From Cystobacter ferrugineus (GTDB lineage: Bacteria; Myxococcota; Myxococcia; Myxococcales; Myxococcaceae): a stretch of DNA of 64,000 nt. The stretch's first letter is position 1. Every line of letters begins with the position of its first letter. Positions 1-64,000 of the stretch are shown piece after piece. The notes below the pieces were generated by a model. The model was not told the DNA's origin and searched no databases. It saw only the letters and a program-made list of their open reading frames with translations. The position numbers and the translations under genes were made by a program. The DNA lies in NCBI RefSeq assembly GCF_001887355.1, contig NZ_MPIN01000002.1, positions 434,001 to 498,000 on the forward strand. The letters are read 5' to 3'.

Positions 1-1282
1 ACGGGGCCTGGAAGGAGAGGGCGCCCTTGGGCTGGAAGTACAGCCGCTGCTCGCGCACGGCCTTGGGGGGCCAGGTGTCGAAGCGCCGCCAGCGGTTGGC
101 GCCGGTCTCGAAGATCGTGGCCTCGGACAGGGTGGGGGCCTCACCACCCTTGAGGTGGTGCTTGAAGAAGGCGAAGCCCAGCTCCTGGTAGAGGGGGCTC
201 GTGGAGAAGCCGAAGTCCGCGTCCCCCAGGGACGAGCCGTCGGTGCGCATCCATCCGCCGTGGATCCACGGCCCCATGAGCAGGGAGTTGGAGATGCCCG
301 GGTTCTGCTTCTCGATGGCGGCGTAGGTGCGCAAGGGCCCGTAGAGATCCTCGGTGTCGAACCAGCCGCCCACCACGAGCACCGCGGCCTTGATGTTCTT
401 CAAGTGGGGCAGCAGGTTGCGCGACTGCCAGAAGGCGTCGTAGTTGGGGTGCGCGACGAAGTCCTTCCAGAAGGCGACGTTGCCCTTGAAGTAGCGCGCG
501 TCCGCGTTGCCGAGCGCGCCGAGCTCCAGGAAGAACTGGTAGGCGTCGGGGGTGCCGTGCTCGAAGCGCTTCCACTCCTCGCTGTCGGTGGGCTGGGGCC
601 GGGGCAGGCCGAAGCCGGAGAAGAAGTTGAACGCCAGCACCAGGTTGAAGGCACCGTGGCGGTGCATGTCATCCCAGAACCAGTCGGCGATGGGCGCCTG
701 GGGGGAGATGGCCTTGAGCGCGGGGTGCGAGTCGATGGCGCCCGCGGCCGTGTAGTAGCCAGGGTAGGAGATGCCCCACTGGCCCACGCGGCCGTTGTTG
801 CCCGGCACGTTCTTCACCAGCCACTCGATGGTGTCGTAGGTGTCGGTGCTCTCGTCGGTGTCCTTGGGGCCCTTCTTCGTGGCCAGGTGCGGCCGCACGT
901 TGACGAACGTGCCCTCGGACATGTGCTGCCCGCGCACGTCCTGGAAGGCGAAGATGAAGCCCTCCTTCTCGTACTGCGCGGTGGGACCGAGCCGGCGGGC
1001 GTAGCGGTCCACGCCGTAGGGCGCGACGGAGTAGGGCGTGCGCACGAGCAGCACGGGATAGCGCCTGGCCGGGCTCGCGTCGTTGGGGACGTAGACGGAG
1101 GTGAACAACCTCGTGCCGTCGCGCATGGGGATGCGGTACTCGAACTTGGTGTAGTTCGAGCGGAGGTACTCGAAGCGCTCGGGGGCTTCTCCATCGGGAG
1201 AAGGCCGCGCGGTCTGGGCCCACGCCGGTCCGGTGAGCACGAGAAGTCCGAGCACCATCAGGTGACGGAGGGTGGGGTGCAT
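1..1282 (-). CDS. CocE/NonD family alpha/beta hydrolase, 3' end beyond left edge
   Basis: The frame is open from an ATG at 1282 to the left edge, giving 427 codons without a stop, so the C-terminus is missing. The first 22 residues are a signal peptide ending in an Ala-x-Ala type site (GPAWA-Q), so the enzyme is exported. The core has the X-Pro dipeptidyl-peptidase/cocaine esterase (S15) pattern: an early IPMRDGTRL strand, DVRGQ, and the nucleophile elbow GISYPG with Ser172. Family members hydrolyse acyl esters, amides or beta-lactams; the substrate here cannot be named. The C-terminal jelly-roll domain expected in this family would lie outside the window. It diverges from the next gene across a 123-base gap. 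Confidence 0.85.
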   Translation of the reverse strand, partial: MHPTLRHLMVLGLLVLTGPAWAQTARPSPDGEAPERFEYLRSNYTKFEYRIPMRDGTRLFTSVYVPNDASPARRYPVLLVRTPYSVAPYGVDRYARRLGPTAQYEKEGFIFAFQDVRGQHMSEGTFVNVRPHLATKKGPKDTDESTDTYDTIEWLVKNVPGNNGRVGQWGISYPGYYTAAGAIDSHPALKAISPQAPIADWFWDDMHRHGAFNLVLAFNFFSGFGLPRPQPTDSEEWKRFEHGTPDAYQFFLELGALGNADARYFKGNVAFWKDFVAHPNYDAFWQSRNLLPHLKNIKAAVLVVGGWFDTEDLYGPLRTYAAIEKQNPGISNSLLMGPWIHGGWMRTDGSSLGDADFGFSTSPLYQELGFAFFKHHLKGGEAPTLSEATIFETGANRWRRFDTWPPKAVREQRLYFQPKGALSFQAP

Positions 1283-1405
1283 GCTGTCTCCTGGGGGGAG
1301 GCGGCATTGTCGGTGAACGGCGGCGCGTCGGAAAGCGTCGTGTTCGGCACTCACGTGGTGGCGCGTCTTGACCCCCACCCGTTTCTGGACGATGCCTTGC
1401 GGTGC

Positions 1406-2530
1406 ATGTTCCGCTCGTCTTCCCGGACCCTGGCCCTCGTGGTGCTGGCCGCGCTCCTCGCCTGTGCCGCGGCCTCGGGCGCGGGCGCCTGGCGCTTCCA
1501 TCACAAGAACCCCCAGGCCCCCGTGGTGGGGCTCGACGAGTACGTGGTGATGGGGTGGGTGGGGTGGGACGCGAGCTGGTACGCGCGGATCGCCGAGAAG
1601 GGCTATGACTACCGTCCCGGCGAGCAGAGCTCGGTGGCCTTCTTCCCGCTCTATCCCCTGGCCATCCGCGCCGTGACGGCGCTCGGCGCCAACGTGTACC
1701 AGGCCGGAGTGCTCGTCAGCCTGCTGTGTGGCCCGCTCGCGGTGCTGCTCTTCCTGCGCTGGGCGCGCCGGCTCGTGGGCGACACCGCCGCGCTCCATGC
1801 CGCGCTGCTGCTCGCCCTCTACCCCTTCACCTTCTTCCTCTACGGCGTGATGTACTCCGACGCGCTCTTCCTCCTGCTGGTGGTGGGCGCGTTCCTCGCG
1901 TTGGAGAAGGGGCACCTGGTGCTGGCGGTGGCCCTGGGGGCGCTCGCCACGGCGGCCCGGCCGGTTGCACCCGCGGTGGTGGTGGGGCTGCTCGTGCGCC
2001 GCTGGGAGTGGAAGCGCGCGCGGGGCGAGCGCTGGAGCGTCGTGGATCTGCTGCCCGTCCTGTCCGCGCTCGGCTTCGGCTTCTACGTGCTCTACCTGGA
2101 GCGCCACTTCGGCGCGCCGTTCGCCTTCGTCGATGCCCAGGCGGGCTGGGGACAGATGCCCGGCTGGGAGGCGTGGTTGAAGCTTCCCTGGTTCAAGGCC
2201 GTGTTCCACGAGGGCAACGCCGAGGTGAAACTCCGGCTCCTCGTGCACGCGCTGTTGACGGGCGTGGCGCTCGCGCTCGTGATTCCCACCTTCCGGCGGC
2301 TGGGCTGGGGCTATGGCGCGTTCTGCGCCGTCATCGTGGGGATTCCCTTCGTGGCGACCAAGGACTTCATGGGCATGGGACGCTACCTCCTGTCCGCCTT
2401 TCCGCTCTTCGTCACCCTCGCGCTGCTCCTGGGAGACCATCCGCGCGTGCGTCAGGGCCTGTGGGCCCTGGGCGCGGTGTCTCTCGTCGTCCTCTCCGCC
2501 GCCTTTGCCCTGGACCACTACGTCTCGTGA
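1406..2530 (+). CDS. GT-C membrane glycosyltransferase, PIG-V mannosyltransferase-like
   Basis: The 374-residue protein has a signal anchor followed by many hydrophobic helices. It carries a WDASWY..IAEKGY segment just after the first helix, which is the acidic loop motif of the PIG-V-like bacterial mannosyltransferases that use polyprenyl-phosphate sugars as donors. Another family-like stretch is FFPLYPL, followed by an aromatic-rich helix (LYPFTFFLYG). It probably transfers a sugar to a lipid or glycan on the outer face of the inner membrane. The ATG at 1406 is chosen because it places the hydrophobic helix at the N-terminus; upstream open frame has no family features, and no clear ribosome site is visible. 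It overlaps the following methyltransferase by four bases (GTGA), so the two are probably co-translated. Confidence 0.75.
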   Translation: MFRSSSRTLALVVLAALLACAAASGAGAWRFHHKNPQAPVVGLDEYVVMGWVGWDASWYARIAEKGYDYRPGEQSSVAFFPLYPLAIRAVTALGANVYQAGVLVSLLCGPLAVLLFLRWARRLVGDTAALHAALLLALYPFTFFLYGVMYSDALFLLLVVGAFLALEKGHLVLAVALGALATAARPVAPAVVVGLLVRRWEWKRARGERWSVVDLLPVLSALGFGFYVLYLERHFGAPFAFVDAQAGWGQMPGWEAWLKLPWFKAVFHEGNAEVKLRLLVHALLTGVALALVIPTFRRLGWGYGAFCAVIVGIPFVATKDFMGMGRYLLSAFPLFVTLALLLGDHPRVRQGLWALGAVSLVVLSAAFALDHYVS

Positions 2531-3195
2531 ACGCCCCTCTCACTCCCACCCTGTCCCTCTTCTCCCACCTGCCCCCCGGCGAGCGCTTCCACGTGCACGC
2601 CCGCGCCTTCTCGGCTCCGCTGGAGGCCGTGGCCGCCCGGGTTCCCCCCGGAGGCCGCGTGGCCGAGGTGGGTTGCGGTCATGGCCTGCTCTCCGGGTTG
2701 CTCGCCCTGGGCGATTCCCGGCGCCACGTGCATGGGGTCGATCCCGACCCACGTAAAATCACCTGGGCGCGCAAGGGCCCGGGGACGCTGCCGAACGTGG
2801 TGTTCGAGGTGGGAGGCGTGGAGTCGCTGGCCGCTACCCAGGCGGGCGGGTTCGACACGGTGGTGGTGTGTGACGTGCTGTACCTGCTGCCCCTGGAGCG
2901 CTGGCCGGGCTTCCTTCGCGACGCGTCGCGGCTGCTGCGCCCGGGGGGGCGGCTGCTGGTGAAGGAGGCCGAGGGCGATGGCTCCTGGAAGCACCGCAAG
3001 TGCCTCGCGCAGGAGTGGGTGATGGTGAAGTGGCTCGGCCGGACGAAGGCGGGCGGTGCGCTGGTGCTCCAGCCGCGGCACGCGATGGAGGCGCTGCTGC
3101 GCGACGCGGGCTTCCACCTGCGCGAGACGGTGGAGCTGGGCGCGGGCTACTCCACGCCCCACATCCTCTACGTGGCGGAGGCCAGGGCGCCGTAG
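2527..3195 (+). CDS. Class I SAM-dependent methyltransferase
   Basis: The 222-residue protein has a Rossmann methyltransferase core: motif I VAEVGCGHG near residue 46, the acidic ribose-binding HGVDPD, VVVCDVLYLLP as motif IV, and LLRPGGRLLVKE as post-motif. It resembles the UbiE/COQ5-like Methyltransf_11/25 group. The GTG start at 2527 overlaps the stop of the membrane glycosyltransferase (GTGA), which argues for translational coupling and a shared substrate, perhaps a lipid or a sugar. The C-terminal 28 bases overlap the 3' end of the convergent deacetylase gene. The methyl acceptor is unknown. Confidence 0.75.
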   Translation: MNAPLTPTLSLFSHLPPGERFHVHARAFSAPLEAVAARVPPGGRVAEVGCGHGLLSGLLALGDSRRHVHGVDPDPRKITWARKGPGTLPNVVFEVGGVESLAATQAGGFDTVVVCDVLYLLPLERWPGFLRDASRLLRPGGRLLVKEAEGDGSWKHRKCLAQEWVMVKWLGRTKAGGALVLQPRHAMEALLRDAGFHLRETVELGAGYSTPHILYVAEARAP

Positions 3196-4016
3196 GTGGT
3201 CAGCTCCACCCCGGCGAGTTGGAGCCGGGCGCGCACGCGGGGGCTGGTGAGCGCGTCCAGCTCGGACTGCCAGCCATAGGTCCACATCGGATCCTCCGGC
3301 ACATGGGGGCGGCCCTCGCCCGGGTGGCAGCCCAGCTCGAAGTCCCCGGGGGGCAGGGCGTCGAGCAGCGACAGGAGGGCGGCCTCGTCGAGCTGGCCCG
3401 CCTCGAAGACACCGCCCGCGCTCACCCGCCGCACGCCCGAGGGAGGCCTGGGCGCGCTCCGGGCCAGCAGCGTGAGCAGCGACGTCTTCACCGCGGCCCC
3501 GGGGGCCCGTCTCCAGGTGAGGCGGGGCAGCCGGTCCGGCCAGCGCAGGGGCAGGCCCTCACGCCGCGCCAGCTCCTCCACGACGGGCCGCACGCCGGGC
3601 AGCAGGTGCAGGTGCTGGTGCATGTCGAGGTGATCCACCTCGGCGCCCAGCTCCCGGGCCCGTGCGAGCTGCGCGGCCAGCTCGAGCTCCAGCTCCTCGC
3701 GGCGCACCCGTCCGGTGAGCCACGCGCGCGTGAAGTCCGCCCAGCCCGCGCGCAGATGGCCTCCGGGCGCGAGCGTGGGGACGCGTGCGGGAGGCGAGGC
3801 GGGGGCGAGCCGGGTGCACACGGCGAGGTGGACACCCAGGGCCAGTCCCTGGGCACGGGCCCGGCGCACCGCCTCGGGGGCACTTTGGCCCATGACGAGC
3901 ACGGTGGCGCTGGTGACGATGCCCTCGCGGTGGGCGCGCAGGATGCCGGTGTCCAGCGACGGGTGCAGCCCGAGGTCGTCCGCGTTGACGACGAGGCGTG
4001 TGGGCGCGTGTTTCAC
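3168..4016 (-). CDS. YdjC/ChbG/HpnK family carbohydrate N-deacetylase
   Basis: The 282-residue protein opens with the family signature LVVNADDLGLH (metal-binding Asp pair) and has VDHLDMHQHLHLLPGV in the middle (metal-binding histidines), plus the late FELGCHPGEG strand. This family removes N-acetyl groups from sugars such as diacetylchitobiose or, in HpnK, from acetylglucosaminyl hopanoids. Six bases separate it from the upstream GT2 gene on the same strand, so they form a pair. With the facing GT-C gene this suggests deacetylation of a lipid-linked amino sugar. A hopanoid role is possible, but no hopanoid cyclase genes are visible in the window. Confidence 0.8.
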   Translation of the reverse strand: MKHAPTRLVVNADDLGLHPSLDTGILRAHREGIVTSATVLVMGQSAPEAVRRARAQGLALGVHLAVCTRLAPASPPARVPTLAPGGHLRAGWADFTRAWLTGRVRREELELELAAQLARARELGAEVDHLDMHQHLHLLPGVRPVVEELARREGLPLRWPDRLPRLTWRRAPGAAVKTSLLTLLARSAPRPPSGVRRVSAGGVFEAGQLDEAALLSLLDALPPGDFELGCHPGEGRPHVPEDPMWTYGWQSELDALTSPRVRARLQLAGVELTTYGALASAT

Positions 4017-4022
4017 CGGGGC

Positions 4023-4817
4023 CTATCCGTGGCCGCGCGCCTTCTCGCGCGCCGGGCCGTGCAGCGGGGCCACCGTGGGGGGCAGCCGTACCGGACGCGT
4101 GGCCGCCTTGGGCCAGCGCGTCTCCGGGTACAGTCGCGCCAGCTCGCGCACCATCTTCAGGATGACCGTGGGCGAGGACAGCGTGGAGATGCCGCGCGTG
4201 CGGGGGAAATAATCCACTCCCATCTGGAATACCCGGAACCCTTGATGGATTGCCTTCACCACCAGCTCCGCGTCGATGAAGGAGCCCAAACTGTTGAGCT
4301 CCACCGACTCCAGGACCTTGCGATGCATCACCTTGAAGCTGAAGTTGATGTCCTTCACATGGACACCGAAGAGCGAGCGGATGAGCAGGTTGTAGGCGAA
4401 CGAATAGACGATGCGCTTGGGGCCCTCGCTCGTGCGATCGAAGCGGAAGGCGCAGATCATGTCCGCCTCGAGGTACGTCATCAGGTGCAGCGCCCGCTCC
4501 AGCTCGTTGAGATCGAAGGGCAGGTCGATGTCCGAGTACACCACGATGTCCTTGGTGGACGCGGACAGGCCGGTGCGCATGGCGCCGCCGAGCTTGAGAT
4601 TGACCGGGTGCGTGATGAAGCGGAACTGGGGGATGCGCGCGGCGAGCCGCTCGCAAATCTCCTGGGTCCGGTCCGTGGACGCGTCGTTGACGACGATGAT
4701 TTCGAAATCATCGGTCAGCCGCGGAAGGACCTCCAGGGCGCGCATGACCGAGCGCTCGACGTAATCCTCCTCGTTCCAGGCGGGAAAGAAGAGGCTGATG
4801 CTGGGAGAAGGAGCCAC
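4023..4817 (-). CDS. Family 2 glycosyltransferase, polyprenyl-phosphate sugar synthase type
   Basis: The 264-residue GT2 protein begins with the nucleotide-binding strand ISLFFPAWNEEDYV, has IIVVNDASTDRT, and a DXD-like metal site VYSDIDLPFD. The central region GVHVKDINFSFKVM and the D-A-E stretch SFIDAELVVKA are typical of Dpm1/ArnC/GtrB-like enzymes that load a sugar onto undecaprenyl phosphate. There are no C-terminal membrane helices, unlike ArnC and GtrB, so it resembles soluble Dpm1. It is the first gene of the two-gene unit with the deacetylase. The tail (about 35 residues) is Arg/Pro-rich and poorly conserved-looking. Confidence 0.8.
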   Translation of the reverse strand: MAPSPSISLFFPAWNEEDYVERSVMRALEVLPRLTDDFEIIVVNDASTDRTQEICERLAARIPQFRFITHPVNLKLGGAMRTGLSASTKDIVVYSDIDLPFDLNELERALHLMTYLEADMICAFRFDRTSEGPKRIVYSFAYNLLIRSLFGVHVKDINFSFKVMHRKVLESVELNSLGSFIDAELVVKAIHQGFRVFQMGVDYFPRTRGISTLSSPTVILKMVRELARLYPETRWPKAATRPVRLPPTVAPLHGPAREKARGHG

Positions 4818-4965
4818 GATGGAAGACCTCGGAGGTGCACCCCGGTGACCGGGTGGCGGGGGAGGCGGCTGCTATCAAACATCCCCGGCCCTGTGCAATC
4901 CAACGGTCGCGGAGTGACTGACGGACGTGCTAGCGTCACGGCTTTGGTTGGTTTCGAGGGGTGAT

Positions 4966-5910
4966 GTGGGAGACAGGCGCCTCATTCTGTTGGTGGACGA
5001 ACAGCCCGCTCGGCAGGCACAACTCGCGGGTGCGCTGGAGCAGGACGGTTTCTCCATCCGGTTGGTCTCCGCTGGCGCGGAGGCCCAACGCCTCATCGAC
5101 GAGGCCCGTCTGGTGCTGCTCGTGCTCGGGCCGGCCGGTGGGCCCGCGCGCGCTCTCCTGCAGCACCTGATGGCCCGGGATGACGACGGGCATCGTCCGT
5201 CCCTCATCGCGCTCATCCCCGCCGAGGAGCGCGCGGCCGTGGTGGCCGTGCTGCGCCTGGGCGCCGAGGTGGTGCGCACGCCCGTGGATCCCGAGGAGCT
5301 GTCGGTCCGGGTGGAGCGCTGTCTCCAGGAGCGGCAGCGGATGGAAGCGCTGCTCACGCGCGTGAACGCGCTCGAGCGCCTGTCCATCACCGACGGGCTC
5401 ACCCAGGTGCACAACCACCGCTACTTCCAGGACCGGCTGCGCGAGGAGTTCCGGCGCGCCCAGCGCTACGACGATCCGCTCTCGCTCATCCTCATCGACC
5501 TGGATCACTTCAAGCGCTTCAACGACGACCATGGCCACCAGGTGGGCGACGTCGTGCTGCGCGACGTGGCGGCCTCGCTCCAGCGCAACGTGCGCGAGAC
5601 GGATCTGCTGGCGCGCTATGGCGGCGAGGAGTTCGCCATCCTCCTGCCGCGCACGCCGCTGGCGGGCGCGCTCACCGTGGCCGAGCGCGTCTGGCGTGAG
5701 CTGGGCGTGCTGCACACCGGTCCGGAGCGCACCCTGCGTGTCACCGCCTCCGTGGGGGTGGCTTCCTTCCCCCACCACGCCGTGGGCAACGCCGAGCAGC
5801 TCGTGCGCTCCGCCGACGAGTCCCTCTACCGCGCCAAACACGAGGGCCGTAACCGCATCTGCGTCCACTCGGCCCTCGCGTCCTCCCCCGAGCGGCCCGC
5901 CTCTCCCTGA
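4966..5910 (+). CDS. Diguanylate cyclase with a degenerate receiver domain
   Basis: The 314-residue protein has an N-terminal receiver-like fold (residues 5-120) and a C-terminal GGDEF domain (about 138-300). The cyclase half looks active: DGLTQVHN, IDLDHFKRFND, the signature GGEEF at 219-223, and an inhibitory-site RETD at 210-213, five residues ahead of it, so product feedback by cyclic di-GMP is expected. The receiver lacks the phospho-acceptor Asp (Val about position 53) and the conserved Lys (Thr105 before PVD), so it probably does not take up phosphate. The GTG at 4966 is preferred because GAGGGG lies four bases upstream; an in-frame GTG at 4927 is an alternative. Confidence 0.88.
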   Translation: MGDRRLILLVDEQPARQAQLAGALEQDGFSIRLVSAGAEAQRLIDEARLVLLVLGPAGGPARALLQHLMARDDDGHRPSLIALIPAEERAAVVAVLRLGAEVVRTPVDPEELSVRVERCLQERQRMEALLTRVNALERLSITDGLTQVHNHRYFQDRLREEFRRAQRYDDPLSLILIDLDHFKRFNDDHGHQVGDVVLRDVAASLQRNVRETDLLARYGGEEFAILLPRTPLAGALTVAERVWRELGVLHTGPERTLRVTASVGVASFPHHAVGNAEQLVRSADESLYRAKHEGRNRICVHSALASSPERPASP

Positions 5911-5928
5911 GCTCCCTGGCCTCCGGCT

Positions 5929-6023
5929 GGGTCAAAAGGGGTGGGTCCCCATTGACCCGATTCAAGAGTCGGGGTATCATTATACCCAGGGTGGTCAGGA
6001 GCCCCGGGTGTTGAAGCACCCGG
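5929..6023. promoter_or_regulatory. Cluster of three inverted repeats ahead of the sensor kinase
   Basis: Three perfect dyads lie in the gap between the diguanylate cyclase and the kinase gene: GGGTCAA (5929-5935) with TTGACCC (5952-5958); GGGTAT (5972-5977), a CATT loop and ATACCC (5982-5987); and CCGGGTG (6004-6010), a six-base loop and CACCCGG (6017-6023). None is followed by a T run, so a simple terminator is doubtful. They may be binding sites or processed RNA structure in the leader of the two-component operon. Confidence 0.45.
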
Positions 6024-6131
6024 TATCAGGGCGTTTTGCGAGATAATGGATGTTGGCAGCGTCATTGCAAACGCTCGGGGTTCGGATTCGGGACGAGGTT
6101 GCCACTGGAACTGGCGCAGACACAGGGAGCG

Positions 6132-7678
6132 GTGCCACGCGGTCGGTTGTTGCTGGTGGACGACGAGGAGTACATCCTGAAGTCCATCCGGCGTGTCCTC
6201 CGGCGCGGTGACTGGCAGATCGAGACGGCGTCGGACGCGGAAGAGGGGCTCAAGGCCCTCGAGCGCTTCACGCCCGAAGTGGTCATTTCTGACTTCCGCA
6301 TGCCGGGCATGAATGGCGTGGAGTTCCTCAGCCGCGTGAAGGCGCAGGTTCCCCGCGCCCAGCGCATCATGCTCACCGGGCAGGCGGATCAACAGGCCAT
6401 CGAGGAGGCCATCAACCGTTCGGAGATCTTCCGCTTCATCTCCAAGCCGTGGAACGACAGCCATCTGGTGCTCACGGTCAAGAGCGCCTTCGAGCAGTAC
6501 GCGCTGCAGGCGGAGAACGAGCGGCTGTTGCGCGTGACGCAGCAGCAGAACGAGGAGCTGCGGCGGCTCAACGCGGAGCTGGAGACGCGCGTGACGCTGC
6601 GCACGCACCTGCTCAGCCAGGCCAAGCGCGAGTGGGAGCTGGCGTTCGACTCCATGGACACGCCGCTCGCGGTGGTGCGCGCGGACTACGGGGTGCGCCG
6701 CGCCAACCGCGCCTACACGGAGCTGGCGGGCGATCGGCTCAAGGAGCCGCTGAGCGAGGAGGGCTCCGAGCAGCTTTGCCACAAGCTGCTGTTCGATCGC
6801 GACACGCCCTGCCCGGGCTGTCCCCTGCACGAGGCGCTGGAGACCAACCGCGGCACGCGCGCGGAGATCCGTCCCCGCGGCCGCATCTACGCCATGGCCG
6901 CCTACCCGCTCACGGGCGAGGGGCGCGCGGTGTGTTCCTACCGGGACATCACCGACGAGCGCGAGATGACGCGCCGGTTCATCGAGACGGAGAAGATGGC
7001 GGCGGTGGGGCAGCTCGCCGGCGGCGTGGCGCACGAAATCAACAATCCGCTGGGCGGCATCCTCGCCTTCGCGCAGTTGATGAAGCGCGACGACGGCCGC
7101 AGCAAGGAGGACCTCGAGTCGCTGGGCCTCATCGAGGAGAGCGCGCTGCGCTGCAAGCGCATCGTGGAGAGCCTCTTGAAGTTCAGCCGGCACAGCCGCA
7201 CGGATGATCGGCGCACCTTCCAGCTCAACAAGTGCGCGGAGGACTCGGCGGTGCTCTTCGGGGCCCAGCTCAAGTCCTACCCGAAGGTGCGGCTGGACTT
7301 GCGCCTGGAGCCGCAGCTCCCCGAGCTGTTCGGAGACCCGGGACAACTGTCGCAGGTGATGCTCAACCTCCTGCAGAACGGCCTGCACGCGCTTCCGTCC
7401 ACGGGCGGCATGCTGACGCTGGAGACGGGCAGGGAAGAGGACCGTTGCTTCTTCCGCGTCGCCGACACGGGCTGTGGCATCGAGGAGCGCTACCTCGCGC
7501 GCATCTTCGAGCCGTCCTTCACCACGAAACCACCGGGTCAGGGAACGGGCCTGGGCTTGTCGATCGCCTACCGTATCGTCGAGGACCACGGCGGCGTCTT
7601 CAAGGTGGACACCCAGATGGGTGAGGGGTCTCGCTTCACCGTCTACATCCCCATTCCCCTGCAGCTCGAGAGGTCGCC

Positions 7679-7682
<4 letters not shown>
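6132..7682 (+). CDS. Receiver-PAS-histidine kinase
   Basis: The 516-residue cytoplasmic kinase has no membrane segment. Domains in order: receiver (3-122, acceptor Asp54 in VISDFRMPGMNG, Lys in SKPW), a coiled coil (about 125-165), a PAS-like domain (168-275) with an unusual Cys216...CPGC (227-230) pattern, HisKA with His301 in VAHEINNPLGG, and HATPase (N box NLLQNGLHAL, G1 DTGCGI, G2 GTGLGLS). The GTG at 6132 is chosen because it starts just before the receiver; TTG codons upstream are possible, and the ribosome site (AGGGAG) is close. Its last four bases overlap the NtrC-type regulator, which is the likely partner. The receiver at its N-terminus suggests that it is itself an intermediate in a relay. 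Confidence 0.88.
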
Positions 7683-9151
<1,469 letters not shown>

Positions 9152-9167
9152 CGGTGGGGGGGGGCGC

Positions 9168-10499
9168 TCAGCCCTCCTCACCCGGCTCGCGCGAGCGGCT
9201 CGCCAGCAGACGTTGGATCTCCTCGTAGCGCTCGGCCATCTGCCGCTCGAAGCCGTTGCGCGTGGGCGTGTAGAAGCGCCGGCCCTCGAGCGCCGAGGGC
9301 AGGTAGTCCTCCGGGACGTAGTTGCCCTCGAAGTTGTGCGGGTACTTGTAGCCCGCGCCGTAGCCGAGTGACTTCATCAGCTTCGTGGGTGCATTGCGCA
9401 GGTGCGCGGGCACCGGCAGCGCTCCTCCCTCGGTGACGGCCGCGCGCGCCGCGGCGTACGCGGAGATGACCGCGTTGGATTTGGGCGCGAGCGCCAGGTA
9501 CGTCACCGCCTGGGTGAGGGGCAGGGTGCCCTCGGGCAGGCCCACCAGCTCGAAGGCGCGCAGCGCGTCCACCGCCACTCCGAGCGCGCGCGGATCCGCG
9601 TTGCCCACGTCCTCCGAGGCGAAGATGACCATGCGCCGGAAGATGAAGACCGGATCCTCTCCCGCCTCCAGCATGCGCGTCATCCAGTAGAGCGCCGCGT
9701 CCACGTCCGAGCCCCGCATGGATTTGATGAAGGCGCTCACGACGTTGTAGTGCTCCTCGCCCGCCTTGTCGTAGAGCAGCGCCTTGTGCTGCAGGGCCTC
9801 CTCGGCGATGGCCTTGTCCACCCGGCTTCCCCCGTGCGCGGCCGCGGCCTCCAGCGCCGTGAGGGCCTTGCGCGCATCGCCTCCCGATGCCTGCACGAGG
9901 AAGGTGAGGGCCTCGTCGTCCACCTGCACCTTGCCCGCCAGCCCCTTGGGCGACTCCACCGCCCGGCGCAGGAGCGCCACGAGCTCCTCCTCCTCCAGCC
10001 CGCGCAGGGTGACGACGCGCGCGCGCGACAGGAGCGCCGCGTTCAGCTCGAACGAGGGGTTCTCCGTGGTGGCCCCGATGAGGGTGACGGTCCCCTTCTC
10101 CACGTGCGGCAGGAGCGCGTCCTGCTGCCCCTTGTTGAAGCGGTGGATCTCGTCCACGAAGAGCAGGGTGCGCTGGCGGCGCATCTTCCAGCGCTCCTGG
10201 GCCCGCGCCACCGTCTCGCGGATCTCCTTCACACCGGAGAGCACCGCGGAGAGCGACTCGAAGGCCGCGCCAGTGGAGTGGGCAATGAGGTGGGCGAGCG
10301 TCGTCTTGCCCGTCCCCGGAGGGCCCCAGAGGATGATCGAGGGCACCTGATCCTGCTGGATGGCCCGGCGCAGGAAGCGGCCTTCCCCCGTCAGGTGCTC
10401 CTGGCCGACGAACTCCTCCAGGCGGGTCGGGCGCATCCGCTCGGCGAGGGGCGCCAGGGTGGCCTCGTCCTTGCGGCTGGCGTGATCGAAGAGATCCAT
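9168..10499 (-). CDS. rarA: RarA/MgsA recombination factor AAA+ ATPase
   Basis: The 443-residue protein matches replication-associated recombination protein A: MDLFDHA start, MRPTRLEEFVGQ, Walker A GPPGTGKTT, Walker B LLFVDEIHRF, sensor 1 GATTENPSF, and the C-terminal tetramerisation part with YPHNFEGNYVPEDYLP. RarA acts at stalled replication forks together with the clamp loader and SSB. The ATG at 10499 is chosen because family members begin MxLFD; twelve further in-frame codons upstream carry no family similarity. It is convergent with the NtrC-type gene (16 bases apart) and divergent from the ROK regulator. Confidence 0.93.
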   Translation of the reverse strand: MDLFDHASRKDEATLAPLAERMRPTRLEEFVGQEHLTGEGRFLRRAIQQDQVPSIILWGPPGTGKTTLAHLIAHSTGAAFESLSAVLSGVKEIRETVARAQERWKMRRQRTLLFVDEIHRFNKGQQDALLPHVEKGTVTLIGATTENPSFELNAALLSRARVVTLRGLEEEELVALLRRAVESPKGLAGKVQVDDEALTFLVQASGGDARKALTALEAAAAHGGSRVDKAIAEEALQHKALLYDKAGEEHYNVVSAFIKSMRGSDVDAALYWMTRMLEAGEDPVFIFRRMVIFASEDVGNADPRALGVAVDALRAFELVGLPEGTLPLTQAVTYLALAPKSNAVISAYAAARAAVTEGGALPVPAHLRNAPTKLMKSLGYGAGYKYPHNFEGNYVPEDYLPSALEGRRFYTPTRNGFERQMAERYEEIQRLLASRSREPGEEG

Positions 10500-10599
10500 G
10501 GGGCAAATACTGTTGTCCCCCTCCGACCCTGTCATGGCGACGTTGCCCCGCCGCGACCGCCAGGCCGTCCTTCAGTGGGTGGTGCTCCTTTCGTTCAGT

Positions 10600-10671
10600 G
10601 AATCGATTCCGTACCTCGTGAATGAATATCGACCCGATTCGGGTCGAAGTTCTGGGTTGTCGGGTCGAAGT
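10600..10671. promoter_or_regulatory. Operator-like repeats upstream of the ROK regulator
   Basis: The divergent gap between rarA and the ROK gene holds a perfect palindrome GAATCGATTC (10600-10609), a dyad CGACCCG-ATT-CGGGTCG (10630-10646) and a direct repeat CGGGTCGAAGT at 10640-10650 and 10661-10671. The direct copies start 21 bases apart, two helical turns, so one protein could bind both on the same face of the helix. This is the arrangement expected for an autoregulated repressor site controlling the sugar operon. Confidence 0.55.
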
Positions 10672-10733
10672 CGGCTTCGGTAGTTTGGACTTCGGCTTTT
10701 CGCAACACCCGTCCCCTACCGCAGAGATCCGAC

Positions 10734-11933
10734 TTGAACCGCTGGAACGGCCTTTCTCCTGGAGAACTCGCCCTGTTGGACACGGTGTTCTGGTCCACGG
10801 GCCTGTCTCGCGATGCGCTCGCCCGGCGCTCGGCTTTCTCCAAGACGCGAGCCAACGCGGTGGTCGCGGGTCTGCTGGAGCGGGGGCTGCTGGAGGAGAA
10901 CGGCCTGCAATCCTCGTCCGGTGGCCGCCGGGCCGAGACGCTGCGGCTGCATCGGGGGCTCGGCGTGCTGCTGGCGGCGGATCTCGGTGCGACCGGCCTG
11001 CGCGTGGGCGTGCTCACGCCGGACATGCAGGTGCTGGCGCGGCACGTGGAATCCGCGGACGTGCGCAAGGGCCCGGAGTTCGTCCTCGCGCGCGTGCGGG
11101 CCCTGCTGCGTCAGTTGCTGGAGCAGGCCGGCCGCTCGACTCACGACGTCATCGGCATCGGCATGGGCGTGCCGGGCCCCGTCAACTTCGAGTCCGGCCA
11201 GCTCGTCAACCCGCCGCTGATGCCCGAGTGGGATGGCTTCTCCATCCGCGATGACCTGAAGGCCGACTTCGCCGCGCCCCTGTTCGTGGACAACGACGTC
11301 AACATCATGGCGCTCGGCGAGCTGTGGCGGCTGCAGCGCTCGCTGCACAACTTCCTGGTCATCAAGGTGGGCACCGGCATCGGCTGCGGCATCGTGTGCC
11401 AGGGCCAGGTGTACCGGGGCGCCACCGGCTCGGCGGGAGATGTCGGCCACATCTGCGTGGATCCGTCTGGTCCGCGCTGCCACTGCGGCAACCTGGGCTG
11501 CGTGGAGGCCATGGCGGCGGGGCCGGCGATCGCCCTCATGGCGCGCGCGGCGGTGCAGGCGGGCGAGAGCGCGTTGCTCGCGGAGACCCTGGCGTCCACC
11601 GGCACCATCCGCCCCGAGGACGTGGCCCGCGCCAGCCGCGCGGGGGACGCCGCGGCCAACGCCATCGTGCAGCGCGCGGGCGGGTTGATCGGACAGATGC
11701 TCGCGTCGGCCGTGAACTTCTTCAATCCGTCGCACATCTTCTTCGGCGGCTCGATGATGCGCATCGGCCCGCTGTTCCTCGCGTCGCTGCGGCAGAGCAT
11801 CTACCAGCGCTCGCTGGCGCTCTCCACGCGTCAGCTCGAGATCCAGATCTCCCCTCTCGGTGAGCAGTCGGGACTCATTGGCGCCGCGGTGCTGGCCATG
11901 CAGGAAACCCTGCGCATGAAGGGAGCGGCGTGA
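10734..11933 (+). CDS. ROK family transcriptional repressor of the sugar operon
   Basis: The 399-residue protein has an N-terminal winged helix (about 5-65; LSRDALARRSAFSKTRANAVV) and a ROK sugar-kinase-like domain: ATP-loop remnant LLAADLGATGLRVGV, PGPVNFESG, VDNDVNIMALGE, VGTGIGCGI, and the ROK zinc site GHICVDPSGPRCHCGNLGC (His and C-x-C-x4-C). Such XylR/NagC-type proteins sense a sugar and release an operator. No ATG is available near the N-terminus; TTG at 10734 follows AGAG at a suitable distance. Its stop codon overlaps the ATG of the ABC ATPase by one base (TGATG), so it is the first gene of the operon and probably controls it by binding the repeats at 10600-10671. Confidence 0.87.
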   Translation: MNRWNGLSPGELALLDTVFWSTGLSRDALARRSAFSKTRANAVVAGLLERGLLEENGLQSSSGGRRAETLRLHRGLGVLLAADLGATGLRVGVLTPDMQVLARHVESADVRKGPEFVLARVRALLRQLLEQAGRSTHDVIGIGMGVPGPVNFESGQLVNPPLMPEWDGFSIRDDLKADFAAPLFVDNDVNIMALGELWRLQRSLHNFLVIKVGTGIGCGIVCQGQVYRGATGSAGDVGHICVDPSGPRCHCGNLGCVEAMAAGPAIALMARAAVQAGESALLAETLASTGTIRPEDVARASRAGDAAANAIVQRAGGLIGQMLASAVNFFNPSHIFFGGSMMRIGPLFLASLRQSIYQRSLALSTRQLEIQISPLGEQSGLIGAAVLAMQETLRMKGAA

Positions 11934-13420
11934 TGAGTCTCGCCATCGAGTTTCGTGACGTCGTGAAGGCGTTCGGCCCGGTGCGGGTGCTGCACGGGGT
12001 CAGCTTCGCGCTGCCTCCGGGCCGGGTCATCGGCCTGCTGGGCGAGAACGGCGCGGGCAAGTCCACGCTGATGAAGATCCTCTCCGGTTACGAGTCGGTC
12101 ACCTCGGGCGAGGTGCTCGTCAATGGCGAGGCGGTCCACTTCGCCGGCTCCCGCGAGGCCGAGGCCCGGGGCATCGTGTTGATCCACCAGGAGTTCAACC
12201 TCGCCGAGGATCTGACGGTCGCGCAGAACATCTTCCTCGGTCACGAGAAGAAGCGCGGCTGGCTGTTGGACGACGCGGCGATGAACCGTGAGTCCGCGCG
12301 TGTCCTGGAGCAGGTGGGGCTGCGGGTGGCTCCCGAGACGCCGGTGCGCCAGTTGATCGTGGCGGAGAAGCAACTGGTGGAGATCGCCAAGGCGCTGGCC
12401 CGCAAGGCGCGGTTGCTCATCATGGACGAGCCCACGGCCACGCTGACGCCGGGTGAGACCGAGCGCCTGTTCGCGTTGATCGCCCAGCTCAAGGCCGACG
12501 GCGTCTCGCTGCTCTACATCTCGCACAAGCTGGACGAGGTGGAGCGCATCACGGACGAAGTGGTGGTGATGCGGGATGGCCGCTTCGTCGCCCGCTCGGC
12601 GACGCGCGACGTGACGCGCCACCAGATGGCCAGCCTCATGGTCGGCCGTGAGGCCTCGGACCTCTACCCACCCAAGGCGCCCCCGCCCGCGGACGTTCCA
12701 CCCCGGCTGAGCGTGCGGGGACTGACGGTGCCGGGGTGGGCCCGGGACGTGAGCTTCGACGTGCGTCCCGGAGAGATCCTCGGGTTCGCGGGGCTGGTCG
12801 GCGCCGGCCGCACCGAGCTGTTCGAGGGGCTCCTCGGTCTGCGGCCACACGCGGTGGAGCGCGTCGAGTTCGATGGTCGCCGCGCCCACTGGCGCAACCC
12901 CCGGGATGCCGCCGAGGACGGGCTCACGTACCTCAGCGAGGATCGCAAGGGGAAGGGCCTGCACGTGCACTTCGGCCTGCGCGAGAACCTGACCATGATG
13001 GCGCTCTCGCGCTACGCCACGCCCTGGCTGCGGCCCGAGGCCGAGCGCCAGGCGCTCGAGGACGCCGTGAAGCGCTTCGGCATCCGCACGGGCTCCCTGG
13101 ACAACCGGGCCTCGGCCCTGTCCGGCGGCAACCAACAGAAGCTCGCGCTCGCCAAGGTGCTGCACCCAGACCCCAAGGTGGTGGTGCTCGACGAGCCCAC
13201 GCGAGGCGTCGACGTGGGCGCCAAGCGCGACATCTACTTCCTGATCGAGGCGCTGGCCCGCGAGGGCCGTGCCGTGATCGTCATTTCCTCCGAGCTGATG
13301 GAGCTGATCGGACTGTGCCACCGCGTGGCGGTGATGCGCGGCGGCCAGCTCCGCACCACGCTCGAGGCCAACCAACTGACCGAAGAGGAGCTCATCGCCC
13401 ATGCCACCGGAACCCACTGA
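11933..13420 (+). CDS. Sugar ABC transporter ATP-binding protein (RbsA/MglA type, two ATPase domains)
   Basis: The 495-residue protein carries two fused ABC domains, the layout of monosaccharide importers. Domain 1 has Walker [10 protein letters not shown]-loop HQEFNLAE, Walker [12 protein letters not shown] and the switch His in SHKLDEV. Domain 2 has the family's degenerate P-loop [10 protein letters not shown], a true signature LSGGNQQK and [20 protein letters not shown]. It drives uptake through the permease encoded next, whose ATG lies 20 bases inside this gene. Substrate class is inferred from the family (pentoses, hexoses, inositol), not from specific residues. Confidence 0.93.
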
Positions 13421-14438
13421 CTCCCTTCGGCCAGGGGCCACCGCCCTGGGTGCCTCGGAAGGGACACCGCTGCACCGTGTCCGCGCCCTCCTGCAGGGCT
13501 TCGGCCCGCTGCTCGGGCTCATCGTGCTGTGCATCGCCGGCACCGCGCTCAACGGCGACTTCGCCACGCTCGACAACGTGATGAACGTGCTCACGCGCAC
13601 CGCCTTCATCGGCATCATCGCGGTGGGCATGTGCTTCGTCATCATCTCGGGAGGCATCGATCTCTCGGTGGGCTCGATGGCCGCGCTCATCGCCGGCGTG
13701 ATGATCCTCCTGATGAACCGCCTGGCCCCGTCACTCTCATCACCCACGTCCGTGATCGCGCTCGGCATCGGGTTCGCGCTGCTGTTGGGCGCGCTGTTCG
13801 GCCTCGTGCACGGCCTGTTGATCGCCCGGGGCGGCATCGAGCCGTTCATCGTGACGCTCGGCACGCTCGGCATCTTCCGGGCCTACCTCACGTACTTCGC
13901 CGACGGCGGTGCCATCACCCTGGACTCGGACCTGTCCGATGCCTACGGCCCCGTCTACTACGCCAGCTTCCTCCTCCCGGTTCCCGTCTGGGTGTTCCTC
14001 GCGGTCGCGCTCGGGGGCGCGCTCATCCTCAACCGCACGGCCTACGGCCGCTACGTGCAGGCCATCGGCTCCAACGAGCAGGTGGCGCGCTACGCCGCCG
14101 TGGACGTCAACCGCATCAAGGTCCTCACCTACATGCTGCTCGGCGTCTGCGTGGGCATCGCCACCGTCCTGTACGTGCCGCGCCTCGGCTCCTCCTCGCC
14201 CACCACCGGCCTGTTGTGGGAGCTGGAGGCGATCGCGGCGGTGATCGTCGGAGGCACCGCGCTCAAGGGCGGCTCGGGGACCATTACCGGCACCGTCGTG
14301 GGCGCGATCCTGCTGTCCGTCATCAGCAACATCCTCAACCTCACCAGCGTCATCAGCGTGTACCTGAACTCGGCGGTTCAGGGCTTCGTGATCATCGCCG
14401 TGGCGTTCATGCAGCGCCGGCGCAAAGGCGCCTCGTGA
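13401..14438 (+). CDS. Sugar ABC transporter permease (RbsC type)
   Basis: The 345-residue protein has a polar N-terminal stretch of about 30 residues and then about 8-10 hydrophobic helices. It contains the BPD_transp_2 hallmarks [15 protein letters not shown] and [16 protein letters not shown], the cytoplasmic EAA-like loop [26 protein letters not shown], and [21 protein letters not shown]. This is the RbsC/XylH/MglC family that forms a homodimeric pore. The ATG start is 20 bases inside the ATPase gene, so coupling is likely. The C-terminus is basic (QRRRKG). Confidence 0.92.
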
Positions 14439-14513
14439 CGAAGTGAGTCGGTGTCGTCCGGCGGCCTCGTGCCGCCTTGTCGTTCTCCCTTACCCCACCA
14501 GGAGACAACCCGT

Positions 14514-15482
14514 ATGAAGCCCATGTTCCGTAGACTCGCTCTCGGCCTATCCGCCATGGCCGCGCTCCTCACCGCGTCCAGTGCGCTCGCGCAGGACAAG
14601 CAGGTCAACCTCGGCGTGGCCATCCCGACGGCCACCCACGGCTTCACCGGCGGCATCGTCTGGTGGGCCAACGAGGCCAAGAAGGAGCTGGAGAAGCAGC
14701 ACCCGGGGCTGAAGATCACCGTGAAGACGGCCGCCAATGCCTCCGAGCAGGCCAATCAGCTCCAGGACCTGCTGACCGTCAACAAGATCAACACCCTGGT
14801 CGTCTTCCCCTTCGAATCCGCCGCGCTCACCCGGCCCGTGGCGCAGGTGAAGGGCAAGGGCGTCTACGTCACCGTGGTCGACCGGGGCCTGACCGATGCC
14901 AACGCGCAGGACGCCTACGTCGCCGGGGACAACACCGCCTTCGGCCGGATTCCGGCCGAGTACCTGGTCAAGCGCCTCAACGGCAAGGGCAACATCGTGG
15001 CGCTGCGTGGCATCGCGACCACGATCGACAACGAGCGCATGGACGCCTTCAAGGCCGTGCTGAAGAACCATCCCGACATCAAGCTGCTCGACGCGCGCTA
15101 CGCCAACTGGAACCGCGACGATGCCTTCAAGGTGATGCAGGACTACCTCACGCGCTTCAAGCAGATCGACGCCGTGTGGGCCGCCGATGACGACATGGCC
15201 GTCGGGGTGCTCAAGGCCATCGAGCAGTCCAAGCGCACCGACATCCAGGAGGTGTTCGGCGGCGCGGGCTCCAAGGGCATGGTCAAGGCCATCCTCGAGG
15301 GCAAGAACAAGCTCGTCCAGGCCGATGTCTCCTACTCGCCCAAGTTCATCTACGACGCCATCAAGCTGACCGCCGAGGCGCGCCTCAAGGGCGAGGCGCT
15401 GCCCCCGAAGACGATCATCCCCTCGGTGCTCATCACCAAGGAGAACGCCCAGCAGTTCTACTTCCCGAACTCGCCCTTCTAG
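14514..15482 (+). CDS. Periplasmic sugar-binding protein of the ABC importer
   Basis: The 322-residue protein has a signal peptide ending ASSALA-Q (about residue 25) and the periplasmic binding protein type 1 (Peripla_BP_4, RbsB-like) fold: [68 protein letters not shown] and [16 protein letters not shown]. Aromatic WW after the first loop may stack on the sugar ring. AGGAGA lies about seven bases upstream of the ATG. The gap of 75 bases from the permease is the longest within this operon and may hold the stronger ribosome site needed for a highly made binding protein. Confidence 0.9.
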
Positions 15483-15552
15483 TGCCTCCCCCCCCCGGCT
15501 CCGCCCGCTCGGGTGGGGCCGCGGGGTGTCACTCTCGTCCAGGACTCCGACC

Positions 15553-16575
15553 ATGCCAAGACCCGTCACGCTGTTCTCCGGCCAGTGGGCCGATCTGCCT
15601 CTCTCCGAACTCGCTCCGTTGGCCCGGCGCATGGGGTACGACGGCCTGGAGCTGGCCTGCTCGGGCGATCACTTCAACGTGCGCGAGGCACTCGCCTCCA
15701 AGACGTATGCGAAGGACAAGCGCGCGCTGCTCGAGTCCCATGGACTGCAATGCTTCGCGATCAGCAACCACCTGGTCGGCCAGGCCGTGTGCGATCTGAT
15801 CGACGAGCGGCACCAGCCCATCCTTCCCGAGCACGTGTGGGGGGATGGTGATCCGGAAGGTGTGCGCCAGCGCGCCGCCCAGGAGATGAAGGACACGGCA
15901 CGCGCCGCCGCCGCCTTCGGCGTGAAGACCGTCACGGGCTTCACGGGCTCGTCGGTGTGGCATGCCACCTATGCCTTCCCGCCCACCTCCCAGGCCTTCT
16001 GGGACAAGGGCTTCGCCGACTTCGCCCGCCGCTGGACGCCCATCCTCGACGTGTTCGAGGAGCACGATGTCCGCTTCGCGCTCGAGGTGCACCCGACGGA
16101 GATCGCCTTCGACATCGTCACCTCCCAGCGCGCGCTCGAGGCGGTGAAGGGCCACCGCCGCTTCGGCTTCAACTTCGACCCCAGCCACCTCGGCTACCAG
16201 GGCGTGGACTACGTGAAGTTCCTCCGCACGTTCGCGGGCCGCGTCTTCAACGTGCACATGAAGGATGTGTGGTGGGGCCGCGGCGACGGCACCGTCGGCG
16301 TGTTCGGTGGCCACACGAGCTTCGGCGATGCGCGCCGCTACTGGGACTTCCGCAGCGTCGGCCGGGGGATGATCGACTTCGAGTCCATCATCGTCGCGCT
16401 CAACGACACCGGCTACGCGGGACCGTTGAGCGTGGAATGGGAGGACAGCCGGATGGACCGCGTGCACGGGGCGACCGAGAGCGCGGCCTTCTGCAAGCGG
16501 CTCGACTTCCCCGCCGCGGCGGGGGCGTTCGACGCCGTGTTCGACAAGGACAAGCAGACGCGGGCGGCGCGATGA
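15553..16575 (+). CDS. Sugar phosphate isomerase/epimerase (xylose isomerase-like TIM barrel)
   Basis: The 340-residue protein fits the AP_endonuc_2 TIM barrel family: [27 protein letters not shown], a metal-site Glu in [35 protein letters not shown] and the late [11 protein letters not shown]. The Glu-Asp-His-Glu set that binds a divalent metal is visible. Members include IolE, IolI and 3-keto-sugar isomerases. It overlaps the next dehydrogenase gene by four bases (ATGA), a pairing known from inositol and keto-glycoside pathways. AGGA is eight bases before the ATG; a GTG nine codons upstream is an alternative. Confidence 0.85.
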
Positions 16576-17738
16576 GCGCCTCGCACGATCGCAAGCTGCG
16601 CTACGCGATGGTCGGCGGTGGGCGTGACGCGTTCATCGGCGCGGTGCACCGGCGTGCCATGGCCCTGGACGGGCAGATGGAGCTGGTCGCCGGCGCGCTC
16701 TCGTCGGATCCGGACAAGGCACGCGCTTCCGGCCGAGACCTGGGCCTGGCCGATGCGCGCAACCACGGCCGCTGGGAGGACCTGCTCGCCGATGAGCTGA
16801 AGCGTCCGGCGGACGAGCGCATCGACTTCGTCTCCATCGTCACGCCCAACCACGTGCACTACCCGGTGGCCAAGGCGTTCGCCGAGGCCGGCATCCACGT
16901 GGTGTGTGACAAGCCGCTCGTGCACACCAGCGCGCAGGCGGAGGAGCTGGTGCGCACGGTGGAGCGGACCGGCATCGTGTTCGGCGTCACCTACAACTAC
17001 ACCGGCTATCCCATGGTCCGCGAGGCGCGGGCGATGGTGCGCGGCGGTGTCCTGGGCGAGCTGCGCAAGGTGACCGTCGAGTACAACCAGGGCTGGCTCG
17101 CCACGCACGTGGAGGCCCAGGGCAACAAGCAGGCCGGCTGGCGCACGGATCCGGAGAAGAGCGGGGTGGCGGGCGCCATCGGCGACATCGGCTCGCATGC
17201 CGAGAACCTGGCCGCCACCGTCACGGGGCTCGAGATCGAGGCGATCTGCGCGGACCTCGGCTCGCTCGTTCCCGGGCGCCGGCTCGATGACGATGGCAAC
17301 CTGCTGCTGCGCTGGCGCGGGGGTGTGCGGGGCGTGTTGGTGGCCTCGCAGATCGCCGCCGGCTTCGAGAACGACCTGCGCCTGCGCGTGTTCGGCTCCA
17401 AGGGCTCACTCGAATGGCGGCAGGAAGAGCCCAACCACCTGGTGCATGCACCGCTCGATGGGCCCAGGCGCATCCTCACGCGGGGCTCGCCGTGGCTGAG
17501 CGAGTCCTCGCGCCGTGCCTGCCGCGTGCCCTCGGGCCATCCGGAGGCCTTCATCGAGGCGTTCGCCAACGTGTACCTGGGCGTCGCGGCGGACATCCGC
17601 GCCCGGCTCGCCGGAGTGCGGGCGGATCCGATCGCCGCGGACTATCCGCGCGTCACCGATGGCGCGCGCGGGGTGCGCTTCATCGAGAAGACGGTCGAGT
17701 CGGCCGCCAGCGAACGCAAGTGGACGCCCATGACGTGA
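16572..17738 (+). CDS. Gfo/Idh/MocA family NAD(P)-dependent sugar dehydrogenase
   Basis: The 388-residue protein has an N-terminal Rossmann domain ([19 protein letters not shown], then [30 protein letters not shown] with the catalytic-site Lys) and the Gfo/Idh C-terminal alpha/beta domain with [10 protein letters not shown] supplying the catalytic Asp/His pair. Such enzymes oxidise a sugar hydroxyl, often at C2 or C3. The [13 protein letters not shown] variant of the coenzyme loop and the long [14 protein letters not shown] segment resemble a subgroup that works with TIM-barrel isomerases. It is the last gene of the ROK-ABC-isomerase operon. Substrate unknown. Confidence 0.88.
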
Positions 17739-17795
17739 ACGGGAGGGATTGAGCGTTTTTACTCGTATTGCGGGCCTGTTCATGTTTCCGGTTTT

Positions 17796-17821
17796 ATGGG
17801 TCAAGCGGTTTTCCGACCCAT
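17796..17821. promoter_or_regulatory. Inverted repeat upstream of the lipoprotein gene
   Basis: ATGGGTC (17796-17802) and GACCCAT (17815-17821) form a perfect seven-base dyad with 12 bases between, inside a comparatively AT-rich 100-base gap between the dehydrogenase and the lipoprotein gene. It ends 17 bases before the ATG. It could be a repressor site or an RNA hairpin; there is no T run after it. Confidence 0.35.
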
Positions 17822-17838
17822 TGCCCCGGAGTGCTCGC

Positions 17839-19137
17839 ATGCGTCGTCTGCTCTCGTTCCTCGTGATGATGTCCCTGCTGGGTTGTGGTGCGGGCCCGAC
17901 TCCAGAAGAGGAGGCCTCCCTCGGCGAGGGGGAGGCGGGGCTCGCGGCGCCGGTGCTCGCCAGCCCTCCGCAGGCCACGGTGGACCAGGCCATCGCCGCG
18001 CCGCTGGGGTGGTTCGGCGTCAACTCCTCGGGGGGCCGCTACTGCTCCAACTGCAATGGCCAGTCCATCATCCTCGCCATCGCGGCCTTCAAGGGGAACA
18101 CGAGCGCCGACGCGAGGCTCCTGCAGCAGATGCGCTACGTCCTCGGCAACAACCGGGATCCCTTCGCCAATGGCGGCTACATGGCGCAGCACGAGCGGAT
18201 GATGACGGGCATGTTCGCCATCGCGAAACGCACCCCGCGCGTCTGGGCGCAGCTCACCGCCGCCGAGAAGACGAAGATCGATCTCATCATGAAGGCGACG
18301 TTGGTGGGCTCGGCCTATACCACCTCGGACACGAGCAACGCGGGCGGCGCCACCCCCACGGGCATCGATGGAGACACCAACCTCGACCGCGACTGGAATC
18401 CCAACTACCGCGAGGGGATGGTGGGCGCGATGCTCGTCTCCACGCTGTACCTGGGAGGCCGCACCGCGACGGACACGTTCCTCGACGGCTACAAGCACGC
18501 CTCCTTCGTGACGCAGCTCTCGTCGGCGGGCCTCACCCGGCTCGCCTCGGTCTTCAACACGAATGTCAGCACTCCGAGCGCGGGCGCCCCCAGTGCCGCC
18601 ATCATCCAGAGCGCCATCCGCGACTACCGCTACAAGGGCCTCGCGCTCGACCAGCTCTTCGACATCTACGTGCTGCTGGCGAACGACACGTTCAGCGCCA
18701 CCGTGGATTGTGGCCTCAATGGGGGCGCCGGGGTGGTGCTGAGCACGGGCGAGCACTCGGGCTATCTGGTGGAGGGCTGTGCCCAGTTGCCCAACAAGGG
18801 CAAGGTGGGCCAGCTCAAGGAGTTCCGCTCCGTTGACGCCAACGGCGCGCGCAGCTCCATCACCTACGCCTATGACGGCCTCAAGCCCGATCTCATCAAC
18901 CACGCGGTGCTGATGGCGTACGGGGCCATTCCCTCGGGGACCACCACCACCGCGGTGGTGAGCCGCATCTCCGTGGGGGCGAAGGATCTGTTCTTCAAGG
19001 CCGCCCACGGCTACCGCAACTACGCCAAGGGCAAGGACCAAGGCCTCTTCCAGCTTCCGGCCACGGGGCTCGGCAGTGGCTACGAGTTCAACCGTCCCCT
19101 CTGGGAGAAGGTCATCGCTCCCGCGTACGGCCTCTGA
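17839..19137 (+). CDS. Lipoprotein of unknown function, secreted
   Basis: The 432-residue protein starts with a lipoprotein signal peptide whose lipobox is SLLGC (Cys at about residue 17), then a Glu-rich tether. I do not recognise the family with certainty. The mature part is rich in helical stretches (HERMMTGMFAIAKRTPRVWAQL, AIIQSAIRDYRYKGLALDQLFDIYVLL) with Gly/Asn/Tyr-rich loops and four scattered Cys (CSNC, VDCGLN, EGCAQ). That resembles the alpha/alpha toroid folds of polysaccharide lyases, but no catalytic set can be assigned. It follows the sugar operon by 100 bases and could act on a polymer that feeds it; this is inference only. Confidence 0.6.
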   Translation: MRRLLSFLVMMSLLGCGAGPTPEEEASLGEGEAGLAAPVLASPPQATVDQAIAAPLGWFGVNSSGGRYCSNCNGQSIILAIAAFKGNTSADARLLQQMRYVLGNNRDPFANGGYMAQHERMMTGMFAIAKRTPRVWAQLTAAEKTKIDLIMKATLVGSAYTTSDTSNAGGATPTGIDGDTNLDRDWNPNYREGMVGAMLVSTLYLGGRTATDTFLDGYKHASFVTQLSSAGLTRLASVFNTNVSTPSAGAPSAAIIQSAIRDYRYKGLALDQLFDIYVLLANDTFSATVDCGLNGGAGVVLSTGEHSGYLVEGCAQLPNKGKVGQLKEFRSVDANGARSSITYAYDGLKPDLINHAVLMAYGAIPSGTTTTAVVSRISVGAKDLFFKAAHGYRNYAKGKDQGLFQLPATGLGSGYEFNRPLWEKVIAPAYGL

Positions 19138-19268
19138 CGGCGCCGGGAGCGGCCGTCCCGGGGGGACCCTCCGGGACATCTCCCCGCTCCGCCGGTGTCA
19201 CGAGGTCATCGAAGCGGCCATTTCCTCCAGCGCGAGCCGGGTCGCTTGGTCTACAACCCGAACCCATC

Positions 19269-20114
19269 GTGCACACCCTGGTTCTGGTTGCGAAGAAGGA
19301 CAAGCCCGAGGCGGCGGAGCTCGCCGTACGGATCCGTGAACGCTACCCCTCCCTGGAGGTACTGGGGGACCGCTTACTGGCCCACAGGCTCGGCTGGCCG
19401 CGCATCGAGGACCGGGAGCTGGTGAGCCGGGCGGATCTCGTGGTGGTGCTCGGGGGAGATGGCACCCTCATCCACGCGGCGCGGATGCTCGATGGGCGGC
19501 CCACACCCATTCTCGGAGTGAACCTGGGCACGCTGGGCTTCATGACGGAGATCTCCGCGGACGACATCTTCCCCGCGTTGGACGCGGTGCTCGCGGGCCG
19601 TTTCAAGCTGGAGTCGCGCATGAAGCTGTGCTGCCGGCTGGTGCGCGAGGGCAAGGTGCTGGTGCAGGACGAGGTCCTCAACGACGTGGTCATCAACAAG
19701 GGGGCGCTCGCGCGCGTGGCGGACCACGAGGTGTCCATCGAGGGCGTGCCCGTGGCCATGTACAAGGCGGACGGCGTCATCCTGGCCACGCCCACGGGCT
19801 CCACGGCCTACTCGCTGTCGGCGGGCGGGCCCATCGTCCACCCCTCGGTGGACTGCACGGTGCTCACGCCCATCTGCTCGCACGCCCTCACGCACCGCTC
19901 CACGCTCGTGCCCGCGGATCGCACCATCCGCATCACCCTGTGCAGCGAGACCGCGGACACCTTCCTCACGCTGGATGGGCAGACGGGCCACAGCCTGCAG
20001 TGCGGGGACAGCATCGAGGTGGTGCGCTCGCCCAACCGGGTGCAGCTCCTGCGTGACCCCGGCGTGGGCTACTTCTCCATCCTTCGCAAGAAGCTCCACT
20101 GGGGCGAGCGCTAG
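19269..20114 (+). CDS. nadK: NAD kinase
   Basis: The 281-residue protein phosphorylates NAD to NADP. It has the PpnK/NadK signatures: VVVLGGDGTLIHAAR, LGVNLGTLGFMTEI, the NE/D motif VLNDVVINKG, YKADGVILATPTGSTAYSLSAGGPIVHP and VLTPICSHALTHRS. The GTG at 19269 starts directly before the first beta strand (HTLVLVAKK). It is followed after eight bases by the YdcF-type gene, so the two are likely co-transcribed. Confidence 0.95.
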   Translation: MHTLVLVAKKDKPEAAELAVRIRERYPSLEVLGDRLLAHRLGWPRIEDRELVSRADLVVVLGGDGTLIHAARMLDGRPTPILGVNLGTLGFMTEISADDIFPALDAVLAGRFKLESRMKLCCRLVREGKVLVQDEVLNDVVINKGALARVADHEVSIEGVPVAMYKADGVILATPTGSTAYSLSAGGPIVHPSVDCTVLTPICSHALTHRSTLVPADRTIRITLCSETADTFLTLDGQTGHSLQCGDSIEVVRSPNRVQLLRDPGVGYFSILRKKLHWGER

Positions 20115-20122
20115 GCCCGGGC

Positions 20123-20893
20123 GTGTTCATCTTCCTGTCGAAGGTGTTGGATCTGTTCCTCGCGCCCCTCACCTGGGCGCTGCTGCTGATGGCGGTGGGC
20201 GTCGTGCTGCGCCGGAGGAGGGCGCGGCTGGCGGTGGGGCTGCAGGTGCTCGGGTGGCTCACGCTGTACGTCTTCTCCACCGAGGCCGTGGCCAACGCGC
20301 TCCAGCGCTGGGTGGAGGCGGACGTGGTGTCCACGTACCAGCCGGACACCGTCTACGACGCCGTCATCGTGCTGGGTGGGGCGGTGGATGCGGACGCCAC
20401 GGCGCGCTCGGGGTATCCCGAGTACAACCCCGCGCCGGAGCGCATCATGCGGGGCTTCGAGCTGCTGCATGAGGGCAAGGCGCGCCAGGTGCTCCTGGCG
20501 GCGGGGACGCTGGACACGCGCCCGGAGGCGCCGGTGGAGGCGGATCTGCTCGCGCACCAGTTGCTGATGTGGGGGATTGCCCCCGAGCGCATCGTCCGCG
20601 AGCGCAAGAGCCGCAACACGCGCGAGAACGCGGTGAACTCCGAGCGCATCATCCGCGAGCGGGGCTGGAGCAAGCTGCTGCTGGTGACGAGCGCGGCGCA
20701 CATGCCCCGGGCGCTGGGGACCTTCGAGGCGGTGGGGCTGCATCCGGACACGCTCGCGGTGGATGTGCGCTCACATGCCTGGTACCCGCACGGCTTCTGG
20801 TGGCAGCCCCGGGCGTCCAACCTGTCGGCGGGGACGGACGCGCTGCGGGAGCTGTTCGGGCGGCTGGTGTACCGGCTGCGCGGGTGGGCGTAG
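20123..20893 (+). CDS. DUF218 (YdcF/ElyC/SanA) membrane protein
   Basis: The 256-residue protein has two N-terminal transmembrane helices (about 3-28 and 37-57) and a DUF218 domain: AVIVLGGAVD, ERIMRGFELLHEGKARQVLLAAG, GIAPERIVRERKSRNTRENAVNSE and LLLVTSAAHMPRAL. The family includes E. coli ElyC and SanA, linked to envelope integrity and lipid carrier metabolism. It starts with GTG eight bases after nadK. It is convergent with the 5'-nucleotidase gene three bases away. Confidence 0.85.
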   Translation: MFIFLSKVLDLFLAPLTWALLLMAVGVVLRRRRARLAVGLQVLGWLTLYVFSTEAVANALQRWVEADVVSTYQPDTVYDAVIVLGGAVDADATARSGYPEYNPAPERIMRGFELLHEGKARQVLLAAGTLDTRPEAPVEADLLAHQLLMWGIAPERIVRERKSRNTRENAVNSERIIRERGWSKLLLVTSAAHMPRALGTFEAVGLHPDTLAVDVRSHAWYPHGFWWQPRASNLSAGTDALRELFGRLVYRLRGWA

Positions 20894-20896
20894 CGG

Positions 20897-22531
20897 CTAC
20901 TGCGCCGCCCGGGCACCCATGGCCGGGCAGGAGATGGGGAGCTCCTCGTCCTTGGTCGCCACGTCCTGGGCCCCCGCGCGCAGCCGCCGGATGCGGCCGT
21001 CCGTGGCGGGGACGATGGAGGGCGCGGACGCGAAGGCGGCGCGCAATACCTCCTGGGTGGTGCGCCCCTGCTTGGGGGCGACCTGGTACTTCGCGCCCTT
21101 GAACATGATGTACCCGTCACCGCCCCCGGAGATGTACGAGTTGGTGGCGAGCGTGTACGTGCGCTTGGGATCGAGCGGCTCGCCATTCACGCGGACGCTC
21201 TCGATGCGCTCGCCCACGGGCCGGCAGATGTCGAAGGTGTAGTGGATGCCGGAGACCTGGGGGAAGCGCCCCGGGTCCGCCTCCTCGGCGCTGCGGCTCA
21301 CGCCGTGCTCCAGCGCCTGGAGCAGCACCGCGCCCGTCACCTCGATGCTCACCACCGAGTCCGGGAAGGGGTGGATGGCCAGCACGTCCCGGCGGGTGAG
21401 GGGCCCGGGCCGCAGCACCGAGTCCGAGCGGATGGCGCCGCCGTTGATGAGCGCCACCTGCGCGCCCGCGGCCTGGCGGTAGGCGTCCGCGATGAAGGAG
21501 CCCAGGTTGGTCTCGTGGTTGCGGTTGGCCTGCTCGTTCGCGTCGAGCGGCACGGAGGTGCGGCCCACGGGCTCGGACAGCTCGGCCGTCAGCGCGTCAT
21601 ACGGGTGCATGGCGGCGGTGAAGGCGGCGTCCTCGAGCACGTCCGGCGTCACCGGCAGCACGTCGAAGTCCATGCTGCGCAGCTTGCCGCTGCGCGTGCC
21701 CACGTGCAGCGTGACGCGTCCCATCTCTCGCGCCTCGGAGGACATCTTCACGATGGGCGTGCCATTGGACACCGCCTGCATCAGGATGTGCTCGTGGCCG
21801 CCGATGATGACGTCGATGGGCGCGCAGCGCGCGAGCGTCTTGTCCTCGGCCACGAACAGGTGCGTGAGCCCCACGATCACCTGGGCGCCCTGGGCCTTCA
21901 TGAGCGGCACCAGCTCGCGCGCCTTGGCGCAGGTGTCCGTGAAGTACACGTTCGGCCCGGGCTTGGAGCTGTACTTCGTCTTGCCCAGCAGCACCCCGAA
22001 GATGCCCACCTTCACCCCGCCCACCTCGCGGATGACGAAGGGCGGCGTGTCCGCGAAGGGGCGCTTCGTCTCCTTGTCGATGACGTTGGCGCCCAGCCAC
22101 GTGAAGTGGGACTCCTTGATGCGCTGGCGCAGCACGTCCGGCCCGAAGTCGAACTCGTGGTTGCCCAGCACCGCGTAGTCCAGGCCCAGGGCGTTCCACG
22201 CGTCGATCATCTGCTTGCCCTTGTGGACGGTGGACTCCACCGAGGGCCCCAGCGTGTCGCCGGCCATGAGGAACAGCGTGTGGGGCGATTCGGCGAGCAC
22301 CTGCTTGCGCAGGGTGGACAGCCGCGCCAGTCCTCCCCGGGCCCCGAAGTCCACCGGAGTGAACTGGTACACGTCGTTGACGTGCAGGAGGGTGACGGTG
22401 ACGGTGGGCTCGTCCTCCAGCTCCGGCTCGGGGGACGGAGGCGTGCGTCCCAACAGGGAGGAACAGCCCGCGAGCAGCAGGGGGGCCAGGAGAAGAGCGG
22501 AGAGGCTCGGCGGGCGGAACGGAGAGGACAT
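20897..22531 (-). CDS. 5'-nucleotidase/UshA-type metallophosphatase lipoprotein
   Basis: The 544-residue protein has a lipoprotein signal peptide (lipobox LLAGC), a calcineurin-like metallophosphatase domain (HVNDVYQF, MAGDTLGPS, LGNHEFDFG, GLTHLF, IIGGHEHI) and a 5_nucleotid_C domain with NLGSFIADAYR, ALINGGAIRSD and NSYISGGGDGYIMF. Family members hydrolyse nucleotides, UDP-sugars or cyclic nucleotides outside the inner membrane, for nucleoside and phosphate salvage. The ATG at 22531 gives the expected signal peptide. The first metal motif reads NDVYQF rather than the common NDxHG/NDFHG form. A second paralogue lies at 59380. Confidence 0.9.
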   Translation of the reverse strand: MSSPFRPPSLSALLLAPLLLAGCSSLLGRTPPSPEPELEDEPTVTVTLLHVNDVYQFTPVDFGARGGLARLSTLRKQVLAESPHTLFLMAGDTLGPSVESTVHKGKQMIDAWNALGLDYAVLGNHEFDFGPDVLRQRIKESHFTWLGANVIDKETKRPFADTPPFVIREVGGVKVGIFGVLLGKTKYSSKPGPNVYFTDTCAKARELVPLMKAQGAQVIVGLTHLFVAEDKTLARCAPIDVIIGGHEHILMQAVSNGTPIVKMSSEAREMGRVTLHVGTRSGKLRSMDFDVLPVTPDVLEDAAFTAAMHPYDALTAELSEPVGRTSVPLDANEQANRNHETNLGSFIADAYRQAAGAQVALINGGAIRSDSVLRPGPLTRRDVLAIHPFPDSVVSIEVTGAVLLQALEHGVSRSAEEADPGRFPQVSGIHYTFDICRPVGERIESVRVNGEPLDPKRTYTLATNSYISGGGDGYIMFKGAKYQVAPKQGRTTQEVLRAAFASAPSIVPATDGRIRRLRAGAQDVATKDEELPISCPAMGARAAQ

Positions 22532-22665
22532 GGGAGTTTCGTCGGCGGCGAGAATCCCCCACGTTGGGCCCGCTTGTACATCCTTCTCGCGTGACCCGCC
22601 CGTGACGCACCGCCACGGGGGCGCCCTCCCTCTCGCACAGCGAGGTGGCGGGCGATTGGAGTGGC

Positions 22666-23412
22666 TCACACCGTGTAGCGGCGTCCCTGGGTGAGCGGCT
22701 CGATGTTGCTCGCCGCGAGGTCGAACCCATCCGGGTAGTGGATGAGCCGCATCTTCGCGCGAACGGCCTCGGGCAGGGCCGCCAGCTTCGCGTAGGGCGT
22801 ATGGACGCCGTGGTTCGTCTCGTGCACCACGAGGTCCGCTTCACCGAGCCAGGCGATCAACCCCTCGTCATAGGCGGTGTCCGCGCTGTAGCCGAGGCAG
22901 CGCCCGCCAGCGCGGATGCGCAGGGCGGTGGTGGGCACGTGGTGGTAGGTGCGGCGGCACTCGATGGAGAAGGGGCCGAAGCGCACGGCCGCCTCGGTGG
23001 AGAGTGGCAGGGGCTCGAAGTAGTCGTCGAGCCCATGGCGCTCGGGCTCGCCGCCCGGCGTGCGGATGAGGTCCTCCATGCCCGCGGCGAGGTGGCCGTC
23101 CCATAGCCGGCGTGTCACGTCCGGGTGGGCGAGCAGCCTCAGCTTCCGCTTGAGCACGAAGAAGGAGAAGTAGCCGAGCCCCTCCACGCCCGAGCTGTGG
23201 TCGGCGTGCAGGTGGGTGAGCACGAGGCCCGACACCCGGTCGGCGTCCAGCGTCACCCCCGAGGACAGGCTGGCCTCGCGCATCATCTTGCGGATGGGGT
23301 GGGGACAGTCCACGAGCAGCACCTGGCCCTCGGCTTCGACGGCCAGGCAGGAGGAGTAGTACAGGGCGGAGAAGGCATCTCCGACGCCGAGGGTGACGAA
23401 GGACAGGCTCAT
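22666..23412 (-). CDS. Metallo-beta-lactamase fold hydrolase
   Basis: The 248-residue protein has the MBL signature THLHADHSSG (HxHxDH), an early VDCPHP strand, and later metal-site residues in YHHVP, GYSADTAYD and HETNH. It is closest in style to the RNase Z/YcbX-like and phosphodiesterase-like Lactamase_B_2 group. It has no signal peptide, so it is cytoplasmic. It lies 64 bases after the TetR gene on the same strand and is probably controlled by it. Substrate unknown: a lactone, a thioester or a nucleic acid all remain possible. Confidence 0.8.
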   Translation of the reverse strand: MSLSFVTLGVGDAFSALYYSSCLAVEAEGQVLLVDCPHPIRKMMREASLSSGVTLDADRVSGLVLTHLHADHSSGVEGLGYFSFFVLKRKLRLLAHPDVTRRLWDGHLAAGMEDLIRTPGGEPERHGLDDYFEPLPLSTEAAVRFGPFSIECRRTYHHVPTTALRIRAGGRCLGYSADTAYDEGLIAWLGEADLVVHETNHGVHTPYAKLAALPEAVRAKMRLIHYPDGFDLAASNIEPLTQGRRYTV

Positions 23413-23476
23413 CGCGGGCTCCAGGGAGAAGAGGGGAAGAGGTGCCGCGCGGGGCTCCACGCGGGAAGGATGTGAA

Positions 23477-24082
23477 TCATCGCCGTGCCTCCGCGCCATC
23501 CGGGTCGAGCAGCCCCGCGGCCATGCGCTTCACGGTGCCCACGGCCGAGCCCGGGGGAATCAGCCCCGGAGTGGCCGTCGAGAGTACGAAGTAGCCTTGG
23601 ATCGTCGCGAAGAGCCCCGCCGCCACCGCCCGCGCCCGCTCGCGGCCCAGCACCTCGCCGACCAGCTCCTCCAGGTGTGCCAGGTCCGCGCGCACCACCT
23701 TGTCGTAGGCCGCGCGCACCTCGGGCTGGCGCAGTGCCTCCGCGCTGATGGTCACCCAGGCGGCCACCGCCTCCGGCTCGGCGTCGTCTCCCGTGGCGAG
23801 GAAGGCCTCGAGGAAGGCCTCTACCCGTGCCCGGGGCCCTCCCTTCGTCCGGGCGAGCCGCGCCTTCACCCGTTCACGCCCCCTCTGCGCGAGCTGCTCC
23901 ACCAGCGCCAGCAGCACCTCCTGCTTCTGCGTGAAGTGGTAGTGCACCAGGCCCGGACTCAGCCCCGCCGCCTTCGCGATCTCCGCGATGGACGCGCGCT
24001 CGTAGCCGCGCTCGGCCATGACGCGCAGCAGCCCCTGGACGATCTGCTTCCGACGCTCCTCCGTGTTCGATGGGCGGGCCAT
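23477..24082 (-). CDS. TetR/AcrR family repressor
   Basis: The 201-residue protein has a clear TetR N-terminal helix-turn-helix (RKQIVQGLLRVMAERGYERASIAEIAKAAGLSPGLVHYHFTQKQEVL) and a helical ligand-binding part. The first residues MARPSNTEERR and the LSPGLVHYHF recognition helix resemble BetI-like members. AGGGGG lies seven bases before the ATG. A 32-base palindrome directly upstream is its likely operator, giving autoregulation and control of the MBL hydrolase that follows. Confidence 0.9.
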   Translation of the reverse strand: MARPSNTEERRKQIVQGLLRVMAERGYERASIAEIAKAAGLSPGLVHYHFTQKQEVLLALVEQLAQRGRERVKARLARTKGGPRARVEAFLEAFLATGDDAEPEAVAAWVTISAEALRQPEVRAAYDKVVRADLAHLEELVGEVLGRERARAVAAGLFATIQGYFVLSTATPGLIPPGSAVGTVKRMAAGLLDPDGAEARR

Positions 24083-24094
24083 GTCCGAACCCCC

Positions 24095-24126
24095 TGTTTA
24101 TAAGTTGGTCGCACAACCTATAAACA
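24095..24126. promoter_or_regulatory. TetR-type operator palindrome
   Basis: TGTTTATAAGTTG and CAACCTATAAACA are 13-base arms with one mismatch (A against G) around a six-base centre, 12 bases before the tetR start. This AT-rich island in GC-rich DNA contains TATAAA and TATAGG promoter-like hexamers on the minus strand, so bound repressor would block its own promoter. Confidence 0.8.
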
Positions 24127-24132
24127 GCCAGG

Positions 24133-24154
24133 GGGTCCGGCGTCAACCGGACCC
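24133..24154 (-). terminator. Hairpin after the catalase-like gene
   Basis: GGGTCCGG (24133-24140), loop CGTCAA, CCGGACCC (24147-24154) form a perfect eight-base stem three bases after the stop of the catalase-like gene. There is no strong T run on the minus strand, so termination may be partial. It separates that gene from the tetR promoter. Confidence 0.5.
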
Positions 24155-24157
24155 GGC

Positions 24158-25123
24158 CTACTGCCCCAGGTCGGCCGGCTTGGGCTCGGGCTTGGTCTCC
24201 TGGGCGCGGCGGCGGTGGGACTCGCGGTACACCTGGGAGCGGAAGCGCAGGATGGGATCGTCGGACAGCTCGATGCCGGGGACGACGCCGGTCGGATCGA
24301 AGACGAACAGCTCGGACTCGCGCTGGTCCTCATAGGGGCGCTCGAGCACGAGCCGGCCGACGGTCACCAGTGGGCGGTCCTCGGGCCAGGCGCGGGTGGC
24401 GTCGTGGGTGGAGTCGCCCGGCTGGGCTAGCTGGAACTCGAGCTCCCAGGCCACGCGCTCGCGCGAGACGCGCTGGCGGATTTCATCGAGCAGGTACTGC
24501 TCGGGGCGTTGCGCGGCCTCGGCCTCGCTCAGGGCGGCGGGGCCGGCCAGGGGCACCCAGCGGTAGCGGAAGGCGCGGCGCTGTCCGTGGGCGTCCACCA
24601 GGTGGTAGGCGTGGATGCCGTTGAAGCGCTCGTGGGCGAAGCTGGGCGTGGGCTTGAGCTGGGCCACGCCCTTGAGGCCGCGCAGCGCGCTCAGGTGCGT
24701 GGCGAGGTAGCCGAGCAGTCGCAGCACGTTGGGCTTGCGCTTCTCGCCCTCGGGGCGCTGGGCGGTGGTGAGCTGCACGAACTCCTGGGGCGTGCGGGCG
24801 AGGAAGACGGGGATGTTGGCGGCGGCCCAGGTGGCGTACCCGCCCGAGGGCAGGGTGAAGCGCACGGCGAGGCCCAGCACCCGGCCCCGGGTGGGCGACA
24901 CGCGATCCGCGGCGTAGGGGCTGCCCGCGGCGTTCGACAGCCGCACGAGCGTGCGGATGGGCGGGCCCTGGAAGTGCTCCGCCGTCGTCAGGGCGCGGGC
25001 GTCGGGCGAGGGGGTGAACGTCGCATGGAGCACCAGCCCCCGGGGGTGGGCGCGCCGGTAGCCCTTCTCGGCGCCGGTATAGGCCTCCATGGCATGGATT
25101 GCTTCCTGAACAGGCTCCGCCAT
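24158..25123 (-). CDS. Catalase-like haem domain protein (SrpA-type)
   Basis: The 321-residue protein is shorter than true catalases (about 480 or more). It has the small-catalase pattern: YRRAHPRGLVLHATFTP with the distal-site His, RTLVRLSNAAGSP, LAVRFTLPSGG, NIPVFLARTPQEFVQL, and the late DDPILRFRSQVYRESHRRR that supplies the proximal haem Tyr. Members act as peroxidases or allene-oxide-synthase-like enzymes on organic hydroperoxides. No signal peptide is seen. The ATG at 25123 is chosen because the upstream in-frame extension is Arg/Pro-rich and unlike the family. Confidence 0.8.
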   Translation of the reverse strand: MAEPVQEAIHAMEAYTGAEKGYRRAHPRGLVLHATFTPSPDARALTTAEHFQGPPIRTLVRLSNAAGSPYAADRVSPTRGRVLGLAVRFTLPSGGYATWAAANIPVFLARTPQEFVQLTTAQRPEGEKRKPNVLRLLGYLATHLSALRGLKGVAQLKPTPSFAHERFNGIHAYHLVDAHGQRRAFRYRWVPLAGPAALSEAEAAQRPEQYLLDEIRQRVSRERVAWELEFQLAQPGDSTHDATRAWPEDRPLVTVGRLVLERPYEDQRESELFVFDPTGVVPGIELSDDPILRFRSQVYRESHRRRAQETKPEPKPADLGQ

Positions 25124-25206
25124 CTCGCTCGTCCTTCTTCTTCTGGGAGGTTCGACACAACGTGGGGTTCGACGCGGTGGACGCCGGACCCCTGATGAAA
25201 TGGTCC

Positions 25207-25776
25207 TCAATAGGAGAGCAGGGAGCAGACCTTGTCGCGGCCCAGGCGCTCGCGTCCGGGCAGGAAGTCCAACGAGATGAGGAAGCTGTAGCCCACCACT
25301 TCCGCGCCCAGCGCCGTCACCAGGCGCTGCGTGGCCTGAGCGGTGCCGCCCGTGGCCAGCAGATCATCCACGATGAGCACCCGGTTGCCCCGGCCCACCG
25401 CGTCCTCGTGCAGTTGCAGGCCGTCCTCGCCGTACTCCAGCGCGTAGCGCTCGGTGCGCGTGCGCCAGGGCAGCTTTCCCGGCTTGCGCGCGGGGGCGAA
25501 GCCCGCGTGCAGGGTCAGGGCGATGGGCGCGCCGAACAGGAAGCCGCGCGACTCCACGGCCACCACCCGGTCGATGCGCTGGCCCCGGAAGGGCGCCGCC
25601 ATGGCGTCCACCACGCGGTGGAACAGGTGGGGATCCGCGAGCACGGGCGTGATGTCCTTGAAGAGGATGCCCGGCTTGGGGAAGTCCGGCACGTCGCGCA
25701 GGCGGTTCTTCACCTCCTCGAGCAGGGTGGCGTCATGGCCGGCGACGAAGGGGGAGGGCGGGGGATTCGGGCTCAT
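25207..25776 (-). CDS. apt: Adenine phosphoribosyltransferase
   Basis: The 189-residue protein converts adenine and PRPP to AMP in purine salvage. It shows [32 protein letters not shown], the KxGKLPWRT loop (KPGKLPW), [13 protein letters not shown] and the PRPP-binding [15 protein letters not shown] 17-residue N-terminal extension precedes the usual start. Its ATG overlaps the stop of the upstream 2-hydroxyacid dehydrogenase by four bases (ATGA), so both are on one transcript. Confidence 0.95.
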
Positions 25777-26762
25777 GGTTGGTAGATCTCCGGGTTGACA
25801 CAATTCGGGGGGCGGCGACCCTCCAGCGCGGCGAGCAGGTTGTCCACCGCCATGGAGGCCATGCGGCCGCGGGTGGCGTGGCTCGCGCTGGCGATGTGGG
25901 GGGCGAGCAGCACCCGGGGCAGTTTCAGCAGAGGGCTGTCGAGTGGCAGGGGCTCGGGGTCCGTCACGTCCAGGGCGGCGCCACCCAGGTGCCCGCTCTG
26001 GATCGCGTCCACGAGCGCGGACTGATCCACCACGGGCCCCCGGGCGGTGTTCACCAGCAGGGCGCCGGGTTTCATGGAGGCCAGCTCGGCCCGGCCCAGC
26101 CAGTGGCGGGTATCCGGGGTGAGGGGCACGTGCAGCGAGACGACATCCGACTGGGCCAGCAGCGTGGCCTTGTCCACCCGCGTGAGGCCCAGTTCCGCCT
26201 CCAACTCCGGCCGGGCCCGGCGGTTGACGTACAGCAGCCGCATGCCGAAGCCCCGGGCGCGCCGGGCCACCGCCGCGCCAATGGCGCCCAGGCCCACGAT
26301 TCCCAGCGTGGCCCCGTGGACGTCCGGGCCCAGCAGCAGGCCAGGGTCCCAGGTGCGCCACTGGCCCGCACGCACGTAGGCATCCGCCTCCGCCACCCGC
26401 CGCGCCAGCCCCATCAGCAGGGCGAAGGCGAAGTCCGCCGTCGTCTCGGTGAGGACCCCGGGCGTATTGCCCACGGCGATGCGCCGGGCGGTGCAGGCGC
26501 CCACGTCGATGTTGTCGTGGCCCACCGCCACGTTGCTGACCACCCGCAGGTGGGGAGCACTGGCGAGCAGGGCCTCGTCCACCCGGTCGGTCAGGAGGGT
26601 GATGAGCCCCTCGGCCTCCCGGGCTTCCGCCTGGAGGACGTCCGGTGGGGGAGGAAGGGGTTCCGGCCAGACGCGGGGTGAGGTATGCACGGCAAGTCGG
26701 GCGAGCGCTTCCCCTGGCAATTGCCGGGTGACGAAGATGCGAGGGGGGTTGGGGTGTTTCAT
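25773..26762 (-). CDS. D-2-hydroxyacid dehydrogenase (glyoxylate/hydroxypyruvate reductase type)
   Basis: The 329-residue protein has the split catalytic domain and an NAD(P)-binding Rossmann domain: [49 protein letters not shown] (Arg after the second strand favours NADPH), the substrate Arg in [11 protein letters not shown], and the His in [13 protein letters not shown]. Similar enzymes reduce glyoxylate, hydroxypyruvate or keto-gluconate. The ATG at 26762 starts [17 protein letters not shown], matching GyaR-like proteins. It is the first gene of the pair with apt and diverges from the SNF2 gene. Confidence 0.9.
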
Positions 26763-26920
26763 CTCGACCGACCATGCTCGCACAGGAGCGGGCCGTGTGG
26801 TGGGTGACCGATCGAACATCGTTTGGCCACCGCCCTTCACTTTTCCCACGACGCAAGACGCCCCGTCTGTGGTAATCGAATGGATTCCCCTCGCCCCGGG
26901 GGGAAGGGACTTGCCAGAAC

Positions 26921-29900
26921 GTGCCTTCCATCGCCGACACACGAGAAGCACCGCCCCCTCTTGATGGCCAGTGGCTCCGGGCCCTCAAGGCGGAGGTTCC
27001 GCCCCTCACCTTCAAGAAGGGCCGCGAGGTCGCGGAATCCCGTCGCGTCTTCGGACTCAACCGGGATGGCGGACGCATCCGAGCCCAGGTGGCCAGCTCC
27101 GCCTCGCCCGAGGTGCGCTACGAGGTCACCCTCGACGTGGGCGATGGCAAGCCCATCTCCAGGTGCACCTGCCAGTCCTGGAATGTCCAGGGGCCCCACT
27201 GCAAGCACGTGGTGGCCGCCGCCCTCATCTTCGCCGCCCGGTTGCGCGCCTCGATGAACGCCGCCGCCGCGGCCTCCGCGCCGGCCGCCGCCGCGGTTCC
27301 GGTCGCCGCGGCCTCCGCGCCGGCCCTGGCCGCCGAGCCCTCCCGGGACGAGGAGGAGGCCGCGGCGGACTCGGAGGAGTCCGCGCCCGTGGAGGAAGTG
27401 CCGGCCGCCGGGGACGCGGTGAGCCTGCCCGCGCTCGCGAAGGTGGAGAGCTGGCTGGGCCTGTCCTCGCAGCCGGACTACGAGTTCCTCTACCGGCTCA
27501 CGCCCACCAACGCGAGCCCCGGCGGGCGCCACTGGCTCATCGACGTGCGCCGCCAGGACGCGCAGATGAAGGGGCCGGTGCACATCAAGCGCATGCTCCA
27601 GGCCGGCACGCGCATCGCGCCCTCCGACGAGCGCGTCTTCATCCTGCTGGCCCGGCACGAGCAGCGCTACGACTCGCGCATCGTGCTGTCCGACGAGGAC
27701 CTGTGCGAGCTGTTCGAGTTCCTGCGCCAGCGCCGCGTCATCTACCGGGGCACCGCGCTCATCTTCGCGAACGAGCCGGTCCGGCCGCAGATCCACCTCG
27801 AGTCGCGCCAGGACGGCGCCACCGCGCGCATCGAGCTGCTCATGCCGGATGGCACGAGCCTGTCGCTCAAGGACGCCATCCTGCTGGCGGGCATGCGCAC
27901 CTACGTCATCTCCGGGCAGAACCTGCTGCCGGTGGAGCCGGACCTGCCGCCGCGCCTGGTGCGCAAGTGGCTGCTGGAGCCCACCATGGCCTTCCCGGTG
28001 GGGCAGTTGGACCGGGTGCTCACGTTCTTCGCCGCCCACCTGCCGCGCTTCCAGATGGCGCTCAAGGCGGACGACATCGACGTGGACGAGTCCGTGGAGC
28101 CGCGCTTCCTGCTCACGCTGGAGGGCTCCTCCGAGCGCGTGAAGGTGCAGCTCGCCGCGCGCTACGGGCAGACCACCGTCGCGGTGTCCCCCACGGCCGC
28201 GCACCTGGGCTACGCGAGCGGCGTGGGCACCGAGGGCCGCAAGCTCTACCGGCGCCGCGAGGAGGAGGAGCGCTCCGCGGGCAAGCGCCTGCAGGATCTG
28301 GGGCTGCGCTACGATCCGCACACCCACGCCTACGACGCGAGCGGAGATGGGGCGATCGAGTTCTGGGCGCGGGGCCTCGCGTCCCTGCCGAGCAGTTGGG
28401 AGCGCTTCGGCGTGCAGGCGCCCAAGGTGCGGCTGCGGCCCAAGCTCCGGCCGCGCATCCGCGTGGGCATGAGCGGGGTGAGCTGGTTCGAGCTGGATGC
28501 CGAGTTCGTCACCGATGACCAGGCGGTGGACCTGGGCGCGGTGCGCATGTGGCTCGACTCGGGCCGGCGCTTCGTGCCGCTCAAGGATGGCACCTACGCG
28601 GAGGCGGACATCGCGGAGCTCAAGCGTGCCGCGGACCTCCTGGAGGAGGCGGGGGCGCTGCCGGGGCGCACCCGCACGCGCCTGCCACTGCACCAGGCCG
28701 TCGCGTTGGATCTGCTCGCGGAGCTGGGCGACTTCACCGAGGTGGAGACCAAGGCGCGCAAGGCGATGAGCGAGCTGCGCGACACCAACGGCGTGCCCAA
28801 GGTGGCCCTGCCCGATGGGCTCAACGCCACGCTGCGCCACTACCAGGAGGCGGGCCTGTCCTGGTTGTGGTTCCTCCACCGCCACGGGCTGTCCGGCATC
28901 CTCGCGGACGACATGGGTCTGGGTAAGACGATCCAGTCGCTGAGCCTGTTGCGCAAGGTGGCCAACGAGGAGGGCCGCAAGCCGTCACTCGTGGTGGCGC
29001 CCACCAGCGTGCTGGCCAACTGGGAGCGCGAGGCCGAGCGCTTCACGCCGGGCCTCAAGGTCGTCGTCTGGCACGGGCAGGATCGCAAGGAGCGCGTGGA
29101 GGACCTGAAGGACGCGGACCTCGTGCTCACCTCCTACGCGCTCGTGCGGCGCGACCTGGAGGCGCTCAGCCAGGTGGGCTTCCGCTACATCATTCTGGAC
29201 GAGGCGCAGAACATCAAGAACGCGGACAGCGCCACCGCCCAGGCCTGCAAGTCGCTGCCGAGCGAGACGCGGCTGGCGCTCACGGGCACGCCGCTGGAGA
29301 ACCGGCTCAGCGAGTTGTGGAGCCTCTTCGACTTCCTCATGCCGGGCTTCCTCGGCAGCGCCGAGGGCTTCAGCGACCGCTTCGAGCAGCCCATCCAGGT
29401 GGCCAATGACACCTCGGTGCGCGACCGTCTGCGCCGCCGCATCCAGCCCTTCATCTTGCGCCGGCTCAAGACGGAGGTCGCCAAGGATCTGCCGCCCAAG
29501 ACGGAGAGCGTGGCGTGGTGCGAGATGGAGCCGGGCCAGGCGGCGCTCTACCGCGAGGTGCTCGAGGAGAGCCGCCGCAAGGTGAGCGAGTCCATCGAGA
29601 AGATGGGCTTCAAGCGCAGCCGCGTCTCCATCCTCGCCGCGCTCATGCGGCTGCGTCAGGTGTGCTGCGATCCGCGGCTGCTCAAGATGCCCCCGGGCAC
29701 GCTCCTGCCCTCGAGCGCCAAGCTCGAGCGCTTCGGCCAGCTCGTGGACGATCTGGTCGCCGAGGGCCACCGCGCGCTCGTCTTCAGCCAGTTCACCGAG
29801 ATGCTGGAGCTGCTCAAGGGCGAGGCGGATCGGCGTGGCCTGGGCTACCTCTACCTGGATGGCCGCACGAAGGACCGCATGGGCAAGGTGGACGAGTTCA

Positions 29901-30226
29901 ACCGCCCCGACGGTCCCCCGCTCTTCTTCATCAGCCTCAAGGCGGGCGGCACCGGTCTCAACCTCACGGCGGCCGACTACGTCATCCATTATGATCCGTG
30001 GTGGAACCCGGCCGTGGAGGACCAGGCGACGGACCGTACGCACCGCATCGGCCAGACGCGCGCCGTCATCAGCTACAAGCTGATCACCCGCGGCACGGTG
30101 GAGGAGAAGATCCTCAGTCTGCAGAAGCGCAAGAAGGAGCTGGCCGCGGGCGTGTTGGGCGCGGATGGCGACTTCGGCAAGCTGTTGACCGAGCAGGATC
30201 TCGTCGACCTCTTCCACGCGGAATAG
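26921..30226 (+). CDS. SNF2-family helicase with SWIM zinc finger
   Basis: The 1101-residue protein has an N-terminal SWIM finger (C82-x-C84-x9-C94-x-H96), an Ala-rich acidic linker (about 107-150), a middle region of unknown fold and a C-terminal SWI2/SNF2 ATPase. Motifs: I in DDMGLGKT (about 662-670), Ia [42 protein letters not shown] in [19 protein letters not shown] in [13 protein letters not shown]. This layout is the bacterial HepA-like/SWIM helicase, thought to remodel protein-DNA or RNA polymerase complexes. It starts with GTG after GGGAAGGG at longer than usual spacing. The following hairpin suggests it is transcribed alone. Confidence 0.92.
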
Positions 30227-30236
30227 CGCCCCCCCT

Positions 30237-30259
30237 GGACCCCGGTACAGGCGGGGTCC
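30237..30259 (+). terminator. Hairpin after the SNF2 helicase gene
   Basis: GGACCCC (30237-30243) and GGGGTCC (30253-30259) form a perfect seven-base stem with a nine-base loop, 11 bases after the stop codon. The downstream stretch is C/T-mixed rather than a pure T run, so termination strength is uncertain. Confidence 0.5.
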
Positions 30260-30379
30260 TCACACTCCTCTCCGAGCGAGCGGGCGGACGCCCGTGCTCC
30301 AGGCCGGAACGCTTGTGCAGTGTCAGAGGCCACTGCTAGGTTGTTCAGGTACGGGGTGTATCTGGCGAGGGAGTGCACC

Positions 30380-32119
30380 GTGCTGCTGGGCTTACGGATT
30401 TCGAATGTGGCGGTGATCGAGGAGGTGGAGGTGGCGTTCGGAGCCGGGCTGACCGTGCTCACGGGCGAGACGGGGGCGGGTAAATCCATCCTGGTGGATT
30501 CACTCGGGCTGCTGCTGGGCGGGCGAGCCGATGCGGACGCCATCCGCGCGGGGTGCGAGGAGGCCTCGGTGGAGGGGGTGTTCGAGCGCACGCCCATCCT
30601 GGCCACCCGGCTCGAGGAGCTGGGACTGCCGGACCTGGGTGACGAGGTGTTGGTGCGCCGGGTGGTGGGACGCAGTGGCCGCGCCAAGGCCTACATCAAT
30701 GGTTCCATGGTGACGGTGGGCGTGCTGGCGCGCTTCATGCGGGGCGCGGTGGACATCGCCGGCCAGCACGAGCACGTGAGCCTCTTCGACGCGGGGCTGC
30801 ACCGGGTGCTGCTGGACCGCTACGGGCAGCTCGAGGATCCGCTCGCCACCTATATGTGTGACTACGAGGCCGTCGCGGACGTGGTGGCCCGTATGGAGGC
30901 GCTGGGCGGGGACGAGTCCCGGCTGCGCGAGCGCGCCGAGTTCCTGCGCTTCCAGTTGGATGAAATCACCAGGCTGGACCCCGAGCCGGGGGAGGACGTG
31001 CGGCTGGACGCCGAGCGCAAGCGCCTGGCGGGCTCGGAGAAGCTCAAGCGCCAGGGGGCCGAGGCGGAGCTGCTGCTCGGCGGCGAGGAGGCGAGCGCGG
31101 TGGAGACGGTGGGCCGCGCGCTGGGGCTGGTGAACGAGGCGGTCAAATGTGACGCCTCGCTGGAGCCGGTGGCCCAGTCGCTGGGCACCGCCCTGGCGGA
31201 GCTGGAGGAGGCGCAGCGGCGGCTCAACCGCTACGTGGAGGGTCTCGAGTCGGACCCGGCCCGGCTGAGCGAGGTGGAGGACCGGCTGGACGCCATCAAG
31301 CGGCTGTGCCGCAAGCACGCCACGTCCCTGGAGGGGCTGTTGCAGAAGCGTGACGCCCTGGAGACGGAGCTGTCCACGCTGGACAACCGGCAGGAGGTGC
31401 TCGAGGAGCTCGCGCAGGAGCGCAAGAGCGCCGAGGAGCGGGCGCGTCGCAGTGGCGAGGCCCTCTCGCGCGCGCGTGTCGCGTGCGCCGGAACGTTCGG
31501 CAGCCAGGTGCGCGAGGGCCTGGGGATGCTGGCGCTGGGCAAGGCCGCCTTCGAGGTCCGGGTGACACCCGGCAACCAGCTCAGGCCCGAGGGCCTGGAC
31601 GAGGTGGAGTTCTTCTTCAGCGCCAACCCGGGTGAGCCCGCGCGCTCGCTGGCCAAGGTGGCCTCGGGTGGTGAGGCCTCGCGCCTGCTGTTGGCCCTCA
31701 AACGTGCGCTGGCCGACAGTGACGGCTGTGGGTGCTACATCCTGGATGAGGCGGACGCGGGCGTGAGTGGCGCCATTGCGGACGTGGTGGGTCGGATGAT
31801 CAAGGACGTGAGCGGCCACCGCCAGGTGTTGTGCATCACGCACCTGCCCCAGGTGGCGGCCTACGCGGACGCCCACCTGCTCATCCGCAAGGGGCTCAAG
31901 GGCGAGCGCACCGTCTCGGAGGTGGTGACCCTGGAGGCGGGCGCCGAGCGGACCCAGGAGCTGGCGCGGATGATGTCCGGGGTCGAGGTGACGCGCGAGG
32001 CGCTGGGGGCGGCCGAGGCCCTGGTGCGGTCGGCCCATCGGGTCGCGGGCTCGCCCCGGGCGCGGCGGGATCCTACCCCCGAGGGGGGGCCCCGGAGCCG
32101 GTTGCGCCGCAGCGCGTAG
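30380..32119 (+). CDS. recN: DNA repair protein RecN
   Basis: The 579-residue SMC-like ATPase begins LLGLRISNVAVIEEVEVAF, has Walker A GETGAGKS (29-36), a central coiled coil (about 150-375), the signature VASGGEASRLLLALK and Walker B/D-loop YILDEADAGVSGAIADVV, then ITHLPQVAAYAD. RecN gathers broken DNA ends for recombination. Compared with the classic ASGGELSR and FDEVDVGISG, this copy has ASGGEASR and LDEADAGVSG, so it is a divergent member. The GTG at 30380 follows GAGGGAG at good spacing. The C-terminal 25 residues are Arg/Pro-rich. No LexA box was recognised upstream. Confidence 0.9.
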   Translation: MLLGLRISNVAVIEEVEVAFGAGLTVLTGETGAGKSILVDSLGLLLGGRADADAIRAGCEEASVEGVFERTPILATRLEELGLPDLGDEVLVRRVVGRSGRAKAYINGSMVTVGVLARFMRGAVDIAGQHEHVSLFDAGLHRVLLDRYGQLEDPLATYMCDYEAVADVVARMEALGGDESRLRERAEFLRFQLDEITRLDPEPGEDVRLDAERKRLAGSEKLKRQGAEAELLLGGEEASAVETVGRALGLVNEAVKCDASLEPVAQSLGTALAELEEAQRRLNRYVEGLESDPARLSEVEDRLDAIKRLCRKHATSLEGLLQKRDALETELSTLDNRQEVLEELAQERKSAEERARRSGEALSRARVACAGTFGSQVREGLGMLALGKAAFEVRVTPGNQLRPEGLDEVEFFFSANPGEPARSLAKVASGGEASRLLLALKRALADSDGCGCYILDEADAGVSGAIADVVGRMIKDVSGHRQVLCITHLPQVAAYADAHLLIRKGLKGERTVSEVVTLEAGAERTQELARMMSGVEVTREALGAAEALVRSAHRVAGSPRARRDPTPEGGPRSRLRRSA

Positions 32120-32213
32120 CAGACAGGCTGCAACCGCTTCTTGCTTCCGCCATGAGCGCTCACATAGCATCCATGCCGTGTCCAGAACCGCAGGGCAGAC
32201 CGCGGCTCCCCGC

Positions 32214-32975
32214 ATGAAGGTCGTCTCGGCCGGCCTCACGGATGTGGGGCGTAAGCGCAATCATAATGAGGACAGTTTCCTGATCGACGACGAGCTGCAG
32301 CTCTACGTCGTCGCGGATGGAATGGGTGGCCATGCCGGGGGCGGTACCGCCTCGCGCATCGCCGTCGAGACCATCGACAAGGAGCTTCGACGGGCCCGGG
32401 AGAGCCGGGACAACCCGTTCGCCACCTGCGCCAACCTGCAGGACTCGCTCCTGCCGGATGCCTTGCGCACGGCGGTGGAGAAGGCCTGTCTGGCCATCTT
32501 CACCACCGCGCAGGAGGATCCGCGCCTGTCGGGGATGGGCACCACGGTCATCTCGCTCGTCGTGCGCGACAACCACGCGTTCTTCGCGCACGTGGGTGAC
32601 AGCCGCGCCTACCTCGTCCGGGGTCCCCTCATCCAGCAGGTCTCCGAGGACCACTCCCTGGTCAACGAGCAGATCAAGGCCGGGATGATCACCCCCGAGG
32701 AGGCCAAGCACTCGCGCTACAAGAACATCATCACGCGCTCGGTGGGCTTCGAGGAGGAGGTCCAGGTGGACGTGATGGGCGTGGTGGCCGAGCCGGGCGA
32801 CGTCTTCCTCTTGTGCTCGGATGGCCTCGCCAACATGGTCGAGGACCGGGAACTGCACGAGGTGGTGCAGGCCACGCCGGACATCGCCCAGGTGCCCCAG
32901 CGTCTCATCGAGCTGGCCAACGAGCGCGGCGGTGACGACAACATCACCGCCATCGTCGTGCAGATGTGTGTCTGA
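32214..32975 (+). CDS. PP2C-type serine/threonine protein phosphatase
   Basis: The 253-residue protein is a compact PPM phosphatase: RKRNHNEDSFL, VVADGMGGHAGG (metal Asp), MGTTVISLVV, HVGDSRAYLV, LLCSDGLANMV and GGDDNITAIVV. All metal-binding acidic residues appear present, so it should be active, dephosphorylating targets of the many Ser/Thr kinases found in myxobacteria. The ATG at 32214 fits family starts (MKVVSAGLTDVG); a GTG at 32178 would add 12 residues. No kinase gene is adjacent. It resembles Stp1/PrpC. Confidence 0.92.
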   Translation: MKVVSAGLTDVGRKRNHNEDSFLIDDELQLYVVADGMGGHAGGGTASRIAVETIDKELRRARESRDNPFATCANLQDSLLPDALRTAVEKACLAIFTTAQEDPRLSGMGTTVISLVVRDNHAFFAHVGDSRAYLVRGPLIQQVSEDHSLVNEQIKAGMITPEEAKHSRYKNIITRSVGFEEEVQVDVMGVVAEPGDVFLLCSDGLANMVEDRELHEVVQATPDIAQVPQRLIELANERGGDDNITAIVVQMCV

Positions 32976-33231
32976 CGGGGTGCTCCTCTCCGAGGAGTCT
33001 CCTGGAATCCTTCCATCCGGTTGTAAGTGGAAGTCAGAGCGTGGGTGTCTCGGCTTGACACTGCGCGAAACCGGGTGGTAGCTGCCCAAACGACCCCCGT
33101 GGCAGTGCGGCACGGGGTGGGCAGGAATCGGTGGCGAGGGCGGGGCAGGTGGGACGCGCCAGGGGCGGGTCAGTCGAGGACCGTCTCGTGAGCGCACACC
33201 GAAGCGCTGTGGCGCATCGAGGGAGTTTGCA

Positions 33232-34155
33232 TTGTCGAAGGCGAAAAAGTCCTACACCCTGATGGTGATCGCGGACCACAACGCACCGGTCCGGCGTTTC
33301 AACATCTCCCGGTCGCTCATCTGGCAGGTGAGCAGTGGGGCGCTGCTCCTGGCGGGAGTGGCCCTGGGTGCTTCGCTCCACTACTTCCAGGTGGCCCGGG
33401 ACGCGGCGGAGAACCGCATCCTCCGGGAGGAGAACCTCACGCTGCGCACCCAGCTCAAGTCGGTGCGCGAGCGCATCGAGCACATCGGCTCCACGTTGGA
33501 TCGGGTGGAGCGCTTTGATCAGAAGCTGCGCGCCATCACCCTCTTGTCGGATCCCCAGCGCAACCTGGCCATGGGCCCGGTGGAGCGGGAGCCGGGAGTG
33601 GGCGCGCCCGTCGCGGAGACCCAGTTCACCGAGCTGACGAGCCTGGAGTCGCCCAAGTCGCTGCCGGGCAAGCTGGATCGGCTGAGCGCCGAGGCCACGC
33701 GCCAGGAGCAGAGCCTCCAGGAGCTGCAGGCGTACTTCCAGGATCAGAAGTCGCTCCTGGCCTCCACGCCGTCCGTCTGGCCCACGCGCGGCTGGGTGAC
33801 GAGTGACTTCGGCCAGCGGCTCGATCCGTACACCGCCGAGCGCGTGGGCCACGCGGGCATGGACATCGCGGCGCCCCACGGCAAGCCGGTGGATGCGCCC
33901 TCGGATGGTACGGTGGTGTTCGCGGGGCTCGAGGGTGGCTACGGCAACGTGATCGTCATCGACCACGGCTATGGCATCAAGACGCGCTTCGGCCACCTGT
34001 CCAAGATCCTGGTGAAGGCGGGGGATCGGGTGAAGCGCGGCATGCAGATCGCGAACGTGGGCAACACCGGCCGCTCCACCGGGCCGCACCTGCACTACGA
34101 AGTGCGCGTCAACGGCATCCCGCAGAATCCGCGCAAGTTCATCCTCGAGGACTAG
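33232..34155 (+). CDS. M23 family murein peptidase, membrane-anchored
   Basis: The 307-residue protein has one N-terminal transmembrane helix (about 33-50), a coiled coil (about 58-98 and 145-175) and a C-terminal LytM/M23 zinc peptidase domain: GWVTSDFGQRLDPYT, GHAGMDIAAPHGKPV (H-x3-D), GYGNVIVIDHG and HLHYEVRVNG (HxH). The full zinc set seems present, so it may cut peptidoglycan cross-links rather than only activate amidases. It starts with TTG at 33232, supported by GAGGGAG six bases upstream and by the lack of any nearby ATG. A hairpin follows the stop. Confidence 0.9.
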   Translation: MSKAKKSYTLMVIADHNAPVRRFNISRSLIWQVSSGALLLAGVALGASLHYFQVARDAAENRILREENLTLRTQLKSVRERIEHIGSTLDRVERFDQKLRAITLLSDPQRNLAMGPVEREPGVGAPVAETQFTELTSLESPKSLPGKLDRLSAEATRQEQSLQELQAYFQDQKSLLASTPSVWPTRGWVTSDFGQRLDPYTAERVGHAGMDIAAPHGKPVDAPSDGTVVFAGLEGGYGNVIVIDHGYGIKTRFGHLSKILVKAGDRVKRGMQIANVGNTGRSTGPHLHYEVRVNGIPQNPRKFILED

Positions 34156-34196
34156 TCGTCCACCGCGCCGCCCTTCCGGGGCGCCGCGCCGTGAGC

Positions 34197-34225
34197 GGGG
34201 GTGGGAGCCCAGGGCTTCCGCCCCC
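34197..34225. terminator. Bidirectional terminator-like hairpin between convergent genes
   Basis: A 12-base-pair stem (34197-34208 with 34214-34225, two G:U wobbles) and a CCAGG loop lies between the M23 peptidase and the degenerate GGDEF gene that faces it. TTCGCGTTT follows on the plus side. The position suits termination of both. Confidence 0.55.
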
Positions 34226-34236
34226 TTCGCGTTTGC

Positions 34237-34962
34237 TCAGGCCGGAGCAGCGCCAGGCACGAAGCCGTCGAGCCGCAGCCGGCGCCGCTGGAGCTCCTCG
34301 GCCTGTCCCAGGCGCTCGAGGGTATAGGCGCGCTCCAGCTCTCCCCAGACGAGCGGCCCCAGCACCTGCCAGTGGGTGGGCTGCTCGAGGGTGAGCTCCA
34401 GCCGGGCGAGGGTGAAGTCCGGCACCTCGGCGCCCGCGGGCAGCGCGGCGGCCACGTCCGCGGCGAGCCGGGCGCGCACGGCGTCACGGGGGGCATCCGC
34501 GAGCGACAGTCCCGAGGTGGGCACGAGGAGCACGGCGAAGTTGTCCCCGTGCAGGCGCACCACCTTCGCCCCCGGAAAGCGCGCCAGGAGCGAGGCCACC
34601 AGGGCGCGCAGCAGCGCGTCCCCCACGGGGAAGCCGTGGCGGGCGTTGACGTGAATCATCCCCTTCACGTCGACGATGAGCGCGCCCAGCGTCCACCCCT
34701 CCTGGTGCGCGTGCGTGGAGAGATCGAACTCCTCGCGCAGGAGCGCGCCCTGGGTGAGGGCGAAGGGGTGGAGGGCACCCGTTGCGTCCGGCATGCCCCG
34801 GCGCGCGTGCTCCTCGTCGAGCAGCCGTTGGAGCGCGACCTTCACGGGCTCGGCGGCGCGCTGCACGAGCCGCGGGTAGAGGGCCACCAGCGCGGTGGCC
34901 AGGTCTTCGTCGATGGCGTAGGGCATGGGGAGTCTGGCTCGCGGAGGAGGGGAGGCGCTCAC
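34237..34962 (-). CDS. Degenerate GGDEF-domain protein
   Basis: The 241-residue protein aligns by eye with GGDEF folds: LGALIVDVKGMIHVNARHGFPVGDALLRALVASLL matches the substrate helix region and VVRLHGDNFAVLLV sits where RYGGDEFAVLL is expected. The catalytic GGDEF reads HGDNF and the metal Asp region is altered, so cyclase activity is unlikely; it may bind a nucleotide or serve as a scaffold. The GTG at 34962 is chosen because it overlaps the rlmM stop by four bases (GTGA); an ATG at 34926 is the alternative. Why it is coupled to an rRNA methyltransferase is not known. Confidence 0.65.
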   Translation of the reverse strand: MSASPPPRARLPMPYAIDEDLATALVALYPRLVQRAAEPVKVALQRLLDEEHARRGMPDATGALHPFALTQGALLREEFDLSTHAHQEGWTLGALIVDVKGMIHVNARHGFPVGDALLRALVASLLARFPGAKVVRLHGDNFAVLLVPTSGLSLADAPRDAVRARLAADVAAALPAGAEVPDFTLARLELTLEQPTHWQVLGPLVWGELERAYTLERLGQAEELQRRRLRLDGFVPGAAPA

Positions 34963-36119
34963 TGGCTCCGGTGCGCGGTGACCGTCACCTCGTCCCGGTC
35001 ATGGTAGAGCTGGCGCATGGTGAGCCCCTGCCAGCCACCCTCCTCGGTGAGGATGTGGCGCACGCGCAGGAGCAGGGGGTTCTTGTCCTTCATGGGCAGC
35101 TTGATGTTGGCCACCAGGTGCGTGGCCCAGTCGCGCCGGCCCCACTTGGCCAGCAACTGCGCCACCTCGAGGGGGCGCCAGGCCATGTCGCAGCACAACC
35201 AGTCGACGGGCTCCTCCGGGGTGTAGGCGAAGGCGCTCTCCTGCACGTGCTCCACCCGGGGGTGGTGGGCGAGCTCCGGCATCAACTTCGCCGGATCCAC
35301 GGCGATCACCCGGGCCCCGCGCGCCACCAGCCGCTGCGTCCATCCGCCGGGAGCGGCGCCGAGGTCCACACACACCTCGCCCCGGCCGGGCTCGAAGGGG
35401 AGGTTGACCAGGGCCTCCTCCAGCTTCATCGCCGCGCGGGAGGGGGAGTCCGCGGCGCGGCGCATGCGCTGGCGGCCTCCGGGCGAGAGCGACAGGGCCT
35501 CGCGCGCGGGCACCTCGCCCATGAGCACCGCCCCGGGTGCCACGCACAGCTCCACGAGCGTGGCCCCCGCCTCGCGCGCCCGCCACGTCTCCTCCAGGAG
35601 CCGGTCGGCCGGCAGGCGGGACCGGACGGCCTCCAGCAGGGCATCCGCCTCGTCGGCGAGCCGGTTGCCCGCCGGGCTGTCCGGGGTGAATGACTGGAGG
35701 ACGAGCATGCCCTGGGGGAGGGCCACGAGGATGCGCTCGGCCAGGGCCCCGGCCGTCTGGTCGAGGCTCTGCCCGGAGGGGAGGGAGGTGAGCACGCGGA
35801 TGCCGGTTCGCGCGAAGACGGGCGGCTCGGCGGGGCGCGTCTCGCTCTCCACGAGGACCTCGCCCAGCATCCGGGGAGAGGCTCCCGCCCAGGCGAGCTC
35901 CTCGAAGAGGTGGGATTCGAAACCCGCCCGGCACGTCCACAGCCACCGGCCGGGCTGGGCGGGGAGGGTGCTGGGAGGGGGAGCGGGGGCCTTGACCCGG
36001 GGCGGCGGGTCGCCGGGGGGGGGCCTGGCGGCCGTGCTCCGGGCGGGGGCGGAGCCCTTCTGGGGCCGGGGGGCGGGGCGCCTGACGGGACGGCGGGGGT
36101 CTTTTCGACGAGAAGGCAT
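34959..36119 (-). CDS. rlmM: 23S rRNA C2498 2'-O-ribose methyltransferase RlmM-like
   Basis: The 386-residue protein has an Arg/Pro-rich N-terminal tail (about 1-55), a THUMP-like middle (WLWTCRAGFESHLFEEL onward) and an FtsJ-type Rossmann domain. It shows VCVDLGAAPGGWTQRL for SAM binding and a K-D-K-E set: AAMKLEEAL, CCDMAWRPLEV, VANIKLPMKDK and the terminal QLYHDRDEVTVTAHR. The last motif is nearly diagnostic for RlmM, which modifies C2498 of 23S rRNA in E. coli. The ATG at 36119 starts MPSRRKDP. It diverges from secA across 173 bases. Confidence 0.85.
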   Translation of the reverse strand: MPSRRKDPRRPVRRPAPRPQKGSAPARSTAARPPPGDPPPRVKAPAPPPSTLPAQPGRWLWTCRAGFESHLFEELAWAGASPRMLGEVLVESETRPAEPPVFARTGIRVLTSLPSGQSLDQTAGALAERILVALPQGMLVLQSFTPDSPAGNRLADEADALLEAVRSRLPADRLLEETWRAREAGATLVELCVAPGAVLMGEVPAREALSLSPGGRQRMRRAADSPSRAAMKLEEALVNLPFEPGRGEVCVDLGAAPGGWTQRLVARGARVIAVDPAKLMPELAHHPRVEHVQESAFAYTPEEPVDWLCCDMAWRPLEVAQLLAKWGRRDWATHLVANIKLPMKDKNPLLLRVRHILTEEGGWQGLTMRQLYHDRDEVTVTAHRSQ

Positions 36120-36264
36120 TGCGTGGCCTCGGTTCCGCTTTACTGTGTCCCGCCGCTCGCGCGGCGGCCAATCTGATGGGATGACGGAGGAGAAACGCAT
36201 GGTTTCCTTCCAGCATCCCACCTATCTTTCGGGGATTTCCCTTCACTCGCCGTGTCCCATCGTG

Positions 36265-36284
36265 GACTCTCCGGCGGGAGAGTC
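36265..36284 (+). promoter_or_regulatory. Hairpin that covers the secA ribosome-binding site
   Basis: GACTCTCC (36265-36272), loop GGCG, GGAGAGTC (36277-36284) form a perfect eight-base stem. Its 3' arm contains the GGGAGAG that lies nine or so bases before the secA ATG, so when folded the stem would hide the ribosome site. This suggests translational control of secA, analogous in logic but not in sequence to SecM control in E. coli. Confidence 0.5.
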
Positions 36285-36292
36285 ACCATCGC

Positions 36293-39124
<2,832 letters not shown>

Positions 39125-39136
39125 GATTCGACGCCG

Positions 39137-39166
39137 CCCGGCCCCTCGCCCTCCGGGGGAGCCGGG
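39137..39166 (+). terminator. Weak hairpin after secA
   Basis: CCCGGC (39137-39142) and GCCGGG (39161-39166) can pair around an 18-base loop rich in C and G, 13 bases after the secA stop; TTCCCTACTTCC follows. It is a modest candidate for a terminator. Confidence 0.3.
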
Positions 39167-39203
39167 TTCCCTACTTCCGCCCCTCCCCCCGTGCGCGTGA
39201 AGC

Positions 39204-39232
39204 TTGCATGGCCGGGAGGGGTTTTGTTAGAG
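39204..39232 (+). promoter_or_regulatory. Possible housekeeping promoter for rpsB
   Basis: TTGCAT (39204-39209) and a T/A-rich TTAGAG (39227-39232) are separated by 17 bases in the AT-richest part of the secA-rpsB gap, 142 bases before the rpsB ATG. The -35 is good and the -10 is poor, so this is only a candidate. Confidence 0.3.
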
Positions 39233-39374
39233 AAGCCGCGCCCGCCGTAGGCCCAGGCCCGTGGCGGGTTTTTCAACGCAGTCAACCCACTTCACACACG
39301 CGCGTCCCGGCCCTCGGTGCTCCCGTTGAGGAGGCAACGGCCGGATTTTCCCCGCGCGTGGAGGACGAACCGAG

Positions 39375-40346
<972 letters not shown>

Positions 40347-40384
40347 TGCCGTCCGCGCCCCTTGAACGGGGCGCGTGGAGTCCA

Positions 40385-40424
40385 GCCGGACGGCGCCCGC
40401 TCGCCGCCCGGCTTTTCTGTTTTC
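40385..40424 (+). terminator. Intrinsic terminator or attenuator between rpsB and tsf
   Basis: GCCGGACGGCG (40385-40395), loop CCCGCT, CGCCGCCCGGC (40402-40412) form an 11-base stem with one mismatch, followed at once by TTTTCTGTTTTC. This is the best intrinsic terminator in the window. A second hairpin GCGCCCC-TTGAAC-GGGGCGC lies just before it and may take part in read-through control. Confidence 0.75.
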
Positions 40425-40498
40425 AACCGCCGTACCCCTGACAACCTCAATCGCCCCTCCCGCCGTCCAGGCGTCCGGAGAGGCCCCTGGAGACGAAC

Positions 40499-41152
40499 AT
40501 GGCCGAGGTCAGCGCCACGATGGTGAAGGAACTCCGCGAGAAGACCGGCGCGGGCTTGATGGATTGCAAGAAGGCGCTCGCCGAGTCCGCGGGTGACTTC
40601 GTGAAGGCCGAGGAGTGGCTGCGCAAGAAGGGCATCGCCAAGGCGGGCAGCAAGGAAGGCCGCGTGGCGGCCGAGGGCCTCATCGGCTCCTACATCCACG
40701 GCGGCCGCATCGGCGTGCTCGTGGAGGTCAACTGCGAGACGGACTTCGTCGCCCGCAACCCGGACTTCCAGGAGCTGGTGAAGGACGTGGCCATGCACAT
40801 CGCCGCGGTCAACCCCCAGTACGTGCGCCGTGAGGAGGTCGCCACCGACAAGCTGGAGAAGGAGAAGGAGATCCAGCGCGAGCTGCTCAAGCAGCAGGGC
40901 AAGCCCGAGGCCATGTGGGACAAGATCCTCGTGGGCAAGGTGGAGAAGTACTACGAGCAGGTGTGCCTCGTGGACCAGTTCTGGGTGAAGGACGACAAGA
41001 AGAAGGTCGGCGACATGATCAACGAGCGCGCCGCGAAGATTGGCGAGAAGGTCGCCGTGCGCCGCTTCGTCCGCTTCGAGGTGGGTGCCGGCATCGAGAA
41101 GAAGAAGGACGACCTGGCGGCCGAAGTGGCCAAGACGCTCGGCCAGGCCTGA
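40499..41152 (+). CDS. tsf: Translation elongation factor Ts
   Basis: The 217-residue EF-Ts is the short form (E. coli has 283). It has the N-terminal UBA-like domain (VKELREKTGAGLMDCKKAL), the key TDFVARN motif that opens the EF-Tu nucleotide site (VNCETDFVARNPDF), and one core subdomain with a charged helical part (about 115-185). It recycles EF-Tu by releasing GDP. It follows rpsB after a terminator/attenuator, so its level may be set separately from S2. Confidence 0.97.
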   Translation: MAEVSATMVKELREKTGAGLMDCKKALAESAGDFVKAEEWLRKKGIAKAGSKEGRVAAEGLIGSYIHGGRIGVLVEVNCETDFVARNPDFQELVKDVAMHIAAVNPQYVRREEVATDKLEKEKEIQRELLKQQGKPEAMWDKILVGKVEKYYEQVCLVDQFWVKDDKKKVGDMINERAAKIGEKVAVRRFVRFEVGAGIEKKKDDLAAEVAKTLGQA

Positions 41153-41179
41153 GCCCCGCGCCTCCGCGAGGAGGCGGAC

Positions 41180-41222
41180 GAGGGCCGTGTCTCCCGGGGA
41201 GGCTCCGGGCGGCGCGGCCCTC
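41180..41222 (+). terminator. Terminator-like structure between tsf and pyrH
   Basis: GAGGGCCG (41180-41187) and CGGCCCTC (41215-41222) pair perfectly around a loop that can form its own small hairpin; TTCATTT follows. A preceding hairpin CGCCTCC-GCGA-GGAGGCG lies at 41159-41176. Together they could terminate or attenuate before pyrH. Confidence 0.55.
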
Positions 41223-41319
41223 TTCATTTGCGTGCTCGCCGCGCCCGAGGGCTTTCTGGCGGACGCCCGTGGCACTCCGGCGTTGATGCGGCCGGGACGA
41301 GGGGATAGAAGCGGGGCCA

Positions 41320-42072
41320 ATGTCCGCTCCAGCCTCGTCGCCGCGTTACAAGCGCATCCTGCTCAAGCTGTCTGGCGAAGCCCTGATGGGTGAAGGGAAG
41401 TACGGCATCCACCCGCCCACGCTCACGCGTATCGCCTCGGAGTTGAAGGAGGTGGTGCAGGCCGGTGTGGAACTGGCCGTGGTCATCGGCGGAGGCAACA
41501 TCTTCCGCGGCGTGGCCGGCTCCACCGAGGGCATGGATCGCGCGAGCGCCGACTACATGGGCATGCTCGCCACCTGCATCAACTCCATGGCGCTGCAGGA
41601 CGCGCTGGAGAAGCAGGGCTGCCACACGCGCGTGCTCTCGGCCATCAAGATGGAGCAGATCGCCGAGCCCTACATCCGCCGGCGCGCCGTGCGCCACCTG
41701 GAGAAGGGCCGCATCGTCATCTTCGCCGCCGGCACCGGCAACCCCTACTTCACCACCGACACCGCCGCCTCCCTGCGCGCCATGGAGATCAACGCCGAGG
41801 CCATCCTCAAGGCCACCAAGGTGGATGGGGTCTACAACGCGGATCCCAAGAAGGATCCCTCCGCGCGTCGCTACCGGACGCTCACCTACATGGATGTGCT
41901 CCAGCAGAACCTGAACGTGATGGACTCCACCGCCATCTCGCTCTGCATGGACAACAAGCTGCCCATCATCGTGTTCGACCTCACCCAGCGCGGCAACATC
42001 GCCAAGGCGACGCTGGGGGAACTCGGGGAGATTGGTACGCTGGTGGGCGTGGGCGAGACCGCCTGGGCCTGA
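41320..42072 (+). CDS. pyrH: Uridylate (UMP) kinase
   Basis: The 250-residue amino-acid-kinase-fold enzyme converts UMP to UDP. It has [81 protein letters not shown] and [21 protein letters not shown], all typical of bacterial PyrH. It is 33 bases ahead of frr, matching the conserved rpsB-tsf-pyrH-frr order. Confidence 0.97.
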
Positions 42073-42105
42073 GGCAGTACGGACGCTTCGCAAGGAGACC
42101 TGCAC

Positions 42106-42660
42106 ATGGCAGACGTCGTGACCGATCTGAAGGGCCGTATCGACAAGACGCTCGATGATCTCAAGAGGGAGCTCACCAAGGTGCGCACCGGCCGCGCCAG
42201 CCCCAACCTGCTGGACGGCATCCGGGTGGACTACTACGGCACCCCCACGCCCCTGAGCGGCGTGGCCAACGTCACCTCGCCCGAGCCCCGGCTCATCATC
42301 ATCAAGCCCTGGGAGAAGAGCGTCCTCAAGGATATTGAAAAGGCCATCCGCGAGGCCAACCTCGGCATCAACCCGATGAACGACGGCGAGGTCATCCGCC
42401 TGCCCTTCCCCCCGCTCACCGAGGAGCGGCGCAAGGAGATCGCCAAGCAGGTGAAGACCAAGGGCGAGGATCACAAGGTCGCCATCCGCAACATCCGCCG
42501 CGACGCCAACGAGGCGCTCAAGGCGCAGCTCAAGGACAAGAAGATCACCGAGGACGACTCCAAGCGCCTGACGGACAAGGTGCAGAAGGAGACGGACGAG
42601 GGCGTGAAGAAGGTCGACGAGATCATCTCCAAGAAGGAGAAGGAAGTGATGGAGGTCTGA
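42106..42660 (+). CDS. frr: Ribosome recycling factor
   Basis: The 184-residue protein is a standard RRF: LKRELTKVRTGRASPNLLDGIRVDYYGTPTPL, IKPWEKSVLKDIEKAI, LGINPMNDGEVIRLPFPPLTEERRKE and the long C-terminal helix. With EF-G it splits post-termination ribosomes. AAGGAG lies nine bases before the ATG. One base separates its stop from the next gene. Confidence 0.97.
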   Translation: MADVVTDLKGRIDKTLDDLKRELTKVRTGRASPNLLDGIRVDYYGTPTPLSGVANVTSPEPRLIIIKPWEKSVLKDIEKAIREANLGINPMNDGEVIRLPFPPLTEERRKEIAKQVKTKGEDHKVAIRNIRRDANEALKAQLKDKKITEDDSKRLTDKVQKETDEGVKKVDEIISKKEKEVMEV

Positions 42661-42661
42661 G

Positions 42662-43669
42662 ATGGCCCTCATCCTCGTCGCGGAGCCCTCGGTCGCGGTG
42701 GCCGGGGCGCTGCGCCGCTTCCTGGAGGGCGCTGGCCATGAGGTGTTGGTGGCCAGCGCGGTCCAGGAGGCCCTGGAGCGGGTGCGCGAGATGGCGCCCG
42801 TCGTCGTCCTGGCGTCCATCACGGAGAGCTTCGACGGGGAGAGCCTCTGTCGGCAGGTGAAGGAGGAGCTGCCGGGGACGCCGGTGCTGCTGCTCTACCT
42901 GCCGGAGGAGGAGAACCCCGAGTCGCGCTCGGCCTCCGCCGGAGCCGAGGCGTGCCTGGTGGGGCCCCTCAAGCGCGCCACCGTGGTGTCGTGCGTGAGC
43001 TTGATGATCCAACTCGCCAAGGCGCGCGAGGCGGTGTCGGTGGTGCGCACGGAGATGCAGCTCTTGCAGCACCAGGGCAACCGCCGCGAGGCGACGGCGC
43101 CGCTGACGGACCTGGAGTTCTTCAAGCGGCTGCTCTTCATGGAAGTCAAACGCAGCCGCCGCTACCGCTACCCCATCGCCTACCTGCTCCTGGAGCCGGA
43201 CCGCTACGCGGAGACGCTCGCGTCGCTGCCGCCCCCGGTGCGCACGTCCGCGCTGGCGGAGGTGCTCCGGCACATCAGCGACGGGCTGCGGGACATCGAC
43301 GTGGCGGTGCCCTTCGCCGAGGGGCGCTTCATCATCTTCCTGCCCTATACCCCCCATGAGGGGGCCATGGTGGTGGCGGAGCGGTTGCGCCAGCGCGTCA
43401 AGCAGGTGGAGTCCGTCTCGGGCTTCACGGCGTCGCTGGGGGTGGCGGTGTTCGAGCCGTCGGCGGCCAAGGGCCAGGCCCAGGTGAGCTTCGGCAGCCT
43501 GATGAAGGAGGCGGGCGAGGCCCTGCGCCGCGCGCAGGCGGACGGTGGAGATCGCGTCGTGGGACGTCCGGTGGCCGTGGAGCCCGCCGCGCCAGAAGTC
43601 TTGGAGGCGGCTCCAGAGGTCTCGGAAGCGGCTCCGGAATCGGCCCCGGAGACGACACCCCAGGAGTAG
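42662..43669 (+). CDS. Degenerate receiver plus degenerate GGDEF protein
   Basis: The 335-residue protein has a receiver-like N-terminus (1-115) and a GGDEF-like domain (about 145-285), then an acidic Ala/Pro/Glu tail. In the receiver the acceptor Asp is replaced (PVVVLASI) and the Lys motif reads VGPL. In the second domain the catalytic site reads PFAEGRFIIFLP where RYGGDEF is expected, although SLGVAVFEP and the late helix are kept. It probably neither takes phosphate nor makes cyclic di-GMP. It starts one base after frr, so it is co-translated with core translation genes. Confidence 0.75.
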   Translation: MALILVAEPSVAVAGALRRFLEGAGHEVLVASAVQEALERVREMAPVVVLASITESFDGESLCRQVKEELPGTPVLLLYLPEEENPESRSASAGAEACLVGPLKRATVVSCVSLMIQLAKAREAVSVVRTEMQLLQHQGNRREATAPLTDLEFFKRLLFMEVKRSRRYRYPIAYLLLEPDRYAETLASLPPPVRTSALAEVLRHISDGLRDIDVAVPFAEGRFIIFLPYTPHEGAMVVAERLRQRVKQVESVSGFTASLGVAVFEPSAAKGQAQVSFGSLMKEAGEALRRAQADGGDRVVGRPVAVEPAAPEVLEAAPEVSEAAPESAPETTPQE

Positions 43670-43675
43670 ACAGGC

Positions 43676-43703
43676 CCCTCTCTCCCATGGATGGGGGAGA
43701 GGG
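43676..43703. terminator. Long hairpin between the pyrH-frr operon and cyaY
   Basis: CCCTCTCTCCCAT (43676-43688) and ATGGGGGAGAGGG (43691-43703) pair over 13 positions with one wobble and a tiny loop. It lies between convergent genes (ends at 43669 and 43710), fitting a two-way terminator even though no T run is present. Confidence 0.55.
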
Positions 43704-43709
43704 CTCCCG

Positions 43710-44039
43710 TCAGGAGCGGTAGGTGAGCGGCTCGCCGGAGATGTGCTGGACCACGTCCGCCACGAAGCGGAACAACTCGAGCCCCTTGCCCTTGTCGTCC
43801 AGCCAGAGGCCCTGGGTGGGCTCGTAGGAGAAGTGGATGCCCTGCCCGCGGCCGGCGACCCAGATCTGCCACACGGCGCGCTGGGTGTTGACGATGCACT
43901 TCTCGCGCGAGGCGCTGGTGAGCGTCACCATGTCACCCGTGCTCTCGGCCTCCAGCACGTCCGGATCAATCCCGTCCGCAGCGGCGAGGATGCGCTTGAA
44001 CGCCCCCGCGACGAGCTGGTTGTAGGTGGCTTCGTCCAT
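43710..44039 (-). CDS. cyaY: Frataxin-like iron donor protein CyaY
   Basis: The 109-residue protein matches CyaY along its length: MDEATYNQLVAGAFKRILAAAD for helix 1 with acidic residues, VTLTSASREKCIVNTQRAVWQIWVA as the beta sheet (NxQxxxxQxWxA motif), GIHFSY, and a C-terminal helix ELFRFVADVVQHISG. CyaY binds iron and modulates IscS in iron-sulfur cluster assembly. It is two bases downstream of sixA on the same strand. No isc or suf genes are visible nearby. Confidence 0.82.
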   Translation of the reverse strand: MDEATYNQLVAGAFKRILAAADGIDPDVLEAESTGDMVTLTSASREKCIVNTQRAVWQIWVAGRGQGIHFSYEPTQGLWLDDKGKGLELFRFVADVVQHISGEPLTYRS

Positions 44040-44041
44040 GA

Positions 44042-44551
44042 CTACTGGAGGACGTCGATGAGCTGCTGGCCCGGCGAGGCGAAGAAGAGCAGCTTCGCGG
44101 GCGCGGGAGCGACGCCGGGCTCGGTGACGTCCGGACGCTCGATGGCGATGACGGTGCCGGGGCTCACCTGCTTGGGGAACGACTGCATCCCGAGCAGGTG
44201 GGTGGCCAGGGCGCCCATGGAGGGCTGATGGCCCACGAGGACGATGTTCTCGCCCGCGTGCTCGTCGATGACGGGAGTCACGGCTCCCACCGGCATGTCC
44301 GGCAGGAGGCAGCGGTGCACTCGCAACGGCCCCTCGTGCTTGAGGGAGGTGGAGAGCAGCTGCGCCGTCTGCACCGTGCGCACCAGGGGGCTCGTGAGCA
44401 CGAGCGAGACTGTACCGATGCGCTCCGCCAGCGACGCGAAATGCGCGGCCGTGTTGGCTCGAGCCTTGGCAGTGAGCGCGCGAGCCTCGTCGCCGAGTCC
44501 CTCGGGGGCCTCCGCGTCCGCTTCTCCGTGCCGTACCAGGAAGATCCTCAA
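44042..44551 (-). CDS. sixA: Phosphohistidine phosphatase SixA-like
   Basis: The 169-residue histidine phosphatase opens with LRIFLVRHGEADAEA (RHG nucleophile) and has LVLTSPLVRTVQTAQ and ENIVLVGHQPSMGALA with the second catalytic His. The short length and layout match SixA, which removes phosphate from histidine phosphotransfer domains such as ArcB and PTS NPr. The start is TTG at 44551, directly before LRIFLV, with a perfect GGAGG four bases upstream; no ATG or GTG is better placed. Confidence 0.85.
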   Translation of the reverse strand: MRIFLVRHGEADAEAPEGLGDEARALTAKARANTAAHFASLAERIGTVSLVLTSPLVRTVQTAQLLSTSLKHEGPLRVHRCLLPDMPVGAVTPVIDEHAGENIVLVGHQPSMGALATHLLGMQSFPKQVSPGTVIAIERPDVTEPGVAPAPAKLLFFASPGQQLIDVLQ

Positions 44552-44721
44552 GGTGCCTCCACCGCTACCTGAACGAACCGCGGTTCGTACACGACCGCGA
44601 ATGGGTTGGTCAAAGGTAATGCTCCGATTGTTGGATGTTGGGGCCTTGCCCGTCGGACAGCAGGCGGCCAGCGCACCTCCGGCCGGTCCGACTCCTGCCC
44701 CGCGGCGGCCGGGGGAGCCTC

Positions 44722-44727
44722 TATACT
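44722..44727 (+). promoter_or_regulatory. Possible -10 element for the following lipoprotein gene
   Basis: TATACT stands out in a GC-rich stretch 46 bases before the ATG of the next gene. No convincing -35 lies 16-18 bases upstream, so it is a weak candidate. Confidence 0.25.
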
Positions 44728-44773
44728 GCGCCCTCTTCCTCGATGGGGTAGGTACGCCCTGGGAGGCCCCTGG

Positions 44774-45460
44774 ATGCGCAAGGTGTTGTGGGTGGTAGTC
44801 GCCGCTGGCCTGTTGTCCGGATGCAAGAAGGAGGAGCCCGCCGCCACGGCCGGGCCGAGGCAGGAGGCGGAGGCCGGCCGGGAGGCGCCAGGCGCCGGCG
44901 CCGACCCCTTCGATGACAGCAAGCCCTATGTGCTGACGCGGGAGAAGCTGGATGCCTATGTGAGCTACCAGCGCACGGTGCAGTCGGCCTACGCCAGCGT
45001 GGCCCGGGACCTCCAGGCGGCCCGGGCTCGCTTCCAGGAGGCCCCAGGCACCCCTGCCCAGGGCCAGGGCCGCTTGTCCGAGTCCATGAAGGCCATCGAG
45101 AGCAAGGCGGAACTGGAGGACAAGGCGCGCCGTGATGTGGGCCTGAGCGAGCAGGACGTCAACCGCATCGGCTCGCTGGTGACGGACGTCATCACCCAGC
45201 GGCACATGGCGGCCATGCTGGACCTGTCCGGCGAGCTCCAGAAGCTCGAGCAGATGCAGGCCCGGCTCAAGCCCGAGCAGGCCGCGGAGCTGGCGCCGCA
45301 GATCGACGCCATGCGCCTGCGCCTGCAGGAGACGGAGAAGCTCTCCTCGGTGCGCAAGATCCACGGGGACGCCAACGTGGACCTGGTGCTCACCCGGGAG
45401 CAGGAGCTGATGAACAACTACCAGGACATGCTGCGCTCGTTCGGGGGCAGGGCCCAGTAG
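44774..45460 (+). CDS. Small lipoprotein with helical, coiled-coil-like body
   Basis: The 228-residue protein starts MRKVLWVVVAAGLLSGCKK, a lipoprotein signal with lipobox LLSGC. Lys after Cys suggests outer-membrane sorting, although myxobacterial rules are not settled. A Glu/Ala/Gly linker (about 20-45) leads to a helical body (LDAYVSYQRTVQSAYASVARDL; MKAIESKAELEDKARRDVGL) with heptad-like spacing. No catalytic motif was seen and I do not recognise the family. GGAGG is eight bases before the ATG. It diverges from sixA-cyaY and converges with the large flavoprotein gene. Confidence 0.8.
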   Translation: MRKVLWVVVAAGLLSGCKKEEPAATAGPRQEAEAGREAPGAGADPFDDSKPYVLTREKLDAYVSYQRTVQSAYASVARDLQAARARFQEAPGTPAQGQGRLSESMKAIESKAELEDKARRDVGLSEQDVNRIGSLVTDVITQRHMAAMLDLSGELQKLEQMQARLKPEQAAELAPQIDAMRLRLQETEKLSSVRKIHGDANVDLVLTREQELMNNYQDMLRSFGGRAQ

Positions 45461-45466
45461 GCGCCC

Positions 45467-45493
45467 GCCCCCTTCCCGGGCCCGCCCGGGGGC
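45467..45493. terminator. GC hairpin between convergent genes
   Basis: GCCCCC (45467-45472) and GGGGGC (45488-45493) with an inner CCCGGG palindrome fill the 33-base gap between the lipoprotein and flavoprotein genes. It may stop transcription from both sides. Confidence 0.4.
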
Positions 45494-48400
45494 CTACACG
45501 CGGCGCAGACCCGGCGCCTTCTTGAGAAGCTGCGCCAGGTACAGGTCCGACATCTTCTCCAGGACCGTGTTGCCGCGCAGCCGCTGGTTCAGGTTGGCGA
45601 AGTCCACCTGATCCAACCGCTGATCCTGGTTGAAGCAGGAGAACACCCACGTCTCCTTGCCCGTCTTCGGATCCACGTGCCGCTGCAGGCACTGCGCGCA
45701 GATCTCCTTCATCATGCACTGCATGGGCGAGTTGATGGAGCCGATCGCCTCGTGCTCGGGCTTGAGGTAGGGCTGGAGCACGCCGTGCCGGGCCTCCTGC
45801 ACCGCGCGCATCATCCGGTCCGAGCCGATGGCGATGATGCGGTCCACCTGGCTGAAGGAGACCAGGGGCTGGGTGCTCAGCTCGCCCTTGGCGTAGGCGA
45901 GCATCGCCTGCACCACGTTGCCCCGGAAGGACGAGTCCTGGGGACGCCGCGGCTCGATGAGGTCGCCCGCGTCCACCGACCACACCACCTGGTCCGTGGA
46001 GGCCTCGATCTCCTCGTGCTTGAAGACGTCCGCGCGCTGACGGAAGCCGGCGAAGTACACCACCTTGCACCCGGCCGCGCGCAGCGAGCGCGCGATGGAG
46101 AAGAGCACCGCGTTGCCCAGGCCTCCGCCCACCAGCAGCACCGTCTCGTTGTGGGCAATCTCCGTGGGGGCGCCCGTGGGACCCATCACCACCACAGGCT
46201 CGCCCGGCTTGAGCGCCGCGCACAGCCGGGACGAGGAGCCCATCTCCAGCACGATGGTGCCCATGAGCCCCTTCTCCTTGTCCACCCACGCGCCCGTGAG
46301 CGCCAGGCCCTCCATGGTGAGGCGCACCCCGTCCACCACCGTCGCCGTCCGCTCGAAGTTCTGCAGCCGGTAGAACTGGCCGGGTTCGAAGTGCTGCGCG
46401 GCGAAGGGCGCCTTCACCACCACCTCCACGATGGTGGGCGTGAGCCGGTTGACCGTCACCACACGCGCGAGCAACGCCTCGTCCAACTTGCCGAAGTGCG
46501 CGGCCAGCTTCTCGTCACGCCGCGCCTGCGCCAGCTCGTCGTCGAAGTCCAGCGCCGCCACTTCCTTCGCGTACAGCCGCGCCACCTCGGGGTAGCCATC
46601 CTTCGCGCTCGCCATGGCCTTCACCACGTTGCCCGCGTAGGTGGGGTGGTTGTCTCCGAAGTAGGAGACGAAGTGGCCCTCCTTGCGGTACGAGGTGAAG
46701 AAGCCCACCTTCGCGCCGATGTCCTCCACCGGCTGCACCTCCGAGAGCGAGAAGCCCTCGGGCGACTCCGCCAGCTCGTAGCTGCGGAAGTACTCCTTGT
46801 TGTCGTCCAGCTCGAAGGTGCCCGGGTACTCCTTCTCGTAGGTGACGTTGGGCGCCGTGCCGGCCGCCACGCACACCGTGCGCGCGGGCATCTCGAAGAA
46901 CTCGCCGCTGCCGCGCAGCTTGCCCTCCTTCGTCACCATGCGCTCGAAGCGCAGCGCCCGCACCGCGCCCTTCTCGTCCGCCAGCGCCTCCACCGGGCTC
47001 ATGCGCTCGATGAAGCGGATGCCCTCCTCGAGCGCCTTGGACACCTCCTCGTGGTTGAGGCGGTAGGCGGGCGACTCGGTGAGGCCCCGGCGGTACACCA
47101 GGCTCACGCCGCCCCAGCCGCGCACCAGCCGGATGAAGTCCGGCGCCCGGCCCTCGGCCTTGGCGCTCTCGCGCTCGGCGCGCACCGCCCGGCCATGCTC
47201 CAGGAAGGTGAGGTAGGTCGCCTTCTCCTCGGCGTCCAGCCGCGCGAGCACCGCCTCCTCGCCCAGCTCCGCCACGAGCTGCTCGTGCCGGTTGAGCGTC
47301 TTCTCCACCTGCACCGGGTAGTACGCCATCAGCTCCGTGGCGGTATCGATGCCGGTGAGGCCACCGCCGATGACGATGGCCGGCAGGCGCACCTGCAGGT
47401 TGGTGAGCGAGTCGCGCTTGAAGGCGCCCGTGAGCTGCAGCGCCATGAGGAAGTCGCTCGCCTTGCGGATGCCCCGGATGAGGTTGTTCTTCATCCCGAT
47501 GATGGTGGGCTTGCCCGCGCCCGCGGCGATCGCGAGGTGATCGAAGCCCATCTTCCACGCGTCCTCGATGGTCAGCGTGCCACCGAAGCGGATGCCGCCG
47601 TAGATGCGCAGGTTCTCGCGCCGCTCGAGCGTCAGGTGGAGCAGGGTCAGGAAGTTCTTGTCCCAGCGCACGGTGATGCCGTACTCGGACACGCCGCCGA
47701 AGCCCTCCTGGATGCGCTCGTCGAGCTCCCGGGTGATGGCGCGCCAGTCGTGGATGGGCATGAGCTTCTTGCCGTTGCGGCCCACCAGCTCGTCCGGGAA
47801 GGGCTCGATCTTCAGGCCGTCGATGCCCACCACGCCGAAGCCCTCGTTCACCAGGTAGTGCGCGAGCGTGTAGCCCGCCGGGCCCATGCCCACCACGAGC
47901 ACGTTGCGGCCCACGTACGGCAGCGCGTACGGACGGCGCACGTTGAGCGGATTCCAGCGCGTGAGCAGGCCGTAGATCTCGAAGCCCCAGGGCAGGCCCA
48001 GCACCTCGGTGAGCGTGCCCGTCTCCGCCAGGGGGATGTTCACCGGCTCCTGCTTCTGGAAGATGCAGGCCTTCATGCAGTCGTTGCAGATGCGGTGGCC
48101 GGTGCCCGGGCACATGGGGTTGTCCAGCATCACCATGGCCAGCGCGCCCACCGAGCGGCCCTCGCGCTTGAGCGCGTGCGCTTCCGAGATGCGCTCGTCC
48201 AGCGGGCAGCCGGTGAGCGGAATCCCCAGCGGGTTCTTCTTGTACGTGTGGCCCTCGGCCACCGGATCCTTCGCCACGAAGCCCGAGGAGCACGAGTCCT
48301 TCTTGCGCTCGTGGCAGATGACGCAGTAGTCCACCTCGCCCATCACCTCGCGCTGGGTGCCGCGTGGGTCCGTCAGCTTGAAGCCGTCGCGGTAGCGCAG

Positions 48401-49282
48401 GTGGTGATCCGAGCCCTGCATGGCCTCGGGCATGTTCGCGTCCGGCCGCTCGAGCTGCACGAGCTGATCGAACACCAGCGGCTTGGGCACCCGGTGCGTG
48501 GGCCACTTGTGGAACAACTCCTTCATCTCCGGATGCAGCGCGCGCGCGTACGTCCAGCGGTCCGCCAGCGACAGCAGGTTGCGCACCGACTGCAGCTCCG
48601 CCTCATCCGAGCCCTGCTGCACCAGGCTGGAGCCGAACGCCTCCTTGCCCTCGGGCGCCGACAGCAGCGCGGCGCGCAGGCCCGTCCACCGGGCGCGCAG
48701 CGCCTCGGACTGCTCGGGGGTGAGGGGCGGCAGGTTGCCGGCGCTGCCGGAGAACACCCGCTCCAGGTCCATCAGCGTGAGCAGCGACTCGGCCAGCGCG
48801 CGCTCCACGTCGTCACTCGCGAGCGCCTCGGGGAAGGCCAGCGAGAGCATCAGCCGCATGCGCGCGTCCAGCGACGGGTACTCGGCGAGCGCGGGGCGAT
48901 CCGTGGCGCCCTTCTTGAAGACGCGGCGGGTGATGAACTCGCGCTTGAAGTCGAACAGGGGCAGCTCGCTCTTGAGCGAGCGCGCCAGCCGGTCCGACTC
49001 GGCCTCGACGCCGAAGAGCTGCGACACGAAGGTCCCCACATGGCGCGCCACGCGGATGAGCAGCTCCGACTCGGCGGAGCCCTCGACGCCCTTGCCGCCC
49101 GACTTGCGGTAGGCGTCGAAGGTCTGGAAGAGCTCGGGATCGTCCTTGGCGAGCTGGGCGTCGAAGTGCTCGGACAGGCGGCGCAGCCCGCGCGGACGGT
49201 AGAGATCCTCGAAGCTGAAGCCGGGAATGCCGAGGGTCAGCGTGGGGCCGTCGTTGGAAGGAAGAGCGTTCAAGGATTGCAT
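45494..49282 (-). CDS. Fused NfnL/GltD-like and NfnS/PyrK-like iron-sulfur flavoprotein
   Basis: The 1262-residue protein has four parts. Residues 1-310 are a helical domain I do not recognise. Residues 318-410 carry Cys320, 323, 331, 359, 391, 399, 402 and 406, like the two [4Fe-4S] sites at the front of GltD/NfnL. Residues 455-840 are a GltD-like reductase with an FAD loop VVGMGPAG (463-470) and NADP loop VIGGGLTG (637-644). Residues 935-1220 resemble PyrK/NfnS ferredoxin-NADP reductase folds (VGGGLG at 1051-1056) ending in Cys1189, 1195, 1198 and 1216, a [2Fe-2S]-like site. In Nfn the two halves are separate subunits that bifurcate electrons between NADPH, NADH and ferredoxin. Whether this fusion bifurcates is inference. 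The ATG at 49282 excludes a non-conserved-looking extension. Confidence 0.82.
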   Translation of the reverse strand: MQSLNALPSNDGPTLTLGIPGFSFEDLYRPRGLRRLSEHFDAQLAKDDPELFQTFDAYRKSGGKGVEGSAESELLIRVARHVGTFVSQLFGVEAESDRLARSLKSELPLFDFKREFITRRVFKKGATDRPALAEYPSLDARMRLMLSLAFPEALASDDVERALAESLLTLMDLERVFSGSAGNLPPLTPEQSEALRARWTGLRAALLSAPEGKEAFGSSLVQQGSDEAELQSVRNLLSLADRWTYARALHPEMKELFHKWPTHRVPKPLVFDQLVQLERPDANMPEAMQGSDHHLRYRDGFKLTDPRGTQREVMGEVDYCVICHERKKDSCSSGFVAKDPVAEGHTYKKNPLGIPLTGCPLDERISEAHALKREGRSVGALAMVMLDNPMCPGTGHRICNDCMKACIFQKQEPVNIPLAETGTLTEVLGLPWGFEIYGLLTRWNPLNVRRPYALPYVGRNVLVVGMGPAGYTLAHYLVNEGFGVVGIDGLKIEPFPDELVGRNGKKLMPIHDWRAITRELDERIQEGFGGVSEYGITVRWDKNFLTLLHLTLERRENLRIYGGIRFGGTLTIEDAWKMGFDHLAIAAGAGKPTIIGMKNNLIRGIRKASDFLMALQLTGAFKRDSLTNLQVRLPAIVIGGGLTGIDTATELMAYYPVQVEKTLNRHEQLVAELGEEAVLARLDAEEKATYLTFLEHGRAVRAERESAKAEGRAPDFIRLVRGWGGVSLVYRRGLTESPAYRLNHEEVSKALEEGIRFIERMSPVEALADEKGAVRALRFERMVTKEGKLRGSGEFFEMPARTVCVAAGTAPNVTYEKEYPGTFELDDNKEYFRSYELAESPEGFSLSEVQPVEDIGAKVGFFTSYRKEGHFVSYFGDNHPTYAGNVVKAMASAKDGYPEVARLYAKEVAALDFDDELAQARRDEKLAAHFGKLDEALLARVVTVNRLTPTIVEVVVKAPFAAQHFEPGQFYRLQNFERTATVVDGVRLTMEGLALTGAWVDKEKGLMGTIVLEMGSSSRLCAALKPGEPVVVMGPTGAPTEIAHNETVLLVGGGLGNAVLFSIARSLRAAGCKVVYFAGFRQRADVFKHEEIEASTDQVVWSVDAGDLIEPRRPQDSSFRGNVVQAMLAYAKGELSTQPLVSFSQVDRIIAIGSDRMMRAVQEARHGVLQPYLKPEHEAIGSINSPMQCMMKEICAQCLQRHVDPKTGKETWVFSCFNQDQRLDQVDFANLNQRLRGNTVLEKMSDLYLAQLLKKAPGLRRV

Positions 49283-49425
49283 GTCACGGGCCGTCAGGGG
49301 GAGAGGGCAACCAGAGTGGAACGGCTGCTGGATGTGCCCTATTTCGCGACTTACCGCCTGGAAAGCAAGCGGGACCGCCAGCCGGGCGGGAGGGCGCGCC
49401 TCGCCCCTTCTCCCCCTCGGCCCCA

Positions 49426-50970
49426 CTATTTCAGCAGGAGGACCTCGTAGGGACCCGCCGTGAGCCGCTCATGGGGCTGACCCTCCCGGCGCAACCTGAC
49501 TTCCCAGGGTCCGGGAACGAGGTAGCGGGAGCCGGGGACGATCGCGGAGAAGAGGAGGGCCCGCCGCCGGGCCGACGCGAACCGGCGCGGGTAGGGGGGA
49601 TACCGATTGACGCCAGTGCCGGGCGCCACGGTCACCTGCTCCTTCCAGAGGTAGGTGAGCCGATAGGCGACCCAATAGTCGGCGACGGCGGCCTCCACGC
49701 CCTGCTGCTGGAGCGCGCTCAACAGCGTCCGGGCGTCATCGCCGTTGCCCTCGGGCGTGATTCGCGGCAGTCCGTGGTCGACCCATCCGCCATAGCCCCG
49801 CCAGCCCGCCACGCCGAAGTGCGCGATCACGGGCAGCAGCAGGACGGACACCCACACCGTCCCCTGGATCCGCGGGAGCCGGGCGAGCACGGGTGACACC
49901 AGCAGTGGAAATCCCAGCAACAGGGGCACGAGGTAGCGCGCGCTCATCACATCCTGCGGACGGCGAGTGAAGAGAAACCCCACGAGGGTGACTCCCACCC
50001 AGGCCGCGCCACACCAGGCGAGCCGGCGTGCGCTCCATTCCGTCCCGGGGGCGAGGCTCAGGAGCCCTCCCGCCACCGCCATTCCGACGAAGAGCCCCAT
50101 GCCCACCACGGCCAGCACGAGCCAGGCTCCCTCCAGCACCTGCTCCGGCCGATCGAAGCCCGTGGTCGTGGCGAACAGCTTGGTGCCGGTGACGTAGGGC
50201 AGGCACTTGCTCCAGAAGAGCGGCCAGTTGTGCTTCAGGTTCGACCAGGACAGCTCGCTGAGCTGGGGGGCCTCCATCCTGGCGAGCCAGCGCGGGATGC
50301 TCCCGAGTCCGAAGCCCACGAGCGTCCCACCCAGGGCGAGCCACCGGGACGCGCGCGGCTCCCACACCCACCCCAGCAGGTAGAGCACCACCCCGGGCAG
50401 CAACTGCAGGACGAAGAGATCCGTGTAGTAGCCCAGCCCCACGGCGGCCCCCGCCAGCACCGCGAGCAGCAGCCGGCGGGCGGGAGCGCCGGCGCGAGCG
50501 GAGCGCTCGGCGAGGTACAGCCCGGCGAAGAGCAGGGTGAAGGCCCAGATGCGGAAGGCGCTGTAGGAGAGGAAGTTGAGCGGCTCGGGGCAGACCGCGA
50601 CGCAGGCCGCGGCGAGCGCCGCCCACATGGAGGGCAACCGCTGCCGCAGCACGCCATACAGGCAGAGCACCAGCAGCGCATGTCCCAGCACCGACGACAC
50701 GGCGAGCGAGGCGCGCAGGGGCAGCAGGAGCTCCACCAGCCGAGCCATCACGGGCGCGGTCACGCCCTGGTAGGTCGTGCCCCAGAGCAGCAGGGGACTC
50801 GGCCCTTCACCCAGGTGCCATGACTGCAACCCCACCACGGCGATGTCCGAGTCGAGCGCGCCGAAGTTGAGGAACGCCGGGAGGCGGAACAGGAACGTGA
50901 GCAGCACCAGCAGCACGCCCCACACGAGCCCCCGTCTGGTTCCAGGCGGGGCGCTGTCCACGGAGGTCAT
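49426..50970 (-). CDS. GT-C family membrane glycosyltransferase (last gene of glycan operon)
   Basis: The 514-residue protein has about 11 membrane helices and a soluble C-terminal part (about 400-514). An acidic pair follows the first helix (FGALDSDIAVVGLQSW), the usual catalytic loop of GT-C transferases using polyprenyl-phosphate sugars. TRRPQDVMSARYLVPLL is the conserved late helix with Arg-Tyr. It resembles ArnT/Dpm-dependent transferases. Its ATG overlaps the stop of the upstream gene by four bases (ATGA). Donor and acceptor are unknown. Confidence 0.75.
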   Translation of the reverse strand: MTSVDSAPPGTRRGLVWGVLLVLLTFLFRLPAFLNFGALDSDIAVVGLQSWHLGEGPSPLLLWGTTYQGVTAPVMARLVELLLPLRASLAVSSVLGHALLVLCLYGVLRQRLPSMWAALAAACVAVCPEPLNFLSYSAFRIWAFTLLFAGLYLAERSARAGAPARRLLLAVLAGAAVGLGYYTDLFVLQLLPGVVLYLLGWVWEPRASRWLALGGTLVGFGLGSIPRWLARMEAPQLSELSWSNLKHNWPLFWSKCLPYVTGTKLFATTTGFDRPEQVLEGAWLVLAVVGMGLFVGMAVAGGLLSLAPGTEWSARRLAWCGAAWVGVTLVGFLFTRRPQDVMSARYLVPLLLGFPLLVSPVLARLPRIQGTVWVSVLLLPVIAHFGVAGWRGYGGWVDHGLPRITPEGNGDDARTLLSALQQQGVEAAVADYWVAYRLTYLWKEQVTVAPGTGVNRYPPYPRRFASARRRALLFSAIVPGSRYLVPGPWEVRLRREGQPHERLTAGPYEVLLLK

Positions 50971-52370
50971 GGGGTGGTGGGGGGAGTGGCCGGAGCCGGG
51001 GTCCGTGCCGCGAGGGGCTGGGCGGGGGCGTTCCAGGCGGCGAGCGCGCAGCAGAGGGCGGCGACGATGAAGTAGTAGTAGTTGCAGAAGGCCTGCTTGC
51101 TGAAGGCGAAGAAGGCCATGAACAGCAGGCTCACCGCCAACGCGAAGCCCGCGGGGGTGCGAGGCGCCCGCCAGAGGCCGAGGCCGAGTGCGGGCAGCAC
51201 CGCGACGAACCCCAGCAGGGATGGCGGCCGCACTCCCGTGCGTTGGTTCCACCAGGCGAGGTAGCTGAGCGACTCGATGCGGAAGGGCTGGCGGAGCTGG
51301 AAGCCGATCAGATCCTGGTAGAAGGCCACGGGATCGAGCACGGCGAAGGGCAGGGTGATGATCGCGGCGAGGGCCGCGGCCTTGAGCAGGGTGCGCACCG
51401 TGGCGCGCCAGGGCGAGGCGCCGGGGTGCAGCAGGACGACGAGCGGGGCGGCGAGCACCATGTAGTGCTTGATGGCGAAGAGCAGGCCCAGCGCCACGGG
51501 CAGCATCCGAGGGGCGCGGCAGGCACACCAGACGGTGAGCGCCAGGAGGAACGCGACATAGGTGTCCGTCCAGCCCTGCTCGAGCACGAAGAAGGTGCGC
51601 GGGGTGAAGAGGAAGACCGCCGCGGCCACCGCGGCCCAGCGTCCCGGCCGACAGTGCGCCATCAACAACGCGGCCAGCCCCATCGCCACCAGATTCGCCC
51701 AGCGGTAGTCCCCGCCGAGCACATAGCCGGCTCCGGCGATCAGCAGGCTGAGGGGCGGATAGGGAAAGCCCACCTGGACCCGGCCATTCACCAGCAGCCC
51801 CGGCCCATAGAACACGTCGTGTCCGTAGATGTCCGGCATGGTGATGGCGTAGGGATTCACCCCCCGGCCCAGGGCCTGGAGCGCCTCGACGTGCCAGGCG
51901 AAGACGTCGATGTGCGGCCGGGGCGAGGCGCGCAGGAGCCAGTAGCCCAGCGCCAGGTGGACGCCCACGAGCAGCGGCAGCCGCCACCGGCCCAGCCACG
52001 AGCCGCTTCCCAGCCCCGCCCCCGCGAGCACCGCCGCGGCGGCAATCCCCATGAGAAAGGGCTGGAAGCCGTCCCGTCCGGGCCGCAGGTACATGGCGGG
52101 CGAGGTCGTGGCGAGCTGGGCGAACTGCCAGATGAGACCCGCGCCCAGCACGAGCACCGCCACGCGCTCGGCGTGCCGGGCGGCGTCCTCCCGCTGGAGC
52201 GCCGGCAGGACCAGGGCGAGCGTCGAGGTCACCAGCGCCACCGTGAGCCACGTCACCGACACCGGGTGGAGGTTTCCGTTGGACACCTGGATGGCGTAGC
52301 CGAGCCCCACGGCCGCGATGGCGACCAGGGGAGCGAAGAGGGCCCGATCTTCGGGAGAGGGGGTGTTCAT
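50967..52370 (-). CDS. GT87-like (DUF2029) membrane mannosyltransferase
   Basis: The 467-residue protein has about 12 helices. It has the HIDVFAWHVEALQALGRGVNPYAI loop and the VGFPYPPLSLLIA stretch characteristic of GT87/DUF2029 alpha-mannosyltransferases that use polyprenyl-phosphomannose. Aromatic clusters (FCNYYYFI) occur near the end, then a Pro/Ala-rich tail. Both ends overlap neighbours by four bases, so it sits firmly inside the glycan operon. Confidence 0.75.
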   Translation of the reverse strand: MNTPSPEDRALFAPLVAIAAVGLGYAIQVSNGNLHPVSVTWLTVALVTSTLALVLPALQREDAARHAERVAVLVLGAGLIWQFAQLATTSPAMYLRPGRDGFQPFLMGIAAAAVLAGAGLGSGSWLGRWRLPLLVGVHLALGYWLLRASPRPHIDVFAWHVEALQALGRGVNPYAITMPDIYGHDVFYGPGLLVNGRVQVGFPYPPLSLLIAGAGYVLGGDYRWANLVAMGLAALLMAHCRPGRWAAVAAAVFLFTPRTFFVLEQGWTDTYVAFLLALTVWCACRAPRMLPVALGLLFAIKHYMVLAAPLVVLLHPGASPWRATVRTLLKAAALAAIITLPFAVLDPVAFYQDLIGFQLRQPFRIESLSYLAWWNQRTGVRPPSLLGFVAVLPALGLGLWRAPRTPAGFALAVSLLFMAFFAFSKQAFCNYYYFIVAALCCALAAWNAPAQPLAARTPAPATPPTTP

Positions 52371-53281
52371 GAAGGGGCGGCGGCGGTGGGCCGGGCGGAG
52401 ACGATGAGCGTGCCTCCACGCTCGAGCAGGGTGGTCAGGGTCACCGGGGGCATGGCCAGGGCACTCAAGGCGGAGCCCAGGGCGAAGCTCAGGGCGCGCT
52501 CGGTGGGGCTGCCCTCCGAGGGCTTGCCGGTGAGCCGATCGAAGAAGACGTTGGGCGTGGGCATCAGCACGTTGAGGGCGCTCTGGGCGACACCCATCAC
52601 GTCGTACTCGAACTCCTGGTGCCAGTGCCGCTCCACCCGGAGCCCGGCGCGCTCGAGCATGCGCGTGAGCGAGCCCCGGCCGAAGTGGTACAGGTGGCGG
52701 GGCACGTCCAGGTGGAACCACGCGGGGCCGAAGAGGCGGGCCTGGACTCCATCCGCGTCGGGCACCGCCAGCACGATCACGCCTCCTGGTGCCAGGGCGC
52801 CCGCGAGCCTCCGGAGGCCGGCCAGCGGATCCCTCAGGTGCTCCAGACTGTGCCAGAGCGTGATGCAGTCGAACTTCCCGGAGGGCAGCACCTCCTCGAT
52901 GCGCTCGTACACCTCGAGCCCCGCCTCACGTGCCCCTCGCGGGTTGAACTCCGTGCCCAGCACCCGCCAGCCCCGCTTCCGGGCGGCGAGCAGGAAGGAG
53001 CCATCTCCGCAGCCCACGTCCAACAGCCGGCGTCCCGTCTCCCCCCCCGCCGCCCGCTGCACGAGCCGCAGCCGCCGGGCGTTGCACCAGGCGGCCGTCA
53101 TCCCGTGCCGGCCACCATGGTAGGTGTCCCCGTAGTAGGGCTGGAGATCCTCGGGCTGGGGTCGCGTGTGCCCCAACCCACAGTCCTGGCACTCGTCGAG
53201 GGAGAAGATCTCGTGCGTGCGCGGATCCACCACCCGGGCGAAGCGGGTCCTCAACGGACCGCCACATCCCGCGCAGTTCAC
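52367..53281 (-). CDS. SAM-dependent methyltransferase with N-terminal zinc ribbon
   Basis: The 304-residue protein opens with a zinc knuckle (CAGCGG at residues 3-8 and CQDCG near 31-35), then a Rossmann methyltransferase: RLLDVGCGDGSFLLAA, VLGTEFNP, FDCITLWHSLEHLRDPLAGL, LAPGGVIVLAVPDADG. A hydrophobic C-terminal segment (about 265-290) may touch the membrane. This is the Methyltransf_23 layout common in O-antigen and exopolysaccharide clusters, where it caps or decorates sugars. The GTG start overlaps the GT2 stop (GTGA). Confidence 0.85.
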   Translation of the reverse strand: MNCAGCGGPLRTRFARVVDPRTHEIFSLDECQDCGLGHTRPQPEDLQPYYGDTYHGGRHGMTAAWCNARRLRLVQRAAGGETGRRLLDVGCGDGSFLLAARKRGWRVLGTEFNPRGAREAGLEVYERIEEVLPSGKFDCITLWHSLEHLRDPLAGLRRLAGALAPGGVIVLAVPDADGVQARLFGPAWFHLDVPRHLYHFGRGSLTRMLERAGLRVERHWHQEFEYDVMGVAQSALNVLMPTPNVFFDRLTGKPSEGSPTERALSFALGSALSALAMPPVTLTTLLERGGTLIVSARPTAAAPS

Positions 53282-54063
53282 TGGCGCGACTCCGCCGCGG
53301 CCGGCGGCGCCAGCTTGCGCCCTTCCGGCGAGAGGAAGCGCGGATGGATCAGGCCCATCCGGGTCAGCCGCAACTGGGCCGCGGCCTCCAGCACGCCGAA
53401 GCCGTAGCGCACGCTCCGGGCGAAGCTGATGGAGGACGAGTCCGTCTCGTAGCGCGTGGGACAGCTCACCTCGCCGATGCGGAAGCCGAAGTGGATGGCC
53501 TGCACCAGCATCTGGTTGTCGAACACGAAGTCATCGTCGTTCTCCTCCAGTGGCAGGGTGAGCAGCACCTCGCGCGAGAAGGCCCGGTAGCCCGTGTGGT
53601 ACTCGCTGAGGCGGTGGTCGACGAGGATGTTCTCCACGGCGGTGAGGACGCGGTTGGCCACGAACTTGTAGAGCGGCATGCCGCCCTGGAGCGCCGACTT
53701 GCCCAGGATGCGCGAGCCCAGCGCGATGTCGTAGACGCCGCTGCTGATGCACGAGGCCAGCGCGGGGATGAGCTTGGGCGTGTACTGGTAGTCGGGGTGG
53801 AGCATCACCACGATGTCCGCGCCCCGCTTGAGCGCCTCGGTGTAGCAGGTCTTCTGGTTGCCGCCGTAGCCCCGGTTCCTCGGATGGACGATGGTGTGCA
53901 CGCCCAGCGAGCGCGCCACCTCCGCCGTGCGATCCTTGGAGCCGTCATCGACGAGGATGATGTCGTCGACGATGTCCTTGGGGATCTCGTCGTAGGTCTT
54001 CTGGACGGTGTGCTCAGCGTTGTACCCAGGCATCACGACACAGATCTTCTTGTTGTCGAGCAT
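53278..54063 (-). CDS. Family 2 glycosyltransferase, polyprenyl-phosphate type
   Basis: The 261-residue GT2 protein has ICVVMPGYNAEHTVQKTYDEI, IILVDDGSKDRT, the DXD-like MLHPDYQY, DIALGSRILG and YHTGYRAFSRE, matching cytoplasmic dolichol/undecaprenyl-phosphate sugar synthases. It probably loads the donor used by the two membrane transferases downstream in the operon. It lies 54 bases after the small coiled-coil gene, the only real gap inside the unit. Confidence 0.88.
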   Translation of the reverse strand: MLDNKKICVVMPGYNAEHTVQKTYDEIPKDIVDDIILVDDGSKDRTAEVARSLGVHTIVHPRNRGYGGNQKTCYTEALKRGADIVVMLHPDYQYTPKLIPALASCISSGVYDIALGSRILGKSALQGGMPLYKFVANRVLTAVENILVDHRLSEYHTGYRAFSREVLLTLPLEENDDDFVFDNQMLVQAIHFGFRIGEVSCPTRYETDSSSISFARSVRYGFGVLEAAAQLRLTRMGLIHPRFLSPEGRKLAPPAAAESRQ

Positions 54064-54117
54064 CGTTGTTCCTTTGGGCTGCGGGCCGAGGGGCGCTCCG
54101 AGACGGTCATCCCAGGC

Positions 54118-54579
54118 TCATCCCCGCTCTGGAGTCTTGGCGGCGCGGCGCTTCGAGGTGGGCGACGGAGTGGGCGCCGGAGGCTGTGCCTGGGCGGCGC
54201 GCAGGGCTTCCACCTCGGCGCGCAGCCGCACCACCTCGGCGGAGAGCTGCGCATAGGAGTCGCGCACATGCCCGTTGAAGACGCGCTGGCGGCCGAGCGT
54301 CTCGTTGATGAATACCTGGCACGTCTGGCGGAAGGCCCACTTGGCCACCAGCACGAACTGGCCCGCGCCGCCCCGGTGGGTGTGCGGGGGCAGCGGGCGG
54401 GTAGGGTCCGCGTGCTCCCCCAGCGCCTGGAGGTTGAAGGCGAGGGGATCCACCCGGGGCTCCACGCCGGAGGGGGGCACGCCCACGGACTCGGAGGAGG
54501 GCAGGCCGCGCGTGCGCAGGCGCTCCTCGATGCGCGCGATCAGCTCGCGCGCGGGGATGTCTCGTCCCAGCAGTTTCAT
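54118..54579 (-). CDS. Small coiled-coil protein of glycan operon, unknown function
   Basis: The 153-residue protein has an N-terminal stretch MKLLGRDIPARELIARIEERL, a central conserved-looking block (LPPHTHRGGAGQFVLVAKW then FRQTCQVFINETLGRQR), a short heptad helix (SYAQLSAEVVRLRAEVEAL) and a Pro/Ser/Lys tail. Similar segments occur at the front of glycosyltransferases and methyltransferases in surface-glycan clusters, so it may be a free-standing membrane-proximal adaptor that holds enzymes together. That role is inference. Its ATG overlaps the upstream GT4 stop by four bases. Confidence 0.7.
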   Translation of the reverse strand: MKLLGRDIPARELIARIEERLRTRGLPSSESVGVPPSGVEPRVDPLAFNLQALGEHADPTRPLPPHTHRGGAGQFVLVAKWAFRQTCQVFINETLGRQRVFNGHVRDSYAQLSAEVVRLRAEVEALRAAQAQPPAPTPSPTSKRRAAKTPERG

Positions 54580-56816
54580 CGGCTCTTCTCCCTGAGGATG
54601 CGCTCCATCTCTTCGCGGTAGGCGTCCACCACCTGGGGCCACGTGTGGCGCTCGGCATACGTCCGGGCCTTCTGGCTCAACCGGCCGCGTTGCTCGCCCA
54701 CTTCCCGTAGCCCCGAGATGAAGGACTCGAGGTCCGTGTAGACGCGGCCCGCGCCACTGCGCTCCACCTGGCCCACCAGCACCTCCGAGTGCCCGTTGAC
54801 CAGCACCGGCGTGCCCGAGGCGAAGGCCTCCAGCGTGAGCAGCGACAGGCTCTCGAAGCGCGAGGGCACCGTCACCGCCAGGGCCCCGGCCAGCGCGTCG
54901 TATTTCTCCTGCTCGCCCAGGCGGCCCACCGCGTGGACCCCCTCGCCGCGCAGCTCCATGTGTGCCTCGCCCGCGAGCACCAGATCCGGCGCGTCGTGGA
55001 AGCGCGCGCGCAGCTCCCGGTAGTGCGACAGCAGCTCGGGGATGCCCTTGCCGGCCTCCAACCGCCCCAGATAGAGCAGATAGGGGTTGTGCAGATCGTG
55101 GCGCTCCCGGAAGCGCTGGGGATTCACGTCCGCGGGCACCTCCACGCCCACGCCCACCACCCGCGCGCGGGCATGGCCCGGCCAGACGCGGCCGATGAGC
55201 GCCACCTCCTCGGGCGTGTTGCACAGGAGGGCGCGCGGGCGCTCGAACGCGTCCGCGTAGGCGCCGAAGCGCAGCGGCGGCTCGTCATGCGCCGTGGGCA
55301 CGAGCAACGCCCGGTCCGCCACCAGCGGCAGCCCCCACACCGTGGGCGCGTAGAGGTAGGTGAAGAAGACGAAGCCGTCGTAGTCGGCGCCGTGCACGTC
55401 CAGGTGCTCGAGCAGCCCGGGCACCACCGGCCCCTGCTCGGCCACCCAGTGCTCCTCGCGCAGCCGCTCGTTGCTCCGATCGAAGACCTGCCGGGACAGG
55501 GCGTTGAAGGGCCGGATGTGGCGCACTCGCGTCACGGGGAAGCGCAGCAGCCGCACGCCGTCCGCGGTCCGCTCCTCGCCTGGAGGGAAGGCGTTCTCCC
55601 AGGTGAGGTGGTTCTTCGCGCAGGTGGTGAGCACCGTCACGTCCCAGTGCGGCGCGAGCTGCTCCACTACCTGCTGTGCGTGGCGCTCGGCGCCTCCCGT
55701 CACCTCGCCGTAGCGCTGCACCACGAACCCCACGCGGGGTTTCTTCTTCGGACCCCGGGCGCGCCGCGCGGGCTTGGGCGGAAGGGGCAGGGCGCGCGCG
55801 AGGGCTTCCTGGCTCGTGTCGGCGGAGAAGTGCTTCAACCGGCGGGCCTGGCCCGCGAGCAGTCGCTCGCGCAGGGCCTTGTCCTCGCACACCTCCACCA
55901 CCAACTCGGCGAGGAAGTCGAAGCGCTTCTCGTCGAAGGCGATGCCCGCGCCCCCGAGCGTCTCCGGCACGGCCGCCGCGGCGTAGGCCAGCACGGGCAC
56001 CTCGGCGGCCATGGCCTCGATGAGCGGGACGCCGAAGCCCTCGTGCTCGCTCATGGAGACGAAGACATCCGCCGAGCGGTACGCGGCCACGAGCTGGGCA
56101 TGGTCGAGCCGCCCGAGGAAGTGCACCCCGGAGAGGCTCCGGGCCGTGCGCTGGAGCGAGCGGAAGTAACGGCTGCCCGGCTCGAAGCCGCCCACCAGCA
56201 GCAGGCGCGCCTGGGGCCGCACCTCGAGCACCTGCGCGTGCAGCGCGAGCAGGTCCTCGAAGCGCTTGTGCGGGGCCACGCGGCTCACCGAGAGCATCAC
56301 CGGGCCGGGGCCCGCGAGCCGCCGCAGCATCTTCGCGTCCGCGCCTTCCCGGGCGAAGCGAGAGGGCTCGACGAAGAGGGGCACGGTGTGTACGTCGCGG
56401 TAGCCGGCCTCGCGCAGCTCGGCGCTGTTGTAGTCCGACACGCCGATGGCCACGTCCACGAAGGGGGCCATGGCGGCGAGCTGGGCCCGTCCGGTGCGCA
56501 GCGCCTCGGCCAGGGGGGTGCCCGCGTAGGTGCTCGCGGGGCTGATGTTGTGGAAGACGACGCCGCGGCGGCAGGGCAGGTGCAGGAGCTGGCCGCTCAG
56601 CGGCGAGGCGATGCCGTGGTGGTAGAGGACGAGATCCTCCGGCCCCGGGCGCAGGGCCGCGGCGGGGTGCGCGAGGGAGCCCAGTCCCTGGCCGACCTCG
56701 GCCGCGTACAGCTCGCCCGCGTGGCCGAGCCGGCGCAGCAGCAGTTGCAGATGCAGGGCCGCCTGTCCGGTGGCATCGCCCGCCACGAAGCTCGGAATCA
56801 GCTGATGGACCGCCAT
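54576..56816 (-). CDS. Two-domain GT4 glycosyltransferase, first gene of the glycan operon
   Basis: The 746-residue protein is a tandem of two GT-B domains. Domain 1 (about 1-355) has VLYHHGIASPLS, SRVAPHKRFEDLLALH and the E-x7-E motif EHEGFGVPLIEAMA. A basic linker RRARGPKKKPR joins domain 2 (about 375-740) with GEVTGGAERHAQQV, YLLYLGRLEAGKGIPELL and RFESLSLLTLEAFASGTPVL. Each domain could add a different retaining linkage, as in WbdA-type polymerases that build O-polysaccharide repeats. It begins the minus-strand operon, 31 bases from a divergent GT4 gene. Confidence 0.88.
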   Translation of the reverse strand: MAVHQLIPSFVAGDATGQAALHLQLLLRRLGHAGELYAAEVGQGLGSLAHPAAALRPGPEDLVLYHHGIASPLSGQLLHLPCRRGVVFHNISPASTYAGTPLAEALRTGRAQLAAMAPFVDVAIGVSDYNSAELREAGYRDVHTVPLFVEPSRFAREGADAKMLRRLAGPGPVMLSVSRVAPHKRFEDLLALHAQVLEVRPQARLLLVGGFEPGSRYFRSLQRTARSLSGVHFLGRLDHAQLVAAYRSADVFVSMSEHEGFGVPLIEAMAAEVPVLAYAAAAVPETLGGAGIAFDEKRFDFLAELVVEVCEDKALRERLLAGQARRLKHFSADTSQEALARALPLPPKPARRARGPKKKPRVGFVVQRYGEVTGGAERHAQQVVEQLAPHWDVTVLTTCAKNHLTWENAFPPGEERTADGVRLLRFPVTRVRHIRPFNALSRQVFDRSNERLREEHWVAEQGPVVPGLLEHLDVHGADYDGFVFFTYLYAPTVWGLPLVADRALLVPTAHDEPPLRFGAYADAFERPRALLCNTPEEVALIGRVWPGHARARVVGVGVEVPADVNPQRFRERHDLHNPYLLYLGRLEAGKGIPELLSHYRELRARFHDAPDLVLAGEAHMELRGEGVHAVGRLGEQEKYDALAGALAVTVPSRFESLSLLTLEAFASGTPVLVNGHSEVLVGQVERSGAGRVYTDLESFISGLREVGEQRGRLSQKARTYAERHTWPQVVDAYREEMERILREKSR

Positions 56817-56847
56817 AGGGGGCCCCTGCCTATCACAGCGCCGTGTT

Positions 56848-57951
56848 ATGAGGCGCCCCGTGTCCATTGGTCCTGTCGCTTTCGACGCGAGTCTGTGGGA
56901 CGAGCCCATCACGGGCATTGGTCTGTATACCCACTGTCTGGCCGAGGGCCTCGAGTCCCGAGGCGTGCGGCTCCAGCGGTTGGGTGCCCGGGTCTCGGGG
57001 GACGAACCGCGGGGGACGCTGGGGCGCACCGCCTACGTCCTGGGCCGGCTGCCCCAGGCGCTGCTCCAGTCGGGGGCGCGGCTCTACCACGCGCTGGGCA
57101 ACTTCAACCTGCCCCTGGTGCGCACCCCCGACGTCCCCTACGTCGTCACGGTGCATGACCTGATTCCGCTGTTGATGCCGGAGACGGTGTCCCGGGCCTA
57201 CCACTGGCAGTTCCGCGTGTGGCTTTCCCGGAGCGTCCAGGTCGCGGACCGGATCCTCTGTGTGAGCGCGCGCACGCGGGACGATCTGCTCGCGCGCCAC
57301 CCGGAGGCGGAGGGGCGGGTGGCGGTGGTGTACAACGGCGTGGACCATGTGGACCGGCACGTGCCGGACGCCGCCACGCTGGACTTCCTGCGCGCCCAGG
57401 CCCTGCCCTCGCGCTTCGTGCTGTACGCGGGCTCGCTGGACGTGCGCAAGAACGTGGGTCTGGTGCTGGATGCGCTCGAGCGGCTGAAGGCCCGGGGCCG
57501 TGCGGTGCCCCTGGTGCTGGTGGGGCAGCGCTGGTTCGGCTCGGGCGCGGTGGAGGGCCGGGTGGAGCGCCTGCGTGCCCAGGGCCATGACATCCGCGCG
57601 CTGGGCTACCAGCCGGAGTCCGTCTTCTACGAGCTGATGCGGCGAGCGTCGGTGTTCGTCTTCCCCTCGAGGTACGAGGGCTTCGGGCTGCCTCCGCTGG
57701 AGGCGATGCGGTTGGGCACGCCCGCCATCGTGTCCACGACGGGCGCCACGCCCGAGGTGTGTGGGAGCGCGGCGCCCGCGGTGCGGCCGGACGACGCGGA
57801 GGGCCTGGCGGAGGTGGTGGATCGGCTGCTGCGCTCGGAGGAGGAGCGGCGGCATTGGGCGGAGGCGGGAGCGCGGCACGCGGCCGCGTTCACCTGGGCC
57901 CGCTGCGCCGAGGAGACGCTCGCCGCGTACACGCACGTCCTGGGCCGGTAG
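56848..57951 (+). CDS. GT4 glycosyltransferase, divergent from the glycan operon
   Basis: The 367-residue GT-B protein has ITGIGLYTHCLAEGL, VVTVHDLIPLLMPE, LCVSARTRDDLLARH, YNGVDHVDRH, VLYAGSLDVRKNVGLVLDAL and EGFGLPPLEAMRLGTPAIVS. It resembles WbdA/MtfB-like mannosyltransferases. Only 31 bases separate its start from that of the two-domain GT4 reading the other way, so a shared promoter or overlapping transcripts are needed. A GTG at 56860 is an alternative start. Confidence 0.88.
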   Translation: MRRPVSIGPVAFDASLWDEPITGIGLYTHCLAEGLESRGVRLQRLGARVSGDEPRGTLGRTAYVLGRLPQALLQSGARLYHALGNFNLPLVRTPDVPYVVTVHDLIPLLMPETVSRAYHWQFRVWLSRSVQVADRILCVSARTRDDLLARHPEAEGRVAVVYNGVDHVDRHVPDAATLDFLRAQALPSRFVLYAGSLDVRKNVGLVLDALERLKARGRAVPLVLVGQRWFGSGAVEGRVERLRAQGHDIRALGYQPESVFYELMRRASVFVFPSRYEGFGLPPLEAMRLGTPAIVSTTGATPEVCGSAAPAVRPDDAEGLAEVVDRLLRSEEERRHWAEAGARHAAAFTWARCAEETLAAYTHVLGR

Positions 57952-58047
57952 TCACTGCTCAGCAGCGGAAACACATTCCGAGAAGAGCCTTGCACGGAGC
58001 GAGCGGGTGGGTCATCAACGCTCCCTCTTCTCCCTCCCGGAGGCCGC

Positions 58048-59334
58048 GTGCGCTCACCCTTCCTGCTGGCCCTGGCTGTGCTCCTGCCGGGCATGCCCGT
58101 GCTCGCCCAGCAACAACCGCAACAACCCGTCCCGATCAGGCCCGTGCAGCAGACGCAGCCCACGCGCGGAGCGGGCACGGCGATCCAGAGCGCCGCGGTG
58201 TGGCACCATCCGACGGTCCCCGCGTCGAGCCTGTTGCTCGTGGCGGACAACCAGATTGGCTTGTTGGCCTACAACCTCGATGGCACCGAGCGGGGACTGC
58301 TCGTTCCGGGCGCCCTGACGGGAGTGGACGTGCGCGAGGGCTTCCCGGCGGGCGCGGGCACCCAGTCGCTGGTGATGCTGGCCAACGCGTCCGTGGGGCT
58401 GCTGGCCTATGTCATCGACCCCTCGACCTTCAGCGCCCAACCCGCGGGCATCCAGGACCTCAGCACGGGGTTCTCTCCCTCCGCCGTGGCCCTGTACAGG
58501 AGCCCCAGGACGCAGCGCTTCTACGTCTTCGCGGCGAGCGCGGGGGGCACCCTGGTGCAGTTCGAGCTCGCCACCTCGGCGGATGCGGGCACCTCCACCA
58601 CTCCCGTGCGCACCTTGAGCGTGGGCGGCCCCGTGGTGGGTCTGGCCGTGGATGATGCCCTGGGCGTGCTCTACGTCGTCCAACAGGACAGCGCCATCTG
58701 GCGGTATGGCGCCGAGCCCGATGCCACGAACACGCGGATCTCGGTGGATACCACCACCACGTCCAACACACCGGGCGGGCTCGTGCGGCCCCTGGGCGGA
58801 GTGGCCCTCTACAAGGCCTCGAACGACCGGGGCTACCTGTTGGCGATCAGCGGAGGAGAAAACGCGGTGCGCGTCTACGACCGCTCCCTCTCCGCCCACA
58901 CCTACCGGGGCCGCTTCAGCGTGGTCGCGGATGGTGGCATCGACGCGGTGGAGAACTCCCGTCTGGTGGCGGTGACCAACCGCGGCCTGGGGCCGCTCTT
59001 CACCCAGGGACTGGTGGCCGTGCACGACGGCGTGAACCTCGGGGGCAACGAGAACTTCAAGCTGCTCAAGTGGCCCGCGGTGGCCGAGGGGCTCAATCCC
59101 CCCCTCATCGTGGACAACGCGCCCCCGCCGACTCCCTCGGATGGCGGCACACCCGATGCGGGAGAGGACGGCGGCTCCGGGCCGCTGACTCCCGGCCGTC
59201 CTCCCCCCTCGGACGGCATCGGAGTCGACCCGTCGCCCGACTCTTGCGGATGCGCCGCGGCGTCCCTGCCCGGCTCGGTGCTGCTCGGGCTGGCGGGGGT
59301 GCTGCTGCTCTCCCGCCGTCGCCCGCGGGACTGA
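58048..59334 (+). CDS. Beta-propeller phytase-like protein with MYXO-CTERM tail
   Basis: The 428-residue protein has a signal peptide (VLA-QQQ), a BPP phytase-like domain (AVWHHPTVPASSLLLVADNQIG; SPSAVALYRS; GLAVDDALGVLYV; AIWRYGAEPD; NENFKLLKW), a Pro/Gly/Asp linker and a C-terminal SCGCAAA-helix-SRRRPRD, the MYXO-CTERM sorting tail. Phytases of this kind use calcium to release phosphate from phytate. Several acidic calcium-site positions look changed: the usual DDPAIW begins SAAVW and the usual AEEDEAIW reads VQQDSAIW. Activity is therefore uncertain. The GTG start follows GGAGG. It precedes a 5'-nucleotidase by 45 bases. Confidence 0.85.
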   Translation: MRSPFLLALAVLLPGMPVLAQQQPQQPVPIRPVQQTQPTRGAGTAIQSAAVWHHPTVPASSLLLVADNQIGLLAYNLDGTERGLLVPGALTGVDVREGFPAGAGTQSLVMLANASVGLLAYVIDPSTFSAQPAGIQDLSTGFSPSAVALYRSPRTQRFYVFAASAGGTLVQFELATSADAGTSTTPVRTLSVGGPVVGLAVDDALGVLYVVQQDSAIWRYGAEPDATNTRISVDTTTTSNTPGGLVRPLGGVALYKASNDRGYLLAISGGENAVRVYDRSLSAHTYRGRFSVVADGGIDAVENSRLVAVTNRGLGPLFTQGLVAVHDGVNLGGNENFKLLKWPAVAEGLNPPLIVDNAPPPTPSDGGTPDAGEDGGSGPLTPGRPPPSDGIGVDPSPDSCGCAAASLPGSVLLGLAGVLLLSRRRPRD

Positions 59335-59379
59335 GGCCGGTTGCCAGGGGGATGGCGCTGGGCTCAACTCGGCGCCCTC

Positions 59380-61206
59380 ATGTCTCCCTCCCGACTGTTC
59401 CTCACGTGCGTCGCCCTCGCGGCCGCGGGTTGCGCGAGCGCCCCGCGATCCCTCTCCTCCACCGCGTCCGCCCAGGACGCGCGCCCCACCGAGCCCGTGC
59501 GGCTCACGCTGGTGGGCACCAATGACTTCCACGGCTGGCTGATGCCCCACACCACCACCCTGCGCAGCGGGCTGGTGGTGGAGGAGGGCGGGGCCGCGGC
59601 CTTCGCCGGTTACCTGGCCCGCCTGCGCGCCGACAACCCCGGAGGCGTGCTGCTGGTCGACGCGGGCGATCTCTTCCAGGGCACGCTCGCCTCCAACCTC
59701 ACCGAGGGCGCCTCGGTCATCGACGTCTACAACCACCTGGGCTATGCGGCCGCCGCGCTCGGCAACCACGAGTTCGACTACGGGCCCGTGGGTCCCAAGG
59801 CCGTGCCGGGGCCCGGCGAGGATGCCTTCGGCGCGCTCACCGCGCGCATCCAGCAGGCGCGCTTCCCCCTGCTCACCGCCAACGTGTTCGACGCCGCCTC
59901 GGGCAAGCCGCCCGCGTGGCTCGGCAACGACGGCACCCGGCTGGTGACGCTCCAGGGCGTGAAGGTGGGCCTCGTGGGCCTCACCACGCCATCCACCGCG
60001 CGCATCGGCAACCCCGCCCAGGTGGGCTCGTTGCGCTTCGGTGACATGCGGCCCGCCACGCTCGAGGCCGTCCAGCGGCTGCGCGCCCAGGGCGCCGAGG
60101 TGCTGGTGGGCATCGCGCACGCGGGCGGCAAGTGCGCGGACCTGTCCAATCCCCACGACACCTCGAGCTGTGAGCGCTCGGATGGAGAAATCTACGGGCT
60201 CGTCGAATCCCTGCCCCCGGGCACCCTGGACGCCGTCTTCGCCGGCCACACCCACCAGGCCATGGGCCACTTCTTCAACGGCGTGCCCGTGCTCTCCACC
60301 CAGGGACAGGGCCGCTCCTTCGGCGTGCTGGAGCTGTTCGTGGACCCGGCGAGCCACGAGGTGCTGCCCGAGCGCACCCGGCTCCAGGCCGCGGTGCCCG
60401 TGTGCGTCCGGGTGGAGGAGAAGAGCGGGAGTTGCGACGCGCGCAAGCTCAAGGAACTGGGCGCCGAGGCGAAGCTCGTGCCTCCCACCTTCCTCGGGGG
60501 CACGGTGACGCCGGATGCCGAGGTGGAGGCGCTCGTGGCCCCGGCGCTCGCCCGGGTGGAGGAGGAGCAGCGCCGTCCCCTGGGCTTCACCGTCGCCGTG
60601 CCCCTGGGGCGCAACTACGAGGACGAGAGCGCGCTCGGCGATGTCATCACCGATGGGATGCGGGAGATGGAGAAGGCGGACGTGGCGCTCGTCAACTCCG
60701 GTGGCCTGCGCGCCAACGTCAAGGCCGGCCCCATGACGTACGGAGATCTCTACGCGGTGTTGCCATTCGACAACACCGTGGCCATCGTCACGCTCTCCGC
60801 GGACGAGCTGCGTCGTCTGCTGACGGCGGCCTATGGCGCGAGCACCAGCATGTTCCAGGTGTCCGGTTTGAAGGTGACGCTCGCGCGCTGCGCCGGGCCC
60901 CAGCGCTTCCGCGACGCCACGCTGCCGGATGGACGGCCGCTGGATGCGAAGCGCATGTACCGGGTCGTCCTGCCGGACTTCCTCGCTCGTGGCGCGGGTG
61001 GCCTGGGCGCGGTGTTGTCCCAGGTGCCGCCCGAGCGCATCGACCTGGGCGCCGGCCGCGAGCTGACCCTGCGCGAGGCGCTCGCGGCGTGGTGGAAGAG
61101 CCGGGGCACTCCTTTGACGGCGCCCGCTACAGGTCGCATCAGCTACGTGGACGAGGGCGGCCCGTGCGCCGCGCGTCCGGCTTCCGAGCGCCCCGAACGG
61201 CCATGA
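59380..61206 (+). CDS. 5'-nucleotidase/UshA-type metallophosphatase lipoprotein
   Basis: The 608-residue protein has a lipoprotein signal (lipobox AAAGC), a metallophosphatase domain (GTNDFHGWL, VDAGDLFQGT, ALGNHEFDYG, GIAHAGG, FAGHTHQA) and a nucleotidase C-terminal domain (LGDVITDGMRE, ALVNSGGLRAN, LYAVLPFDNTVAIV). The full metal set is present, including the canonical NDFHG missing in the paralogue at 20897. It frees phosphate and nucleosides from extracellular nucleotides. It is probably co-transcribed with the phytase-like gene. Confidence 0.92.
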   Translation: MSPSRLFLTCVALAAAGCASAPRSLSSTASAQDARPTEPVRLTLVGTNDFHGWLMPHTTTLRSGLVVEEGGAAAFAGYLARLRADNPGGVLLVDAGDLFQGTLASNLTEGASVIDVYNHLGYAAAALGNHEFDYGPVGPKAVPGPGEDAFGALTARIQQARFPLLTANVFDAASGKPPAWLGNDGTRLVTLQGVKVGLVGLTTPSTARIGNPAQVGSLRFGDMRPATLEAVQRLRAQGAEVLVGIAHAGGKCADLSNPHDTSSCERSDGEIYGLVESLPPGTLDAVFAGHTHQAMGHFFNGVPVLSTQGQGRSFGVLELFVDPASHEVLPERTRLQAAVPVCVRVEEKSGSCDARKLKELGAEAKLVPPTFLGGTVTPDAEVEALVAPALARVEEEQRRPLGFTVAVPLGRNYEDESALGDVITDGMREMEKADVALVNSGGLRANVKAGPMTYGDLYAVLPFDNTVAIVTLSADELRRLLTAAYGASTSMFQVSGLKVTLARCAGPQRFRDATLPDGRPLDAKRMYRVVLPDFLARGAGGLGAVLSQVPPERIDLGAGRELTLREALAAWWKSRGTPLTAPATGRISYVDEGGPCAARPASERPERP

Positions 61207-61315
61207 AAAAATTGGCGCCTCCCGCTCGTCGGCCGCACCATCGGCGGGTGATCGGGAGGCGGGTTCCCGGCCGAGTCCCCGCAAGTATCCGAGATCTGGG
61301 CGGATCGCCGCGGGG

Positions 61316-61329
61316 GCCGAAAAATCGGC
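61316..61329 (+). terminator. Small hairpin in the gap after the nucleotidase gene
   Basis: GCCGA-AAAA-TCGGC is a perfect five-base stem in the 233-base gap 61207-61439, followed by TTGGGATCAGTTTTC. It may end the phosphate-scavenging transcript; the stem is short. The rest of this gap is AT-richer near 61340-61375 and may hold the promoter of the next gene. Confidence 0.3.
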
Positions 61330-61439
61330 TTGGGATCAGTTTTCAACTACCCTTTTCCTCCTTAGTCTAGTGAAGGCGCGCCGTGATCCGAGGAGCCTTC
61401 GCGGCTTCACTCGAGGCCCGCCGGCTGGGGAGGAAACAC

Positions 61440-61829
61440 ATGCTCTACAAAGTGACCCCGATGATGCCGCCGCCGGGCTCCAAGGAGACCAAGGCGCGCG
61501 AGGCGGGTCAGCCGCGCAAGCGGCGCAAGTCGGCCATCTTCGATGCCGAGGGCCATGAGGTCCTCATCTCGTTGATGTGCCTCAAGTGCCGCTCTCTCAA
61601 GCCGCTCGCGCAGTTCGGCCTGCGCAAGATGGCGGATGGAGCCATCCGCAATCAGCCCTGGTGCCGCACCTGCCGCTCGGGCGCGGGCAAGCCCAAGGAA
61701 AAGGCCGGAGAGAACGTCGCGGCGCTCGAGCAGCAGCCCGCGGTGGCCGCCACCCTCCAGGTGGTTCCCGCCCCCGAGGCCGCTGGCGAAGAGGACGAGT
61801 CGTCCATCGCCATCGCTTCCCAGGGTTGA
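61440..61829 (+). CDS. Small zinc-ribbon protein, unknown function
   Basis: The 129-residue protein has a basic N-terminus (QPRKRRKS), two CxxC pairs (LMCLKCRSL and PWCRTCRSG, about 20 residues apart) that should bind one zinc, and an Ala/Pro/Glu-rich tail. The layout resembles small DNA- or RNA-binding zinc ribbons or HNH-like knuckles without the catalytic part. GGAGG lies six bases before the ATG at 61440. It is 17 bases before the propeller gene and may be co-transcribed. Confidence 0.75.
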   Translation: MLYKVTPMMPPPGSKETKAREAGQPRKRRKSAIFDAEGHEVLISLMCLKCRSLKPLAQFGLRKMADGAIRNQPWCRTCRSGAGKPKEKAGENVAALEQQPAVAATLQVVPAPEAAGEEDESSIAIASQG

Positions 61830-61846
61830 GCCCGCTTCACCCCTCC

Positions 61847-63100
61847 ATGCCGCCGCGAGGCTTCCGACGCGTCTACCAGGCGGGAACGCTGGACGTGAAC
61901 GGCCGCTTCATGGGCGGCACGGAGATCATGCACCTGGTGGCGCACGCGGGACGGCTCTACGCGGCGACGTCCACCCTGTGGGATCAGCCCGGGAATGATC
62001 CAGCCGTGGGCGCGCAGGTGCTCATGCTGGATCATCCGGACGCGGGCTGGCGGGTGGAGTACGAGTTCGCCGCGCGCCACTGGCGGATGAGCCTGGTGTC
62101 CGTCACCTTCACGGTGGATGGGCGGGGGCGTGCGCTTCCGGCGCCCGTGAGCATGCTGTTGGCGGCGCCCTCGGATGGGCAGGGGCACGCGACGATCCAC
62201 GCCCGTGACGAGGCGTCGGGCGTGTGGACGGAGATGTCCCTGGCCCGGAGCAGCGGGCGGGCTTCGAGTGTGCGGTGCGTGGGGATGCATCGCGATCGGA
62301 TCACCGGCATCGAGCGCGTCTTCGCGGGAACGCTGCCCGGAGGGCTCTACAGCGGCGTCTACGACGCGGACGTGCCCGGGCGCATCCGGTGGAGCGAGTC
62401 CCCCGAGCTGTCGGGCTACAGGGCGCGTCCCATGGCCTTCGCCGAGTGCGATGGGGCGCTGCACGTGGCGATCAAACCCCACCTCTACCGGCTGGTGGAT
62501 GGCGAGCAGCCCCGATGGGAGACGGTCTACACGCTCCCGGGCGAGGTCACGCGCATCAGCAGTGGGCTGCGGGGGCTGACGACGATTGCACACCCCTCGG
62601 GCCACGGTGAGTCCCTGCTGGCGGCACTGGAGGGCGAGAACGCGCGCATCGTGCGAATCGACCCGAGCGACGGCTACCGCGAGACGGTGGACCTGGACGT
62701 GCTGGAGTTCCTCGGCGAGCAGGGGGGCCGGCGTCCGGGCTACGCCATCGTGGCCTATGACGACATGACGCCCGTGCCGCTTCCCGGCCAGCGGGGGACG
62801 GCGCTGCTCATGGGGCTCGAGGCAACCCACAGCACCGAGCACGCCACCCACCCGAAGGACGGCTGGGAACCCGAGGGCCGCTACCTCATCCGCCATCCGG
62901 ACCGGCGCTACGAGCTGCGGCGGATCATCGATCCGACACTCGATCCGATGCCGCCCCTGGTGTCCACGCGGACCATCCGGGTGTCTCCTTTCGATGGGGA
63001 GACGATCTACTTCGGTGGGTATGACCCGAACTCGGTGCCCGCCCACAACACGGGCTGGGTGTTCTCCGCGCCCCTGGAGACCGTGCTGTCGGGCGTCTGA
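61847..63100 (+). CDS. Predicted beta-propeller protein, unknown function
   Basis: The 417-residue protein has no signal peptide. Repeating beta-rich units (HLVAHAGRLYAATSTLWDQ; ERVFAGTLPGGLYSGVY; MAFAECDGALHVAIKPHLYRL; ESLLAALEGENARIVRID) with GRLYAAT/GALHVAI-like strands suggest a six- or seven-bladed propeller. No catalytic motif stands out. It follows the zinc-ribbon gene closely. Its stop is back to back with that of the convergent 120-residue gene, with no base between. Confidence 0.75.
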   Translation: MPPRGFRRVYQAGTLDVNGRFMGGTEIMHLVAHAGRLYAATSTLWDQPGNDPAVGAQVLMLDHPDAGWRVEYEFAARHWRMSLVSVTFTVDGRGRALPAPVSMLLAAPSDGQGHATIHARDEASGVWTEMSLARSSGRASSVRCVGMHRDRITGIERVFAGTLPGGLYSGVYDADVPGRIRWSESPELSGYRARPMAFAECDGALHVAIKPHLYRLVDGEQPRWETVYTLPGEVTRISSGLRGLTTIAHPSGHGESLLAALEGENARIVRIDPSDGYRETVDLDVLEFLGEQGGRRPGYAIVAYDDMTPVPLPGQRGTALLMGLEATHSTEHATHPKDGWEPEGRYLIRHPDRRYELRRIIDPTLDPMPPLVSTRTIRVSPFDGETIYFGGYDPNSVPAHNTGWVFSAPLETVLSGV

Positions 63101-63463
63101 CTACTCCGGCAATTTTTCGGGCAACGTTTCTCCCATGAAGGCTTCGAGGGCTTGCCGAGCATGTTCCTTGAGGCGAGCCATGCTCGCGGCATCATCGAAA
63201 TCAATTGTCTGTACCAGGTCACGAAACCGAGAGAGCGCGGCCTTGCACTCAGCAGGACGGCGGGTTGCCGGTGATTTGCGGCCCGCGTCGCTTTCAACCA
63301 GCTCGAGAACGAGGGTTGCGTCCTCGTGGAATTCTTCTCTTACTTTCGCATCCCCCTTGGTGCTGCGCGCCCACTCTAGCGGGTGTTCGAAGGCGATATG
63401 CCCCAATCCATTGAGGGCGTTGGCGATGCGAGCGGCTTTCTCGCTGGCGGGATCTAAATGCAT
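63101..63463 (-). CDS. Hypothetical 120-residue helical protein
   Basis: The protein is acidic and mostly helical (EKAARIANALNGLGHIAFEHPLEWAR; SRFRDLVQTIDF; SMARLKEHARQALEAFM). No signal peptide, metal site or known motif is visible. It lies 42 bases after the cysteine-rich lipoprotein on the same strand, so the two are likely co-transcribed. Small acidic proteins in this position are sometimes immunity partners, but nothing in the sequence proves that. Confidence 0.65.
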   Translation of the reverse strand: MHLDPASEKAARIANALNGLGHIAFEHPLEWARSTKGDAKVREEFHEDATLVLELVESDAGRKSPATRRPAECKAALSRFRDLVQTIDFDDAASMARLKEHARQALEAFMGETLPEKLPE

Positions 63464-63505
63464 TTGCGGTCTCTCTGCTGGTATCTGCTCGGAATTTCTG
63501 AGTGT

Positions 63506-64000
63506 TTATTGATCGGAGCAGTATGGGCCGACGAATATGTTCCCGATGCTCGGAATGAAGCCAACGGCTATCCCTGTTCGGACAGCGCCCTTGAGGCAAT
63601 CGAATTTGCACCACTGCTTGAGGACGAGATTCTTGAATGATTCGGGGAGTGGCTCTGGACACCCGTGGCAGCTTCCCTTCCCGCAGTGGGTGACATGACA
63701 GTAGGAGCCAGTCTCTTCGCAAAACACCTTGTCAGGACACCCGTACTCCATGCACTCGTACATGGGGTAGATTCCGTCGTTCTTCCCTGACGCTTGAACA
63801 ACGTCCCCGCCTGTTCTTCGTTGCGCGTCCAGGTGTTCTAGAAGTTTTTCCGCCGCGTCCCTGTAAGCGCGTTCGTCTGGCGGTTGCGCTACCGTCGCCC
63901 CGTCTTCGGGGACATTTTGACGACGATTTGAAGCAGAAGACGCGCAGCCACCCGCCATGGCGCCAATGACGGAGCACACAAGCCAGAAGAGAATGCGTTT
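63506..64000 (-). CDS. Cysteine-rich lipoprotein, 5' end beyond right edge
   Basis: The frame stays open to the right edge and reads KRILFWLVCSVIGAMAGGCASS at its start, a lipoprotein signal peptide with lipobox MAGGC, so only a few N-terminal codons are missing. After a polar stretch the last 80 residues hold about ten Cys (YECMEYGC, VFCEETGSYC, HCGKGSCHGC, WCKFDC, YCSDQ) and a hydrophobic Gly-rich segment (GIAVGFIPSIGNIFVG). The pattern suggests a disulfide-rich secreted domain. Base composition is clearly lower in GC than the rest of the window. Family unknown. Confidence 0.65.
   Translation of the reverse strand, partial: KRILFWLVCSVIGAMAGGCASSASNRRQNVPEDGATVAQPPDERAYRDAAEKLLEHLDAQRRTGGDVVQASGKNDGIYPMYECMEYGCPDKVFCEETGSYCHVTHCGKGSCHGCPEPLPESFKNLVLKQWCKFDCLKGAVRTGIAVGFIPSIGNIFVGPYCSDQ

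Follow-up and report, generated by a model that had tools for sequence, protein, structure and literature searches.

The Locus

The window, a 64,000-nt stretch of Cystobacter ferrugineus contig NZ_MPIN01000002.1, holds at 1406–4817 four genes arranged as two facing pairs: a GT-C glycosyltransferase followed by a methyltransferase (MT) and, on the opposite strand, a GT2 glycosyltransferase upstream of a YdjC-family deacetylase (Table 1). Pfam matches agree with the family that a first-pass annotation had given to each gene, and the convergent 28-base overlap that it described is present. The MT start codon overlaps the GT-C stop (GTGA), and 6 nt separate GT2 from YdjC. Third-position G+C is 0.89–0.93 in all four genes, which are confirmed as real, with conservation far beyond chance.

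Table 1. Features of the locus, in window coordinates
Feature	Position	Strand	Evidence
PIG-V/PMT-like GT-C glycosyltransferase, 374 aa	ATG 1406..stop 2530	+	PF04188 PIG-V, 43.2 bits (cut-off 22.4)
Class I SAM-dependent methyltransferase (MT)	GTG 2527 (alternative GTG 2593)..3195	+	PF13489, 60.7 bits
YdjC-family N-deacetylase (NaxD/HpnK/ChbG superfamily)	3168..4016	-	PF04794, 189.7 bits
GT2, DPMS/ArnC-like polyprenyl-phosphate sugar synthase group	4023..4817	-	PF00535, 96.2 bits
Convergent 28-nt overlap, 3' ends of MT and YdjC	3168..3195		Read from window coordinates

Conserved Residues and Predicted Folds

Two GT2 motifs, D96-x-D98 and RTRG-x-STL (206–213), are invariant across an alignment of 19 orthologues. 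Solved relatives of the protein include dolichol-phosphate mannose synthase (DPMS; 5mlz, E = 1.7e-10), ArnC (9bhc, E = 6.1e-5), and sll0501, and a simple scan found no hydrophobic segment. Scores to curated models were low: 36.1 bits for the ArnC model PRK10714 (under its cut-off of 529), 43.7 bits for PpgS (far under 370), and just 21.6 bits for HpnB.

YdjC, the only YdjC match in the genome, retains N11-A-D-D14, H63, D131, H133, H135, H137, and H231 without exception in 20 aligned orthologues; these are residues of active-site type. A simple scan of this protein likewise found no hydrophobic segment. Its best NCBIfam score is to HpnK (141.2 bits, short of the curated cut-off of 232.6), and the ChbG model gives 114.8 bits against a cut-off of 227. 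One of its solved relatives is named chitooligosaccharide deacetylase.

The MT model (pLDDT 92.6) has AtmM and RebM as its nearest solved folds, with 6uv6 named a D-glucose O-methyltransferase. By profile, the nearest matches are phosphoethanolamine N-methyltransferases. Folds of class I enzymes resemble one another too closely to point to a substrate, and assignment by fold was dropped.

GT-C contains ten partly overlapping hydrophobic stretches and a D55-x-x-W58-Y59 motif that is invariant across 22 aligned orthologues. Its sequence found no match in the PDB, and the curated ArnT model found none to it at E ≤ 0.01. Structure comparison of its AlphaFold model (pLDDT 82.0, pTM 0.86) returned Pmt4 (9i5l, Z 19.7) and ArnT bound to undecaprenyl phosphate (5f15, Z 18.2, rmsd 5.2 over 312 residues). 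The predicted fold is thus that of ArnT/Pmt4, and the earlier view of the transferase as unrelated to ArnT is not borne out. GT-C is the probable periplasmic transferase step. A genome-wide search for PMT_2-type sequences gave 12 matches, of which 11 passed the cut-off; the window GT-C is among them, so another GT-C could be the partner of the remaining enzymes.

Distribution and Gene Order in the Class

Co-occurrence of the four gene families was surveyed in 145 genomes of the class. GT2 is found in 86 of these, all within one taxonomic family (f1), and YdjC adjoins it in every case (86/86). MT accompanies GT2 in 81 genomes and is missing from five; in two of the five, GT-C abuts YdjC directly. 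A GT-C relative of at least 45% identity is present in 84 of the 86, and the co-occurrence in relatives that the first-pass annotation anticipated therefore holds. Orthologue identities are 71–98% for GT2, 49–95% for YdjC, 49–93% for MT, and 45–95% for GT-C (best per genome). Weaker GT-C and YdjC matches, at 30–46% identity, are omitted from these counts; at E ≤ 1e-10, GT-C matches occur in 98/145 genomes and YdjC matches in 105/145. Two genomes have GT-C but lack GT2: G032, whose GT-C match contains a stop codon, and G142, which is incomplete. In a GT2 tree of 44 rows, the family's sequences form one clade (100/100), but several distant rows are long-branched, and no origin is drawn from the tree.

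Linkage of GT-C is looser than that of the GT2–YdjC pair. Both MT and GT-C are present in 80 genomes, at most 300 bp apart in 61, on different contigs in 16, and 228 kb apart in one. GT-C is not at the locus in several genera, and in eight fetched loci it lies elsewhere, downstream of a helicase-like gene. The in-locus GT-Cs, L090 excepted, form one clade (100/99).

The convergent overlap had been offered as a sign that the pairs travelled together. It occurs in only 12 of the 36 loci holding both MT and YdjC, a gene of 725–833 aa lies between the two in 8 of 20 fetched loci, and GT-C is elsewhere in several genera; the overlap is therefore weak evidence of linkage, and we rejected it as such. 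Movement of the four genes as one block within the family is likewise not supported: in most of the 20 loci the flanks are kept while GT-C comes and goes.

Related Loci Outside the Family

Thirty related GT2 loci were sampled outside the family. YdjC lies within ~3 kb of GT2 in 26 of them. In 19, a PMT_2 GT-C that passes the cut-off is encoded on the same strand no more than 5 kb away, and in one more the score falls just short. The MT subfamily occurs in 9/30 and not in 21/30, contig ends cutting some of the latter. A C-terminal GY..PH-like stretch is common to the window MT and the related MTs found beside GT2/YdjC in these loci.

Gene runs of the form GT2-YdjC-GT-C and GT2-MT-YdjC-GT-C recur in this sample, and all four genes are present in one Vicinamibacteria and one Desulfobacteraceae MAG. 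In L186, GT2, YdjC, and GT-C are joined by 4-nt overlaps with MT after GT-C, and in L174 and L181 MT sits between GT2 and YdjC. PMT_2 is absent from some Omnitrophota loci, which have either radical SAM proteins or DUF2079/Competence membrane proteins. The loci outside the family are stronger evidence than the convergent overlap. If the pathway proposed below is right, it also suggests that the scheme of loading, deacetylation, and transfer is used repeatedly across several phyla, with transferases that can be swapped. Together with co-occurrence in relatives, the gene runs outside the family support the Arn-like division of labor first proposed from the window.

Relation to Known Amino-Sugar Pathways

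ArnD is a NodB-type deacetylase, and FlmK is an ArnT-like transferase. The cassette resembles ArnC/ArnD/ArnT in its proposed order of steps, in the predicted GT-C fold of ArnT, and in a GT2 that is distantly ArnC-like; it differs in having YdjC for ArnD, in the low ArnC score, and in the unmatched ArnT model. What the set contains is a YdjC-superfamily deacetylase with conserved active-site-type residues, a predicted polyprenyl-phosphate-synthase-type GT2 constantly adjacent to it, and a GT-C of predicted ArnT fold.

Published accounts describe NaxD of Francisella and Acinetobacter as a YdjC-superfamily deacetylase acting on undecaprenyl-phosphate-GalNAc before transfer to lipid A (PMC11279074), tie the glycosyltransferase genes flmF2 and flmK to lipid A galactosamine (PMC4688374), and call FlmF2 ArnC-like (PMC8149597). 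A YdjC enzyme in the place of ArnD, put forward at first as a novelty, is thus not new, because NaxD already has this role. By family assignment, the cassette shares with FlmF2/NaxD/FlmK a YdjC-superfamily deacetylase, in NaxD acting on carrier-bound HexNAc, and differs in a GT-C that is PIG-V-like by Pfam and in the added MT.

Other routes are less close. Bordetella Lgm puts a hexosamine on lipid A, lgmA-C being needed for glucosamine on the lipid A phosphates; the passages on LgmA-D mention no methyltransferase (PMC4993483), whereas the cassette has one. PpgS puts GalNAc on polyprenyl phosphate, which is deacetylated and then passed by Rv3779 to arabinogalactan (PMC9671496); the window GT2 gives some score to the PpgS model, but far under cut-off, and no deacetylase is assigned in that account. 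HpnI and HpnK, a glycosyltransferase and a deacetylase, act in turn in the HpnI/HpnK/HpnJ route to hopanoid glucosamine/cyclitol ether (PMC12583986); the cassette has a similar pair, but its YdjC falls below the HpnK cut-off and HpnH is absent from all GT2-bearing genomes. Among the matches listed from the open-licence literature, no description of the cassette was found.

Proposed Pathway

We consider it rather probable that the cassette puts a de-N-acetylated, probably methylated hexosamine from a polyprenyl-phosphate carrier onto an envelope acceptor. GT2, to judge from its family and motifs, would load undecaprenyl phosphate with HexNAc at the cytoplasmic face, using a nucleotide-sugar donor. 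Cytoplasmic YdjC would then take off the N-acetyl group, so that the carrier bears a positively charged amino sugar, as its family, invariant residues, and constant pairing with GT2 suggest. Genetic linkage within and outside the family suggests that MT would probably act before flipping, methylating the sugar on its lipid carrier; the acceptor is a less likely target. A putative flippase would turn the carrier-linked sugar over, and GT-C, by family and predicted fold, would pass it to a periplasmic acceptor—lipid A, core, O-chain, or another glycan or protein.

Weighing against this reading are the unlinked GT-C of several genera and the number of PMT_2-type matches in the genome, the lack of MT in some family genomes and most outside loci, the Omnitrophota loci without PMT_2, and curated cut-offs reached for none of ArnC, PpgS, HpnK, and ChbG. 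The best reading is a NaxD-type (FlmF2/NaxD/FlmK-like) pathway with a likely methylation step. In outline it is similar to established ways of modifying lipid A, and related sets of three or four genes exist in other bacterial phyla.

More tentatively, the cassette may belong to a widespread four-enzyme module—GT2, YdjC, the GY..PH-tailed MT subfamily, and an exchangeable GT-C—that builds an undecaprenyl-phosphate-linked, methylated amino sugar for the decoration of envelope molecules in Myxococcota, Acidobacteriota, and Desulfobacteraceae, with a radical-SAM variant in some Omnitrophota; the methyl group would set the product apart from Arn, NaxD, and Lgm sugars.

Decorating lipid A or cell-wall glycans with amino sugars alters the charge of the surface and can also make cells more or less sensitive to phages and cationic peptides. 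If the proposed pathway is correct, it names the enzymes of an amino-sugar step in most of a fruiting-body myxobacterial family, including the model Myxococcus xanthus, beside the HsfBA regulators of motility, and makes that step testable by simple gene deletions. In M. xanthus, position suggests that the four genes correspond to MXAN_5367 to MXAN_5370, between MXAN5366 and FadJ (MXAN5371).

Competing Readings

GT2 could instead add HexNAc straight to a membrane lipid, whether a phospholipid or another, for YdjC to deacetylate, as in GpgS/GpgD or HpnI/HpnK, with GT-C and MT as unrelated neighbors. Pseudomonas GpgSDF (PMC12713373) and hopanoid makers (PMC12583986) provide precedents, GT2–YdjC is the only invariant pair, and HpnK is the top YdjC score. 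We regard this as unlikely though credible: most of the outside loci also carry a PMT_2 GT-C, GT2 resembles polyprenyl-phosphate synthases and barely scores to HpnB, and no GT2-bearing genome has HpnH.

Quite unlikely, in our estimate, is that GT2, MT, and YdjC make a modified carrier sugar for some other GT-C, the PIG-V-like neighbor being independent and having moved in beside MT. The displaced GT-C of several genera, including the helicase-linked loci, the multiple PMT_2-type genes, and retention of GT-C without GT2 in G032 all fit such an arrangement, but the in-locus GT-Cs, all but L090, form one clade, the GTGA overlap with MT fits joint function, and GT-C relatives are present in nearly all GT2 genomes. 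A ChbG-like chitooligosaccharide deacetylase of chitin or amino-sugar catabolism in an accidental neighborhood is very improbable, since the ChbG match and the so-named solved relative are set against a score under the ChbG cut-off and a constant pairing with GT2 in the family, frequent also outside it.

A role in hopanoid glucosamine synthesis is disfavored. HpnH occurs in 16/145 genomes (E ≤ 1e-30), all outside the family that holds the GT2 genomes, and the two genes share no genome. The window genome does have a squalene-hopene-cyclase-like gene. In G123, a YdjC homologue (41%) lies ~7 kb from HpnH and may be a true HpnK.

A Conserved Four-Gene Cassette

The set proposed in the first-pass annotation, comprising a PIG-V-like transferase (GT-C), a class I SAM methyltransferase (MT), a YdjC deacetylase, and a GT2 of the polyprenyl-phosphate sugar synthase type, is real: all four were checked as genes with family matches (table). 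G+C at third codon positions is 0.89–0.93 in each. The MT start overlaps the GT-C stop (an alternative GTG lies at 2593), the convergent MT and YdjC genes share 28 nt, and 6 nt separate YdjC from GT2. The source genome spans 12.05 Mb in 42 contigs (window, G000:C2:434001-498000), and among named organisms its GT2 is closest to those of Archangium (90% to A. violaceum).

Coordinates and Pfam matches of the cassette genes
Gene	Position	Strand	Pfam match	Remark
GT-C	1406-2530	+	PF04188, 43.2 bits (cut-off 22.4)	
MT	2527-3195	+	PF13489, 60.7 bits	GTG start
YdjC	3168-4016	-	PF04794, 189.7 bits	
GT2	4023-4817	-	PF00535, 96.2 bits	

We used each protein as a query against 145 genomes of the class. 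GT2 (E ≤ 1e-25) was found in 86, every one in a single family, nine members of which (2.1–7.0 Mb) gave no GT2 match at this threshold. The expectation that the four families co-occur in relatives was borne out: the GT2 genomes carry YdjC in 86/86 (at least 49% identity; 87 genomes overall), MT in 81/86 (absent from G002, G006, G020, G100, and G130), and GT-C in 84/86 (at least 45% identity; the exceptions are G023, with a 37% match, and G100). GT-C occurs without GT2 in G142 and, with an internal stop, in G032. YdjC lies within 300 bp of GT2 in all 86, a single piece of the match being taken where, in a few cases, the assembly or the gene is broken. MT lies within 6.5 kb of YdjC in 73 of 81 genomes (separate contigs in the other 8) and within 300 bp of GT-C in 61 of 80; 16 have these two on separate contigs, and spacing is 499 bp in G122, 656 bp in G113, and 228 kb in G136. 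At G113:C1:12121905-12124114, GT-C and YdjC match in several pieces and MT partially, as if by frame breaks, reflecting either pseudogenes or sequencing errors.

Family and Fold Assignments

No NCBIfam model reached its cut-off with any of the four proteins. YdjC scored 141 bits against HpnK (cut-off 232.6) and 115 against ChbG (cut-off 227); GT2 scored 51 against PgfS, 48.7 against a dolichyl-phosphate hexose transferase, 43.7 against PpgS, and 36 against ArnC. Solved relatives in the PDB include dolichol-phosphate mannose synthase, sll0501, and ArnC for GT2; for YdjC they are a chitooligosaccharide deacetylase, EF_3048, and 8jqe, to which a profile search adds TTHB029. A simple hydropathy scan gave ten partly overlapping hydrophobic segments in GT-C and none in YdjC, MT, or GT2; GT-C is therefore expected in the membrane and the other three in the cytoplasm.

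The predicted GT-C structure (pLDDT 82.0, pTM 0.86) matched Pmt4 (E 7.0e-4) and undecaprenyl-phosphate-bound ArnT (E 8.7e-4) in Foldseek, and VIA-align superposed it on Pmt4 9i5l (Z 19.7, rmsd 4.2, 311 residues) and ArnT 5f15 (Z 18.2, rmsd 5.2, 312 residues), with similar Z for oligosaccharyltransferases and ALG enzymes. In this model the GT-C fold is clear; the fold does not tell the substrate. The MT model (pLDDT 92.6) has the common class I fold.

An Arn-Like Reading and Its Alternatives

Published accounts describe NaxD, of the YdjC superfamily, deacetylating undecaprenyl-phosphate GalNAc for galactosamine addition to lipid A (PMC11279074), lipid A galactosamine linked to flmF2 and flmK (PMC4688374), Lgm genes adding glucosamine to Bordetella lipid A (PMC4993483), PpgS and Rv3779 serving arabinogalactan (PMC9671496), and three-component systems of polyprenyl-phosphate donor, flippase, and GT-C as common (PMC11127046). 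Given these precedents, the cassette logic is already known; the new elements are its methyltransferase and the fact that the gene set recurs outside the family. We consider it likely that the Arn-like reading (loading, deacetylation, transfer) holds, in the form of a NaxD-type pathway variant, the methyl step being its least certain and most novel part.

The window YdjC is the sole match to its family in the source genome. PMT_2 gives 12 matches there, 11 above cut-off and the window GT-C counted in (28.2 bits genome-wide; 24.8 in the Pfam run, below the cut-off of 26.1), so transferases other than this GT-C are possible. Another long open frame in the window (50317-50715, minus strand) matches PMT_2 weakly, its 22.4 bits falling below the cut-off. 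A hopanoid pathway fails to explain the 86 GT2 genomes because HpnH, present in 16/145 genomes (E ≤ 1e-30), has no match in the GT2-bearing family in that search. The source genome, itself without an HpnH match, carries a squalene-hopene-cyclase-like gene (G000:C5:672642-673622, 199 bits) that may encode a cyclase for sterols or other triterpenes.

Locus Layout and History

Among 20 fetched loci, YdjC and GT2 are present in 20, MT in 18, GT-C in 11, and a presumed fadJ neighbor, identified by eye and by M. xanthus position, in 18. The commonest order is fadI-fadJ, GT-C, MT, a gene of 725–833 aa (8 loci), YdjC, GT2, GGDEF, histidine kinase, and NtrC-type regulator. The 725–833-aa family (e.g., L087:3742-6243 and L088:7191-9485) shows, by eye, a lipoprotein-like beginning and a D/G-rich stretch in the L087 copy. 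The window's GGDEF, hybrid histidine kinase, and HsfBA-like NtrC-type regulator genes (4927-9151) keep their position beside GT2 in most fetched family loci.

Where the locus lacks GT-C, eight fetched stretches place it downstream of a gene that looks helicase-like by eye, with one gene intervening in L121. In a tree of 31 GT-Cs, in-locus copies form one clade (100/99), except that of L090 (genome G092), which clusters with unlinked GT-Cs. We infer that GT-C was a later addition to the locus, and that MT and YdjC became neighbors through loss of the gene between them. The convergent overlap of these two genes, at first read as a hint that the gene pairs had traveled together, would on this history be a late by-product; only 12 of 36 loci holding both genes have one (22–52 nt), and we no longer take it as a sign of joint travel.

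A named M. xanthus record (L138) carries the same four genes. Published reports place hsfA/hsfB within mxan_5362-5365 (PMC9109919), list an MXAN5366 deletion in a strain table and a 321-aa product (PMC4877007), and assign FadJ to MXAN5371 and FadI to MXAN5372 (PMC4048283). With MXAN5366, taken to be the GGDEF gene, and MXAN5371 as flanks, the cassette should be MXAN_5367 to MXAN_5370; none of 14 open-licence papers retrieved in a literature search names MXAN_5367, MXAN_5368, or MXAN_5370.

Recurrence Outside the Family

A scan of named genomes with YdjC alone returned no loci; a GT2-profile scan then gave 79, typed by six-frame HMM. By GT2, 49 belong to the window's family, including a Myxococcus-type locus (GT2 identity 79%) in a record titled Comamonas sp. 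KCTC 72670 (L145), probably misnamed or contaminated. These 49 hold YdjC in 48 (the miss, L168, ends within GT2), MT in 36 (the full 7 kb downstream being covered in L140 and L164 of the 13 misses), and window-type GT-C in 25 (covered in 11 of 24 misses, the remainder being truncated at a contig end).

The other 30 are labeled Vicinamibacteria/Acidobacteria, Verrucomicrobia, Desulfobacteraceae, Deltaproteobacteria (L184, so labeled, is filed under Myxococcota by the tree tool), Omnitrophota, plain "bacterium," and others; many are closely related, leaving fewer independent cases. YdjC lies beside or near GT2 in 26/30, that is, in all but L173, L176 (where the contig ends), L197, and L202. The MT subfamily appears in nine (L174, L176, L181, L186, L194, L196, L198, L199, and L200), at 82–166 bits against a profile built from 18 family MTs; two other proteins from these 30 loci passed E ≤ 1e-4, at 19–20 bits.

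Apart from those of L199 and L202 and the opposite-strand one of L173, the membrane proteins near GT2 were taken as GT-C candidates and run through Pfam; L171 and L176 offered none. PMT_2 exceeded its cut-off in 19/30 loci and reached 25.5 bits in L174 (cut-off 26.1). Other matches were YfhO in L194 (below cut-off), DUF2079 in L197 and L200, Competence in L198, and DUF2079 and a below-cut-off CBM match in L196.

Gene order varies: GT2-YdjC-GT-C-MT in L186, GT2-MT-YdjC-GT-C in L181, GT-C-GT2-YdjC in L178, and GT2-YdjC-GT-C in L189 (Omnitrophota). Omnitrophota L198 reads GT2-MT-radical SAM-YdjC-radical SAM, the radical SAM pair matching HpnJ best (136 and 162 bits, cut-off 577.6); this interleaving suggests a rearranged-sugar variant of the pathway. 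L194 and L199 share the L198 layout, the HpnJ-like assignment applying to L198 alone.
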